A stretch of 41,224 bases of DNA, from NCBI GenBank assembly GCA_947628965.1, contig CANRBV010000001.1:1-41224 (forward strand), given 5' to 3'. The DNA comes from an uncultured Bacilli bacterium (GTDB lineage: Bacteria; Bacillota_I; Bacilli_A; RF39; UBA660). Within the stretch, counting starts at the first letter, position 1, and each line of letters starts with the position of its first letter. Below are positions 1 to 41,224 of the stretch, piece after piece. Under the pieces are notes generated by a model. It was not told the origin of the DNA. It saw nothing but the letters and a program-made list of their open reading frames with translations, and made no database searches. The position numbers were made by a program, and so were the translations under genes.

Positions 1-12
1 AGTCTTGTAATT

Positions 13-74
13 CCACTCGTCTAACGAGTGGATTTTTGATGGCTTGCCCATAGCAAGCCACACCCTTAAAGGTG
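13..74. other. Three tandem hairpins at window edge
   Basis: Three short inverted repeats follow each other: an 8-bp stem with a 3-nt loop at 13-31 (CCACTCGT/ACGAGTGG), an 8-bp stem at 40-60 (TGGCTTGC/GCAAGCCA) and a 4-bp stem at 61-74. None has a following T-run on the + strand. They could be the end of an IS200/IS605-type element or of a structured RNA lying outside the window. I cannot assign a family. Confidence 0.4.
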
Positions 75-77
75 ATT

Positions 78-99
78 AAAAAAACCTTTTTTCAAAGGA
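78..99 (-). terminator. Terminator after tRNA-Glu
   Basis: Read on the minus strand, a CCTTT/AAAGG stem with a GAAA-type loop is followed by seven T residues, just downstream of the CCA end of tRNA-Glu. Confidence 0.6.
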
Positions 100-114
100 C
101 TTTAAAAAACAAAT

Positions 115-191
115 TGGTAGCCTGTACGGGTTTCGAACCCGTGAATACCACCTTGAGAGGGTGGCGTGTTAAACCCCTTCACCAACAGGCC
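115..191 (-). tRNA. tRNA-Glu (CUC)
   Basis: Complete minus-strand cloverleaf with encoded CCA (115-117). The acceptor is GGCCTGT/ACAGGCT, the anticodon stem is CCACC/GGTGG and the loop is CTCTCAA, giving anticodon CTC. The T-loop is GTTCGAAC. The body matches tRNA-Glu. A CTC isoacceptor, rather than the usual TTC, is notable in so A+T-rich a genome. Confidence 0.93.
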
Positions 192-195
192 AAGA

Positions 196-224
196 AAAAG
201 TGTCACTTTTTTAGTAACACTACT
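196..224 (-). terminator. Terminator of the NAGPA-domain gene
   Basis: On the minus strand AGTGTTACT pairs with AGTGACACT across an A-rich loop and is followed by TTTTT. It lies about 20 bp past the stop at 243 and directly before tRNA-Glu. Confidence 0.6.
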
Positions 225-242
225 AGTCTATCATAAAATATT

Positions 243-1535
243 TTATTTGACAATAAAAGAACTGACAATTGGTCTTGTGACATGTGAGCCACTTCCATTT
301 ACTATATCATTAATATAACAATATTCTTTAAGGCAGTGACTTTTCATTTCTTTTTCTGTAATATATTTGCTAGCTTCATTTTTAGGCAACACGAGTACAC
401 TTGATGTTCCACCATCTAAGTTGGCAGCATTCACTGCTCCATAATTTGCCATTATATTTGTTAAGTCCAACATGGTTGCTCCAGGAACCGTTACTTTTCT
501 TCCATCAAGTACTAAAAAAAGCACAATTCCATCCGCTCTTTGCCCAATCGCCGTTCTAGGAGCGTTTCCCCATCCGCCATTTCCTTTTATAAAGCTTCTC
601 TTTCCATTTACGATTAAAAATGGTCCAAAAGAAACAGCATCTCTTACCTTTTTTTCTTTTGCTTCTTTTGCATTCATCTTACCAAGAATTAACTTGTTTT
701 CTTCTGTAAAACCTATAAGTCCTCCTGAACGATCGTATCCTTTATTGGATAATACTTTGCCATTTTGTATTAATACTCCTTCTGGAGTTCCACCACTTCC
801 ACGATTATTAGGATCAGAAAATCCTCCACCATTAATAGCCAAAATTGCTTCATAATTGGCAGCCATCTCTGTGACATATTGTCCTCTATTATTTAAGTAT
901 TTTGTTGTACCTACCGAAATCCTTGAGGGGTCATAAATTACAGCCATATAGCCTTCATAGTTTTTCCCAGAAATAGGAATAATTTTATAATTTACGTGTA
1001 TATCCTCAACAGTAAAAATTTCTTTTTCAAATTCATTCTCATAATAATCTTTGTTAAAGTTTTTTCGAATCTCAATTAAATTTAAATTCGTTTCTTCCTC
1101 TATTTCAATCAATTTATTTGCTTCTAAAACCGTATCTATTTCATTTTTACTATAAAACCAAGTAGCAAAATAACGATGATTCATGGTGGTCATTGCTGAA
1201 GAAATAAGCCAATCTCGAAAAAATGAAAATGGCCCATATAGAAGTAATAAAAAAAAACTTGCTCCAATAATTTCTACGCTTATAATTGAGCCGAAAATAA
1301 TTTTGTTCTTTTTTGACATTTTATCTTTTTCTTTTGACTTTTTTGTTTTAAATAGAATGAAAATGCTTGTTACAAATAATGATGCAACAAAAAACCCAAG
1401 TAAAAATAAAATATAATGAAACCAAATAGGTATGAATTCATGACTATGAAATCCAATAATTAAAAGAACCATTATTATTGGTATTAAAATACTTGTTAGG
1501 TATAATAGGAAACATCCTTTTTTATAATTTTTCAT
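243..1535 (-). CDS. Membrane-anchored phosphodiester glycosidase (NAGPA-domain) protein
   Basis: This 430-residue protein has three hydrophobic segments in its first 105 residues (about 8-29, 38-62 and 80-105). A C-terminal half from about residue 190 follows and carries NAGPA/phosphodiester glycosidase hallmarks: an INGGGF motif, a GTPEGV turn, APRTAIG, and a final NLDGGTSS. In bacteria this family (uncovering-enzyme-like, PF09992 type) is thought to act on glycan or cell-wall phosphodiesters outside the cell, which fits the membrane anchor here. The substrate is unknown. The start has AAGGGA upstream of the ATG. It lies 55 bp after the Lys-rich membrane-protein gene on the same strand, probably co-transcribed, and a terminator hairpin follows. 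Confidence 0.82.
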   Translation of the reverse strand: MKNYKKGCFLLYLTSILIPIIMVLLIIGFHSHEFIPIWFHYILFLLGFFVASLFVTSIFILFKTKKSKEKDKMSKKNKIIFGSIISVEIIGASFFLLLLYGPFSFFRDWLISSAMTTMNHRYFATWFYSKNEIDTVLEANKLIEIEEETNLNLIEIRKNFNKDYYENEFEKEIFTVEDIHVNYKIIPISGKNYEGYMAVIYDPSRISVGTTKYLNNRGQYVTEMAANYEAILAINGGGFSDPNNRGSGGTPEGVLIQNGKVLSNKGYDRSGGLIGFTEENKLILGKMNAKEAKEKKVRDAVSFGPFLIVNGKRSFIKGNGGWGNAPRTAIGQRADGIVLFLVLDGRKVTVPGATMLDLTNIMANYGAVNAANLDGGTSSVLVLPKNEASKYITEKEMKSHCLKEYCYINDIVNGSGSHVTRPIVSSFIVK

Positions 1536-1590
1536 GTAATATCCCTTTTCCTTTATTAATCATACCATATTTATATAGTAAAAATCTACA

Positions 1591-2883
1591 TTATTCCTCT
1601 ATTATATCGAGTAGATAATAGGTTTCATATTTTTTTCCGTTAACCTTCAATTTTTCTCCGTTATAAGCATATAATTTATGATTTGAAATAATTAAATGTT
1701 CAAATATATAAGCGACAATACTTTTGTTGTCTTTATTGTTTTGATCTCTTGTTCCATCATAAGAAATCACATATTTACCTTCTTTAGTATATTCTACATC
1801 TGTAATCAAAACTGCTCCATTACTATTTTTAGTTACTATACGCAATGTACTTGGTATATTATTTTTTACATTATCCATAAAATTTATATAAGCTTCTTTA
1901 TTATAAACTTTATTATCTTTAATAACATAATTGCCATCTTTTATAGCATCTTCCAAAGAAAAATCACTTGGTAAAAGTTCTAATTTTTTAAATTTTGTAT
2001 CAATATCGCATGAATTTCCATTACCATAATTTAAGAGAATTTGATTAAATAGAATTCCTTGTTTTATATTATAATCTGTGATGGTATAATTCTCATTTTC
2101 ATTATAATAATAAGTATTACCATCACAATTCAAAACTTCATAATTTTTTAAAATATTTTCCATATCTTTTTTTAAAGCCCAAACACTTCTTAAAGAGCTA
2201 AAGGTAGCCGTATAACTACAACATTCTTCTTTTAATTTTAAAAATTTAGGCATTTCTAAATTTTTATTAGAAGCTTCTGAAAAATAAGAACGTTTTCCAT
2301 AGGGAATCATCAACAAAACAGCTAAGAAAATACAAGTAAGAGAAATAAAAATTAATTTTTTATTTTTTGAAGTAGGAATTACTCCTTTTTTAACTTGTTC
2401 TTTTTGCTTTGCTTGTCTAATTTTCTTTTTATTTTTTTGCCATTTTTTTACATCTTTTTTTATCTTTTTATATTTTGTTTTTAAAGTTTTAATAAAAGCA
2501 GTCCATTTTTGGCTTATTTTTTGCTTTATTTCTTTTTTATCCTTTTTTTGAACTTGTTTTCCTTTCTTTGCTGGTCCTGTAATAATCTTAATAGGTTCTT
2601 CTTTTGCCGTTTCTATTTTTTTATCTAAAGATGTTTTTATTTCTTGTTTAGGAACAATTTTTACTTTTGGCGTCGATGTTTTAGTAGATGTTGGTGTACT
2701 TTTTTTAGTAAAAGTTGTTTTTTTAGATTTAGAAATTTCTGAATTTTTTGAAGATGTATTTTTTTTAGCTGGAACTGTTTTCTTTGGAGTAGAGCTTTTT
2801 TTCAAATTACTAGAATTTCCCTGTTTTTTTTTAGTTGTCTGACCTTTCGCTTTCGTTTGTGCCTTTTTTTTATTTTCTGCCAT
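1591..2883 (-). CDS. Lys-rich bitopic membrane protein of unknown function
   Basis: I do not recognise this 430-residue protein. Residues 1-175 are extremely rich in Lys, Ser and Thr with repeated KKxx blocks and PKK motifs, so are probably disordered and positively charged. One membrane segment lies at about 178-197 (ending LLMIPYG). Residues 200-430 form a mixed-composition domain with several Cys residues, probably outside the cell. The topology (long basic cytoplasmic tail, one TM, extracytoplasmic domain) could suit nucleic-acid or anionic-surface association, but that is inference. AGAGGG precedes the ATG. It lies between gltX and the NAGPA-domain gene on the same strand. Confidence 0.7.
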   Translation of the reverse strand: MAENKKKAQTKAKGQTTKKKQGNSSNLKKSSTPKKTVPAKKNTSSKNSEISKSKKTTFTKKSTPTSTKTSTPKVKIVPKQEIKTSLDKKIETAKEEPIKIITGPAKKGKQVQKKDKKEIKQKISQKWTAFIKTLKTKYKKIKKDVKKWQKNKKKIRQAKQKEQVKKGVIPTSKNKKLIFISLTCIFLAVLLMIPYGKRSYFSEASNKNLEMPKFLKLKEECCSYTATFSSLRSVWALKKDMENILKNYEVLNCDGNTYYYNENENYTITDYNIKQGILFNQILLNYGNGNSCDIDTKFKKLELLPSDFSLEDAIKDGNYVIKDNKVYNKEAYINFMDNVKNNIPSTLRIVTKNSNGAVLITDVEYTKEGKYVISYDGTRDQNNKDNKSIVAYIFEHLIISNHKLYAYNGEKLKVNGKKYETYYLLDIIEE

Positions 2884-2927
2884 TTTTAAACCCTCTTTTC
2901 TTAAAAGCTATTATAAAAAAAAGAAGC

Positions 2928-4580
2928 TTATTTTGCAACAATTTTGTCGAATCTTGTCAAAACTTTTTCGCTTCCTAATATTTGCATAATACTATAAAGA
3001 TCTGGAGTCGTAGTAAGTGTTGTAAGAGCAATACGAATAATATTCGTTACATCCACGATACTTCCTTTATAAGGTTCTGGATTTTCTTTATAGGCTTTTA
3101 CGTTTGTGGCATACCCTAATTCTTCGCACATTTCTTTTATTTTATTAAACCATTGTTCTTGCGTATCTTCTTCTTTATAAATATCTTTATAGCAATTTAA
3201 GATCTTTTTTACTTCTTCTAAATCATATTCTAAAAAATCAACTTTAGAACCTAGAAAATATTCATCATACATATACCAAGTTTTTTCTTTAATCTCACTA
3301 TAATAGGTATAGTCTTTACGAGGCTTCTTTTGTTCTCTTTCAATATTATAAATTTTCATCGAATAATCTTTATATTTTGTTAAAAGGTTATAAAACTCTG
3401 TATCGTATTTTTGACTCCAACGAAGGACACCTTCGTATACCTCTTCTTTGGTTAAATGACTAATGTAATTTTTAGAGATATTATCAAGTTTATCTAAATC
3501 AAACAAAGCTCCACTAGCACTCATCTTTTTAGGTGAAAAAGTAAATTCCGTAAAGTGAGCATCAGGATGTCCTTCTCTCCATGCTTCATAGTTGGAATTG
3601 GCAATCGTCATAATGGCTTCGATTAAAGCAAGAGCAGGGTATCCTTTTTCTTCGTAGTAATTCATTCTTGCTTCTGGGTCTAGTCTTTTGGAAATTTTAC
3701 GAATACTATCCCCATCCTTTTTTAAGATTAAAGGAATATGAATATACTTAGGCATTTGAAAACCAAACGTTTTAAATAACTCATAATGAATGGGAATCGA
3801 ACTTACCCATTCTTGTCCACGTACAACGTGAGTGGTGTGCATTAAATGGTCATCTACAAGGTGGGCAAAGTGATAAGTTGGAAGACCATCTTTACTTTTC
3901 ATAATTGGAATATCTAAATCGTTTTCAGGTAACTCCATTTCTCCAAAGGCTAAATCATTAAACTTAAATTTACGATTAAAGTCTCCACTACTTTTTAAAC
4001 GAATGGTATACGCTTCTCCATTTTTAATACGTTCAATTGCTTCTTCTACAGGTAAATCACGATACTTGGCATATCTTCCATAAATGCCAATTCTTCTTTT
4101 ATCTTTCGCTTGTCCTTCACGAATGGCGTCCATTTCTTCTTGCGTTAAGAAGCAAGGATAAGCTTTTCCTTCCCGAACTAAGTGTTTAATAAACGTTTGA
4201 TAGATTTCTTTTCTTTCCGATTGGATATAAGGGGCATACTCTCCTTTGGTTTCGTTTGTATCACGATATTCATATTCATCTGGTTTCATATCATAGTATT
4301 CTAAAATATGACGAATGTACTCTACAGCTCCTTCTACTTCACGAGAAGTATCTGTATCTTCGTTTCTTAAGTAAAATATACCTCCACTATTTTTAGCAAT
4401 CACATAATCAATGGTTGCTGCTAAGAAGTTCCCAATGTGCATAAATCCTGTTGGACTTGGAGCATAACGCGTAACTTTGGCGTTTTCTCCTAGATTTCTT
4501 TTTGGATACATTTCTTCATACTCTTCAATTGTTTTTGTTATATTTGGAAATATCAAGTTTGCTAAATCTTCTCTATTCAT
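2928..4580 (-). CDS. gltX: Glutamyl-tRNA synthetase
   Basis: Class I aminoacyl-tRNA synthetase that charges tRNA-Glu in the cytoplasm. The HIGH signature appears as HIGN at residues 48-51 after APSPTG, and the KMSKS-like loop as KISKR followed by LDPEARM. The length is about 550 residues, longer than the roughly 480 of typical GltX; clostridial-type forms have a similar N-terminal extension. With no GlnRS or GatCAB in the window, it cannot be told whether it is discriminating. AAAGGTGG precedes the ATG, which lies 2 bp after the stop of the cyclophilin gene, so AlkD, cyclophilin and gltX form a tight operon. Confidence 0.95.
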   Translation of the reverse strand: MNREDLANLIFPNITKTIEEYEEMYPKRNLGENAKVTRYAPSPTGFMHIGNFLAATIDYVIAKNSGGIFYLRNEDTDTSREVEGAVEYIRHILEYYDMKPDEYEYRDTNETKGEYAPYIQSERKEIYQTFIKHLVREGKAYPCFLTQEEMDAIREGQAKDKRRIGIYGRYAKYRDLPVEEAIERIKNGEAYTIRLKSSGDFNRKFKFNDLAFGEMELPENDLDIPIMKSKDGLPTYHFAHLVDDHLMHTTHVVRGQEWVSSIPIHYELFKTFGFQMPKYIHIPLILKKDGDSIRKISKRLDPEARMNYYEEKGYPALALIEAIMTIANSNYEAWREGHPDAHFTEFTFSPKKMSASGALFDLDKLDNISKNYISHLTKEEVYEGVLRWSQKYDTEFYNLLTKYKDYSMKIYNIEREQKKPRKDYTYYSEIKEKTWYMYDEYFLGSKVDFLEYDLEEVKKILNCYKDIYKEEDTQEQWFNKIKEMCEELGYATNVKAYKENPEPYKGSIVDVTNIIRIALTTLTTTPDLYSIMQILGSEKVLTRFDKIVAK

Positions 4581-4582
4581 TT

Positions 4583-5200
4583 TTACCCGACCACCTTTAT
4601 AAATTCCATACTTAAAATTTTAATGTCTTTAATTGGTTTATCACTATTATTTGTTACAACCGATGCAATTTCATCTACTACATCCATTCCTGCAATAACA
4701 CGACCAAACGCTGCGTAAGAACCATCTAAATTTGCTGTATTTTGATTGTTTTTAAGAACAATAAAAAACTGACTACTGGCACTATCCATACTTATACTAT
4801 TACGAGCCATAGAAACAACTCCACGTTCATGTTTTAAAGTATTTTCTATTCCATTTTCTTGAAATTCCCCTTTTATCGTACTGGCACTTCTTCCTAAACT
4901 CGTTCCATCTCCTGCTTGAATTACAAAATCTCTTACGACGCGATGAAAAATTGTATCATTATAGAAATCACTTTCCACTAGTTTTTGAAAGTTTTCTACT
5001 GTAATAGGGGCAACATTTGGATACAATTCGATGATAATTTTTTTCTCATTTTCTAAATTCATTACCACATTATTGGTCTTTTTATTTGTTTCTTGATAAG
5101 TAATGTTTTCATACGTCTTTTCTTCACTTAAAACTTCTTTTCCACAACCTGTTATAAAAAAGAACCCAAAAAGAACTACTAAAATCTGCCACTTCTTCAT
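4583..5200 (-). CDS. Cyclophilin-type peptidyl-prolyl isomerase lipoprotein
   Basis: This 205-residue secreted lipoprotein has a signal segment (about 5-18) and lipobox ITGC with Cys19 as the predicted lipidated residue. The body is a cyclophilin: TIFHRVV with the catalytic Arg, DFVIQAGDGT, SQFFIV and AAFGRVIAGMDVVD. It should help fold exported proteins on the outer face of the membrane. AAGGAGG lies upstream, and the ATG overlaps the upstream AlkD stop by four bases (ATGA), indicating translational coupling. Confidence 0.92.
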   Translation of the reverse strand: MKKWQILVVLFGFFFITGCGKEVLSEEKTYENITYQETNKKTNNVVMNLENEKKIIIELYPNVAPITVENFQKLVESDFYNDTIFHRVVRDFVIQAGDGTSLGRSASTIKGEFQENGIENTLKHERGVVSMARNSISMDSASSQFFIVLKNNQNTANLDGSYAAFGRVIAGMDVVDEIASVVTNNSDKPIKDIKILSMEFIKVVG

Positions 5201-5904
5201 TTTACTTTCCTCCTTAAACTTTCTACAAACTCTTTATCTTCTTGCTTTACGCGAAAACTCTCTTTTATTTTACTAATCGTTTTGTTAAAAGTAAATGTAT
5301 TTATGCGACTTTTTAATAAATAAGCTAAAGTTTCTTCTTTATATCGAATAAAACATTCACACAAAAGCCAAGCAATAGCCATATTGACATAATAAGAATC
5401 CACCGTTATTTCTTCAATTAAAGAAAAGATTTTTTCCAAATAATCCAAACTAATAAAATAGTTTAAAAAAATTACCAGTGCTACTCTTATTTTAAAGACT
5501 TCTTTTGCTTTTACAAATTCTTTAAAGTAAGAGAACCAAAAAGGTTTATCTTGTTTCACAATTTTTAAACTAGCACAAAAGCCATCACAAATTTCCCAAT
5601 TATCAATTAAATCGATATATTGAGGCAAATACTTTACTAAAGTTTCTTTTTCTTTAAGGCTTGCTAAAACAAAACCTTCAATCATGATTTCTTCGTGATA
5701 TTTATGTTTGGTAACTTTTAAAAATGAGGCAACATCACTTTTGGCTATTTCTTTAGCAATTCGTCTATTTACTGGAATACGTATTCCTAGTATTTCATAT
5801 TTCGTTTGAACTAATTTTTCTTGGAATTTTTGATATGAAACATCCTGATTCTTTTTTAAATAGCTTCGAAATTCCTCATAACTTTCTTTTGTCCACTTAT
5901 TCAT
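5197..5904 (-). CDS. AlkD-like DNA alkylation repair protein
   Basis: A 235-residue helical-repeat protein of the AlkC/AlkD DNA glycosylase superfamily. Family features include the N-terminal GIRIPVNRRIAKE segment, EEIMIEGFVLA, IDLIDNWEICDGFC and the YVNMAIAWLLCECF repeat. The family excises alkylated purines using HEAT-like repeats. It heads the operon with the cyclophilin and gltX genes. A tiny ORF precedes it (see 5926-5976). Confidence 0.88.
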   Translation of the reverse strand: MNKWTKESYEEFRSYLKKNQDVSYQKFQEKLVQTKYEILGIRIPVNRRIAKEIAKSDVASFLKVTKHKYHEEIMIEGFVLASLKEKETLVKYLPQYIDLIDNWEICDGFCASLKIVKQDKPFWFSYFKEFVKAKEVFKIRVALVIFLNYFISLDYLEKIFSLIEEITVDSYYVNMAIAWLLCECFIRYKEETLAYLLKSRINTFTFNKTISKIKESFRVKQEDKEFVESLRRKVK

Positions 5905-5925
5905 ATTTTCTACCTAAAATGCTTC

Positions 5926-5976
5926 TTAAAATACCTCTATAGGGAAATAAAAGCCTCCAATAAATTTCTTTTCCAT
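5926..5976 (-). CDS. Possible 16-residue leader peptide before AlkD
   Basis: ATG at 5976 has a good GAGGAG site 6-7 bases upstream and opens a 16-codon frame (MEKKFIGGFYFPIEVF). After the stop, another phase stays open through ILRSILGRKYE and ends a few bases inside the AlkD start, so a single-base slip would fuse the two parts. It could be a small leader peptide, a frameshifted small gene coupled to AlkD, or chance. Confidence 0.3.
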   Translation of the reverse strand: MEKKFIGGFYFPIEVF

Positions 5977-6039
5977 ACTATCTCCTCTAATTAGGGCTAT
6001 TATAACATATTCGAAATGTTATCTGCAAGAATTCCTATG

Positions 6040-6927
6040 TTACATCAGTTCTTGCTCTAAAACTAAATCTATATTATATTTTTCTTTTACTTCTTTTTTT
6101 ATAAATAAAATAAGTTCATAAATTTCTTTTCCTGTAGCATTTCCAGTATTTATAATAAAATTAGCATGTTTTTCACTTACCATTGCCCCACCAATTCTTT
6201 TTCCTTTAAGGCCTAAACTTTCGATAATCCTTCCAGCACTATCATTTGAAGGATTTATAAAGACACTGCCTGCATTTGGAAAATCAAGGGGTTGTTTGCT
6301 ATTTCTTATTTTATTATTTTCTTGAATTGTTTTTAAAATTTCCTTGGGATCTTTTTTTTCTAATTTTAAAGTTACTTCGATTACAATGTATTCTTTATGC
6401 TGTTTTAAAAAACTATTTCGATAAGAAAACATTAAGTCTTCATGAGATAATTCTTTTATTTTTAAATCTGGAGTAATTACTTTAACGCTTTTGACTACAG
6501 AAGAAATTTCTTGATGATGAGCACCTATATTCATTAAAACACTAGCCCCAACTAATCCAGGAATACCACAGGCAAACTCTAAGCCTGTATAACCCATATT
6601 CGATAATTTATTAACTAAAGAAATTAAATTGACTCCCGCTCCAACAATTATAGTATTCTTTTGAATTTCTATTTGATTAAAGCAATCTAGTTTTAAAATG
6701 GCACCATTAAATATTTCTTCTGTAAATAAGACATTAGAGCCATTGCCTAAAACTTTATAGGGGATATTTTCTTGTTTTAAAAAAGAAAGAAGTTGAATAA
6801 GTTTCTTACTATCTTTTGGATAAATTAAGTATTTGGCTATACAAGAAATTCGATAGGTATTGTATTTTTTTAGATCGACCAATTCTTTTATTTCACCAAT
6901 TTGTAATTGTTTTAACTTTTCATTCAT
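6040..6927 (-). CDS. murB: UDP-N-acetylenolpyruvoylglucosamine reductase
   Basis: FAD-dependent reductase that makes UDP-MurNAc, the second committed step of peptidoglycan synthesis. The 295-residue length and motifs fit MurB: KVLGNGSNVLF (FAD binding), GLEFACGIPGLVGASVLMN, the PNAGSVF segment with the catalytic Ser, and NFIINTGNATG. AAGAGGA precedes the ATG. It stands apart from murD (30576) with its own intergenic space on both sides. Confidence 0.95.
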   Translation of the reverse strand: MNEKLKQLQIGEIKELVDLKKYNTYRISCIAKYLIYPKDSKKLIQLLSFLKQENIPYKVLGNGSNVLFTEEIFNGAILKLDCFNQIEIQKNTIIVGAGVNLISLVNKLSNMGYTGLEFACGIPGLVGASVLMNIGAHHQEISSVVKSVKVITPDLKIKELSHEDLMFSYRNSFLKQHKEYIVIEVTLKLEKKDPKEILKTIQENNKIRNSKQPLDFPNAGSVFINPSNDSAGRIIESLGLKGKRIGGAMVSEKHANFIINTGNATGKEIYELILFIKKEVKEKYNIDLVLEQELM

Positions 6928-7083
6928 ATATTTCCTCTTATCCTATCTATTTTTTGTTCTTTTATCTCTCTTATTTTTATTATAAACAATTTTATTTCCT
7001 ATTTCTAGATGTGATAGTAAAAAAGTTTTTACATCCAATTATATTCTAAGAAAGAAAAAATACAACAAAAAAAGCCAAAAGAA

Positions 7084-7101
7084 AAAGACCTAGAGGTCTT
7101 T
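7084..7101 (-). terminator. Terminator of the coat-protein gene
   Basis: AAAGACC/GGTCTTT with a 4-nt loop, followed on the minus strand by TTTTTC. It overlaps the last base pairs of the coat-protein stop codon. Confidence 0.75.
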
Positions 7102-7534
7102 AAACACATTCAACAAATGTATCTGTTAGGCATCGAATTGCACAAATGCAATCTAAACTAATCGTAAAAAATGAACTAGTAGCTACATATGGATTTAAAC
7201 TTGTTGTATCGGGATTATCAGCAAGTACACGACAGGTACAACAATTTCCATCTACCTTTTCTACTCTAAAGACATTTGAGCAAGTTGTACTTGCATCTGT
7301 ACAAGTAGCTGTTGAATCTTTTGTAGTTGGCATACTCCAAGGAGTTCCGTTGCCACAACAAGTGTAAAGCATTATTGGTCTAGTATTACAAATAAGACAA
7401 TTAGGTCCACCGCCAAGCATTGGTCTATCGCAAGAATCTAAACAACTTTCTGGACAAGCATTTTGTTGAAGAACTAAAATAACATTTAGGATTTCAGCAA
7501 TACAACTTGTATTCTCTTGTTCTTTATTACACAT
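7100..7534 (-). CDS. CotY/CotZ-family spore coat protein
   Basis: A 144-residue Cys-rich protein resembling CotY/CotZ of the Bacillus spore crust: an N-terminal CxAEILNVILVLQ helix, paired Cys motifs (CPESCLDSCDRP, CLICNTRP, CCG, CCTC), a segment that could form a beta sheet, and a C-terminal CICAIRC. Members form disulphide-linked coat layers in the mother cell. I start it at the ATG at 7534, preceded by GGGTGA, rather than at the upstream in-frame ATG at 7603. A SigK-type promoter match lies just upstream (7565-7591), consistent with late mother-cell expression. Confidence 0.8.
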   Translation of the reverse strand: MCNKEQENTSCIAEILNVILVLQQNACPESCLDSCDRPMLGGGPNCLICNTRPIMLYTCCGNGTPWSMPTTKDSTATCTDASTTCSNVFRVEKVDGNCCTCRVLADNPDTTSLNPYVATSSFFTISLDCICAIRCLTDTFVECV

Positions 7535-7564
7535 ATCATTCACCCTTTCATGTATTCTCATTAA

Positions 7565-7591
7565 TAATTTATGAAAATTTATAAAAATAGT
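7565..7591 (-). promoter_or_regulatory. Candidate SigK promoter of the coat gene
   Basis: On the minus strand CATAAATTA (7565-7573) fits the SigK -10 consensus CATANNNTA exactly. An AC dinucleotide lies 16 bases upstream (7590-7591), at the usual -35 spacing. The location before a CotY/Z gene supports it. Confidence 0.55.
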
Positions 7592-7656
7592 TCTTAAATT
7601 CAAAAAGGTTTTAAAAAATCTTATTTTGTTGTATAATTAAATTAGGTGATTTAAAA

Positions 7657-7974
7657 ATGGCGACATGGCTACAATATCTAATTATTTTACTTATTTTAGG
7701 AATTATCTCATTAATTGTTATCAAATTAATGAAAAGAGACTTTAGCGTGGAAGCAAATAAATTAATTAATTATCTTGGTGGAAAAGAAAATATTATCAAT
7801 GCCGAATGTAACATGTCAAGATTTAAGGTTATTTTAAAAGATGTCTCCCTTGTCGATAAAGATGCTATCCAAAAATTAGGTGCTAAAGGAATTGTTGAAA
7901 TTGATAATCAATTAAAAATTATATTTGGAAAAAATGCCCGTCAATTAAAGAAATATATTGATGATCTTATTTAG
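7657..7974 (+). CDS. Membrane-anchored orphan PTS EIIB (glucose family) domain
   Basis: A 105-residue protein: one N-terminal membrane segment (about 5-24), then a glucose-family EIIB domain (GGKENI..., INAEC with Cys51 as the phospho-acceptor, KVILKD, KLGAKGIVEI, IIFGKNARQLK). EIIB normally passes phosphate from EIIA to a sugar held by EIIC. Here there is no EIIC or EIIA nearby, so it may act with a transporter elsewhere or as a phosphorylation-dependent regulator. GTATAAT is followed by AGGTGA before the ATG. The gene converges on the next gene and shares a terminator palindrome. Confidence 0.8.
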   Translation: MATWLQYLIILLILGIISLIVIKLMKRDFSVEANKLINYLGGKENIINAECNMSRFKVILKDVSLVDKDAIQKLGAKGIVEIDNQLKIIFGKNARQLKKYIDDLI

Positions 7975-7993
7975 TGTAAATTTACACTTTTTT
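7973..7993 (+). terminator. Terminator between convergent genes
   Basis: The palindrome AGTGTAAATTTACACT (7973-7988) is followed by a run of Ts on the + strand. It spans the stop codons of both convergent genes. Confidence 0.6.
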
Positions 7994-8272
7994 TATGTCT
8001 AAAATAGTATCTATATTAATTTTTTCTCCATCCAAAGTTAAAAGATTATTATAACTTAATCCAACAACTTCAACTATTTTCACACCATTTTTGGTTGTCA
8101 ATTTTACCTTTGTTTTATAAACATGATCTTTCGCATTAAAAAGTTCATTAATTTCTTTTATGGTTAAAGGACTTGTACGCATACCTTCCTCGTTGCTATC
8201 AAAAACCTCTTCGTTATTGTTTAGTTTTTTCTCTATAGGTACTGGGTAAACACTTGGTAATTTTTTATTCAT
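7982..8272 (-). CDS. Small hypothetical protein
   Basis: A 96-residue cytoplasmic protein I do not recognise. The N-terminal 40 residues are polar and Pro/Asn-rich. The C-terminal half (KTKVKLTTKNGVKIVEVVGLSYNNLLTLDGEKINIDTI has a beta-strand pattern) looks like a small beta barrel. I choose the start at 8272 because GGGAGG sits seven bases upstream, rather than the ATG at 8320. It diverges from the SEDS gene with about 57 bp between starts. Confidence 0.65.
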   Translation of the reverse strand: MNKKLPSVYPVPIEKKLNNNEEVFDSNEEGMRTSPLTIKEINELFNAKDHVYKTKVKLTTKNGVKIVEVVGLSYNNLLTLDGEKINIDTILDIKKV

Positions 8273-8329
8273 ATAGAACACCTCCCTACATTTTATGATT
8301 TTTTTCATATTTTGTTGCATACTAAAAAT

Positions 8330-9430
8330 ATGAAAAAGTTTATAGAAAAATACAATTTACTCTTTTTTATACCTCTCGTTATTATGATTTTTGCGAGTCT
8401 TTTTTGTATGTATCAATCTAGATTTATTAAGGAGATTTATATAGGACATTTTTATAAGCAAATTTTATGGTTTCTTATCGGTTTTGGTTTACTTTTTATT
8501 TTAAAGAGCATAAAAATTCAATTTTTATTTCGATATAGTTTCTATTTCTATCTTTTGGGAAATTTACTTTTATTTCTTGTTTTATTTTTAGGGAGCGATA
8601 TTAATGGTGCCAAAGCATGGTTTGATTTAAAATTTTTTCATTTACAACCAAGTGAATTTATGAAAATTGCACTTCTACTTTATCTTTCTAAAATTTTAAG
8701 AGAATTTAATGCTGAAAAAAATAAAAAAGAATGGAAATTTGTTTTTAAATGCATTTTTGTTACAGCAATTCCAAGTCTTTTAGTCTTTTTAGAACCCGAT
8801 ACGGGAGCTATTATATTTTACTGTTTGCTTTTACTTTCTATTTTACTTTTATCTAAAATTAAAAAATGGTGGTTTATTCTAGCTTTCATTGGTTTCCTTA
8901 TTTTAGGAAGTAGTTTCTTTTACCTTTATTTTTTTAAACAAGATCTTTTTATTTCTTTTTTTGGCACTGGTTTTTTTTATCGTATGGATCGTTTGATCCA
9001 TTTTCAAGATAGAAGTAGTTTGCAATTAGAAAATGCCTTAACGACGATTGGAAATGCGGGTTTTTTAGGGCACGGCATTCAAAAAGAACTTCTTTATGTT
9101 CCTGAATTTCCTACTGATTTTGTTTTTACCCTCTTTCTATCCATTTTTGGTTTTAGTGGTGGTATTTTTTTACTAGGATCTTATCTTATTATGAATTATT
9201 ATTTTCTTCGTAAATGCTTTTCTCTAAATACTATAGAATATAAGGCTTTGATTCATGGTTTTTTATATCTCTTTTTATTTCAACAAATTCAAAATATATT
9301 TATGAACTTAGGTTTATTGCCTATTATGGGAATACCACTTCCTTTTGTATCTTATGGAGGTTCTAATATGATCGTTTATTTTCTTTTTGTAGGATTAATC
9401 TTTAATGTTTCTAAAAGAACAAAAAAATAA
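8330..9430 (+). CDS. FtsW/RodA/SpoVE-family (SEDS) glycosyltransferase
   Basis: A polytopic membrane protein of 366 residues with about ten hydrophobic segments and SEDS signatures: LQPSEFMKIALLLYLS, EPDTGAII, and LLPIMGIPLPFVSYGGS near the C-terminus. SEDS proteins polymerise lipid II glycan strands with a partner class B PBP. Whether this is the elongation, division or spore-cortex (SpoVE) member cannot be decided here. The ATG at 8330 has no visible Shine-Dalgarno; CATACT, a possible -10, ends seven bases upstream, so the message may be nearly leaderless. A TTG start at 8312 in the same frame is the alternative. Confidence 0.88.
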   Translation: MKKFIEKYNLLFFIPLVIMIFASLFCMYQSRFIKEIYIGHFYKQILWFLIGFGLLFILKSIKIQFLFRYSFYFYLLGNLLLFLVLFLGSDINGAKAWFDLKFFHLQPSEFMKIALLLYLSKILREFNAEKNKKEWKFVFKCIFVTAIPSLLVFLEPDTGAIIFYCLLLLSILLLSKIKKWWFILAFIGFLILGSSFFYLYFFKQDLFISFFGTGFFYRMDRLIHFQDRSSLQLENALTTIGNAGFLGHGIQKELLYVPEFPTDFVFTLFLSIFGFSGGIFLLGSYLIMNYYFLRKCFSLNTIEYKALIHGFLYLFLFQQIQNIFMNLGLLPIMGIPLPFVSYGGSNMIVYFLFVGLIFNVSKRTKK

Positions 9431-9946
9431 TTATTTTATAAAACCATTCTGTACCGTTTTCGTATCATTAATGACAATAAAAGCATTTTCATCAAATCGT
9501 TTAATCAAGGCAATTAATTTTTTTACATTTTTTGTATTAACTTGAAAATAAAGCATATCACGTTTATTTCCTTCATAATCATCTTTTAAATCAATTACTG
9601 AAAACTTATATCCATGCTTATGAACTGTATTTAATAATCCTTTAAAATCTTTTTCAACTACTACCTGTACCCCAACAATTCCTTTAATAAAATGCGTAGC
9701 AAAGTAAGTTCCTATAAAAGTACCTGTTGCAAATCCTAAAGAATACGAAATAGGTATAAAAATACTTTTTACAGGAGTAATTAAGGCTTCTCTAGCTACT
9801 AAAAACCAAATAAAAACTTCTAAAAATGCCAAAACAGCAATTACCAAAGGTTTTCCTTTGTGCATTAACATTCCTCTTGTTGTACCAATTGAAACATCCA
9901 AAATACGGGCAAAAAATATTTTAATACATAAAAAAAATAGTTCCAT
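9431..9946 (-). CDS. UPF0316 / DUF2179 family membrane protein
   Basis: A 171-residue protein with three membrane segments (about 1-15, 30-50, 62-85) and a C-terminal soluble DUF2179-type domain. Family marks include ARILDVSIGTTRGM near the N-terminus, LGFATGTFIGT, and a VVEKDFKGLLNTVHKHGY... domain. The biochemical role of the family is unknown. AAGGTG precedes the ATG. It converges on the SEDS gene, the stops being adjacent. Confidence 0.85.
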   Translation of the reverse strand: MELFFLCIKIFFARILDVSIGTTRGMLMHKGKPLVIAVLAFLEVFIWFLVAREALITPVKSIFIPISYSLGFATGTFIGTYFATHFIKGIVGVQVVVEKDFKGLLNTVHKHGYKFSVIDLKDDYEGNKRDMLYFQVNTKNVKKLIALIKRFDENAFIVINDTKTVQNGFIK

Positions 9947-9979
9947 TCTATCACCTTAGAACTATTATTTCCTAAAATT

Positions 9980-10252
9980 TTAAAAATAAACAAAAACACC
10001 TATTAGGAAAACAAGTAAAAGAATTCCCAATATAAGAAAAAGTCCCCAATATTTTTTCTTCTCCTCTTCCCTCTTTTTATAAATAAATTGTTTATGTCCA
10101 TATTTTTCACTTACCATTTGAAAAGGGGTATTGTTATTTATCTTCATTTGTTCTTTTTGGACTTTTATTTGATCTAAAGTCATCATCTTTCCACAGTGAG
10201 GACAGATATATCCCGTAAGCGGTAAAGGAGCTTGACAACGTTTACAATTCAC
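9980..10252 (-). CDS. Zinc-ribbon membrane protein
   Basis: A 90-residue protein with an N-terminal zinc ribbon (Cys3, Cys6, Cys17, Cys20 in CxxC pairs), a charged linker and one C-terminal membrane segment (about 70-89), so the ribbon faces the cytoplasm. Function unknown. The start is GTG, with AGGTGA eight bases upstream. Confidence 0.7.
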   Translation of the reverse strand: MNCKRCQAPLPLTGYICPHCGKMMTLDQIKVQKEQMKINNNTPFQMVSEKYGHKQFIYKKREEEKKKYWGLFLILGILLLVFLIGVFVYF

Positions 10253-10449
10253 TTTGCATCACCTATTTTTATTTTACATTATTGATATAAAAAAAAGCAA
10301 TTTTTTTGTTTAAATATTTACAAAATAAAGATAATTTTTCTTATGAAAAAAAATAAAACAAAAAATTAGTTTATAGAAGCATTATTAAATAAAAGCGTTT
10401 TTAATCTATGTTAGAATTTTTGTCATGCTGTAAATAAAAGGTGGTTAGA

Positions 10450-11175
10450 ATGATAAATTTTATTATATATACAGATAAAAATAAATCACAACAAAATTAT
10501 AAAAAAATTATTTTAAATATTTTAAACCAAAGAAATGAAAAGTATATAATACTAACTATAACAAATTATACAAAAGAAAAAATAAACGCTTTAATAGGAA
10601 ATAATATTTATATTTTAGATATGGATATGTCTTCCACTTCTGGTTTAGATATAGCAAAAATTCTTCGTTATGAAGAAGATTGGGCAAGTTCAATTATTTT
10701 AACAACTTCTTCAAATGAATTAAAAGAAAAAGGATTTGCAAGTAAAATTCTTCCAATCGATATCATAAAAAAAGATGAAGATTTTTTTAAAAATATGAAA
10801 AAGGCACTTCAAATTGCTCTACAAATACATTCTCATTATCCATCTTTTAATTTTCTTTATAACAATGAATTCTATCAAATTCCCTATGATGATATTTTAT
10901 ATTTTGAAAAAAACTTAAATAATAATTATACTTCTATTATTACTAAAAACAATGTTTATAAAATTAAAGAAAGTATAAAAAATATTGAAAATAAATTAGC
11001 GAATACAACCATTTTTTTTAAAACTCACCAAAGTTGTATCGTCAATTTAAAACATATTAAAAAAGTAAATTTTAGTAAAAATAAGATTCATTTTAAAAAC
11101 CAAGAAATTGATTTATTAGCAAGAAATAAAAAGAAAGAATTAAAAGAAAGGTTAGGATTAGGAATTTATCCATAA
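10450..11175 (+). CDS. LytTR-family response regulator, orphan
   Basis: A 241-residue transcription regulator with an N-terminal receiver-like domain (residues 1-118) and a C-terminal LytTR DNA-binding domain (about 130-238: EFYQIPYDDILYFE, FFKTHQSCIVNLKHIKKV). The likely phospho-acceptor is Asp57 in YILDMDM. The N-terminal acidic pocket is poor: a single Asp9 where paired acids are usual, so it may be atypical. No histidine kinase is nearby. I choose the ATG at 10450 (AAGGTGG upstream) over the GTG at 10441. The 10253-10449 gap holds only A+T-rich promoter sequence. Confidence 0.82.
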   Translation: MINFIIYTDKNKSQQNYKKIILNILNQRNEKYIILTITNYTKEKINALIGNNIYILDMDMSSTSGLDIAKILRYEEDWASSIILTTSSNELKEKGFASKILPIDIIKKDEDFFKNMKKALQIALQIHSHYPSFNFLYNNEFYQIPYDDILYFEKNLNNNYTSIITKNNVYKIKESIKNIENKLANTTIFFKTHQSCIVNLKHIKKVNFSKNKIHFKNQEIDLLARNKKKELKERLGLGIYP

Positions 11176-11272
11176 TACATATTTTCACCTGATTTAAACC
11201 AAATTTCTTTTAAAGGTTTTTGGTAAGAGGACACCTATGCTATATTATTTTTGAAAGTGAGGTGTAAAGGGG

Positions 11273-11476
11273 TTGCGTAGTAGAGTTAAATGGTTTCGTG
11301 ATGAAAAAGGATATGGATTCATTTCCTATACTGATAAAGATGACATATTTGTTCACTATTCTTCCATTTTAATTAATGGTTATAAAACTTTAAAAAAAGA
11401 TGATTTAGTGGAATTTGATTTAATTGAAACACCTAAAGGATTTCAAGCCATTCATACAAAAAAAATAGAACAATAA
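11273..11476 (+). CDS. Cold-shock-domain protein
   Basis: A 67-residue single OB-fold protein with the RNP1-like KGYGFI and RNP2-like DIFVHYS motifs of CspA-type nucleic-acid chaperones. It starts at TTG 11273 (RSRVKWFRDE...), with GAGGTG about nine bases upstream. It converges on the phosphoketolase gene with a shared bidirectional terminator. Confidence 0.88.
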   Translation: MRSRVKWFRDEKGYGFISYTDKDDIFVHYSSILINGYKTLKKDDLVEFDLIETPKGFQAIHTKKIEQ

Positions 11477-11501
11477 TTTAGGATTTTATTGTTCTATTTT
11501 T
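11462..11501. terminator. Bidirectional terminator, csp / xfp
   Basis: A 15-bp inverted repeat (AAAATAGAACAATAA and its complement) spans the stop codon of the cold-shock gene and ends at the phosphoketolase stop. A-runs and T-runs flank it on both sides. Confidence 0.75.
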
Positions 11502-13860
11502 AGTTCCATTTCCAATTTGTAACTTCTTCCATATCTATACCATATTCGCGTATGTAAGCATTATGTTTTTCAAGCATTTCTATACAATATTTTTGACAAG
11601 CCTCTTTTTCTTTCGTAAATCCTTCTATATGATCAAGAGCAAGTAATACTAAATGAAAGCGATCTACTCGATTTAAAACTCGCATATCAAAAGGCGTCGT
11701 TATACTTCCCTCTTCATTGTATCCTCGAACATGTAAATTTTTGTTTTCTCTTCGGTAAGTTAATTCGTGAATTAAGTTAGGATAGCCGTGAAAAGCAAAG
11801 ATAATAGGTTTATCTTTTGTAAATATTAAATTATAATCTTTATCAGAAAGTCCATGAGGATGCAAAGAATCGGATTGTATTTTCATTAAATCAACAACAT
11901 TGACAAAACGACTTTTTAGATTTGGTAGATATTTTCTTAAAATACTGGTAGCAGCAAGACCTTCAAGAGTTGGCATATCGCCACAAGTCGCAATAACCAA
12001 ATCTGGTATCGTACCTTTATCGTTGCTAGCAAAGCCCCAAATTCCTATACCTTTAGCACAATGTTCTTCGGCTTCTTTCATGGAAAGCCATTGAGGTTTT
12101 GGATGCTTACTAGCTATAAGAACATTTACATAATCTTTTGTTTGTATAATATGATCAAAGCAAGAAATTAGAGTATTAGTATCTGGTGGTAAATAAGCTC
12201 GTACAATACTTGCCTTTTTTGTCATAATATGATTTAAAAATCCTGGGTCTTGATGGGTATAGCCATTGTGGTCTTGTTGCCAAACATGACTTGTAAGAAC
12301 AATATTTAAAGAGGGTATCGATTTACGCCATGCTACATCTTTAGCCATTTTAAGCCATTTAGCATGTTGACTTACCATAGAATCAACTACTCGTATAAAA
12401 GCTTCATAACTATTAAAAAAACCATGTCTACCAGTTAATATATAACCTTCTAGCCACCCTTCACAAGCATGTTCAGAAAGATAGGAATCCATTACTACTC
12501 CATCGTTAGCCAAAAATTCATCTGTATTTAAAATACGGGCGTTCCATTTTCGGTCAGTAACTTCAAAGATTGAATTCAAACGATTAGACAAAGCTTCATC
12601 GGGACCAAAAATTCTAAAATTACGATTTTCTTTATTAAGATCAATTAAATCTTTAATATAAATACCAAGTTCTTTCATATCTTGAGCAATGATACTTCCA
12701 GGCTTTTGAACATCCACACCATATTTTTTAAAATCAGGTCTTTTTAAAGGAATAGTAAGCAAACCTCCATTAGCATTAGGATTAGATCCCATTCTTTGAA
12801 AACTTACAGGCGCTAAATCTTTATATATTTTTTTTAGGCTTCCATTTTTATTAAAAAGCTCTTCAGGATGATAACTTTTCAACCATTCTTCTAAGCGTTT
12901 TAAACTTTCTGGATGTTCTTTTGTGACTTCAATGGGTATTTGATGAGCACGAAAGCTTCCTTCAATTTTTTTGCCATCAATTTCCTTTGGTCCAGTCCAA
13001 CCTTTTGGCGTACGTAATACAATCATTGGCCAAATTGCTCTTTCCGAATTATTTGTTTTACGGGCATGCTTTTGAATTTCTTTTATTTTTTCAATAATAG
13101 TATCAAGGACGGTTGCCATATCTTCATGTAAAACCAGTGGATCATCTCCGCTAACATAAAAAGGTTCCCACCCACAACCGCGCAAAAATGCATCTAATTC
13201 AATATCGCTAATACGAGAAAGTATGGTAGGATTAGCAATTTTATAACCATTTAAATGTAAAATTGGTAAAACAGCTCCATCCGTAATAGGATTTAAAAAT
13301 TTATTAGAATGCCAACTAGTAGCAAGAGCACCTGTTTCAGCTTCTCCATCCCCTATTACACAAGCAGCAATTAAGCTAGGATTATCAAAAACCGCTCCAA
13401 AAGCATGTAACAAGCTATAGCCAAGTTCTCCTCCTTCGTTAATAGATCCTGGAGTTTCTGGAGTTGCATGACTACCAATTCCTTTTGGGAAACTAAATTG
13501 TTTACATAATTTTTTCAAGCCTTCTATATCCTCAGTAATTTCAGGATAAAATTCACTATAACTTCCTTCTAAATAAGTATTGGATACAACTGCTTGTCCT
13601 CCATGCCCAGGACCACAAACGTAAATCATATTTAAATTGTATTTTTTTATAACACGATTTAAATGGGCATAAATAAAATTTTGGCCTGGGACAGTTCCCC
13701 AATGCCCTACAAGTTTTGATTTTATATCATCAAAAGTTAAATCTCTTTGCAAAAGAGGATTATCTTTTAAATATAATTGGGCAGCACTTAAATAATTTGC
13801 AGCTCTAAAATAACCATCTATTCTTTTTAACATATCTTTTGATAAAGTTTTATCACCCAT
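11500..13860 (-). CDS. xfp: Xylulose-5-phosphate/fructose-6-phosphate phosphoketolase
   Basis: A 786-residue thiamine-diphosphate enzyme that cleaves xylulose-5-P (and often fructose-6-P) with phosphate to give acetyl-phosphate plus glyceraldehyde-3-P (or erythrose-4-P). Full family length and motifs: GHWGTVPGQNF, CGPGHGGQA, the TPP-binding GDGEAETG followed by HSNKFLNP, and VWQQDHNGYTHQDPGF. It indicates heterofermentative or bypass sugar metabolism. A TTATACT -10 lies upstream, and the preceding M23 gene ends in its own terminator, so xfp is probably monocistronic. Confidence 0.96.
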   Translation of the reverse strand: MGDKTLSKDMLKRIDGYFRAANYLSAAQLYLKDNPLLQRDLTFDDIKSKLVGHWGTVPGQNFIYAHLNRVIKKYNLNMIYVCGPGHGGQAVVSNTYLEGSYSEFYPEITEDIEGLKKLCKQFSFPKGIGSHATPETPGSINEGGELGYSLLHAFGAVFDNPSLIAACVIGDGEAETGALATSWHSNKFLNPITDGAVLPILHLNGYKIANPTILSRISDIELDAFLRGCGWEPFYVSGDDPLVLHEDMATVLDTIIEKIKEIQKHARKTNNSERAIWPMIVLRTPKGWTGPKEIDGKKIEGSFRAHQIPIEVTKEHPESLKRLEEWLKSYHPEELFNKNGSLKKIYKDLAPVSFQRMGSNPNANGGLLTIPLKRPDFKKYGVDVQKPGSIIAQDMKELGIYIKDLIDLNKENRNFRIFGPDEALSNRLNSIFEVTDRKWNARILNTDEFLANDGVVMDSYLSEHACEGWLEGYILTGRHGFFNSYEAFIRVVDSMVSQHAKWLKMAKDVAWRKSIPSLNIVLTSHVWQQDHNGYTHQDPGFLNHIMTKKASIVRAYLPPDTNTLISCFDHIIQTKDYVNVLIASKHPKPQWLSMKEAEEHCAKGIGIWGFASNDKGTIPDLVIATCGDMPTLEGLAATSILRKYLPNLKSRFVNVVDLMKIQSDSLHPHGLSDKDYNLIFTKDKPIIFAFHGYPNLIHELTYRRENKNLHVRGYNEEGSITTPFDMRVLNRVDRFHLVLLALDHIEGFTKEKEACQKYCIEMLEKHNAYIREYGIDMEEVTNWKWN

Positions 13861-13900
13861 ATTATCAAACCCTATTCTATTTATAAGTATAACCGAAAAA

Positions 13901-13938
13901 AGAAAAAAATAGAAGACTAAACTTGTGATCAGCCTTCT
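13901..13938 (-). terminator. Terminator of the M23/ChW gene
   Basis: On the minus strand AGAAGGCT pairs with AGTCTTCT (one G-T pair) and is followed by seven Ts, separating the peptidase gene from xfp. Confidence 0.65.
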
Positions 13939-13942
13939 GTTT

Positions 13943-14749
13943 TTACTTTATTTTTATTTGTATAGCATCAATTGCTTTTCCATAGATTCCCGCATAGCCA
14001 GAATTGGTATCATCAAATTTATCTACCCAAGAAAGCCATTTTCCATCTTTTAAATGAGCGCGATATTCCAATTTGCCTTCATTGCTTTGCATTTGAACAC
14101 CATCGATAGTTTTTCCTAGATTTCCAGCATAATCCTCTCGATCTTTTACAATAGGCAACCATTTATTATTCATTTCATGTACACGATATTCTACACTTCC
14201 CTTTGACAAGTTAATAGCTAGTCCTCCTATATCATTTCCTAAATTTCCAGCATAATCTGAATCATTTATAACATTAGGGAGCCACTTTTTTTTAACATTA
14301 TCATAGGTTTGGTAAGTAACTTCAATTTTTTCAGTGTTATTAGGAAGATCTGCATCAATATAAGGGGTTGGGTTAATACGGATATCTTTATTTGTTCTAA
14401 CTTCAAAGTGAAGATGTGCTCCATAAGCTTTACCTGTTTCTCCCATCTCTCCTAAAATATCGCCTTGTTTTACTCTATCACCCTTTTTTACGTTAACATT
14501 TTTTAAATGAGCATATAATGTATACATCCCATTATTATGCTTTAATTTTACATAGTTACCATAAGTTTGTGTCCCTGTCGTATTTGTATTATGAATTTGT
14601 CCTGTTGCACAAGCAACAACTTCTCCGTCACTATGAGCCATCACTTCCGCAACTTTATTTTTTTCTTTTACTAGATCAATTCCTTTATGAGAAATTCCGT
14701 TGTATTTTTGGGTAATTTGGTTTACAGCATTATACAAAACTCTACTCAA
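13943..14749 (-). CDS. M23 peptidase with ChW repeats, lysin-like
   Basis: A 268-residue protein with an N-terminal LytM/M23 zinc endopeptidase domain (His21 and Asp25 in HxxxD, His81, and His112/His114 in HLH; residues 1-130). Three clostridial hydrophobic-W (ChW) repeats follow (about 143-268, each with WLP/WLS and YAGNLG or YAGIYG). M23 enzymes cut peptidoglycan cross-bridges and ChW repeats bind surfaces. There is no signal peptide or membrane segment. The start is TTG 14749 after a strong AAGGAGG, and no upstream extension adds one. The layout resembles a phage endolysin or a released lysin. It lies next to tRNA-Pro at the edge of an accessory region. Confidence 0.82.
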   Translation of the reverse strand: MSRVLYNAVNQITQKYNGISHKGIDLVKEKNKVAEVMAHSDGEVVACATGQIHNTNTTGTQTYGNYVKLKHNNGMYTLYAHLKNVNVKKGDRVKQGDILGEMGETGKAYGAHLHFEVRTNKDIRINPTPYIDADLPNNTEKIEVTYQTYDNVKKKWLPNVINDSDYAGNLGNDIGGLAINLSKGSVEYRVHEMNNKWLPIVKDREDYAGNLGKTIDGVQMQSNEGKLEYRAHLKDGKWLSWVDKFDDTNSGYAGIYGKAIDAIQIKIK

Positions 14750-14867
14750 ATAAATATTCCTCCTTCTAGTAATAGAATATGTTGGAACTTATTTTTGGTA
14801 TTTGCATATACACAGATAAATTTTTAAATAAAAAAACTCCGTAAAAAATACGAAGATCTAAACTAAA

Positions 14868-14944
14868 TGGTCGGGAAGACAGGATTTGAACCTGCAACCC
14901 CTTGGTCCCAAACCAAGTGCTCTACCAAGTTGAGCCACTTCCCG
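14868..14944 (-). tRNA. tRNA-Pro (UGG)
   Basis: Complete cloverleaf with encoded CCA, acceptor CGGGAAG/CTTCCCG, anticodon stem CTTGG/CCAAG and loop TTTGGGA (anticodon TGG). The 14945-15227 stretch beyond it is A+T-rich and shows no gene. Confidence 0.95.
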
Positions 14945-15227
14945 ATTACTTATAATATTATATCATCAATTCAATAAATTGCTACAAAAATTTTACTTTT
15001 GCATCAATACAAGAGTAATCTTAACACAAAAATTATCTTTTGTGAACCTTTTTTTGTTATTTTTTAAACAAAACCTATATTTTAATAAATAAAAAAGCAC
15101 TTATTCAATAGAATAAATACCTACATCCAATATATTTGTTTTTTTTAACCTCTTCTAAAAAATAATTGTGTATGTTTTTTATTATTTAAAATTTTCTAAA
15201 TAGTCTTTGTCCCTTAGTTAAAATTTT

Positions 15228-15548
15228 TTAATATACTTTTTCTAAAAATATTTTATTTTCAAATGTTCCCTTTTTAGCCCCTTTTTATGCTGCAATAGCA
15301 ACTACTTCTTCTAATGTTGAATTTTCTAATTTAGCTAAATATTTAATAACTTCTACCATATCTGCTAATTCCTCAATTCTATCCTTTCCTGTTGCATTTA
15401 TTACTTCTAGATATTCCTCATTTAGCTTTTTTTCTAGTTCAGCTTTAAATTCTTCATCAGTTAAAATTCTTGTGATTGGTTTTTCACCATTAGATTTAAT
15501 GATTTCAGGTATTTTATCTCTTACCAATTTGTTATATATTTGTTCCAT
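15228..15548 (-). pseudogene. MazG-like NTP pyrophosphohydrolase with premature stop
   Basis: The open part (15285-15548, 87 residues) has MazG / phosphoribosyl-ATP pyrophosphohydrolase-like features: YNKLVRDKIPEII at the N-terminus, EEYLEVI, and ELADMVEVIKYLA. The family hydrolyses nucleoside triphosphates to monophosphates. The TAA at 15285-15287 is followed in the same frame by 18 more codons (KGAKKGTFENKIFLEKVY, then TAA at 15228-15230) that match the usual family C-terminal tail. One nonsense change therefore appears to have removed the tail. The enzyme may be inactive or only shortened. AAGGAGA precedes the ATG. The gene diverges from the HAD gene across repeat A. Confidence 0.7.
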
Positions 15549-15643
15549 ACTTTATCTCCTTTTTTTACATAGATTGTTGTCATTATACAAATGTAATTGA
15601 CATTATCAACTTATCTATAAAAATTTTATCATAATTTTTAATA

Positions 15644-15717
15644 TTTTAAAACTCGAACTATATAAGTCCGAGTTTCCTATCTATCTGGTGCGAGTGACGT
15701 AGTAATCTACAACTTTT
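15644..15717. repeat. Repeat A, copy 1
   Basis: This 74-bp sequence recurs at 28345-28418 with about five mismatches counted by eye. It holds a hairpin (AAACTCGGACT/AGTTCGAGTTT read on the minus strand, with T-runs on both sides, so a bidirectional terminator), a GTAG-TAAT-CTAC inverted repeat, and on the minus strand a tRNA-end-like CACTCGCACCA. Weaker similarity continues for tens of bases on both sides. The gap 15549-15837 between divergent genes holds nothing else I can name. Confidence 0.75.
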
Positions 15718-15837
15718 TGTAATGTTAACGATTTTATTATATAAAAATAGTAATCATTAGTAATACTTTAGTGCAGATTTGTCTGCATGCATAGAAAAAT
15801 ATGTGTTTTTATGATAAAATTATATTAGGTGATAATA

Positions 15838-16350
15838 ATGATCAATACAAATTTTGATAACATTAAAGTAGCAATTTTTGATTTTGATAATACATTAGCT
15901 ATTCATAAAGATAAAGATTTTCTAAAACATCGTCGAGAAAGTGAAGAAAAATTTTTGAATTATTATTTAAAAGCATATTTAAATCCAAATTCTTTCTATG
16001 AAGATATTGAACCATGTACTAAATCAGATAAATTATATAAATTAATTACTGCTTTAAAAAATAAAGGAGTTACATTATATTGTTTATCTGGAATGAGATT
16101 TTCATTTCATTTAAAAGCAAAGCAAAACTTTGTTAATAAATATTATGGTGATAATATAGAGGTTATTTCAACCAAAAATCAAGAAACTAAAGTAGCTGCT
16201 GTAAAAATTATTAGTCGTATTCATAATTGCAGTATGAATGAAATATTGTTTGTTGATGATATAGAAGAAAATGTCATCAGATTAAAAGATATCGGTGTTC
16301 ATTCTTTATTAGCAGATGAAGTTGAATCACTATTAAATAGTATTGAATAA
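15838..16350 (+). CDS. HAD-family phosphatase
   Basis: A 170-residue haloacid-dehalogenase-fold hydrolase with motif I DFDNT (nucleophile Asp15, acid/base Asp17), motif II Ser in CLSGMR, a Lys after it, and motif IV FVDDIEEN. With its small helical cap it resembles phosphatases of small metabolites or nucleotides; the substrate is unknown. I choose the ATG at 15838 (TTAGGTGA upstream) over the GTG at 15829. It is the only gene between repeat A and repeat B next to tRNA-Arg. Confidence 0.78.
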   Translation: MINTNFDNIKVAIFDFDNTLAIHKDKDFLKHRRESEEKFLNYYLKAYLNPNSFYEDIEPCTKSDKLYKLITALKNKGVTLYCLSGMRFSFHLKAKQNFVNKYYGDNIEVISTKNQETKVAAVKIISRIHNCSMNEILFVDDIEENVIRLKDIGVHSLLADEVESLLNSIE

Positions 16351-16414
16351 AAGCAGAAATGTTATAGAAAAAGATTAGGAAACTTAGTTTAAATTATTTT
16401 TTGATATTTTGTCT

Positions 16415-16520
16415 TTGACAAAATAATTAACCCCCTAGGCATTTTGACAAGTACATCAAAATAGCCTAAGGGGTTATCTTTTTATATCAATATCCGAAAA
16501 AGTTCGAATAGAAACGTCAA
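16415..16520. repeat. Repeat B, copy 1 (three-hairpin trailer of tRNA-Arg)
   Basis: A 106-bp element abutting the CCA end of tRNA-Arg. It has a hairpin ending GACAAAAT, a long inverted repeat around CCCCCTAGGC...GCCTAAGGGG with T-runs (a bidirectional terminator for the HAD gene and the tRNA), and a CCGAAAAAGTTCG hairpin. Copies lie at 27311 and 29707. Confidence 0.8.
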
Positions 16521-16597
16521 TGGTGCGCCCAAAGGGAGTCGAACCCCTAACCTTTAGATCCGTAGTCTAACGCTCTATCCAATTGAGCTATGGGCGC
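16521..16597 (-). tRNA. tRNA-Arg (ACG)
   Basis: Complete cloverleaf with encoded CCA, acceptor GCGCCCA/TGGGCGC, anticodon stem TTAGA/TCTAA and loop CTACGGA (anticodon ACG, read as ICG). Confidence 0.96.
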
Positions 16598-16616
16598 ATT
16601 TTCAAAATGCAATTCC

Positions 16617-16645
16617 ATTATAGTCTAAACAAATTAAAAAAGCAA
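16617..16645 (-). promoter_or_regulatory. Promoter of tRNA-Arg
   Basis: On the minus strand TTGCTT and TATAAT are separated by 17 bases, about 20 bp before the tRNA 5' end. The IS insertion upstream left it intact. Confidence 0.6.
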
Positions 16646-16648
16646 GTA

Positions 16649-16675
16649 ATTTCTAAAGATGAACTTGCTATCTAT
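16649..16675. repeat. 27-bp direct repeat, left copy
   Basis: The sequence from 16649 to 16675 is repeated at 17910-17936, where it includes the 3' end of the 69-residue gene. The two copies exactly bracket the IS481-type element plus the 200-bp hairpin element. The repeat is much longer than a usual IS target duplication. Confidence 0.8.
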
Positions 16676-17709
16676 GTAGGTTTGTCAAACAAAAGTGACA
16701 TAGTCACGACAAACCAACGATAGATTATTTTAATTTATTAAAATAATCACGAAGCAATTCATTAGGAGATTTCCATTTCAACGGTTGCATAGGGAAATTA
16801 TTATAATGTCTTAAATAAACTTGCAACTGTTGATTGGCATCTTCTAATGAATAAAAGCGGTGGCAATTATAAAACCGTTCATTATCTTTTCTATGACTTC
16901 GTTCAACCTTACCATTATGTTTCGGTGTGTAAGGTTTAATTAAGTCATGATGGATGCCTTTCTTTCTTAATCCGAGTTCAAACATAGTGATATCTTTAGG
17001 ATCCTTAGATATCAATCTTTTGGTGAATTCCACTCCGTTATCCGTTCTTATCGTATAGATTTTAAATGGAAATCTTTTAATCACTTCTAATAAGAATTTA
17101 TAAGAAGTGTATGTTGATTTCTCTCCATAGATTTTTAAGTAACGATAACGAGAGAATTCATCTATAGCTGTATATTGATAAAGTTTGAACTGTCCTACGA
17201 TGCATTTTGATGGAACGGTTTTAACATCTATCTGAACTCGTTCTCCTGGAAAAGTCATCTGAATATAAGGTTTAGCTTTTTTCTTCTTATGTTTCTTTGG
17301 GGTAACATATTTTAGGTTTAATTTTTTTAACTGATGATATAAACTAGAAACCGTTCTTGTGTAACCACGTTGTTTCAGTTTAACCCAAAGAACTACTAAA
17401 CCAGTATTCTGATTTTTACGGAACACATCTTGTATTAACTTTAATTCTTCTTCCGTATGTTGATTAGGATGACTTTTAGGTTTTGTACTTTCGTTAGCAA
17501 GAGAACGAATATCACCATTGTAACGTTTTCTCCAACGATAGATGTATTGCCTATTCGTGTTGTAAACACGAGACGCTTTTGATACGCCATATTTCTTGGC
17601 GTATTTGATGAGAGACAATCTGTATCTCATCTGCTGAGTAATTTTGGTTTTACTCATAGATTTCTCATTCCTTTCCAAAATTTAGTTGGATTGGTTTGAC
17701 AAACCTACA
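16675..17709 (-). mobile_element. IS481-type insertion sequence
   Basis: A 1035-bp element bounded by perfect 16-bp terminal inverted repeats, TGTAGGTTTGTCAAAC at the left and its complement at the right, with the TGT...ACA ends typical of IS481 relatives. It holds one transposase gene. No short target duplication is visible at its own ends. Confidence 0.85.
16725..17657 (-). CDS. IS481-type DDE transposase
   Basis: About 310 residues: an N-terminal helix-turn-helix (KYAKKYGVSKASRVYNTNRQYIYRWRKRY) and an rve integrase core with GERVQIDVKTV (first Asp), IRTDNGVEFT (second Asp) and KHNGKVERSHR (catalytic Glu). It appears intact. I choose the ATG at 17657 (AAAGGA upstream) over the in-frame TTG at 17678. 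Confidence 0.88.
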   Translation of the reverse strand: MSKTKITQQMRYRLSLIKYAKKYGVSKASRVYNTNRQYIYRWRKRYNGDIRSLANESTKPKSHPNQHTEEELKLIQDVFRKNQNTGLVVLWVKLKQRGYTRTVSSLYHQLKKLNLKYVTPKKHKKKKAKPYIQMTFPGERVQIDVKTVPSKCIVGQFKLYQYTAIDEFSRYRYLKIYGEKSTYTSYKFLLEVIKRFPFKIYTIRTDNGVEFTKRLISKDPKDITMFELGLRKKGIHHDLIKPYTPKHNGKVERSHRKDNERFYNCHRFYSLEDANQQLQVYLRHYNNFPMQPLKWKSPNELLRDYFNKLK

Positions 17710-17710
17710 C

Positions 17711-17910
17711 TGTGCAATTATTTCTTCTTTGATAAAGCTTATGCCGAGAAAACATTAAAATTTTAGGGAGGATGTGATAGGCTTTTGTGCCTCAGGCAGA
17801 TTGTAGCTTTGCTACTTGTTGCTGAGCCTCTGCCTTATTTTCACATCATCGGTTCCTGAAATTTTGATGGTAAATTGGAATAACTGTCACATTTGTATTA
17901 TAATTGCACA
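17711..17910. mobile_element. 200-bp hairpin MITE-like element
   Basis: Exactly 200 bp bounded by 11-bp inverted repeats (TGTGCAATTAT at the left, ATAATTGCACA at the right) and without a gene. Internal arms pair over much of the length: AAAATTTT..AGG with CCT..AAATTTT, GATGTGA with TCACATC, GGCAGA with TCTGCC, and a central GTAGC-ttt-GCTAC stem. It could be a miniature transposable element or the remnant of another IS. It sits one base from the right end of the IS481-type element. Confidence 0.65.
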
Positions 17911-17936
17911 TTTCTAAAGATGAACTTGCTATCTAT
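17910..17936. repeat. 27-bp direct repeat, right copy
   Basis: Second copy of the 16649-16675 sequence. This one is probably the ancestral context, because it runs into the stop codon of the 69-residue gene. Confidence 0.8.
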
Positions 17937-18138
17937 CGTTTTTATGAGTTCTTAAATATTTTTTCATAGCTTTTATTGCAATCATTTCTTCATCTTCAAC
18001 AGGAAGATTATTTTTCGTTTGTTCTTCAATATGCAAAGTATTTCCAATACAGGTAACAATTACTCGAATATGTCCATCTGCTGTTGTTATTACAATTTTT
18101 TCTTTATTTGATAATACAACATCTTTTTTTGTTTTCAT
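17929..18138 (-). CDS. Small hypothetical protein of the XRE operon
   Basis: A 69-residue protein: a beta-rich N-terminus (KIVITTADGHIRVIVTCIGNTLHIEEQ) and a C-terminal helix (EEMIAIKAMKKYL). I do not recognise it. Its ATG overlaps the stop of the XRE regulator by four bases, so the two are translationally coupled and probably work together, for example as a regulator and a partner or effector. No toxin motif is evident. Confidence 0.7.
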   Translation of the reverse strand: MKTKKDVVLSNKEKIVITTADGHIRVIVTCIGNTLHIEEQTKNNLPVEDEEMIAIKAMKKYLRTHKNDR

Positions 18139-18377
18139 TTGTCATCCCTCTCTAAATTATCAAAAAGCGGATCATCAAAAAATTCTTCCAAAGTTATTCC
18201 TAACCCTTCACATATTTTTTTTATTGTCGCCAGCTTAGGACTTTGAGATTTTTCTTGAATTAACCCTTGTACAGTACTTTGCGTTACAAATGAGATTGCA
18301 GCGAGTTTGTTAATAGAAATGTTTTTCTCTTCACACAATTTTAATATTTTTTGAGACACTGCTGTTGATAATTTCAT
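18135..18377 (-). CDS. XRE-family (Cro/CI-type) transcription regulator
   Basis: An 80-residue protein with one helix-turn-helix domain: ILKLCEEKNISINKLAAISFVTQSTVQGLIQEKSQ..., then LATIKKICEGLGITLEEFFDD. It resembles small autoregulatory repressors. AAAGGTGG precedes the ATG. A perfect 20-bp palindrome lies 49 bp upstream of the start, placed as an operator. Confidence 0.88.
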   Translation of the reverse strand: MKLSTAVSQKILKLCEEKNISINKLAAISFVTQSTVQGLIQEKSQSPKLATIKKICEGLGITLEEFFDDPLFDNLERDDK

Positions 18378-18425
18378 TTTTAACCACCTTTATGCTTTAA
18401 GTATATCAATTAAATTGCAAAAACT

Positions 18426-18445
18426 ATTAACGGCGCGCCGTTAAT
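18426..18445. promoter_or_regulatory. 20-bp perfect palindrome, operator candidate
   Basis: A perfect 20-bp palindrome centred on GGCGCGCC with TTAAC arms, strikingly G+C-rich inside A+T-rich sequence. On the minus strand it begins 15 bases after a TATAAT, so it would sit just past the start of transcription of the XRE operon. With no loop it is a poor terminator and a good dimer-binding site. Confidence 0.6.
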
Positions 18446-18573
18446 TTTTCACTTAAAGTCATTATAATAGTTACTAATTGCAAATATTGTAGAACTTTGG
18501 CAAAGATTTTTTGGTAAAAATTGGCAATAAAAAAAGATTTTCTATATATGTATTTTTTTTATAAAAAAAGAAA

Positions 18574-18593
18574 ACTCAAACCGAAGTTTGAGT
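18574..18593 (-). terminator. Terminator of the five-tRNA operon
   Basis: ACTCAAAC/GTTTGAGT with a 4-nt loop is followed on the minus strand by TTTTCTTTTTTT. It lies 10 bp past the end of tRNA-Lys. Confidence 0.8.
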
Positions 18594-18603
18594 GATATTC
18601 TAA

Positions 18604-18679
18604 TGGTGACCCGCTTGGGATTCGAACCCAAGACCCTTTGATTAAAAGTCAAATGCTCTACCTACTGAGCTAGCGGATC
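18604..18679 (-). tRNA. tRNA-Lys (UUU)
   Basis: Complete cloverleaf with encoded CCA. The anticodon stem is TTTGA/TCAAA and the loop CTTTTAA gives TTT. Last gene of a five-tRNA operon (Val-Thr-Tyr-Gln-Lys). Confidence 0.96.
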
Positions 18680-18690
18680 AAAACTTAAAA

Positions 18691-18766
18691 TGGCTGCCTC
18701 GGGTGGGTTCGAACCACCGAAATGTCAGAGTCAAAGTCTGATGCCTTACCACTTGGCTACGAGGCA
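18691..18766 (-). tRNA. tRNA-Gln (UUG)
   Basis: Complete cloverleaf with encoded CCA, acceptor TGCCTCG/CGAGGCA, and anticodon loop CTTTGAC (anticodon TTG). Confidence 0.95.
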
Positions 18767-18777
18767 ATAAACAGAAA

Positions 18778-18861
18778 TGGTGGAGGGACATGGATTTGAA
18801 CCATGGAACCCGAAGGAACAGATTTACAGTCTGCCGCGTTTGACCACTTCGCTATCCCTCC
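18778..18861 (-). tRNA. tRNA-Tyr (GUA)
   Basis: Class II tRNA with a long variable arm, encoded CCA, acceptor GGAGGGA/TCCCTCC and anticodon loop CTGTAAA (GTA). Confidence 0.96.
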
Positions 18862-18868
18862 AAAAAAA

Positions 18869-18944
18869 TGGTGCCGACTGAGGGAATCGAACCCCCAACC
18901 TACTGATTACAAGTCAGTTGCGCTACCAATTACGCTAAGTCGGC
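18869..18944 (-). tRNA. tRNA-Thr (UGU)
   Basis: Complete cloverleaf with encoded CCA, acceptor GCCGACT/AGTCGGC and anticodon loop CTTGTAA (TGT). Confidence 0.96.
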
Positions 18945-18956
18945 AAAAAAAAAAAA

Positions 18957-19033
18957 TGGTGGGCGCTATAGGACTCGAACCTATGACCCCCTGCTTGTAA
19001 GGCAGGTGCTCTAACCAACTGAGCTAAGCGCCC
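18957..19033 (-). tRNA. tRNA-Val (UAC)
   Basis: Complete cloverleaf with encoded CCA, anticodon stem CCTGC/GCAGG and loop CTTACAA (TAC). First gene of the operon. Confidence 0.96.
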
Positions 19034-19051
19034 ATGTACTGGACATAATCA

Positions 19052-19080
19052 ACTATAACAAAAATGTTAAATTATGTCAA
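19052..19080 (-). promoter_or_regulatory. Promoter of the five-tRNA operon
   Basis: On the minus strand a consensus TTGACA (19075-19080) and TATAGT (19052-19057) are separated by 17 bases, about 18 bp before tRNA-Val. Confidence 0.8.
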
Positions 19081-19100
19081 TACATGACTTTGAAAAATTT

Positions 19101-20939
19101 TTAATTTTTCACAAAATATACTTCATACCATATCAAAAACATGTAAATATTATAAATTTTACGACCATTATTTTGAATATTATTAAAATGGTTATTTAAC
19201 AATTGATTAATAAAATCTTTATCAAAAAATTGGTCTACATATGGTTTATTGAACATTTCTTTAACCATATTATAATATTTTTCTTCCCTAATCCACTTTG
19301 AAAAAGGAACAGGAAAACCTAATTTTCTTCTTTGCGACCATTCATGTGGTATTTTTTCATTTGCAATATCGCGGAATAAATATTTTGTTTGTCTTTTTCT
19401 AACTAAATACTTTGTTGGAATTTGTTTAGAATATGCAAATAAAAGACTATCTAAAAGAGGTACACGAAGTTCTAATGAATTTGCCATTGTCATTTTATCT
19501 GCTTTTAATAATATGTCTTTTGGAAGCCAAAAATGCATATCGATATACATTTTCTTTGTCACATCATTTTGATTTTTTACTTTATCGTAATAAGGTTTTA
19601 TAATATCAGCAATCGTTTCCTCACTACGTATATTGGGTGCAAGAATTTCATTTGCTTCCTCTTCTGTTATAAATGATCCGTGCCCAATATAACGTTCATA
19701 AAAGGGTCTACCATAGCGTTTTAATGTATTTTGTCCAGGAAAATGAGGCAGAGGAGAAACAATTTTTGCTAAGCATTTTCTTAAGGCAAGAGGAATTTTA
19801 GAATACAAGCGTAACAAAAGCGGTTCATAATATTCATTATAACCTGCAAACATTTCATCACTTCCTTCTCCTGACAAGACAACTTTTACATCTTGACTTG
19901 CTAGTTGTGACAAGAAGTACAAAGGCACTGTTGAAAGATTGGCATGAGGTTCGTCGGTATGATACATAATTGTTGGCAAAATGGCAAAAAATTCATCACT
20001 GCTAATTTTCTTTTGATAGTTTTTGATTCCTAGCAAATCTGATAAATCTTTTGCAAACATCGTTTCATCAAAACCAGGTATATCAAAACCAACAGAAAAA
20101 GTTTTATCAGGTTTTGCCACACTTACCACATAAGAAGAATCTACTCCCCCTGATAAATAAGACCCCACCTCTACATCACTTGTAATTTGATGATATTTAA
20201 TAGAATCCGTTAAAACTTGTTTTAACTCTTCTTTGTAGGTTTCATAATTTTTCTTTGTCTTGGTATAATCTACTTTAAAATACTCTTTTATAGTTAATTT
20301 TCCATTTTTATATTTAAAATAATGTCCTGGTTTTAATGTGTATACATTTTTAAAAAAAGTTTCGTCATGCACTGAATATTGAAAAATCAAATACATTTTT
20401 AAAGCATCGGTATTTACTTCTTTTTGAAAATCAGGATGTTCTAAAAAGGCTTTAATTTCTGATGCAAAGAAAAATTCATCTTTCTTTTTATAATAATAAA
20501 ATGGTTTTATACCAAAATGATCTCTAGCTCCAATGAGTTCTTGTTTTACTTTATCATAGATAACAAAAGCAAACATCCCACGTAAACGAGTAAATAATTT
20601 TTCTTTATATTCTTCATAGCCATGAATTAAAACTTCCGTGTCAGTCTTTGTTTTAAAGACATGACCTTTTTTTACTAAATCTTCTTTTAGGGTTTCATAA
20701 TTATAAATTTCTCCATTAAAGATAATGGCAAGAGTTTTATCTTCGTTATAAATAGGTTGAGAACCACTCTTTGATAAATCGATAATAGATAATCTTCGAT
20801 GCCCTAAAGCAACAAAAGAATCAACATAATACCCTTCTGCATCTGGTCCACGATGTTCTATTTTATCTGCCATTTTCTTTATTATTTCTTTTTTTTCACT
20901 TTTTTTGCGTTGATCTACAAATCCTACAATTCCACACAT
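19101..20939 (-). CDS. AsnB-like glutamine-dependent amidotransferase (AsnH candidate)
   Basis: A 612-residue asparagine-synthetase-family enzyme: an N-terminal Ntn glutaminase domain with nucleophile Cys2 (MCGIVGF) and RGPDAEG, then an ATP-pyrophosphatase synthetase domain with SYLSGGVDSSYV and LSGEGSDEMFAGY. The family amidates aspartate with ammonia from glutamine, but members such as AsnH of Lactococcus amidate D-Asp in peptidoglycan cross-bridges. It is the last gene of an operon, 9 bp after an ATP-grasp ligase and downstream of a racemase, which favours the cell-wall role. Free asparagine synthesis remains possible. Confidence 0.9.
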   Translation of the reverse strand: MCGIVGFVDQRKKSEKKEIIKKMADKIEHRGPDAEGYYVDSFVALGHRRLSIIDLSKSGSQPIYNEDKTLAIIFNGEIYNYETLKEDLVKKGHVFKTKTDTEVLIHGYEEYKEKLFTRLRGMFAFVIYDKVKQELIGARDHFGIKPFYYYKKKDEFFFASEIKAFLEHPDFQKEVNTDALKMYLIFQYSVHDETFFKNVYTLKPGHYFKYKNGKLTIKEYFKVDYTKTKKNYETYKEELKQVLTDSIKYHQITSDVEVGSYLSGGVDSSYVVSVAKPDKTFSVGFDIPGFDETMFAKDLSDLLGIKNYQKKISSDEFFAILPTIMYHTDEPHANLSTVPLYFLSQLASQDVKVVLSGEGSDEMFAGYNEYYEPLLLRLYSKIPLALRKCLAKIVSPLPHFPGQNTLKRYGRPFYERYIGHGSFITEEEANEILAPNIRSEETIADIIKPYYDKVKNQNDVTKKMYIDMHFWLPKDILLKADKMTMANSLELRVPLLDSLLFAYSKQIPTKYLVRKRQTKYLFRDIANEKIPHEWSQRRKLGFPVPFSKWIREEKYYNMVKEMFNKPYVDQFFDKDFINQLLNNHFNNIQNNGRKIYNIYMFLIWYEVYFVKN

Positions 20940-20948
20940 TCTAGTTCC

Positions 20949-22157
20949 TCATTTCCAATAACCATTTTTAAATTCTTTATAGTAATGCCACCATCTTTTA
21001 CGCAATAGTAAAAAACGTTTAAAGTTTTTATCAACTTTAGCATCCATAGGCTTTATAACCGATTTCCAAAGATTTAATGCTTCTTTTTTAAATTTTTTAT
21101 TTGTAACATATCTTTTAACAATTCCTTTTGGTACAAAAGAAAGCAAGACTTTATTTGTTAAAAAGGTATACGTATTTTTTTTATGAAATAAAACATCTTC
21201 TGCTAAAACCTCAACAAGATTCTTCCCCATTGGAGTTACATAATAACTACATCTCCCTTGACGAGCATTAATTTCAAGCACTTTAAAACTATTATCACGA
21301 ATATCATATTTCATATCAACTTCTGCAAATCCAGTATAATGAATACTTTCAAAAAATGTCCGAATGTCCTCACTCATTTTTAAAGTATCTCCTTTTGTTG
21401 TATTAAAACCATTAATTAAAACAGCTGCATTTCCAACCATCGATTTTGTGTGTTCTTGTAAACCAATTTGAGCAAAACTTATAAACTCTACTTGTTCTTT
21501 AGTATTTACATAAACAACAGCATCAAAAAGATTAGAATCATCTCCTGGAATAAACTCTTGTATTATTATTTTATCTTGGTAACCATTTTCTTTAATTAAA
21601 GATAGTGTACGTTTTAATTCTTCTTCATTTTCTATTTTATAAATTTTATTTTTTCCTTCAAAATGTAAATGATTATATAAAACAACGTTAGCAGGTTTTA
21701 AAATACAAGGATAAGTGATAGAAGGAATCTTTTTAGGATTTTGAGCATCATAATAGATTGTTTTAGGAAACTTTAAAATAGAATTAGCGTATGTTTTATA
21801 AAAGTTTTCTTTATTGGTTAATGTCTTAATAACTTGAATGCTCGGATAATTAAAAACATATTGCTTACTTAATTTTTCTTTATTTTTAGAAATAAATTCT
21901 ACATAAGTTTCATTCGTACTAATTAAAAGTATTTTTTTATCTTGATGTTGATTAGCAAAGTCTTTCAATATTTTTAAAAATCCTTTTTCATTCCAAATAT
22001 CTTTCTCATAAGAAACTTTTAGAATATTAGAAAATTTAGTAAATGCTAAACGATCTTTACCAATCACATAAGCTTTTTTGTGATAGGCTTCATAACAGCA
22101 TCTTGCCATATAATAGGCATTAGCATCTGTTCCTAAAATCAGTACTTCAAAATCCAC
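20949..22157 (-). CDS. ATP-grasp ligase, D-aspartate ligase candidate
   Basis: A 402-residue ATP-grasp protein with a Rossmann-like N-terminal domain (FEVLILGTDANAYYMARCCYEA), the ATP-binding core (YPCILKPANV, KIIIQEFIPGDDS) and the metal-binding FKVLEINARQGRCSYY. The architecture and the operon resemble Asl of Enterococcus faecium and Lactococcus, which ligates D-aspartate to the Lys side chain of peptidoglycan precursors. The final 60 residues are strongly basic and aromatic, perhaps for membrane or lipid II contact. The start is GTG with AGGAGGG upstream. The substrate is inferred only. Confidence 0.75.
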   Translation of the reverse strand: MDFEVLILGTDANAYYMARCCYEAYHKKAYVIGKDRLAFTKFSNILKVSYEKDIWNEKGFLKILKDFANQHQDKKILLISTNETYVEFISKNKEKLSKQYVFNYPSIQVIKTLTNKENFYKTYANSILKFPKTIYYDAQNPKKIPSITYPCILKPANVVLYNHLHFEGKNKIYKIENEEELKRTLSLIKENGYQDKIIIQEFIPGDDSNLFDAVVYVNTKEQVEFISFAQIGLQEHTKSMVGNAAVLINGFNTTKGDTLKMSEDIRTFFESIHYTGFAEVDMKYDIRDNSFKVLEINARQGRCSYYVTPMGKNLVEVLAEDVLFHKKNTYTFLTNKVLLSFVPKGIVKRYVTNKKFKKEALNLWKSVIKPMDAKVDKNFKRFLLLRKRWWHYYKEFKNGYWK

Positions 22158-22168
22158 TTTAATCCCTC

Positions 22169-23350
22169 CTAGTATTTTATTTCTATTTCGCCATTATCAT
22201 CCTTATGTATCCTTGGAACACGATTTGTAATTTGGTTAAATAAATGATAAGCATTTGTATGTAATCTATTTGTTACTTCTTGAATAGAAATAGTATCCCC
22301 AAAAATTTCTACTTTATCTTTTAGTTTTACACTTTTATCAACAAGTACCATTAGCATATCCATACTATCCGCTAGTATTTTATATTTTTTCTTACGAATC
22401 ACTACACTTTCAAAACTTTTTGTTACGCCATCTGCATATCCAATAGGAATTGTAGCAATAAAACCATCCTCTTTTATTTTACAAGAAGCATTATATCCAA
22501 TAACTTCTCCCGCTACTACCTTTCTTATAGACATCACTTCAGAATAAAGGGAAAAAGCTGTTTTAACTTCTAAATTATTTTTGGTAATTGTCGGACTTAA
22601 ATGATGTTTTTTGACATAAAACTTTCTTTTTAATTCTCTCAATTTTCCTTTTAGGCTATTGCTTGTAAAACGACTTCCATTAAATCCAAATAAAACTATT
22701 CCTAAACGGACACCATTAACAAAGGGAAGTTTTTCATGTGTAACAAGAGTTAAGCTTCTATCAAGATGAACAATAGGTATACTTTTTAAATCAATATCCT
22801 TAACTAAATTTAAAAAGCTATTTACTTGTTTATCATAATAAATATCACAAATTCCACTAGACATAAAATGAGAATAGATACCTTCTAAAAACAGTTTATT
22901 GTTTTTTTCAATAATTTTTACAGCTTCTTTCAATTCTTTATTTGATTTAAATCCTAATCGATTCATTCCCGTGTCTACTTTTAAATGTACTTTAATTTCA
23001 TAAGGAAGTTCAATTTTATTAAGCTCTTTTAAATATTCTAAACTTTCTATTGTAATGGTTATTTTATTATTCATAACGTCATCCATATATGTTAAATCAA
23101 TTGGTTCTAAAACTAAAATAGGAGTTGTACGAGTTATTTTTCTTACTTGTAGAGCCTCATCTAAAGAAGAAACGGCTAAATAATTAATTCCACCTCTAAG
23201 TAAATTTTGAACTACGCGAAATCCATGTGCATAGGCATTATTTTTAACAACACCAATATAATAAGTATATCCGTTATATTTTTCTTTTATTTTTTTTACA
23301 TTTTCTTCTAAAATTTTACCATCAATTGTAGCATATGTTCTACGATACAT
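22169..23350 (-). CDS. Alanine racemase-family PLP enzyme
   Basis: A 393-residue fold-type III PLP racemase. VVKNNAYAHG carries the PLP Lys36; VHLKVDTGMNRLGF, EGIYSHFMSS, FVNGVRLGIVLFG, a catalytic-Tyr region VIGYNASCKI and IPIGYADG also match alanine racemase. The MCMDQ substrate segment is divergent (DSMDMLMV). It could make D-Ala for the wall or, given the ATP-grasp and AsnB-like genes 11 and 9 bp further on, another D-amino acid for the cross-bridge. AAAGGTG precedes the ATG. Confidence 0.88.
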   Translation of the reverse strand: MYRRTYATIDGKILEENVKKIKEKYNGYTYYIGVVKNNAYAHGFRVVQNLLRGGINYLAVSSLDEALQVRKITRTTPILVLEPIDLTYMDDVMNNKITITIESLEYLKELNKIELPYEIKVHLKVDTGMNRLGFKSNKELKEAVKIIEKNNKLFLEGIYSHFMSSGICDIYYDKQVNSFLNLVKDIDLKSIPIVHLDRSLTLVTHEKLPFVNGVRLGIVLFGFNGSRFTSNSLKGKLRELKRKFYVKKHHLSPTITKNNLEVKTAFSLYSEVMSIRKVVAGEVIGYNASCKIKEDGFIATIPIGYADGVTKSFESVVIRKKKYKILADSMDMLMVLVDKSVKLKDKVEIFGDTISIQEVTNRLHTNAYHLFNQITNRVPRIHKDDNGEIEIKY

Positions 23351-23460
23351 AACATCACACCTTTATTTCATTATACTTATCATACCATAAAAAGGGAAGA
23401 TACGCCTTTTATTTTTTAATCTATTCTTTAAAAACGACATTCTTTGACAAATGAAATCCT

Positions 23461-23466
23461 TATAAT
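23461..23466 (+). promoter_or_regulatory. -10 element eight bases before the helicase start
   Basis: TATAAT ends eight bases before the ATG at 23475 and there is no Shine-Dalgarno, so transcription would begin at or next to the start codon. No good -35 is present at 17 bp; a TTGACA lies only 11 bp upstream. Confidence 0.4.
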
Positions 23467-23474
23467 ACCCTTTT

Positions 23475-24956
23475 ATGAACAAAGATTTTTTTAATATTAA
23501 TGGATATACATTAGATGATCTACAAATAAAAGCAATTTGTGAAGCAGAGAAATATTCTTTGATTGTAGCAGGTGCAGGAAGTGGAAAAACTTTAACCATG
23601 ATAGGTAAAATTAAGTATTTACTTGAAATAAAGCATATAAAACCAGAAGATATTTTATGTATTTCTTTTACCAATGAAGCAACTAACAGTTTAAAAGAAA
23701 AAATTAAGAATCCCAAAATTCCTGTATTTACTTTTCATAAATTAGCAATCGATATTTTAAAAAAAGAAGATATATATTATGAACTTGCTCCACCAAATTT
23801 TTTAGAAGAGGTTATACATTCTTTTTTTCAAGAGAAACTTTATTCTTCTTCCTTTCTAAAGAAACAATTTTTTCTTTTAACTAAAAAAATTTTTTTTACT
23901 CCAAAACAATATTATAAAATTTTAAAAACTTCAGAGCATAAAGAATGTGAAAAACTGATTGCTACTTTTATCTCTTTATATAATACTCATAATTTGAATC
24001 CCAAAGATTTTAAAACATTTTTTATAAACAAGAAAGAAAATCCTTTACTATTTCTTATTTATGCAATTTTACAATCTTATGAAATAGAAAAAGAAAAAAA
24101 TGCTTATTTTGACTTTGATGATTTAATTAAAAATGCAATGGATTGCTGTCAAAAGAAAAAGATTTGTCACTATAAAGAAATTATAATTGACGAATTTCAA
24201 GATACTTCTAAGCTTCGTTTGGATTTTATTTCTGCCATAGTTCAAAATAGTAATGCTAATCTAACTGTAGTTGGAGATGATTTTCAATCTATTTATAAGT
24301 TTTCGGGATGCAATTTAAATATTTTTTTAAACTTTCAAAACTATTTTAAAGATGCAAAAATATTTAAATTAGAAAATACGTATCGCAATAGTCAAGAGTT
24401 AATTCATGTTGCTGGAGATTTTGTTATGCAAAATAAAAATCAAATTCAAAAAAATTTAAAAAGTCCCAAACATTTAAAAAAACCTCTTAAGTTCTGTTAC
24501 TATTTAAATCAAAAAAAGATTCTTTTAAAGGTTATTAAAAAAATAGCTACAGAAGAAATCTTAATACTAGGCAGAAATAACTTTGATATTTATTCTTATA
24601 TTCCTAAAGAAAAAATTATTTGGAAAGAAAATGGATATTTCACTTTAAAAAAAATAAATAAAAAATTGCGTTATTTAACCATTCATAAATCAAAAGGATT
24701 AGAAAGTGATACTGTTATTCTAATTAATTTAGTCGATGGTAAACTTGGTCTCCCTGCCAAAAGAACAAATAAAAATATTCTTAATTTATTGCAAGATAAA
24801 GAATTATTTTTATATGAAGAAGAAAGAAGACTTTTCTATGTTGCTTTAACAAGAACAAAAAATGCTTGCTATTTACTTGTTCCATATATAAAGCCTTCTA
24901 TATTTATAAAAGAAATTAAAAAATACAAATCCTTTATTCAGAATTTGTACTTATAA
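23475..24956 (+). CDS. Short UvrD/Rep-family DNA helicase
   Basis: A 493-residue superfamily 1A helicase with motifs in order: Q-motif LDDLQIKAI, Walker A GAGSGKT (residues 33-39), CISFTNEATNSLK (Ia), IIDEFQDTS (II), VVGDDFQSIYKFSGC (III), LENTYRNSQEL (IV), LTIHKSKGLESDTVIL (V) and ERRLFYVALTRTK (VI). UvrD, PcrA and Rep are about 650-750 residues. Here the region between motifs IV and V is much shorter, suggesting reduced 2B/1B insertions. It probably unwinds or clears DNA, with the exact role unknown. It diverges from the racemase operon. Confidence 0.85.
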   Translation: MNKDFFNINGYTLDDLQIKAICEAEKYSLIVAGAGSGKTLTMIGKIKYLLEIKHIKPEDILCISFTNEATNSLKEKIKNPKIPVFTFHKLAIDILKKEDIYYELAPPNFLEEVIHSFFQEKLYSSSFLKKQFFLLTKKIFFTPKQYYKILKTSEHKECEKLIATFISLYNTHNLNPKDFKTFFINKKENPLLFLIYAILQSYEIEKEKNAYFDFDDLIKNAMDCCQKKKICHYKEIIIDEFQDTSKLRLDFISAIVQNSNANLTVVGDDFQSIYKFSGCNLNIFLNFQNYFKDAKIFKLENTYRNSQELIHVAGDFVMQNKNQIQKNLKSPKHLKKPLKFCYYLNQKKILLKVIKKIATEEILILGRNNFDIYSYIPKEKIIWKENGYFTLKKINKKLRYLTIHKSKGLESDTVILINLVDGKLGLPAKRTNKNILNLLQDKELFLYEEERRLFYVALTRTKNACYLLVPYIKPSIFIKEIKKYKSFIQNLYL

Positions 24957-24977
24957 TTTTTTAATTCTACGTATTTC

Positions 24978-25643
24978 TTACTTTGTTTTTTTATCTAAAG
25001 CATTTATAATTTCATTTTTTATATAATTATTATGAGCAACTACAATTAAAACTCCAATTACAGCAATAATAATATTCCAAATAATGATAGAAGCATTTGA
25101 AGTTTTATCTGTTGATTTCTCTTCTTTAGACATTTCTTCAAAAATATCATAGCGATCACTACTATTATATAAAGACATTATTGCTGATTCTATTTCGGCA
25201 TTTGAACTTTCACCATAACCTAAGAAATGTTGATCTCCTATAATTATAAGAGGTACAGCACCCGTTTTTTCAAAGTTTAAAAAGTTGCCTACTTTAGTTA
25301 AAAGTCTATTATTATTGGTTGCTTCAGTTGTATCCCCCCATGTTTGAAAAGAAACAACTTTAAAATAAGAACCATAATTTTTAACTAAATCATTTCCTAA
25401 ATAAGATAAGAAATCTTCACAATGTGGGCATCCTTTACCTCTAAATACATAGATTGTAATTTGATTATCGTTTTCTGTGTAACCCGTTAAATCATATGTA
25501 AAATCTGCATTATATGATTGTTCGTCCTTTAAAGTTTCTTCTAAATTTAAAGAAGTATAATCTTCTAAATTTATTTTTTCTGCAAATGCTATTGTAGGCA
25601 ATAATAAAATTGCTATTAATAAAATAATGAATTTCTTTTTCAT
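24978..25643 (-). CDS. Secreted/anchored thioredoxin-fold protein (CPHC)
   Basis: A 221-residue protein with an N-terminal signal peptide (about 1-21, ending AFA), a thioredoxin-like domain with redox motif Cys72-Pro-His-Cys75, a cis-Pro loop AVPLIIIG, and a C-terminal membrane segment (about 187-208) followed by a basic tail. The catalytic domain should lie outside the cell and could form or isomerise disulphides. The CPHC motif is that of oxidising DsbA-like enzymes. AGAAGGA precedes the ATG. Confidence 0.82.
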   Translation of the reverse strand: MKKKFIILLIAILLLPTIAFAEKINLEDYTSLNLEETLKDEQSYNADFTYDLTGYTENDNQITIYVFRGKGCPHCEDFLSYLGNDLVKNYGSYFKVVSFQTWGDTTEATNNNRLLTKVGNFLNFEKTGAVPLIIIGDQHFLGYGESSNAEIESAIMSLYNSSDRYDIFEEMSKEEKSTDKTSNASIIIWNIIIAVIGVLIVVAHNNYIKNEIINALDKKTK

Positions 25644-25781
25644 ACTTTTTCCTTCTTTCCAGCGTTATTATAACAAACATTTATTAATTTTTCAAAAAAA
25701 CTTAATAAAAATGAAAAAAATTTAAATAATTTCTAATGTATAACTTGTTGTTCTAAAATCTCTAGTAGTAGTTATTTTTTA

Positions 25782-26363
25782 TTAAATTCTAAAAGGATTA
25801 TTTTTTTTGATAGCTTTAACCAATTCTTTATCATTACTTTGTCCAATTCCTATAGTAGTATTTTTTTCAATTCTATAAACACCAGGTGCAAAATAACGTG
25901 TCGTCATTGGATCGTTATAATGATATCCGCAAATATCCCAATTTTCTAGTGCCTCACGTGGCATATTATTTTTCACATATATGTTCGTTCCCCATTCTTT
26001 ATCTTCATAGGATAATTGAAGATATCCTGCACTTGGAATACTTCCGTCAAAAACTACTTTTGAATCATCTAAACGAATACCAATAACATTTGTTTTTAGT
26101 TCACATTTATCCTGTGGCTCAATAACTTGATTCTCTAAACAAATTATTGGAAAACAAGTTTCACTTTTTTTAACGTAAGCATCAATTAATTGATTTAAGC
26201 TTTCTAATCTAGTTTTTAATTTTCGAAATGCTTTAAAATCTATACCTTTTGCAAATCTCATTTCATCATAAATATGCATTAATTCATCTTTTAAATATAA
26301 AATAGATATGAATTGATTATCATTATATATTTCAAAAAAATCTTTTACTGTATTATTATCCAT
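25782..26363 (-). CDS. Hypothetical accessory protein
   Basis: A 193-residue protein I do not recognise. Residues 1-70 are helical and charged. Residues 75-193 look beta-rich (LKTNVIGIRLDDSKVVFDGSIP, GYLQLSYEDKEWGTNIYVK, RYFAPGVYRIEKNTTIGIG). No signal or membrane segment. I choose the ATG at 26363 with GTGAGG six bases upstream; the longer GTG reading would start inside that ribosome-binding site. It diverges from the 194-residue gene in an accessory region. Confidence 0.65.
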   Translation of the reverse strand: MDNNTVKDFFEIYNDNQFISILYLKDELMHIYDEMRFAKGIDFKAFRKLKTRLESLNQLIDAYVKKSETCFPIICLENQVIEPQDKCELKTNVIGIRLDDSKVVFDGSIPSAGYLQLSYEDKEWGTNIYVKNNMPREALENWDICGYHYNDPMTTRYFAPGVYRIEKNTTIGIGQSNDKELVKAIKKNNPFRI

Positions 26364-26489
26364 AATAAACCTCACTTCTTGCTTTTATACTAACATTTTA
26401 AAAAAAATTTGTCTATATTAAAATGCTATAAGTTTGTTTATTACAATTTTATTATAAATTATTATAATAACGTTTGCATCTTAAAATCC

Positions 26490-26515
26490 CCAAGTAATCT
26501 ATAACTTTTATAAAA
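26490..26515. repeat. Decayed match to repeat A
   Basis: AGTAATCTATAACTTTT here matches AGTAATCTACAACTTTT of repeat A copy 1 at all but one base. The terminator hairpin and the tRNA-end-like part of A are not recognisable. It lies in the same position, upstream of a + strand accessory gene that is followed by repeat B. Confidence 0.35.
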
Positions 26516-26618
26516 CAATGATTTTCCCATAAAAATTATGAATTTTGTCGTATGTATGTTATAATATCCATGATGAAGAAAAACTTTAAAGTTACCTCTT
26601 TAAAAAGGAGATTTTAAG

Positions 26619-27203
26619 ATGCCATTAGTGTATATCGATGAAAATTTAAATAAAATTATTCAAAATCCAGACAGCGTTTTGTATTTAAGGCCATATGATA
26701 TTGGATGCAAGCGAGCATTATTTGCTGTAATTAAAGAAGATCAAGGAGTTTATAAGAAAGTCCAACTTACTAAAGAACAGTCTAAAATGTCTTTTCCTTG
26801 GGAACCTATATATTGGTTCAATAATGGTCCTGGGCGTTTCTTTTTAAAAGATTTTATATCTTTTTATAACGAACTTGCTTTAAACACAACTAATTTAGAT
26901 GGATTTAAGACTAAAATCCTAGAAAATAAAATTTATAACGTTGGTATATTTGCAATATTTAATGATGGCTCAGCAACTTTTATTATACGTGAAAGAGCAA
27001 AAAAATTTGATAAACAAGGTGGAATACAATCATACATAGATTTATTAAAACAGCATAAAGAATATAATCCACAATGTGATACTTATGAAATTATAGAATT
27101 TCATAGTGTTAATGATGATACCTTTATAATACCTGAACTACAAAAAGAAACAGAAGAACAACCGAAAGTTAGAAACCTAATAAAAAATAATAAGAGACCA
27201 TAA
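26619..27203 (+). CDS. Hypothetical accessory protein
   Basis: A 194-residue soluble protein I do not recognise. It begins MPLVYIDENLNKIIQ and has motifs VLYLRPYDIGCKRALFAVIKE, WEPIYWFNNGPGRFF and FNDGSATFIIRERA. The last 25 residues are polar. AAAGGAG precedes the ATG and a terminator hairpin follows. It lies between the decayed repeat A and repeat B copy 2, so is probably a transferred single-gene unit. Confidence 0.7.
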   Translation: MPLVYIDENLNKIIQNPDSVLYLRPYDIGCKRALFAVIKEDQGVYKKVQLTKEQSKMSFPWEPIYWFNNGPGRFFLKDFISFYNELALNTTNLDGFKTKILENKIYNVGIFAIFNDGSATFIIRERAKKFDKQGGIQSYIDLLKQHKEYNPQCDTYEIIEFHSVNDDTFIIPELQKETEEQPKVRNLIKNNKRP

Positions 27204-27204
27204 A

Positions 27205-27255
27205 AAAAGATGATAATGGAAAGTTTATTTACCAAAATCATCTTTTTTTTCAGAT
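27205..27255 (+). terminator. Terminator of the 194-residue gene
   Basis: AAAAAAAGATGAT pairs with ATCATCTTTTTTTT around an A+T-rich loop and ends in a T-run directly after the stop. Confidence 0.65.
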
Positions 27256-27310
27256 TCTTTATCAGTAAGTTGTAATTAAGTTTAATACTTTTTTACACCA
27301 TATTTTTTGT

Positions 27311-27417
27311 TTTAGCAAAATAATTAAACCCCTGGTATTTTTGACACAAGTAGCAAAATTAATTTAAAAAGCTATCTTTTTATATCAATATTCGAAAAAG
27401 TTCAATAGATTCGTCAA
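27311..27417. repeat. Repeat B, copy 2 (decayed)
   Basis: Aligns to copies 1 and 3 from the AAAATAATTAA segment through TATCTTTTTATATCAATATTCGAAAAAGTTC to GTCAATGG. The central CCCC...GGGG hairpin has lost its pairing, so this copy is degenerate. With the relic that follows, it accounts for the gap at 27204-27510. Confidence 0.75.
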
Positions 27418-27440
27418 TGGTGTCCTAAAGGAAGAAGCAA
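27418..27440 (-). pseudogene. Relic of a tRNA 3' end
   Basis: On the minus strand TTCCTTTAGGACACCA joins repeat B exactly where the CCA of tRNA-Arg (...CTCCCTTTGGGCGCACCA) joins copy 1. It looks like a decayed tRNA-Arg-like 3' end. The rest of the tRNA is absent. Confidence 0.4.
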
Positions 27441-27510
27441 TGTTTTTTTGATTTTCAAGATAAATTGGGATCACTATTACACAAAGCAAAATAAAATCAA
27501 TCTATTACAA

Positions 27511-28107
27511 TTATAAATTATCTTTCATTTCTGGAAACAAATCATAGAGATTATATCCCAATAAATTATCAAAATATTCTTTTAATTTATATGTTTCTTT
27601 TATATGATATTGTGTATTTGAATAAGCTCCTCTTCTAATCATAACATCAATTAATCTTTTATCTATCGTACACATTTTAGTAGTACACATTAGATCACAT
27701 AAATTTATAATTTTTTCTTCCAGTGTATATTGATGATTTTTAATAAATTCTGTTCTAAAAGGTATATCATCAGGAATGCCACCTGCTGTACAATTAATAT
27801 CATTATTAAGATAGGAATGAGTTAAACAGATATTACAATAATCATCTTCGTAGCCTTGCTCTTTCAGATACTCATAACCTCTTATGACATGTTCACTTGA
27901 TGGACCAATCATTTTACCTATATCATGGATATAACCTAAAGTTTCCGCTTTTTCAGGATCCACATCTATATTATTTCTTCTAAGAGCCGTGGCAATTCTT
28001 CCAGCAGCTAAGCCAACACAAAGCGAATGATCTATCCATCTTTGATCTTCAAATTTATTTCTTGCATTTTCTAATATATCTTTTGCTTCTTTATTTGTTA
28101 ATTTCAT
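27511..28107 (-). CDS. HD-domain (HDIG-type) phosphohydrolase
   Basis: A 198-residue metal-dependent phosphohydrolase of the HD superfamily: His27 (WIDHSLCVG), the HDIGK motif with His61-Asp62, His73, His97 and a distal Asp in INLCDLM. Such enzymes cleave nucleotides or phosphate esters; the substrate is unknown. AGGTGA precedes the ATG. A 41-residue ORF ends 11 bp upstream in the same operon. It diverges from the 322-residue gene across repeat A copy 2. Confidence 0.83.
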   Translation of the reverse strand: MKLTNKEAKDILENARNKFEDQRWIDHSLCVGLAAGRIATALRRNNIDVDPEKAETLGYIHDIGKMIGPSSEHVIRGYEYLKEQGYEDDYCNICLTHSYLNNDINCTAGGIPDDIPFRTEFIKNHQYTLEEKIINLCDLMCTTKMCTIDKRLIDVMIRRGAYSNTQYHIKETYKLKEYFDNLLGYNLYDLFPEMKDNL

Positions 28108-28118
28108 AATCTATTCAC

Positions 28119-28244
28119 CTAACTTTTAAAATACATCTTCATATACTTTATTACATCTATGTAATTTATCATAGTTATTTTATGATCATCGGTTGTTAAA
28201 TTTGAAGCAACATTTTTACAAGGGATAATAGCACCTATTTTCAT
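28119..28244 (-). CDS. 41-residue small protein upstream of the HD gene
   Basis: ATG at 28244 is preceded by GAGGAG seven bases upstream and opens 41 codons (MKIGAIIPCKNVASNL..., ending MKMYFKS), closing 11 bp before the HD start. The good ribosome-binding site and tight spacing support translation. I know no homologue. It may be a truncated relative of a larger protein or a partner of the HD enzyme. Confidence 0.55.
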   Translation of the reverse strand: MKIGAIIPCKNVASNLTTDDHKITMINYIDVIKYMKMYFKS

Positions 28245-28344
28245 TAATAATCTCCTCATATAAATGCATTGTCAATATGCAGTGTTTTTTATAAATTTAG
28301 AAATATCAATTCAACTTATAAAAATTATATCACGTATTCAACCA

Positions 28345-28418
28345 TTTTAAAACTCGAACTATAAAAGTCCGAGTTTAGTATCTATCTGGTGCGAATGACG
28401 TAGTTATCTACAACTTTT
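28345..28418. repeat. Repeat A, copy 2
   Basis: Matches 15644-15717 with about five mismatches and again lies between divergent genes. It keeps the bidirectional terminator hairpin and the GTAG-TTAT-CTAC repeat, and on the minus strand ends ...CATTCGCACCA. Here GCGAA upstream on that strand can pair with TTCGC to close an outer stem. The rest of the 28245-28575 gap shows only A+T-rich sequence. Confidence 0.75.
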
Positions 28419-28575
28419 CGCAAAATTAACTATTTTCATAATAAAATACAAATTGTTATAATTTACTGCACAAACTTTTTTATTTATGTAATATCTTTTA
28501 TTAAATACTTTCTTCCAAAAACTTTACTATTTATCGAATTTAAGTTACAATTATGATGTAATTAGGGAGGTTTTT

Positions 28576-29544
28576 ATGGATATGGAAAAAGTTAATTTTA
28601 ATAAGAATATAACAGAAAATGAAAAAAAATTTGCGCTTCGATTTGAAGGAATTGAATCTAGTTCAAATATTGATAAAGAAAAAATAAATAAATTACTTGA
28701 TAATTTTGTTAATTCAAAATCTCATACTAATATGATAAGAAATGTTGCATTTATCAGAACAATACTAAAAGAGTTTGAAGAAAAATTACTAGTTGTTGAA
28801 TATAGTGATAAAAATTCTCAAGAAATAGTAAAATACGACAATGGAAATTTGTTTTTCTTTCATTTCAAAAATAAAAATTCAATAACTATAGAATTTGACT
28901 CAGGTAACTTAAAGATATTTGTTTCAAAAAAAGACAAAGATAGTATTTTAGATTATCCACATTATGATAGTATGAATCACCAACTTAATGAATTAATCAA
29001 ACATATGCATTTATTAAAAAATGTTAAGCCAGTTAATTTAGATATGGATTCTAAAGCCTTAATAGAAATATATAAATTATTTTATGACGAAAATCCTGAT
29101 TTTAGTCTTTCAAATATAAATATTAGAGTGCAGACAATGATGTCTATTTTAGCACAGTTTGGAATAACTCTTGGAGCTGATTATTCATTTAGCCTGCTAG
29201 AAAAAAGTAAAATGCCCAATTCTTTATATATTGAACAACTTGTAAACAAATTATTTCCATTAGGAGAAATAACTGACATTGATGAGCCAATTAAACTTGC
29301 AGATGAACCAAAGAAAATTATAAAAATTGTTGGAGAATGTGTGAGAGAAGTAATTAATGATGGATATAATAAAGATGATGCTTTAATAACAATTAGTAAA
29401 GTTATTCATGCGGGAAGATATAGTCTTTCTTCAAATTCAAATGTTAAAGAATTAAGCCATTTTACTAATCTTACGCAAAATGAAGTTGAATCTAGTATAA
29501 GATTAGTTAAACGTATTGAAGAAAAATTAAACAACGATAAATAA
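28576..29544 (+). CDS. Hypothetical accessory protein
   Basis: A 322-residue soluble protein I do not recognise. Residues 1-140 are mixed alpha/beta (LVVEYSDKNSQEIVKYDNGNL, SITIEFDSGNLKIFVSKKD). Residues 150-320 appear helical (MMSILAQFGITLGADYSFSLLEKSK, KKIIKIVGECVREVINDGY, NEVESSIRLVKRIEEKL). No catalytic motif is evident. GGGAGG precedes the ATG. It sits between repeat A and repeat B, then the tRNA cluster, as the HAD gene does at 15838. Confidence 0.7.
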   Translation: MDMEKVNFNKNITENEKKFALRFEGIESSSNIDKEKINKLLDNFVNSKSHTNMIRNVAFIRTILKEFEEKLLVVEYSDKNSQEIVKYDNGNLFFFHFKNKNSITIEFDSGNLKIFVSKKDKDSILDYPHYDSMNHQLNELIKHMHLLKNVKPVNLDMDSKALIEIYKLFYDENPDFSLSNINIRVQTMMSILAQFGITLGADYSFSLLEKSKMPNSLYIEQLVNKLFPLGEITDIDEPIKLADEPKKIIKIVGECVREVINDGYNKDDALITISKVIHAGRYSLSSNSNVKELSHFTNLTQNEVESSIRLVKRIEEKLNNDK

Positions 29545-29586
29545 AAGAAGGTTTTAAGCACTAATATTCAAAATCTTCTTTTTATA
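29543..29586 (+). terminator. Terminator of the 322-residue gene
   Basis: AAAAGAAGGTTTT pairs with AAAATCTTCTTTTT immediately after the stop and ends in a T-run. Confidence 0.65.
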
Positions 29587-29706
29587 TTGTACTATTTTCT
29601 TTAACAATATATCTTCATAATTTTCTTTAACTAATGCACTAAAAAGAGTAATCTAGGCTAAATATATAATTTATATCCATTTTTAGTTTTTTGAATATAT
29701 TTTGTT

Positions 29707-29814
29707 TTGACAAAATAATTAACCCCCTAGGTATTTTGACAAGTATATCAAAATAACCTAAGGGGCTATCTTTTTTTATATCAATATTCGAAAAAGTTCG
29801 AATAGAAACATCAA
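29707..29814. repeat. Repeat B, copy 3 (trailer of tRNA-Phe)
   Basis: Near-identical to copy 1. It has the ACAAAAT hairpin, the long CCCCCTAGG...CCTAAGGGG inverted repeat and a perfect ATTCGAA-AAAG-TTCGAAT hairpin, and abuts the CCA of tRNA-Phe. Confidence 0.82.
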
Positions 29815-29890
<76 letters not shown>

Positions 29891-29897
29891 AAAAAAA

Positions 29898-29974
29898 TGG
29901 CGGTTCCGAAGGGATTTGAACCCTCGATCTTCTGCGTGACAGGCAGACGTGATAGACCCCTACACTACGGAACC
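29898..29974 (-). tRNA. tRNA-Asp (GUC)
   Basis: Complete cloverleaf with encoded CCA and G73, acceptor GGTTCCG/CGGAACC, and anticodon loop CTGTCAC. Confidence 0.96.
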
Positions 29975-29975
29975 A

Positions 29976-30052
<77 letters not shown>

Positions 30053-30068
30053 ATAACTAAAAATTAAA

Positions 30069-30161
30069 TGGCGGAGGAAAAGGGATTCGAACCCCTGCGC
30101 CGCTCACGCGACCTCCTGGTTTTCAAGACCAGTCCCTTCAACCAGACTTGGGTATTCCTCC
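30069..30161 (-). tRNA. tRNA-Ser (UGA)
   Basis: Class II tRNA with a long variable arm, encoded CCA, acceptor GGAGGAA/TTTCCTCC-type pairing and anticodon loop CTTGAAA. First gene of the four-tRNA operon. Confidence 0.95.
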
Positions 30162-30173
30162 AACGACAAATTG

Positions 30174-30203
30174 ATTATATCATAGTCGATTTTAACGTGT
30201 CAA
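30174..30203 (-). promoter_or_regulatory. Promoter of the four-tRNA operon
   Basis: Consensus TTGACA (30198-30203) and TATAAT (30174-30179) on the minus strand, spaced 18 bases, just before tRNA-Ser. Confidence 0.85.
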
Positions 30204-30236
30204 CACAAAAAAACGATATTTTTAGTGAAAAAAGGG

Positions 30237-30265
30237 TTGATTATTTTAAAATTTAATATTATACT
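30237..30265 (+). promoter_or_regulatory. Promoter of tRNA-Leu
   Basis: TTGATT and TATACT with a 17-base spacer, 34 bp before the tRNA. Confidence 0.7.
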
Positions 30266-30271
30266 TAAATA

Positions 30272-30289
30272 GTCTTAATTAATTAAGAC
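30272..30289. promoter_or_regulatory. 18-bp palindrome between promoter and tRNA-Leu
   Basis: A perfect palindrome GTCTTAATT/AATTAAGAC starts about 6 bp after the -10 element and ends 10 bp before the tRNA. It could be an operator or a leader fold for 5' processing. Confidence 0.45.
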
Positions 30290-30299
30290 AAGTGCCAAT

Positions 30300-30388
30300 G
30301 CCCAAGTGGCGGAATAGGTAGACGCACAGGACTTAAAATCCTGCGGGTGTTAAAGCTCGTGCCGGTTCAAGTCCGGCCTTGGGCACCA
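30300..30388 (+). tRNA. tRNA-Leu (UAA)
   Basis: Class II tRNA with a long variable arm, acceptor GCCCAAG/CTTGGGC, anticodon loop CTTAAAA and encoded CCA. The only + strand tRNA in the window. Confidence 0.96.
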
Positions 30389-30425
30389 TAATGTTATTAT
30401 ATGAGTTTATCTCATTTACTATAAA

Positions 30426-30460
30426 CAATAAAAGAACCCCAAAAAAGGTTTCTTTTTTAT
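30426..30460 (+). terminator. Terminator of tRNA-Leu
   Basis: AAAGAACC pairs with GGTTTCTTT across an A-rich loop and is followed by a T-run. Confidence 0.7.
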
Positions 30461-30552
30461 TTCTAATGTTAGAAGTCTTGTATAGTCTTGAGCCTTCCAA
30501 GCTAAAAACTACCAGAGGCATTTACAAATCTTTTGGATGAAGGTTACAAAAG

Positions 30553-30603
30553 AATAAAAAACTAGTATAAGAAACTTATTTAAGTTCATTTACTAGTTTT
30601 TTA
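30553..30603 (-). terminator. Terminator of murD
   Basis: AAAAACTAGTA pairs with TACTAGTTTTTT around a 24-base loop that contains the murD stop codon. A T-run follows on the minus strand. Confidence 0.6.
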
Positions 30604-31907
30604 AATGTATCCCCTCTTACTTCAAAATCTTTAAATTGATCCCAAGAAGCACAAGCAGGACTAAGAAGGATTACATCGCCTTCTTTACTCATTTCATAAG
30701 CTTTTTTAGTTGCTTCTTCTAGTGTATCAACAACTACAGAATCCACATGATTTTCTTCTGCAAAAGATCTTATTTTATCTTTAGTTTCTCCATAAGATAA
30801 AATGCGTTTTACATGGGTAAGATAGGGAGCAATTGAATCAAATGGAATATTACGGTCTAATCCGCCCATAATTAAAATGGTATCTTCCAAAAAAGATTTC
30901 AAAGCAATAATCGTTGATTCATTATTGGTTGCTTTTGAATCATTATAAAATTTCCTTCCGTTTAAAGTACGAACATATTCAATGCGATGTTCCACTCCTT
31001 TAAAAGCACTTAAAAACTTTTGAATTGCTTCGTTTGTTACTCCAAATGTTTTCGCAATAAAAATGGCAACCATACAATTTTCATAATTATGCATTCCCTT
31101 TATTTTAATATCATGAATATCGATTACTTCTTCATTCTTATAGATGATTTTATCGTTTTCTAAATAGATATCAGCAGGATGTTTAGAAGAAAAATAATAT
31201 TTTTGAGAAGAAATATCCTTAGTTAGCTCTAAAACGTCTTGATTTTCTTGATTTAACAAGGAAATATCATTATTTGTATGATGATTAAAAATATATTTTT
31301 TTACTTGTTTATAAGCTTCATAGGATCCATGAAAATCGGTATGCACTTCGCTTAGATTCGTAAGAACACTAATATTGGTTTTAAAATTTTTCATATCTAT
31401 TAATTGATGATCGGAGATTTCCATTACTAAAATTGCGTTTTCTTTTATCTCCTCCACAATACTTGCTAGAGGAATACCAATATTTCCTGCTAAATAAACG
31501 GGTCGATTTAGCGTTTTTAATAATTCATAGGTAATGGTAGTCGTTGTTGTTTTTCCATTAGATCCCGTTATTCCTACAATTAAAATATCTTTAGGCAAAT
31601 AAAAGAAACTTGCTTCTATTTCATTTATAACGGGAATGCCCAAGCTTTTGGCTTTTTCAATAGCAGGATGATCTTTTCTTATAGCAGGATTTTTAATTAA
31701 AACATCAAAACTTTCATTCACTAAATCTTCTTGATGTTCTTCTATCACAACTTTTATCCCTAAAACTTCTAATTCTTCTATAACATTTTCTTCTTGCTCT
31801 TTTATGTCACTAATGATAATTTCATTTTGATACTTATTTAATAGTTTTGCAATAGCAACCCCACTTCTAGCCATTCCAAGAACTAAAATTTTTTTATTTT
31901 TAAACAT
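30576..31907 (-). CDS. murD: UDP-N-acetylmuramoyl-L-alanine--D-glutamate ligase
   Basis: A cytoplasmic Mur ligase that adds D-Glu to UDP-MurNAc-L-Ala using ATP. The 443-residue length and motifs fit: N-terminal VLGMARSGVAIAKLL, the ATP loop GITGSNGKTTTT (about 112-123), EISDHQL, the HRIEYV signature, NDSKATN and the C-terminal LLSPACASWDQF. GGAGG precedes the ATG. It follows the S1-domain gene by 22 bp, the same operon. Confidence 0.96.
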   Translation of the reverse strand: MFKNKKILVLGMARSGVAIAKLLNKYQNEIIISDIKEQEENVIEELEVLGIKVVIEEHQEDLVNESFDVLIKNPAIRKDHPAIEKAKSLGIPVINEIEASFFYLPKDILIVGITGSNGKTTTTTITYELLKTLNRPVYLAGNIGIPLASIVEEIKENAILVMEISDHQLIDMKNFKTNISVLTNLSEVHTDFHGSYEAYKQVKKYIFNHHTNNDISLLNQENQDVLELTKDISSQKYYFSSKHPADIYLENDKIIYKNEEVIDIHDIKIKGMHNYENCMVAIFIAKTFGVTNEAIQKFLSAFKGVEHRIEYVRTLNGRKFYNDSKATNNESTIIALKSFLEDTILIMGGLDRNIPFDSIAPYLTHVKRILSYGETKDKIRSFAEENHVDSVVVDTLEEATKKAYEMSKEGDVILLSPACASWDQFKDFEVRGDTFKKLVNELK

Positions 31908-31929
31908 ATAATTAACCTCCTATAACTAT

Positions 31930-32292
31930 TTATGAATTTTCTTGTTCTTCTATTTCTTTTAATTTTTCTCTTATCCAAATAGGGAGTTTCATTTGTAGTT
32001 TTTTAAAACCATCTTTGGTATCCTTTATTTTTCCATAGTGAGGAATTAATTTATAATTAATGTTTTTAATAGATAACTTTAATTGCTTTTTTTCATTATC
32101 TACTTCTAAAATTTCACATAGTATATTTTCTCCAACACTTACATAATCTAAAATATTTTTTACGTAATGATTTGAGACCTCGGAAATATGAATTAGTCCA
32201 CTATACGTATTATCAATATTTACAAAAGCACCATATTCAGATACTCCACTTACCATTCCTTCTACTATATCTCCCACTTTATAAATATTCAT
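31930..32292 (-). CDS. S1 RNA-binding domain protein (YugI/CvfD-like)
   Basis: A 120-residue protein: an S1 OB-fold over residues 1-75 (VGDIVEGMVSGVSEYGAFVNID, SGLIHISEVS, LEVDNEKKQLKLSIK) and a charged C-terminal tail. This layout matches the general stress protein 13 / CvfD family of ribosome- or RNA-associated regulators. GAGGTG precedes the ATG. It is the first gene of the murD operon. Confidence 0.85.
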   Translation of the reverse strand: MNIYKVGDIVEGMVSGVSEYGAFVNIDNTYSGLIHISEVSNHYVKNILDYVSVGENILCEILEVDNEKKQLKLSIKNINYKLIPHYGKIKDTKDGFKKLQMKLPIWIREKLKEIEEQENS

Positions 32293-32366
32293 AAATACAC
32301 CTCATAAATATATTATAACACGTATTTTCTTCTTTTTATGCTATAATCATGTCTAGGTGATGCATA

Positions 32367-32600
32367 TTGCAAAATATAGAAGAAAAAATAAAAAATTTAA
32401 TAGAAGAAATCCGACCTTATCTTAATATGGACGGAGGAGATATTGAATTTGTTAAATACGAAGAAAAATTTGTTTATGTCAAATTAAAGGGGCATTGTAT
32501 AGAATGCATAGGACAAGATTTTACTTTAAAAAATTCTATACTTACTATGTTACAAAAAGAAATCCCTGAAATTGAAGGAATTATAAATGTAGAATTATAA
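32367..32600 (+). CDS. NifU C-terminal-type iron-sulfur scaffold
   Basis: A 77-residue Nfu domain: IRPYLNMDGGDIEFV, then the cluster-binding Cys44 and Cys47 in GHCIECIG. It carries a labile Fe-S cluster for delivery to apoproteins. The start is TTG with AGGTGA eight bases upstream and a TATAAT just before. It overlaps the end of the convergent YutH-like gene by 6 bp. In Bacillus the equivalent genes yutI and yutH also lie close together. Confidence 0.88.
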   Translation: MQNIEEKIKNLIEEIRPYLNMDGGDIEFVKYEEKFVYVKLKGHCIECIGQDFTLKNSILTMLQKEIPEIEGIINVEL

Positions 32601-33530
32601 TTCTTTTTTATTAAGTAACCATTCTACTCTTTCAATGGGTGCATATTTTGATAAAAGATAATACATATCGTGTAAAAAATCTTCATAATCATCTACTTTA
32701 TTTATTATAGGAATTAAAGCTTCTTCTTCCATCTCTCCTTCCATTACTTTTTCATAAATATCAAAATAAAAGGAAGGATACATTATTCGAGCATATAACA
32801 TTTGGTATCCATATATGCTTAATTTTCTTGCTTTTAAATAGGCATTTACTTCAATCCATAAATCTTCATAGGAATTAAAAAATAAGGATTTAAAATAGGA
32901 AGCAATATCTCTTATTTCAATGTCAACAACATAATAAATTGGATTAAAATAATTTAATGCAATATTGGGAAAGACAACTCTTTTTCTTTGTAAAGTAATT
33001 TTTTCACTTGATAGCTTTTCATATTTTTTTGTCGTACTATTTACATAGCTAATTGCATTTTCAGCTAATCCAACATAATAACTAAAACTATTTAGTATTA
33101 CTAATTTTTCTTTTCCTAATTGTCTTATTTGATATTCAAAATAATCAATTTTAGAACTCCACAGTTCTGCCCAACGATTACGATATAATATAGTTTTCGT
33201 ATTTTTTACAACTAATTGATCTGCAAATTTTATCATGTCAATTACATTATATTCGGTGTGATTATTTAAATCCATTTCTAATAAAACGTATTTTTTTCCA
33301 TTATAAAGGGTTATAAAGGAGTTTTCTTTATTAGGAATTAATTTTCCCGTTGGAAATCCTTTTTTTAGAAGTTCATCATTTAATAAAAGTAAATCATTAA
33401 ATTCTTCCTCACTACGCACATAAGGTACAAAAAGAAATTTTTTATTTTTAAAAATAAAATAACTAAAAGCATCATTTTCTATTATATCGATATCAAATAC
33501 ATTATAGTAATTTTTTAATAGTTCTTTCAT
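32595..33530 (-). CDS. YutH-like spore coat protein (CotS-type kinase fold)
   Basis: A 311-residue protein resembling YutH/CotS, spore-coat relatives of choline and aminoglycoside kinases. Conserved-looking blocks include LIPNKENSFITLYNGKKYVLLEM, WAELWSSKIDYFEYQIRQLG, SYYVGLAENAISYV and a C-terminal YEDFLHDMYYLLSKYAPIERVEWLL. Canonical kinase catalytic motifs (HGD, DFD) are missing, so it is probably a structural pseudokinase. A SigE-type promoter match lies directly upstream and gives a leader of only about seven bases. Confidence 0.68.
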   Translation of the reverse strand: MKELLKNYYNVFDIDIIENDAFSYFIFKNKKFLFVPYVRSEEEFNDLLLLNDELLKKGFPTGKLIPNKENSFITLYNGKKYVLLEMDLNNHTEYNVIDMIKFADQLVVKNTKTILYRNRWAELWSSKIDYFEYQIRQLGKEKLVILNSFSYYVGLAENAISYVNSTTKKYEKLSSEKITLQRKRVVFPNIALNYFNPIYYVVDIEIRDIASYFKSLFFNSYEDLWIEVNAYLKARKLSIYGYQMLYARIMYPSFYFDIYEKVMEGEMEEEALIPIINKVDDYEDFLHDMYYLLSKYAPIERVEWLLNKKEL

Positions 33531-33544
33531 AGTATCACTAGTAA

Positions 33545-33572
33545 ATTGTATTCGATTCCAATTTCAATATTC
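33545..33572 (-). promoter_or_regulatory. Candidate SigE promoter of the YutH-like gene
   Basis: On the minus strand GAATATT (33566-33572) fits the SigE -35 consensus and AATACAAT (33545-33552) fits the -10 CATACANT at all but the first base. The spacer is 13 bases. Confidence 0.5.
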
Positions 33573-33581
33573 TTAGAGAAC

Positions 33582-33621
33582 CAAAGTAAAACAAATAAAT
33601 TAAAATGCTTTTTGTTTTACC
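33582..33621. other. Inverted repeat in intergenic gap
   Basis: GTAAAACAAA and TTTGTTTTAC form a 10-bp stem with an A+T-rich loop in the 33531-33716 gap, upstream of the YutH-like gene. Function unknown. Confidence 0.35.
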
Positions 33622-33694
33622 TTGATGCAAATTATAGAACAGCAATCTTGTTCTTCAAGATAATTTTTTAGTTTTTTAAAACTTTTCTATAAGA

Positions 33695-33722
33695 TAAAAA
33701 AACTTAAGCATTTTGCTTAAGC
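33695..33722 (-). terminator. Terminator of the 335-residue gene
   Basis: CTTAAGCA-TTT-TGCTTAAG (33703-33721) followed on the minus strand by seven Ts. It overlaps the final codons of the gene. Confidence 0.75.
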
Positions 33723-34724
33723 TGCTTTTGTTAAATCTCTTTTTATGCTTTCTTGATTTTGGGAACTCATAATTTTTTGAGCATTATCAAATGTTTGTTT
33801 AGCAAGATCATTAATCTTTCGAGCTTCTTCAAGTTGTCTACCTATTTCATTCTTCATTTCTTCCATATTTTTAATATATTTGTCTGTAACCTCTCTTACT
33901 TGATTAATAAGTTGGTTAGCTGTTTCCATATATGATTGTGAAACAATAGAAGGCTTTTGCTCGATAGATTCTAAAGCACTTGGCGCTTCTTCTACAACTC
34001 CTGTGGTTTCTACGGCAGGAGTATCTTGCACTTTTTCATTTTCTGTACTTGGTTGTGGTTCAATATTTTGAGAATTTACATCTAAAGGAGTATTTACTTT
34101 TTCTACTCCAGGGAAATTTATAATATTATCCTTTACAGCTTTTTCGTTAGCAAGTTCTGTAGAGCCTTCCTTTGGTGTATCGATTGAAGGTGCATCAGCA
34201 GGAAAAACTGGAGATATTTCTGCAACAGGTACTGGTTCTGGTATAGTGCTTGGTGCAGCTTCAGGCATAGGTGCTTCTGAAGCTTGTATAGCTTCTGGTT
34301 CAGGAATTGGTTGTTCAAAAGGATTTGCTACACTTTGCTTTTCTTCTTCTGCTTTTAAAAAGCCTTGGTAATTTTCTTCTAACTTTTTATAATTTGCCTC
34401 TCTTAAAGCAAGTTCATGCATAAAATTTTCAGTAACTAAAATCTCTTCTGAAGGTTTTACATAGACAAATTCATCTTTTCTATCGTGAATATCATCTACT
34501 AAAACTTTTTTAGTTGCATCCCAAGCTTTATCCGTATCTGTATTTATAGGATTAGTAAAAAGTGATGCATTTTGAGGTTTATAACTTACCCCAACAATTT
34601 TATTTTCATTTTCCTTTTTATCAGTTTCGAAAACTATATAATCGGTACCATTTACAACATGATACATTGATACACAATTTTTCTCTTCTTGTCTTCCATC
34701 AGGGAACTTTACTATTACACCCAT
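33717..34724 (-). CDS. Hypothetical three-part protein with coiled-coil tail
   Basis: A 335-residue protein I do not recognise. Residues 1-85 form a beta-rich domain (GVIVKFPDGRQEE, YIVFETDKKENENKIVGVSY). Residues 90-130 are helical. Residues 135-265 are a Pro/Ala/Glu-rich disordered linker. Residues 265-330 look like a coiled coil (ETANQLINQVREVTDKYIKNMEEMKNEIGRQLEEARKIND). No membrane segment. It might be a scaffold that bridges a binding domain and an oligomer. CGAGGA precedes the ATG. Confidence 0.65.
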   Translation of the reverse strand: MGVIVKFPDGRQEEKNCVSMYHVVNGTDYIVFETDKKENENKIVGVSYKPQNASLFTNPINTDTDKAWDATKKVLVDDIHDRKDEFVYVKPSEEILVTENFMHELALREANYKKLEENYQGFLKAEEEKQSVANPFEQPIPEPEAIQASEAPMPEAAPSTIPEPVPVAEISPVFPADAPSIDTPKEGSTELANEKAVKDNIINFPGVEKVNTPLDVNSQNIEPQPSTENEKVQDTPAVETTGVVEEAPSALESIEQKPSIVSQSYMETANQLINQVREVTDKYIKNMEEMKNEIGRQLEEARKINDLAKQTFDNAQKIMSSQNQESIKRDLTKAA

Positions 34725-34771
34725 ATTTCATTCCTCGCTATTCTAATATTTATTATAGCAAATAAAAAATG

Positions 34772-35056
34772 TCATTTCAAGGGTTTTACCTTAGAAATAA
34801 CAAAATGTCTGCAACCGTATGCACAATAATCTTTTATATAGGACTCCAAATTTGCTATATCATTGTATGGTTTAAAGTTTTTATTACCTTTGTCATTAAA
34901 TCCTTTTAAACGCAACTTTCCATAAGCATAATCTCCCAAAATATAATCAAAGCTATCAAAATAGTCAGTGATACTATCTTCAAGTTGTTCTATATCAATA
35001 GCATCTTTCTCATTTTTAATAACTTCATATTCCATGTCATGTATTTTAATTTTCAT
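34772..35056 (-). CDS. YutD-family protein
   Basis: A 94-residue protein with YutD (DUF1027) features: EVIKNEKDAID at the N-terminus, FDYILGDYAYGKLRLKGF, LESYIKDYCAYGCRHFVISK. The family is conserved in Bacilli and its function is unknown. GAGGGA precedes the ATG. It follows the tail-anchored protein gene by 10 bp. Confidence 0.85.
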   Translation of the reverse strand: MKIKIHDMEYEVIKNEKDAIDIEQLEDSITDYFDSFDYILGDYAYGKLRLKGFNDKGNKNFKPYNDIANLESYIKDYCAYGCRHFVISKVKPLK

Positions 35057-35066
35057 TTTGATTCCC

Positions 35067-35885
35067 TCATAATTTTATAAAAATTAAAGTGATTAGCATT
35101 AAAGTTGTTGCGATAATACTTAATAATAATAGTAAATCAACGTATCCATTTCCAGAAGTAATTGTATTTCCATACTTTTTATAATAACGAATGGCTTCTT
35201 CTAAACGTCCCCTTTTATTTATATCGTTATCTTTTATACGAAAAAAATGATAAACTTTATTATTAATATTTAAAATATCTTCTTCTTTCATGTTCATTAC
35301 TTCAACAGCATTATATCCAGCTAGTTGATAAGCATCTGCACTTAAAGTCACATCTTTATATACGTTAAAAGTAAAATCATGAGCTATTTCATACAGTTTA
35401 CTACTCAAATAATGCAAAATAGTGTCATCGTTTGGAGTATATTTATTATATAAAAGAAATTTAGATGGAGTTGTATCATTTTTAGTATAAAGTAAACTTT
35501 TAAACTTTTCCATTTCTTCATCCGTTACTAGAACATGCTTTTTTCTTAGTACGAACATATCCACTAAATTTTCTTGAATCTTTAAAAATAATTCTTTGCC
35601 TATTTCGTCATTATCTTGGTTGGCATAAAAAGTTTGAACATCATTAAAAAAGCTTTCTAAAAATTCCTCACTACATCCAAATTTTTTTAAATTATCCTTA
35701 AATCCTCTTTCTCCATTTGTTCGATAAGGGTTTACAATATCTAATTCTCCATAAATTTGAATCAAAGTTCTTATTACCATTACGCAAAAAGAATTAAACT
35801 CTTCACGACTTGGATTATTTTTATAAGTTAAATAATCTCGAATACTATTTGTAAATGCTTCGTTTATAAATATATTACCTTCCAT
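35067..35885 (-). CDS. Hypothetical tail-anchored membrane protein
   Basis: A 272-residue protein I do not recognise. It has a mostly helical soluble domain (residues 1-245) and one C-terminal membrane segment (LLLLLSIIATTLMLITLIFI), so faces the cytoplasm. I choose the ATG at 35885 with GGTGAGG upstream, which removes an overlap with the YunB-like gene. It lies between the YunB-like and yutD-like genes and may share their sporulation-time transcript. Confidence 0.65.
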   Translation of the reverse strand: MEGNIFINEAFTNSIRDYLTYKNNPSREEFNSFCVMVIRTLIQIYGELDIVNPYRTNGERGFKDNLKKFGCSEEFLESFFNDVQTFYANQDNDEIGKELFLKIQENLVDMFVLRKKHVLVTDEEMEKFKSLLYTKNDTTPSKFLLYNKYTPNDDTILHYLSSKLYEIAHDFTFNVYKDVTLSADAYQLAGYNAVEVMNMKEEDILNINNKVYHFFRIKDNDINKRGRLEEAIRYYKKYGNTITSGNGYVDLLLLLSIIATTLMLITLIFIKL

Positions 35886-35919
35886 ATCCTCACCTACTGT
35901 ATAAAGTATATCATAAATT

Positions 35920-36660
35920 TTAAGAAATAGGAACATTTAATATATTACTTTTTGTTTCAATAGCTCCACCATAATATTCAGGAACAACTCCTTGAATAAT
36001 TTTAGATGCCACTAATATGCTGTATGAATGATTAATCCCTTTTTCTATAGAAGGAATAATAAATTTATTCGTTAAAGAACAATCAATAAAAATAGAAATT
36101 AATACATTGTTAATACCATAATCTTCTAATTTAATTCGTACACTGCTACTTACATAACCTATATACGTTATACTAACAGGTATTCGCGGACCTAAATTAT
36201 TTAAATATAAACTATCTGCAGCTACTCCAATGGGAATAGTTAATATAATACGATCCAATTCAGAAGAAATATCTTCATTATAGTAATTTAAAATATTTTT
36301 TCGAACGGTTATATCTTCAATACTTTTTTGCAAATATTCAGTAACTAAAGACAAGCCTTTATAAACCGTTTCCAGATCAAAATCGACACTGATAATTTCA
36401 TCTTTGGCATTTTTTGTAATTAAAATAGCATTTTCTAAATCAATTTTTGGATACATATCCTTTACTTTAAAATTGGTAATGATGGTTTCATTTAATTTAT
36501 CGATACTTGCTTCAGCAACATTTAAAAGTTTCGGTGTAATTTTTTGATTAAATTTAATAAAAAAATAAATATTTAAAAAAAGAACAACAAAAAGAGCCAA
36601 AAAAAGAATTCGGTTTTTTTTAAAAGTAGGAACTTTAAAAAAATGTTTTTTTGTCTTCAT
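35920..36660 (-). CDS. yunB: YunB-like sporulation protein
   Basis: A 246-residue protein with one N-terminal membrane segment (about 18-36) and an extracytoplasmic domain with YunB blocks: AEASIDKLNETI, IPIGVAADSLYLNNLGPRIPVSITYIG, RIKLEDYGINNVLISIFIDC and GVVPEYYGG. YunB is a SigE-controlled protein of Bacillus needed for efficient sporulation, with an unknown mechanism. A SigE-like promoter lies immediately upstream, leaving almost no leader. Confidence 0.82.
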   Translation of the reverse strand: MKTKKHFFKVPTFKKNRILFLALFVVLFLNIYFFIKFNQKITPKLLNVAEASIDKLNETIITNFKVKDMYPKIDLENAILITKNAKDEIISVDFDLETVYKGLSLVTEYLQKSIEDITVRKNILNYYNEDISSELDRIILTIPIGVAADSLYLNNLGPRIPVSITYIGYVSSSVRIKLEDYGINNVLISIFIDCSLTNKFIIPSIEKGINHSYSILVASKIIQGVVPEYYGGAIETKSNILNVPIS

Positions 36661-36665
36661 AGTAC

Positions 36666-36695
36666 ATTATATTACGTTTTTTCTTGATAATATTC
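36666..36695 (-). promoter_or_regulatory. Candidate SigE promoter of the YunB-like gene
   Basis: GAATATT (36689-36695) matches the SigE -35. AATATAAT (36666-36673) resembles the -10 and also contains a SigA-type TATAAT. The spacer is 15 bases. The ATG is five bases past the -10, so the message would be leaderless or nearly so. Confidence 0.4.
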
Positions 36696-36700
36696 TTAAC

Positions 36701-37570
36701 TTAAAACCAATTTAAATGAAAGAATTCATTTGCAAAGAATAGAATTCCAGCAATTATTGCAATTACAATGATAATTAATACAACTTTAATTAAAATTTTA
36801 TTTGTTTCCACATTTTCTTTTAGGTCATTAAAATCATCAAAATCACTTTTAGAAAAAGAAATTGAATTTGTATAAAAAGTTTTATCAATATCTTTTTTTG
36901 CTTCATTCGCCTTAGGAATCTCTTTTTCGGCTTCCTTTTTATTAATTTCTTCTTTTATACCATCTAAAACAACAGTATTTTCACTTCCTTTTAAATCTGT
37001 GAGAATATCTAAAGGATTCATTTCTCTAGTTAATTCTTGTTCTGTTATCGTATTTATTAAGTTTACTAAATCTTCTTTATTACTTGTTACTTTAGATTCG
37101 CTTTCTTCTTCTTTTTCATCCAATTTTAATCCTTTTAAAATATCATATTGTGTATCGCGAACTTTTTTTAATCGTTCTTTTTCATAATTCACATTTTTTT
37201 CTTTTTTGGCTTTTGCTATTATCGCATTAATATTATATTCTTTCGTTTCTTCTTTTTCTTCTTCAACTACTTCATTTTCAGGTTCTTCTTTTTTAATCAT
37301 TATGCGCGATCTACGAGGTTCCTCTCGATAATTTTTTTCTAAAAGTTCCTTTATTTTTTCTATATCAATATTCTTATTATTGTCGCCGATAACATGGGCA
37401 TTACTAGTAAGATTAATATTTTCATATTCCTCATGATTAATTTCTTGATACAAATCTTCATTTTTTTTAGCTCTTGATTCAAAAGAAGATGGTTTATAAA
37501 AACGTTCGTTTTTATCTTCACTTTCTACATCATTTCTATAATTATTATATTTATCCATTCTAGAACTCAT
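36701..37570 (-). CDS. Hypothetical acidic tail-anchored protein
   Basis: A 289-residue, highly charged protein I do not recognise. Long Glu/Lys-rich, probably helical or disordered stretches (residues 1-245) are followed by one C-terminal membrane segment (about 260-283: KILIKVVLIIIVIAIIAGILFF). The bulk should be cytoplasmic. I choose the ATG at 37570, with TAGGTG nine bases upstream. Its downstream space carries the YunB promoter. Confidence 0.65.
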   Translation of the reverse strand: MSSRMDKYNNYRNDVESEDKNERFYKPSSFESRAKKNEDLYQEINHEEYENINLTSNAHVIGDNNKNIDIEKIKELLEKNYREEPRRSRIMIKKEEPENEVVEEEKEETKEYNINAIIAKAKKEKNVNYEKERLKKVRDTQYDILKGLKLDEKEEESESKVTSNKEDLVNLINTITEQELTREMNPLDILTDLKGSENTVVLDGIKEEINKKEAEKEIPKANEAKKDIDKTFYTNSISFSKSDFDDFNDLKENVETNKILIKVVLIIIVIAIIAGILFFANEFFHLNWF

Positions 37571-37684
37571 GATACTCAACACCTACTATCATTAACATCA
37601 TATCATAAAATTGACATTTTTAAAATACTATAGTTGATTTTTAAAAAAACCATTCGTATAATAAATATTATAGGAGATGAAAAT

Positions 37685-37942
37685 GTGAAAAAAATATGTG
37701 TTAACCAAGAAAAATGTATTGGGTGTGGTGCATGTGTAGCTATCGATCCTGAACATTTTGAATTTAATGATGAAGGAAAATCAAGTGTTATTTCTAATGA
37801 AAATGTTGAAAATGAAAATGTGTTAAACGCAATAGAATCTTGCCCGACGGGTGCAATTTCTCTTAGTGAGGAAAATAAGGAAGAAACACAAGAATGCAAC
37901 TGTTGTCAAGAATGTGATGAATGTAAAAAAGAAGATGAATAG
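37685..37942 (+). CDS. Single-cluster 4Fe-4S ferredoxin with Cys-rich tail
   Basis: An 85-residue electron carrier. Cys11, Cys14, Cys17 (CIGCGAC) and Cys53 (ESCPTGAI) form one [4Fe-4S] site, as in monocluster ferredoxins. An extra C-terminal tail, ECNCCQECDEC, adds five Cys residues (71, 73, 74, 77, 80), and Cys5 is a further one, ten in all. The start is GTG 37685 with GGAGA upstream, not the upstream in-frame ATG. Its terminator is interrupted by the IS3 element. Confidence 0.85.
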   Translation: MKKICVNQEKCIGCGACVAIDPEHFEFNDEGKSSVISNENVENENVLNAIESCPTGAISLSEENKEETQECNCCQECDECKKEDE

Positions 37943-37944
37943 AA

Positions 37945-37967
37945 CTAAAAAACCATGCTATCAAAAA
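37945..37967. terminator. Left half of a split bidirectional terminator
   Basis: AAAAAACCATGCTAT here pairs with ATAGTATGGTTTTT at 39240-39255 on the other side of the IS3 element. Joined, they make a nine-base-pair stem with a short A-rich loop between the convergent ferredoxin and RluB-type genes. Confidence 0.7.
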
Positions 37968-38027
37968 TGAACTGCACCCTTTAGAGTAGACATCAATAAA
38001 AAAACTAGTATATTAAAAAGAGAAAAG

Positions 38028-38819
38028 TTATTTTTCTCTTTTTGTGTAAGTTTTTCTCTTTTTCTTAACTTTTGACTTTAATCTTGTTGTGTTATAAAAT
38101 AATATCCATTCTTCTACAAGTTGAATATATTCTTGTAAAGATGTAATATTATTGTTGTACAAAGTTTCCTTTTTTAGAAGAGCATGCCAGCTTTCTATTG
38201 GAGAATCATCTATTGGAGTACCTTTTCTGCTCATAGAAATTTGTACTCCATTTGATTCACATATAGCTTTGTACTCATAAGATGTATATTGGAATCCTTG
38301 ATCACTATGAATGATAAGTCCATGTACATCTTTTTCTTTTGCTATTGCTTCATTAAGTGTATCCATCACAAGTTTATTATCATTATGCTTTGATATTTTA
38401 TAAGCAACTACATGTCTATCATATAAATCAATTATTGTTGATAAATATGCTCTTGAACCCTTAAATATTAAATAGGTTACATCTGTATCCCATACTTTAT
38501 TAGGTTTATCAGTAGTAAAGTTTCTGTTTAATAAATTGGGTTTGACATTATCTTCTATTCGTTCATTCTTATTTTTCTTCTTTGATTTTCTTATATATTC
38601 TGCCATTAAATTATATTTTTTCATTATTCTTAATACCTTCTTTCCATTCATAACTACACCATATTTTTGGAGTAGACCTTCAACTATCCTTCGATAACCA
38701 TATGTACCTTTAGAATCATCAAATATTTCTTTAATAATTAAATAATCATAATAATCAGGATCTTCCTTATTTCTATACTTATAATAAGTTTTAGGACTTA
38801 TATTAAGTACGGCACACAT
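38028..38819 (-). CDS. IS3-family transposase OrfB (catalytic part)
   Basis: A 263-residue rve integrase core: an HTH_21-like helical part with YGYRRI, catalytic Asp in VWDTDVTYL, Asp in IIHSDQGFQY and Glu in SPIESWHALLKKE. The end after FYNTTRLKSK is unusually basic (KKKRKTYTKREK) in place of the common LSPVEYR. The frame before 38819 is open back to about 38860 (VTFINLYRENYKLYN). The part that should precede it (DLTKEDWKERYEILKKYQAFLKAQRERK in pieces) is in another phase, ending at TAA 38861-38863. Confidence 0.85.
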   Translation of the reverse strand: MCAVLNISPKTYYKYRNKEDPDYYDYLIIKEIFDDSKGTYGYRRIVEGLLQKYGVVMNGKKVLRIMKKYNLMAEYIRKSKKKNKNERIEDNVKPNLLNRNFTTDKPNKVWDTDVTYLIFKGSRAYLSTIIDLYDRHVVAYKISKHNDNKLVMDTLNEAIAKEKDVHGLIIHSDQGFQYTSYEYKAICESNGVQISMSRKGTPIDDSPIESWHALLKKETLYNNNITSLQEYIQLVEEWILFYNTTRLKSKVKKKRKTYTKREK

Positions 38820-38860
38820 GTTATATAACTTATAATTTTCTCTGTAAAGATTAATAAAAG

Positions 38861-38867
38861 TTACTTT
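38861..38867 (-). other. Frame break inside OrfB
   Basis: On the minus strand A-AAG-TAA: the N-terminal OrfB phase stops here (…RERK stop), and the -1 phase continues VTFINLYREN into the catalytic part. It could be a one-base deletion or a second -1 frameshift site of the A-AAG type. Confidence 0.5.
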
Positions 38868-38940
38868 CTCTCTCGTTGTGCCTTGAGGAAGGCCTGGTAT
38901 TTTTTTAATATTTCATATCTTTCTTTCCAATCTTCTTTAG

Positions 38941-39147
38941 TTAAATCCTTTGTTTTTGACGGCCACGTCTATTACCAGTTACTTGTTCAAAATGATCTAC
39001 TTTTGTTTTCCAAGTTTTGATTGTACTAACTGGTATACCATATTCTTTAGCTAATTGGTAGCCTGATTCTCCTTTAATATATCGATTTAAAATTTCATTT
39101 TTTTCTTGCTCAGTGTAGTGAAGAAATTTTTGACCCTTTGAAGCCAC
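38941..39147 (-). CDS. IS3-family transposase OrfA
   Basis: A 68-residue helix-turn-helix protein (YTEQEKNEILNRYIKGESGYQLAKEYGIPVSTIKTWKTK) that binds the IS ends. I choose the GTG start at 39147, nine bases after GGAGG, rather than the longer frame from 39183. CAAAAAC near its end is a plausible slippery site for the -1 shift into OrfB, usual for this family. Confidence 0.82.
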   Translation of the reverse strand: MASKGQKFLHYTEQEKNEILNRYIKGESGYQLAKEYGIPVSTIKTWKTKVDHFEQVTGNRRGRQKQRI

Positions 39148-39235
39148 AAGAAAACACCTCCTTTCGGAAGTGTATTCTATCATATTTTCCTTAAACTAGT
39201 TTTTTATTGATGTCTACTCTAAAGGGTGCAGTTCA

Positions 39236-39255
39236 AAAATAGTATGGTTTTTATT
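39236..39255. terminator. Right half of the split terminator
   Basis: ATAGTATGGTTTTT completes the stem begun at 37945. It now lies directly after the RluB-type gene, whose own termination signal is therefore only half present. Confidence 0.65.
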
Positions 39256-39256
39256 T

Positions 39257-39964
39257 TTATTTTAGACTATAAAGTTTCTTGACCTCTTTAATAGAAAGTT
39301 CTCGATATTCGCCAGATTTTAAATTACCAAGGGTTAGAAAAGCGTAACTTTCTCTTTTTAATTTTTTAACAGGATGTCCTACACTTTCAAATATCTTTTT
39401 TACAATATGGTTTCTACCTTCAATAATACTAATTTCAACAATGGTACTTGTTTCTTCCTTTTTTCTTATTTTAATATGTGTAGGTATTACTTTTCTTTCT
39501 TCTATTATAATACCTTTTTTTAATTGATAAAATTCACTAGGAGAAAGTTCTCCTTCTATTTTTGCAATATACGTTTTTTCAACTTCATTTTTAGGATGCA
39601 TAAGTAAATTGGCTAGTTTTCCATCATTAGTCAAAAGTAAAAGTCCAGTTGTATCATAATCAAGTCTTCCTATAGGATAAATTCTTTCCGTGGTCTCAAT
39701 TAAAGAAACAACTGTTTTCCTGTTTTTATCATCCGTAACGCTACTAATAACTCCACGTGGTTTATTTAAAAGATAGTAAACTTTTTTTTCGTTTTTTTCT
39801 AAAAGTTTTCCCTCTATTTCAATTGTATCTTCATTACTTACCTTTATTCCCAATTCTTGTACTATTTTTCCATTTACTTTTACTTTTTTAGCGCGTATTA
39901 ACTCTTCTGCTTTTCTTCTTGAAGTATAACCACTACTAGCAATTACTTTTTGTAATCTTTCCAT
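39257..39964 (-). CDS. rluB: RluB/RsuA-family rRNA pseudouridine synthase
   Basis: A 235-residue enzyme with an N-terminal S4 RNA-binding domain (MERLQKVIASSGYTSRRKAEELI, about 1-60) and a pseudouridine synthase domain with the catalytic Asp102 in GRLDYDTTGLLLLTNDG and GRNHIVKKIF. In Bacilli the family isomerises a uridine of 23S rRNA. GGAGG lies five bases before the ATG at 39964, preferred over the TTG at 39976. It follows the YnbB-like gene by 55 bp. Confidence 0.9.
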   Translation of the reverse strand: MERLQKVIASSGYTSRRKAEELIRAKKVKVNGKIVQELGIKVSNEDTIEIEGKLLEKNEKKVYYLLNKPRGVISSVTDDKNRKTVVSLIETTERIYPIGRLDYDTTGLLLLTNDGKLANLLMHPKNEVEKTYIAKIEGELSPSEFYQLKKGIIIEERKVIPTHIKIRKKEETSTIVEISIIEGRNHIVKKIFESVGHPVKKLKRESYAFLTLGNLKSGEYRELSIKEVKKLYSLK

Positions 39965-40019
39965 AACATCCTCCAACTACTTGTATTATAGCAAAAGAAA
40001 GAACACTTTAAAATATAAA

Positions 40020-41224
40020 TCAAATTTTAAAGTGTCTATTTTTCATTAAATAGTCAATGGCCTTTAGTACTCCTATTTTACCATATTCGTAAGTAAGAGC
40101 TCCTTGTTGATATGCGATAAAAGGTTCTCTTAAAGGTCCATCGCAAGATAACTCAATACTACTTCCTTGAGTAAAAGAACCACTTGCCATAATAATTTGG
40201 TCTTCATACCCTGGCATATCTCCTGGAATTGGTAAAAAGGCCGAATCAACGGGCGAACCACTTTGGATTCCTTGACAATAAAAAATTAAATCCTCTTTAT
40301 CATGAAAGATAATGTTTTCGACAATATCGGCGCGTTCTTCATCGTATTTTGGCTCTACCATAAAACCTAATTTTTCCATCATAAGACTTGTAAAAATAGC
40401 TGTTTTTAAACTACTTGCTACTACACTTGGAGCAAAAAATAGCCCTTGTAATATACTTTTATTAATACCAAGTGTCGGTCCAACATCTTTGCCCTCTCCT
40501 GGAAGCGTTAGGCGTTCTCCACAAAGTTCAATTAATTCTTTTTTTCCAACGATATAAGCTCCATTTGGGGCAATACCTCCACCTAAATTTTTAATTAAAG
40601 AACCAACGACAATATCAGCGCCAACCTCACTTGGTTCTACTTTAGATACAAACTCACAATAGCAATTGTCTACCATAATAATTACATCTTTATCGATCTC
40701 TTTAATAAATTTGATAACCTTTTCTAACTTTTCTATCGTAATACTTTTTCTTGTTGAATAGCCTTTGCTTCTTTGAATTTCAATAACTTTTACTTTATGA
40801 GTTTTTAAATATTCTTCAATTTTTGGATAATCAAAGTTATCTTCTACTAAATCAATTTGATCATAATGGATTTGAAAAGATTTTAAGGAACTAGCGTTTT
40901 CTTTAATCCCAATCACCTCATGTAAGGTATCATAAGGAAGCCCTGTTATCGAAAGCAAAGTATCATTAGGTCGCAATAAAGCAAATAAACAAGTAGATAA
41001 AGCATGAGACCCTGAGACCATTTGGCATCTTACTAGGGCATCTTCTGTTTTAAAAATATGGGCATAGATTTTTTCTATAGTTTCTCTTCCTACATCATTA
41101 TAGCCATAGCCACTGGTACTTAAAAAAGCACTTTCGTTTAGATTATTTGCCCAGAAAGCTTCTATTACTTTTTGAGAATTAAAGCTACAAATCTCTTCCA
41201 CTTTTTCATAAATTGGTTTTAGTT
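40020..41224 (-). CDS. YnbB-like PLP enzyme (methionine gamma-lyase/aluminum resistance family), 5' partial
   Basis: At least 401 residues of a Cys/Met-metabolism PLP-dependent lyase-like protein: STSGYGYNDVGRETIEKIYAHIF, MVSGSHALSTCLFALLRPND, MVDNCYCEFV, the PLP Lys in VVGSLIKNLGGGIAPNGAYI and SCDGPLREPF. The family is annotated as aluminum resistance or methionine gamma-lyase-like; the true reaction is not established. The frame stays open from GTG 41201 through LKPIYEK to the window edge, so the start lies outside. Confidence 0.86.
   Translation of the reverse strand, partial: LKPIYEKVEEICSFNSQKVIEAFWANNLNESAFLSTSGYGYNDVGRETIEKIYAHIFKTEDALVRCQMVSGSHALSTCLFALLRPNDTLLSITGLPYDTLHEVIGIKENASSLKSFQIHYDQIDLVEDNFDYPKIEEYLKTHKVKVIEIQRSKGYSTRKSITIEKLEKVIKFIKEIDKDVIIMVDNCYCEFVSKVEPSEVGADIVVGSLIKNLGGGIAPNGAYIVGKKELIELCGERLTLPGEGKDVGPTLGINKSILQGLFFAPSVVASSLKTAIFTSLMMEKLGFMVEPKYDEERADIVENIIFHDKEDLIFYCQGIQSGSPVDSAFLPIPGDMPGYEDQIIMASGSFTQGSSIELSCDGPLREPFIAYQQGALTYEYGKIGVLKAIDYLMKNRHFKI

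Follow-up and report, generated by a model that had tools for sequence, protein, structure and literature searches.

A 74-bp repeat in an uncultured Bacilli genome as a probable junction of site-specific integrative elements at tRNA CCA ends

Results

Repeat A and the arrays of the window

The window, i.e., the whole stretch of 41,224 nucleotides analyzed here, comes from an uncultured Bacilli bacterium and contains two copies of a 74-bp element, Repeat A, at 15644-15717 and 28345-28418. The initial annotation had described two copies with about five differences between different divergent genes, and this description is confirmed in its coordinates, in the 5 differences within 74 bp, and in the gene orientations. 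Copy 1 is flanked by a HAD-like gene on the plus strand and a MazG-like gene on the minus strand, and copy 2 by a gene for a 322-aa protein (plus) and an HD-domain gene (minus). Both copies sit inside a 120-bp direct repeat (15616-15735 and 28317-28436; 84% identity, 12.7 kb apart, same orientation). On the minus strand, the GTAG-loop-CTAC motif, CCA end and hairpin pointed out initially can be read in each copy as GTAG-ATTA-CTAC or GTAG-ATAA-CTAC, CAYTCGCACCA and the hairpin AAACTCGGACT..AGTTCGAGTTT.

Each copy lies in an array that starts at a tRNA gene and is read here on the minus strand. The sequences before and after the CCA junctions are called tails (t) and left ends (A or B), and are assigned to class 1 (A/t1) or class 2 (B/t2) as described below. 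Array 1 is anchored by tRNA-Arg(acg) (16521-16597, minus strand; ARAGORN and Rfam), with its CCA end at 16521. From base 1 after the CCA follows a class-2 left end of type B (TTGACGTTTCTATTCGAAC..) with a terminator hairpin region (16414-16520, minus strand, the limit at 16414 taken from the repeat extent), and then a HAD-like hydrolase gene antisense to the array (15829-16350, plus strand; PF00702, below the curated cut-off). The class-2 right end, tail t2 (15686-15720, minus strand, from the tail survey), has its CCA ending at 15686 and forms the left part of Repeat A. The right part is a class-1 left end of type A (15616-15685, minus strand) consisting of GATAGATAGGAAACTCGG, a hairpin and the promoter-like TATGATAAAAT. 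It is followed by the MazG-like gene (15285-15548, minus strand; named by reading, no Pfam match), the product of which is 80% identical to one in an array of genome G009, and then by tRNA-Pro, with no clear distal end.

Array 2 is anchored by tRNA-Phe(gaa) (29815-29890, minus strand; ARAGORN and Rfam; CCA end at 29815) and begins with a class-2 left end of type B (TTGATGTTTCTATTCGAAC..) and its terminator region (29706-29814, minus strand). The antisense gene for the 322-aa protein (28576-29544, plus strand) has no assigned family, and a 97% identical partial copy lies behind tRNA-Leu(caa) on contig C5 of the own genome (G000). The second copy of Repeat A follows, with tail t2 of the class-2 right end (28387-28421) as its left part and the class-1 left end of type A (28317-28386) as its right part, both on the minus strand. 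Behind it lie a 46-aa ORF without family, possibly a gene remnant (28119-28259, minus strand), the HD-domain gene (27511-28107, minus strand; PF01966), and a class-1 right end with tail t1 (..CCTTTAGGACACCA; 27418-27442, minus strand). The third element starts with a class-2 left end of type B (TTGACGAATCTATTGAAC..; 27300-27417, minus strand) and carries an antisense gene for a 194-aa protein of no assigned family (26619-27203, plus strand). A possible decayed t2 tail, AAAAGTTATAGATTACTTGGGG without CCA, was seen by eye at 26488-26509 on the minus strand.

Both ends are kept in two elements of the form B..t2 and one of the form A..t1, and the last element of each array is without a clear right end. 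The type-B pattern has only 2 matches in the own genome, at tRNA-Arg and tRNA-Phe, the third B end at 27417 being too divergent for the pattern. A Pfam search found no recombinase domain among the six ORFs of the two arrays.

Elsewhere in the window, a perfect 36-nt inverted repeat (37968-38003 and 39200-39235, 1196 bp apart) surrounds ORFs at 38028-38819 and 38941-39183 and likely represents the ends of an insertion element. Between tRNA-Lys and tRNA-Arg there is an IS transposase gene with an rve domain (16725-17678, in the region 16660-17970), flanked on either side by ATAGATAGCAAGTTCATCTTTAGAAAT.

Further copies of Repeat A

Strong matches (E 3e-16 to 1e-6) were also found elsewhere in the own genome (1.23 Mb, 57 contigs), on C21, C11 and C5. 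When read, these turned out to be the 3' ends of real RNA genes, with the right half of Repeat A following the CCA. A pattern search of the same genome found 7 matches with no mismatch and 1 with a single mismatch. Five of these 8 are located behind tRNA-Leu(caa), tRNA-Cys, tRNA-Leu(tag) and tRNA-Arg(cct), as called by ARAGORN, and a tmRNA recognized by reading; the 3 with no RNA gene in front are the two in the window and C21:21773. Another 9 matches with 2 or 3 mismatches look like chance, given the 8 matches of a control pattern. Across the 60 genomes searched, own included, matches at E<=0.001 were present in 41, namely 35 of 37 genomes of the same family and, weakly, 6 of 23 outside it. 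With copies in 41 of 60 genomes and strong matches in its own genome, Repeat A is therefore far beyond chance. Thus, the further copies whose absence would have counted against the initial idea exist, and the proposed likeness to a tRNA 3' end followed by its terminator has a real basis, as the same right half follows real tRNAs elsewhere. A CRISPR-type repeat and a T-box were early ideas, dropped once the copies proved to abut tRNAs.

The initial annotation had also suggested a small tRNA-like RNA, which would be a CCA-ended mini-helix with a terminator of its own. One strand does combine the CCA end with a hairpin and a terminator, and minus-strand folding of the two copies beats dinucleotide shuffles (z -2.6 and -4.2). 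However, neither ARAGORN nor Rfam, the latter at gathering and permissive thresholds, gave a tRNA or credible known RNA at Repeat A, while the ordinary tRNAs of the window were found.

Junctions at the CCA end

The exact left-end pattern matched at least 115 stretches in genome_contigs, 80 of them readable and mostly titled uncultured Bacilli, Bacillales or Tenericutes, and the junction pattern had 0 matches in viral_contigs. Among the matches listed, 52 of the 80 left ends start exactly after the CCA of an ARAGORN tRNA or tmRNA, with many tRNA kinds represented, and 23 follow tails that are not tRNAs; the rest of the listed junctions are 3 truncated-looking tRNAs or tmRNAs and 2 at locus edges. 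With 52 tRNA or tmRNA junctions against 23 tail junctions, the sequence to the left of the junction can be exchanged, and that to its right stays constant.

Junctions of tails and of tRNAs with the same following sequence were then compared, and 49 of 65 distinct tails and 107 of 405 tRNA regions took part. In 993 of 1389 homologous pairs the two junctions are in register, and homology begins at base 1 after the CCA in 807. Identity is 0.217 at positions -36 to -7, 1.00 at the CCA, and mostly above 0.9 up to +23; some alignments reach 480-708 nt with 76-96% identity, into the genes behind. The CCA is a site-specific breakpoint. A displaced copy of the tRNA 3' end was not found at the distal end of the elements, where tail and tRNA have the low identity given above and CCA alone is common.

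A native family of tRNA terminators, spread by gene conversion or homologous recombination with no site-specific element involved, would account for left end A being a hairpin terminator right behind many tRNAs. However, among the matches listed the same left end is also found behind the 23 non-tRNA tails, and the homology reaches hundreds of bases into genes, both of which speak against such a family.

Element classes and matched ends

There are two recurrent left ends, A (GATTGATAGGAAACTCG..) and B (TTGACGAATCTGTTCGAAC or TTGATGTTTCTATTCGAAC..), and two main tails, t1 (AAAAGTTGTTGTACGTCCT..GGGCACCA) and t2 (AAAAGTTGTAGATAACTACG..TCGCACCA), with t3 and t5 being rarer. When each left end is followed to the next tail on the same strand, A leads to t1 in 22 cases, to t2 in 2 and to t3 in 2, and B leads to t2 in 9. 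The 4 of 26 A elements that end in t2 or t3 speak against strict matching. In a control with one seed per tail, which limits our own choice of tail seeds, the counts were 16:1 versus 0:8 (Fisher p 8e-6, an optimistic value because the loci are partly related). As A pairs with t1 and B with t2, there are therefore two element classes with matched ends, class 1 (A/t1) and class 2 (B/t2).

Beside tRNAs, 81 of 96 left ends of type A and 10 of 12 of type B fold as hairpins (z below -1.5); among control stretches from farther inside, 41 of 108 do so. A -10-like site, by permissive match, comes next in 84 of 96 A ends and in 12 of 12 B ends. Many class-1 left ends (L003, L004, L008 and others) have a common leader, TGTCAATTTAGAAAACACACTTGCATATT, after the promoter.

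The commonest distinct tail junction is t2|A (29), followed by t1|A (13), t3|A (8), t1|B (6), t5|A (4) and t2|B (3), and 16 tails precede other sequence instead of a left end. Repeat A is itself a t2|A junction, and very likely marks where a class-2 element ends and a class-1 element begins. In other words, it would in all likelihood be the seam of two mobile elements, where a right end (tail ..TCGCACCA) meets the left end of the next element (GATAGATA..AAACTCGG) with its hairpin and promoter. The mobility implied in the initial annotation is therefore retained, in the form of a recombination junction at the CCA.

The strongly conserved core of the t2 tails, AGTTGTAGAT, might also be expected of a tRNA-like RNA. 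However, among 24 of the 28 t2 tails collected, no compensatory change is seen in GTAG/CTAC or AGTT/AACT, though pairing is possible in 88.5% of cells for each hairpin, and the 5' arm hardly varies. The lack of double-sided changes together with this arm would fit a DNA site bound by protein and lends no support to an RNA helix, without disproving it. In addition, tail and left end occur independently, as the left end mostly follows ordinary tRNAs and t2 tails also precede other sequences. A tRNA-like RNA is for these reasons extremely unlikely; of the initial reading, the resemblance to a tRNA 3' end and the mobility hold, and the RNA gene is not supported.

Insertion polymorphism

The relatives compared are MAGs, some of them fragmented. 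The tRNA-Thr(cgt) locus, recognized by its shared native neighbour, is empty in G019, in which homology of the flank begins 93 nt after the CCA. The corresponding distance is about 290 nt in G014 (with an A end), 408 nt in G012 and about 8.2 kb in G018; the last holds three elements, one of them with a large serine recombinase (LSR). At tRNA-Phe, G011 and G001 are bare, with a plain terminator and then pyk, and various types of left end, or sequences similar to them, are present in G000, G004, G006, G013, G014, G016, G021 and G031. No empty site with both flanks exactly rejoined was recovered, either at tRNA-Thr or at tRNA-Phe, where it was sought through pyk. In another relative (L241, G017:C4), the last ~45 nt of tRNA-Phe are repeated at the end of the stretch that lies behind this gene; this appears to be a different kind of element, similar to a classical tRNA-fragment island.

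Presence and absence at the same tRNA, as well as the matching of left ends and tails, are further points against the native terminator family, and homologous recombination would not stop at the CCA. We consider this explanation highly improbable.

Recombinase-bearing relatives and cargo

A family of ~90-aa proteins (70-101 aa as read) is encoded by the first ORF behind left end A in 18 of the 68 loci with a first ORF. In far-reaching loci this ORF is followed by a protein of ~614-632 aa (Resolvase and Recombinase domains where scanned, L164) and then by a Mob_Pre relaxase of ~410 aa. The LSR domains PF00239 and PF07508 and the Mob_Pre relaxase were found in both L164 and L225. A ~90-aa protein, an LSR and a relaxase of their own are also found in class-2 elements. 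Complete elements extend from the CCA of tRNA-Leu to a tail in G035:C29 (5.3 kb) and G014:C11 (5.4 kb), from that of tRNA-Thr to a tail in G018:C3 (5.7 kb), and from that of a tmRNA to tail t1 in G018:C20. Overall, full-length relatives at tRNA CCA ends are 5-7 kb long, and most other elements are cassettes of 0.6-1.8 kb with 1-2 genes. Judged by their gene content, the full-length relatives are probably serine-recombinase IMEs.

In a tree of 21 LSRs, a single clade with full support unites the eight that go with left end A. The two that go with left end B belong to a second supported clade, of seven members; in the other five the left end is either out of reach or a variant. The own genome has 4 genes with a Recombinase domain, one of which, on C3, lies behind a t2 tail together with a ~90-aa protein and a relaxase. 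Among solved structures, the best match is the N-terminal domain of TP901-1 integrase. Plasmids and phages gave 442 and 1173 matching records, respectively, and no close relative of the LSR: identity is below 60% throughout (22-31% among the rows listed), and no match covers 80% of the query. On the window's contig (L235, G000:C1:50193-57335), a ~96-aa ORF lies behind tRNA-His, and several kb farther there is a 564-aa LSR that falls outside the two classes and perhaps represents a third one.

The ~90-aa protein (L164:4272-4541, L225:1950-2234 and relatives) adjoins the tRNA-side end in LSR elements and has no Pfam family; given its position, it may be a directionality factor or a regulator.

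Insertion at tRNA 3' ends is common among tyrosine integrases (PMC4383910, PMC5704250), and the elements could instead be classical tRNA islands, or integron-type cassettes with attC-like tails, moved by such an enzyme. The own genome has four Phage_integrase genes (PF00589), one adjoining tRNA-Ala, the cassette size and the arrays resemble integrons, and the tails form imperfect hairpins. Nevertheless, complete elements with these ends carry an LSR, and the LSR clades track the end types. PF00589 is not found on the window's contig, and the displaced tRNA 3' copy that marks the distal boundary of a tyrosine-type island is not seen at these elements, given the low identity to tRNA 3' ends before the CCA. 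Movement by a tyrosine integrase is thus very unlikely, although less clearly so for the small cassettes.

Cargo was searched against Pfam in 29 proteins, i.e., 28 of 31 cassette ORFs (3 short ones left out) and the window's MazG-like protein. HD, HAD, NUDIX, KilA-N, RibD_C, radical SAM, NT5C, HTH, CYTH, CAAX protease, GNAT and IS200-like transposase families were each found in one of the 29 proteins. Some cargo proteins in this set match candidate defence models, also with each family in one protein. Behind tRNA-Leu(caa) in L077 (G000:C5, 2100-3900), a ~430-bp A-type piece common to other tRNA sites precedes the truncated copy of the 322-aa gene and short ORFs.

Discussion

The junctions and their position at the CCA, the matched ends, the insertion polymorphism and the correspondence of LSR clades with end types are all observed. 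On this basis, Repeat A most probably (roughly 85%) belongs to site-specific integrative elements with ends at the CCA, presumably moved by the LSR of autonomous relatives. The LSR would join attP, formed by tail and left end, to the 3' end of a tRNA gene. The crossover dinucleotide would lie within the CCA, so that the tRNA stays whole. Left end A would supply a terminator, so that whatever ends at the CCA is still terminated, followed by a promoter that serves the cargo of the element itself. The LSR would also move, in trans, small cassettes that have the same ends.

The elements of the window, the last of each array aside, keep both ends; none has a recombinase, and they are by comparison of sequences best described as putative non-autonomous, CIME-like cassettes of serine-recombinase IMEs. 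They could also be decayed remnants rather than cassettes.

A broader reading, which we put forward tentatively and at somewhat less than even odds, is an integron-like system built on serine recombination. Here, LSRs would target the CCA of nearly any tRNA or tmRNA and act in trans on cassettes of 0.6-1.8 kb with matched ends, the terminator (and class-1 promoter) would be brought along, and arrays would occur family-wide. As far as their text was accessible, open-licence PMC papers, with preprints outside the scope, gave no description of serine-recombinase cassettes at tRNA CCA ends. If this reading is true, integron-style capture of single genes arose with a different recombinase chemistry and a near-universal target, the tRNA CCA end. 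It would explain much of the gene turnover in reduced, uncultured Bacilli, and CCA followed by a left end would be an easy marker for cassettes and their cargo (nucleotide metabolism, radical SAM, candidate defence genes). It would also draw attention to LSRs able to insert at numerous natural sites while leaving genes intact.

Comparison with known systems

Integrons carry small cassettes of one gene each, arrayed with a recombination site between neighbours, and have attI as target and the IntI integrase. The arrays described here are similar in cassette size, gene number and the recombination site between cassettes, but have no tyrosine integrase by the array, class-1 left ends that bring a promoter-like site, and the tRNA CCA as target instead of attI.

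SCC elements are tens of kb long, and their Ccr serine recombinases target rlmH. They resemble the elements here in having a serine recombinase, tandem composite arrays, and elements without recombinase, as described in PMC3146451. However, the target of SCC is a protein gene, whereas the targets here are tRNA and tmRNA CCA ends and the cassettes are ~1 kb. The ssrA islands of Dehalococcoides (DsiB) are also similar, with tandem islands at a CCA-ended RNA gene and a serine recombinase near the left edge, and 15 of 31 islands are without an integration module (PMC3146451). These islands are described there with ssrA as the sole target, a 20-bp copy of its 3' end at the other boundary, and a two-recombinase module (PMC3146451). 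In contrast, the elements here target mostly tRNA genes of many kinds and some tmRNA genes, have CCA alone in common, and have a relaxase after the LSR.

Serine-recombinase IMEs and CIMEs combine recombinase and relaxase in one element and have cis-mobilizable remnants accreted in tandem, as found here; according to a review, serine IMEs insert within genes or show low specificity, and it is tyrosine recombinases that target tRNA 3' ends (PMC5704250). Multi-targeting LSRs are similar in that one recombinase family uses many attB sites, and the portion of the source available makes no mention of tRNA (PMC10083194). Here, the common target is the tRNA CCA end. Collectively, the system is, by analogy, one that would work like the tandem SCC or Dehalococcoides ssrA islands combined with IME/CIME accretion, and with cassettes of integron size.
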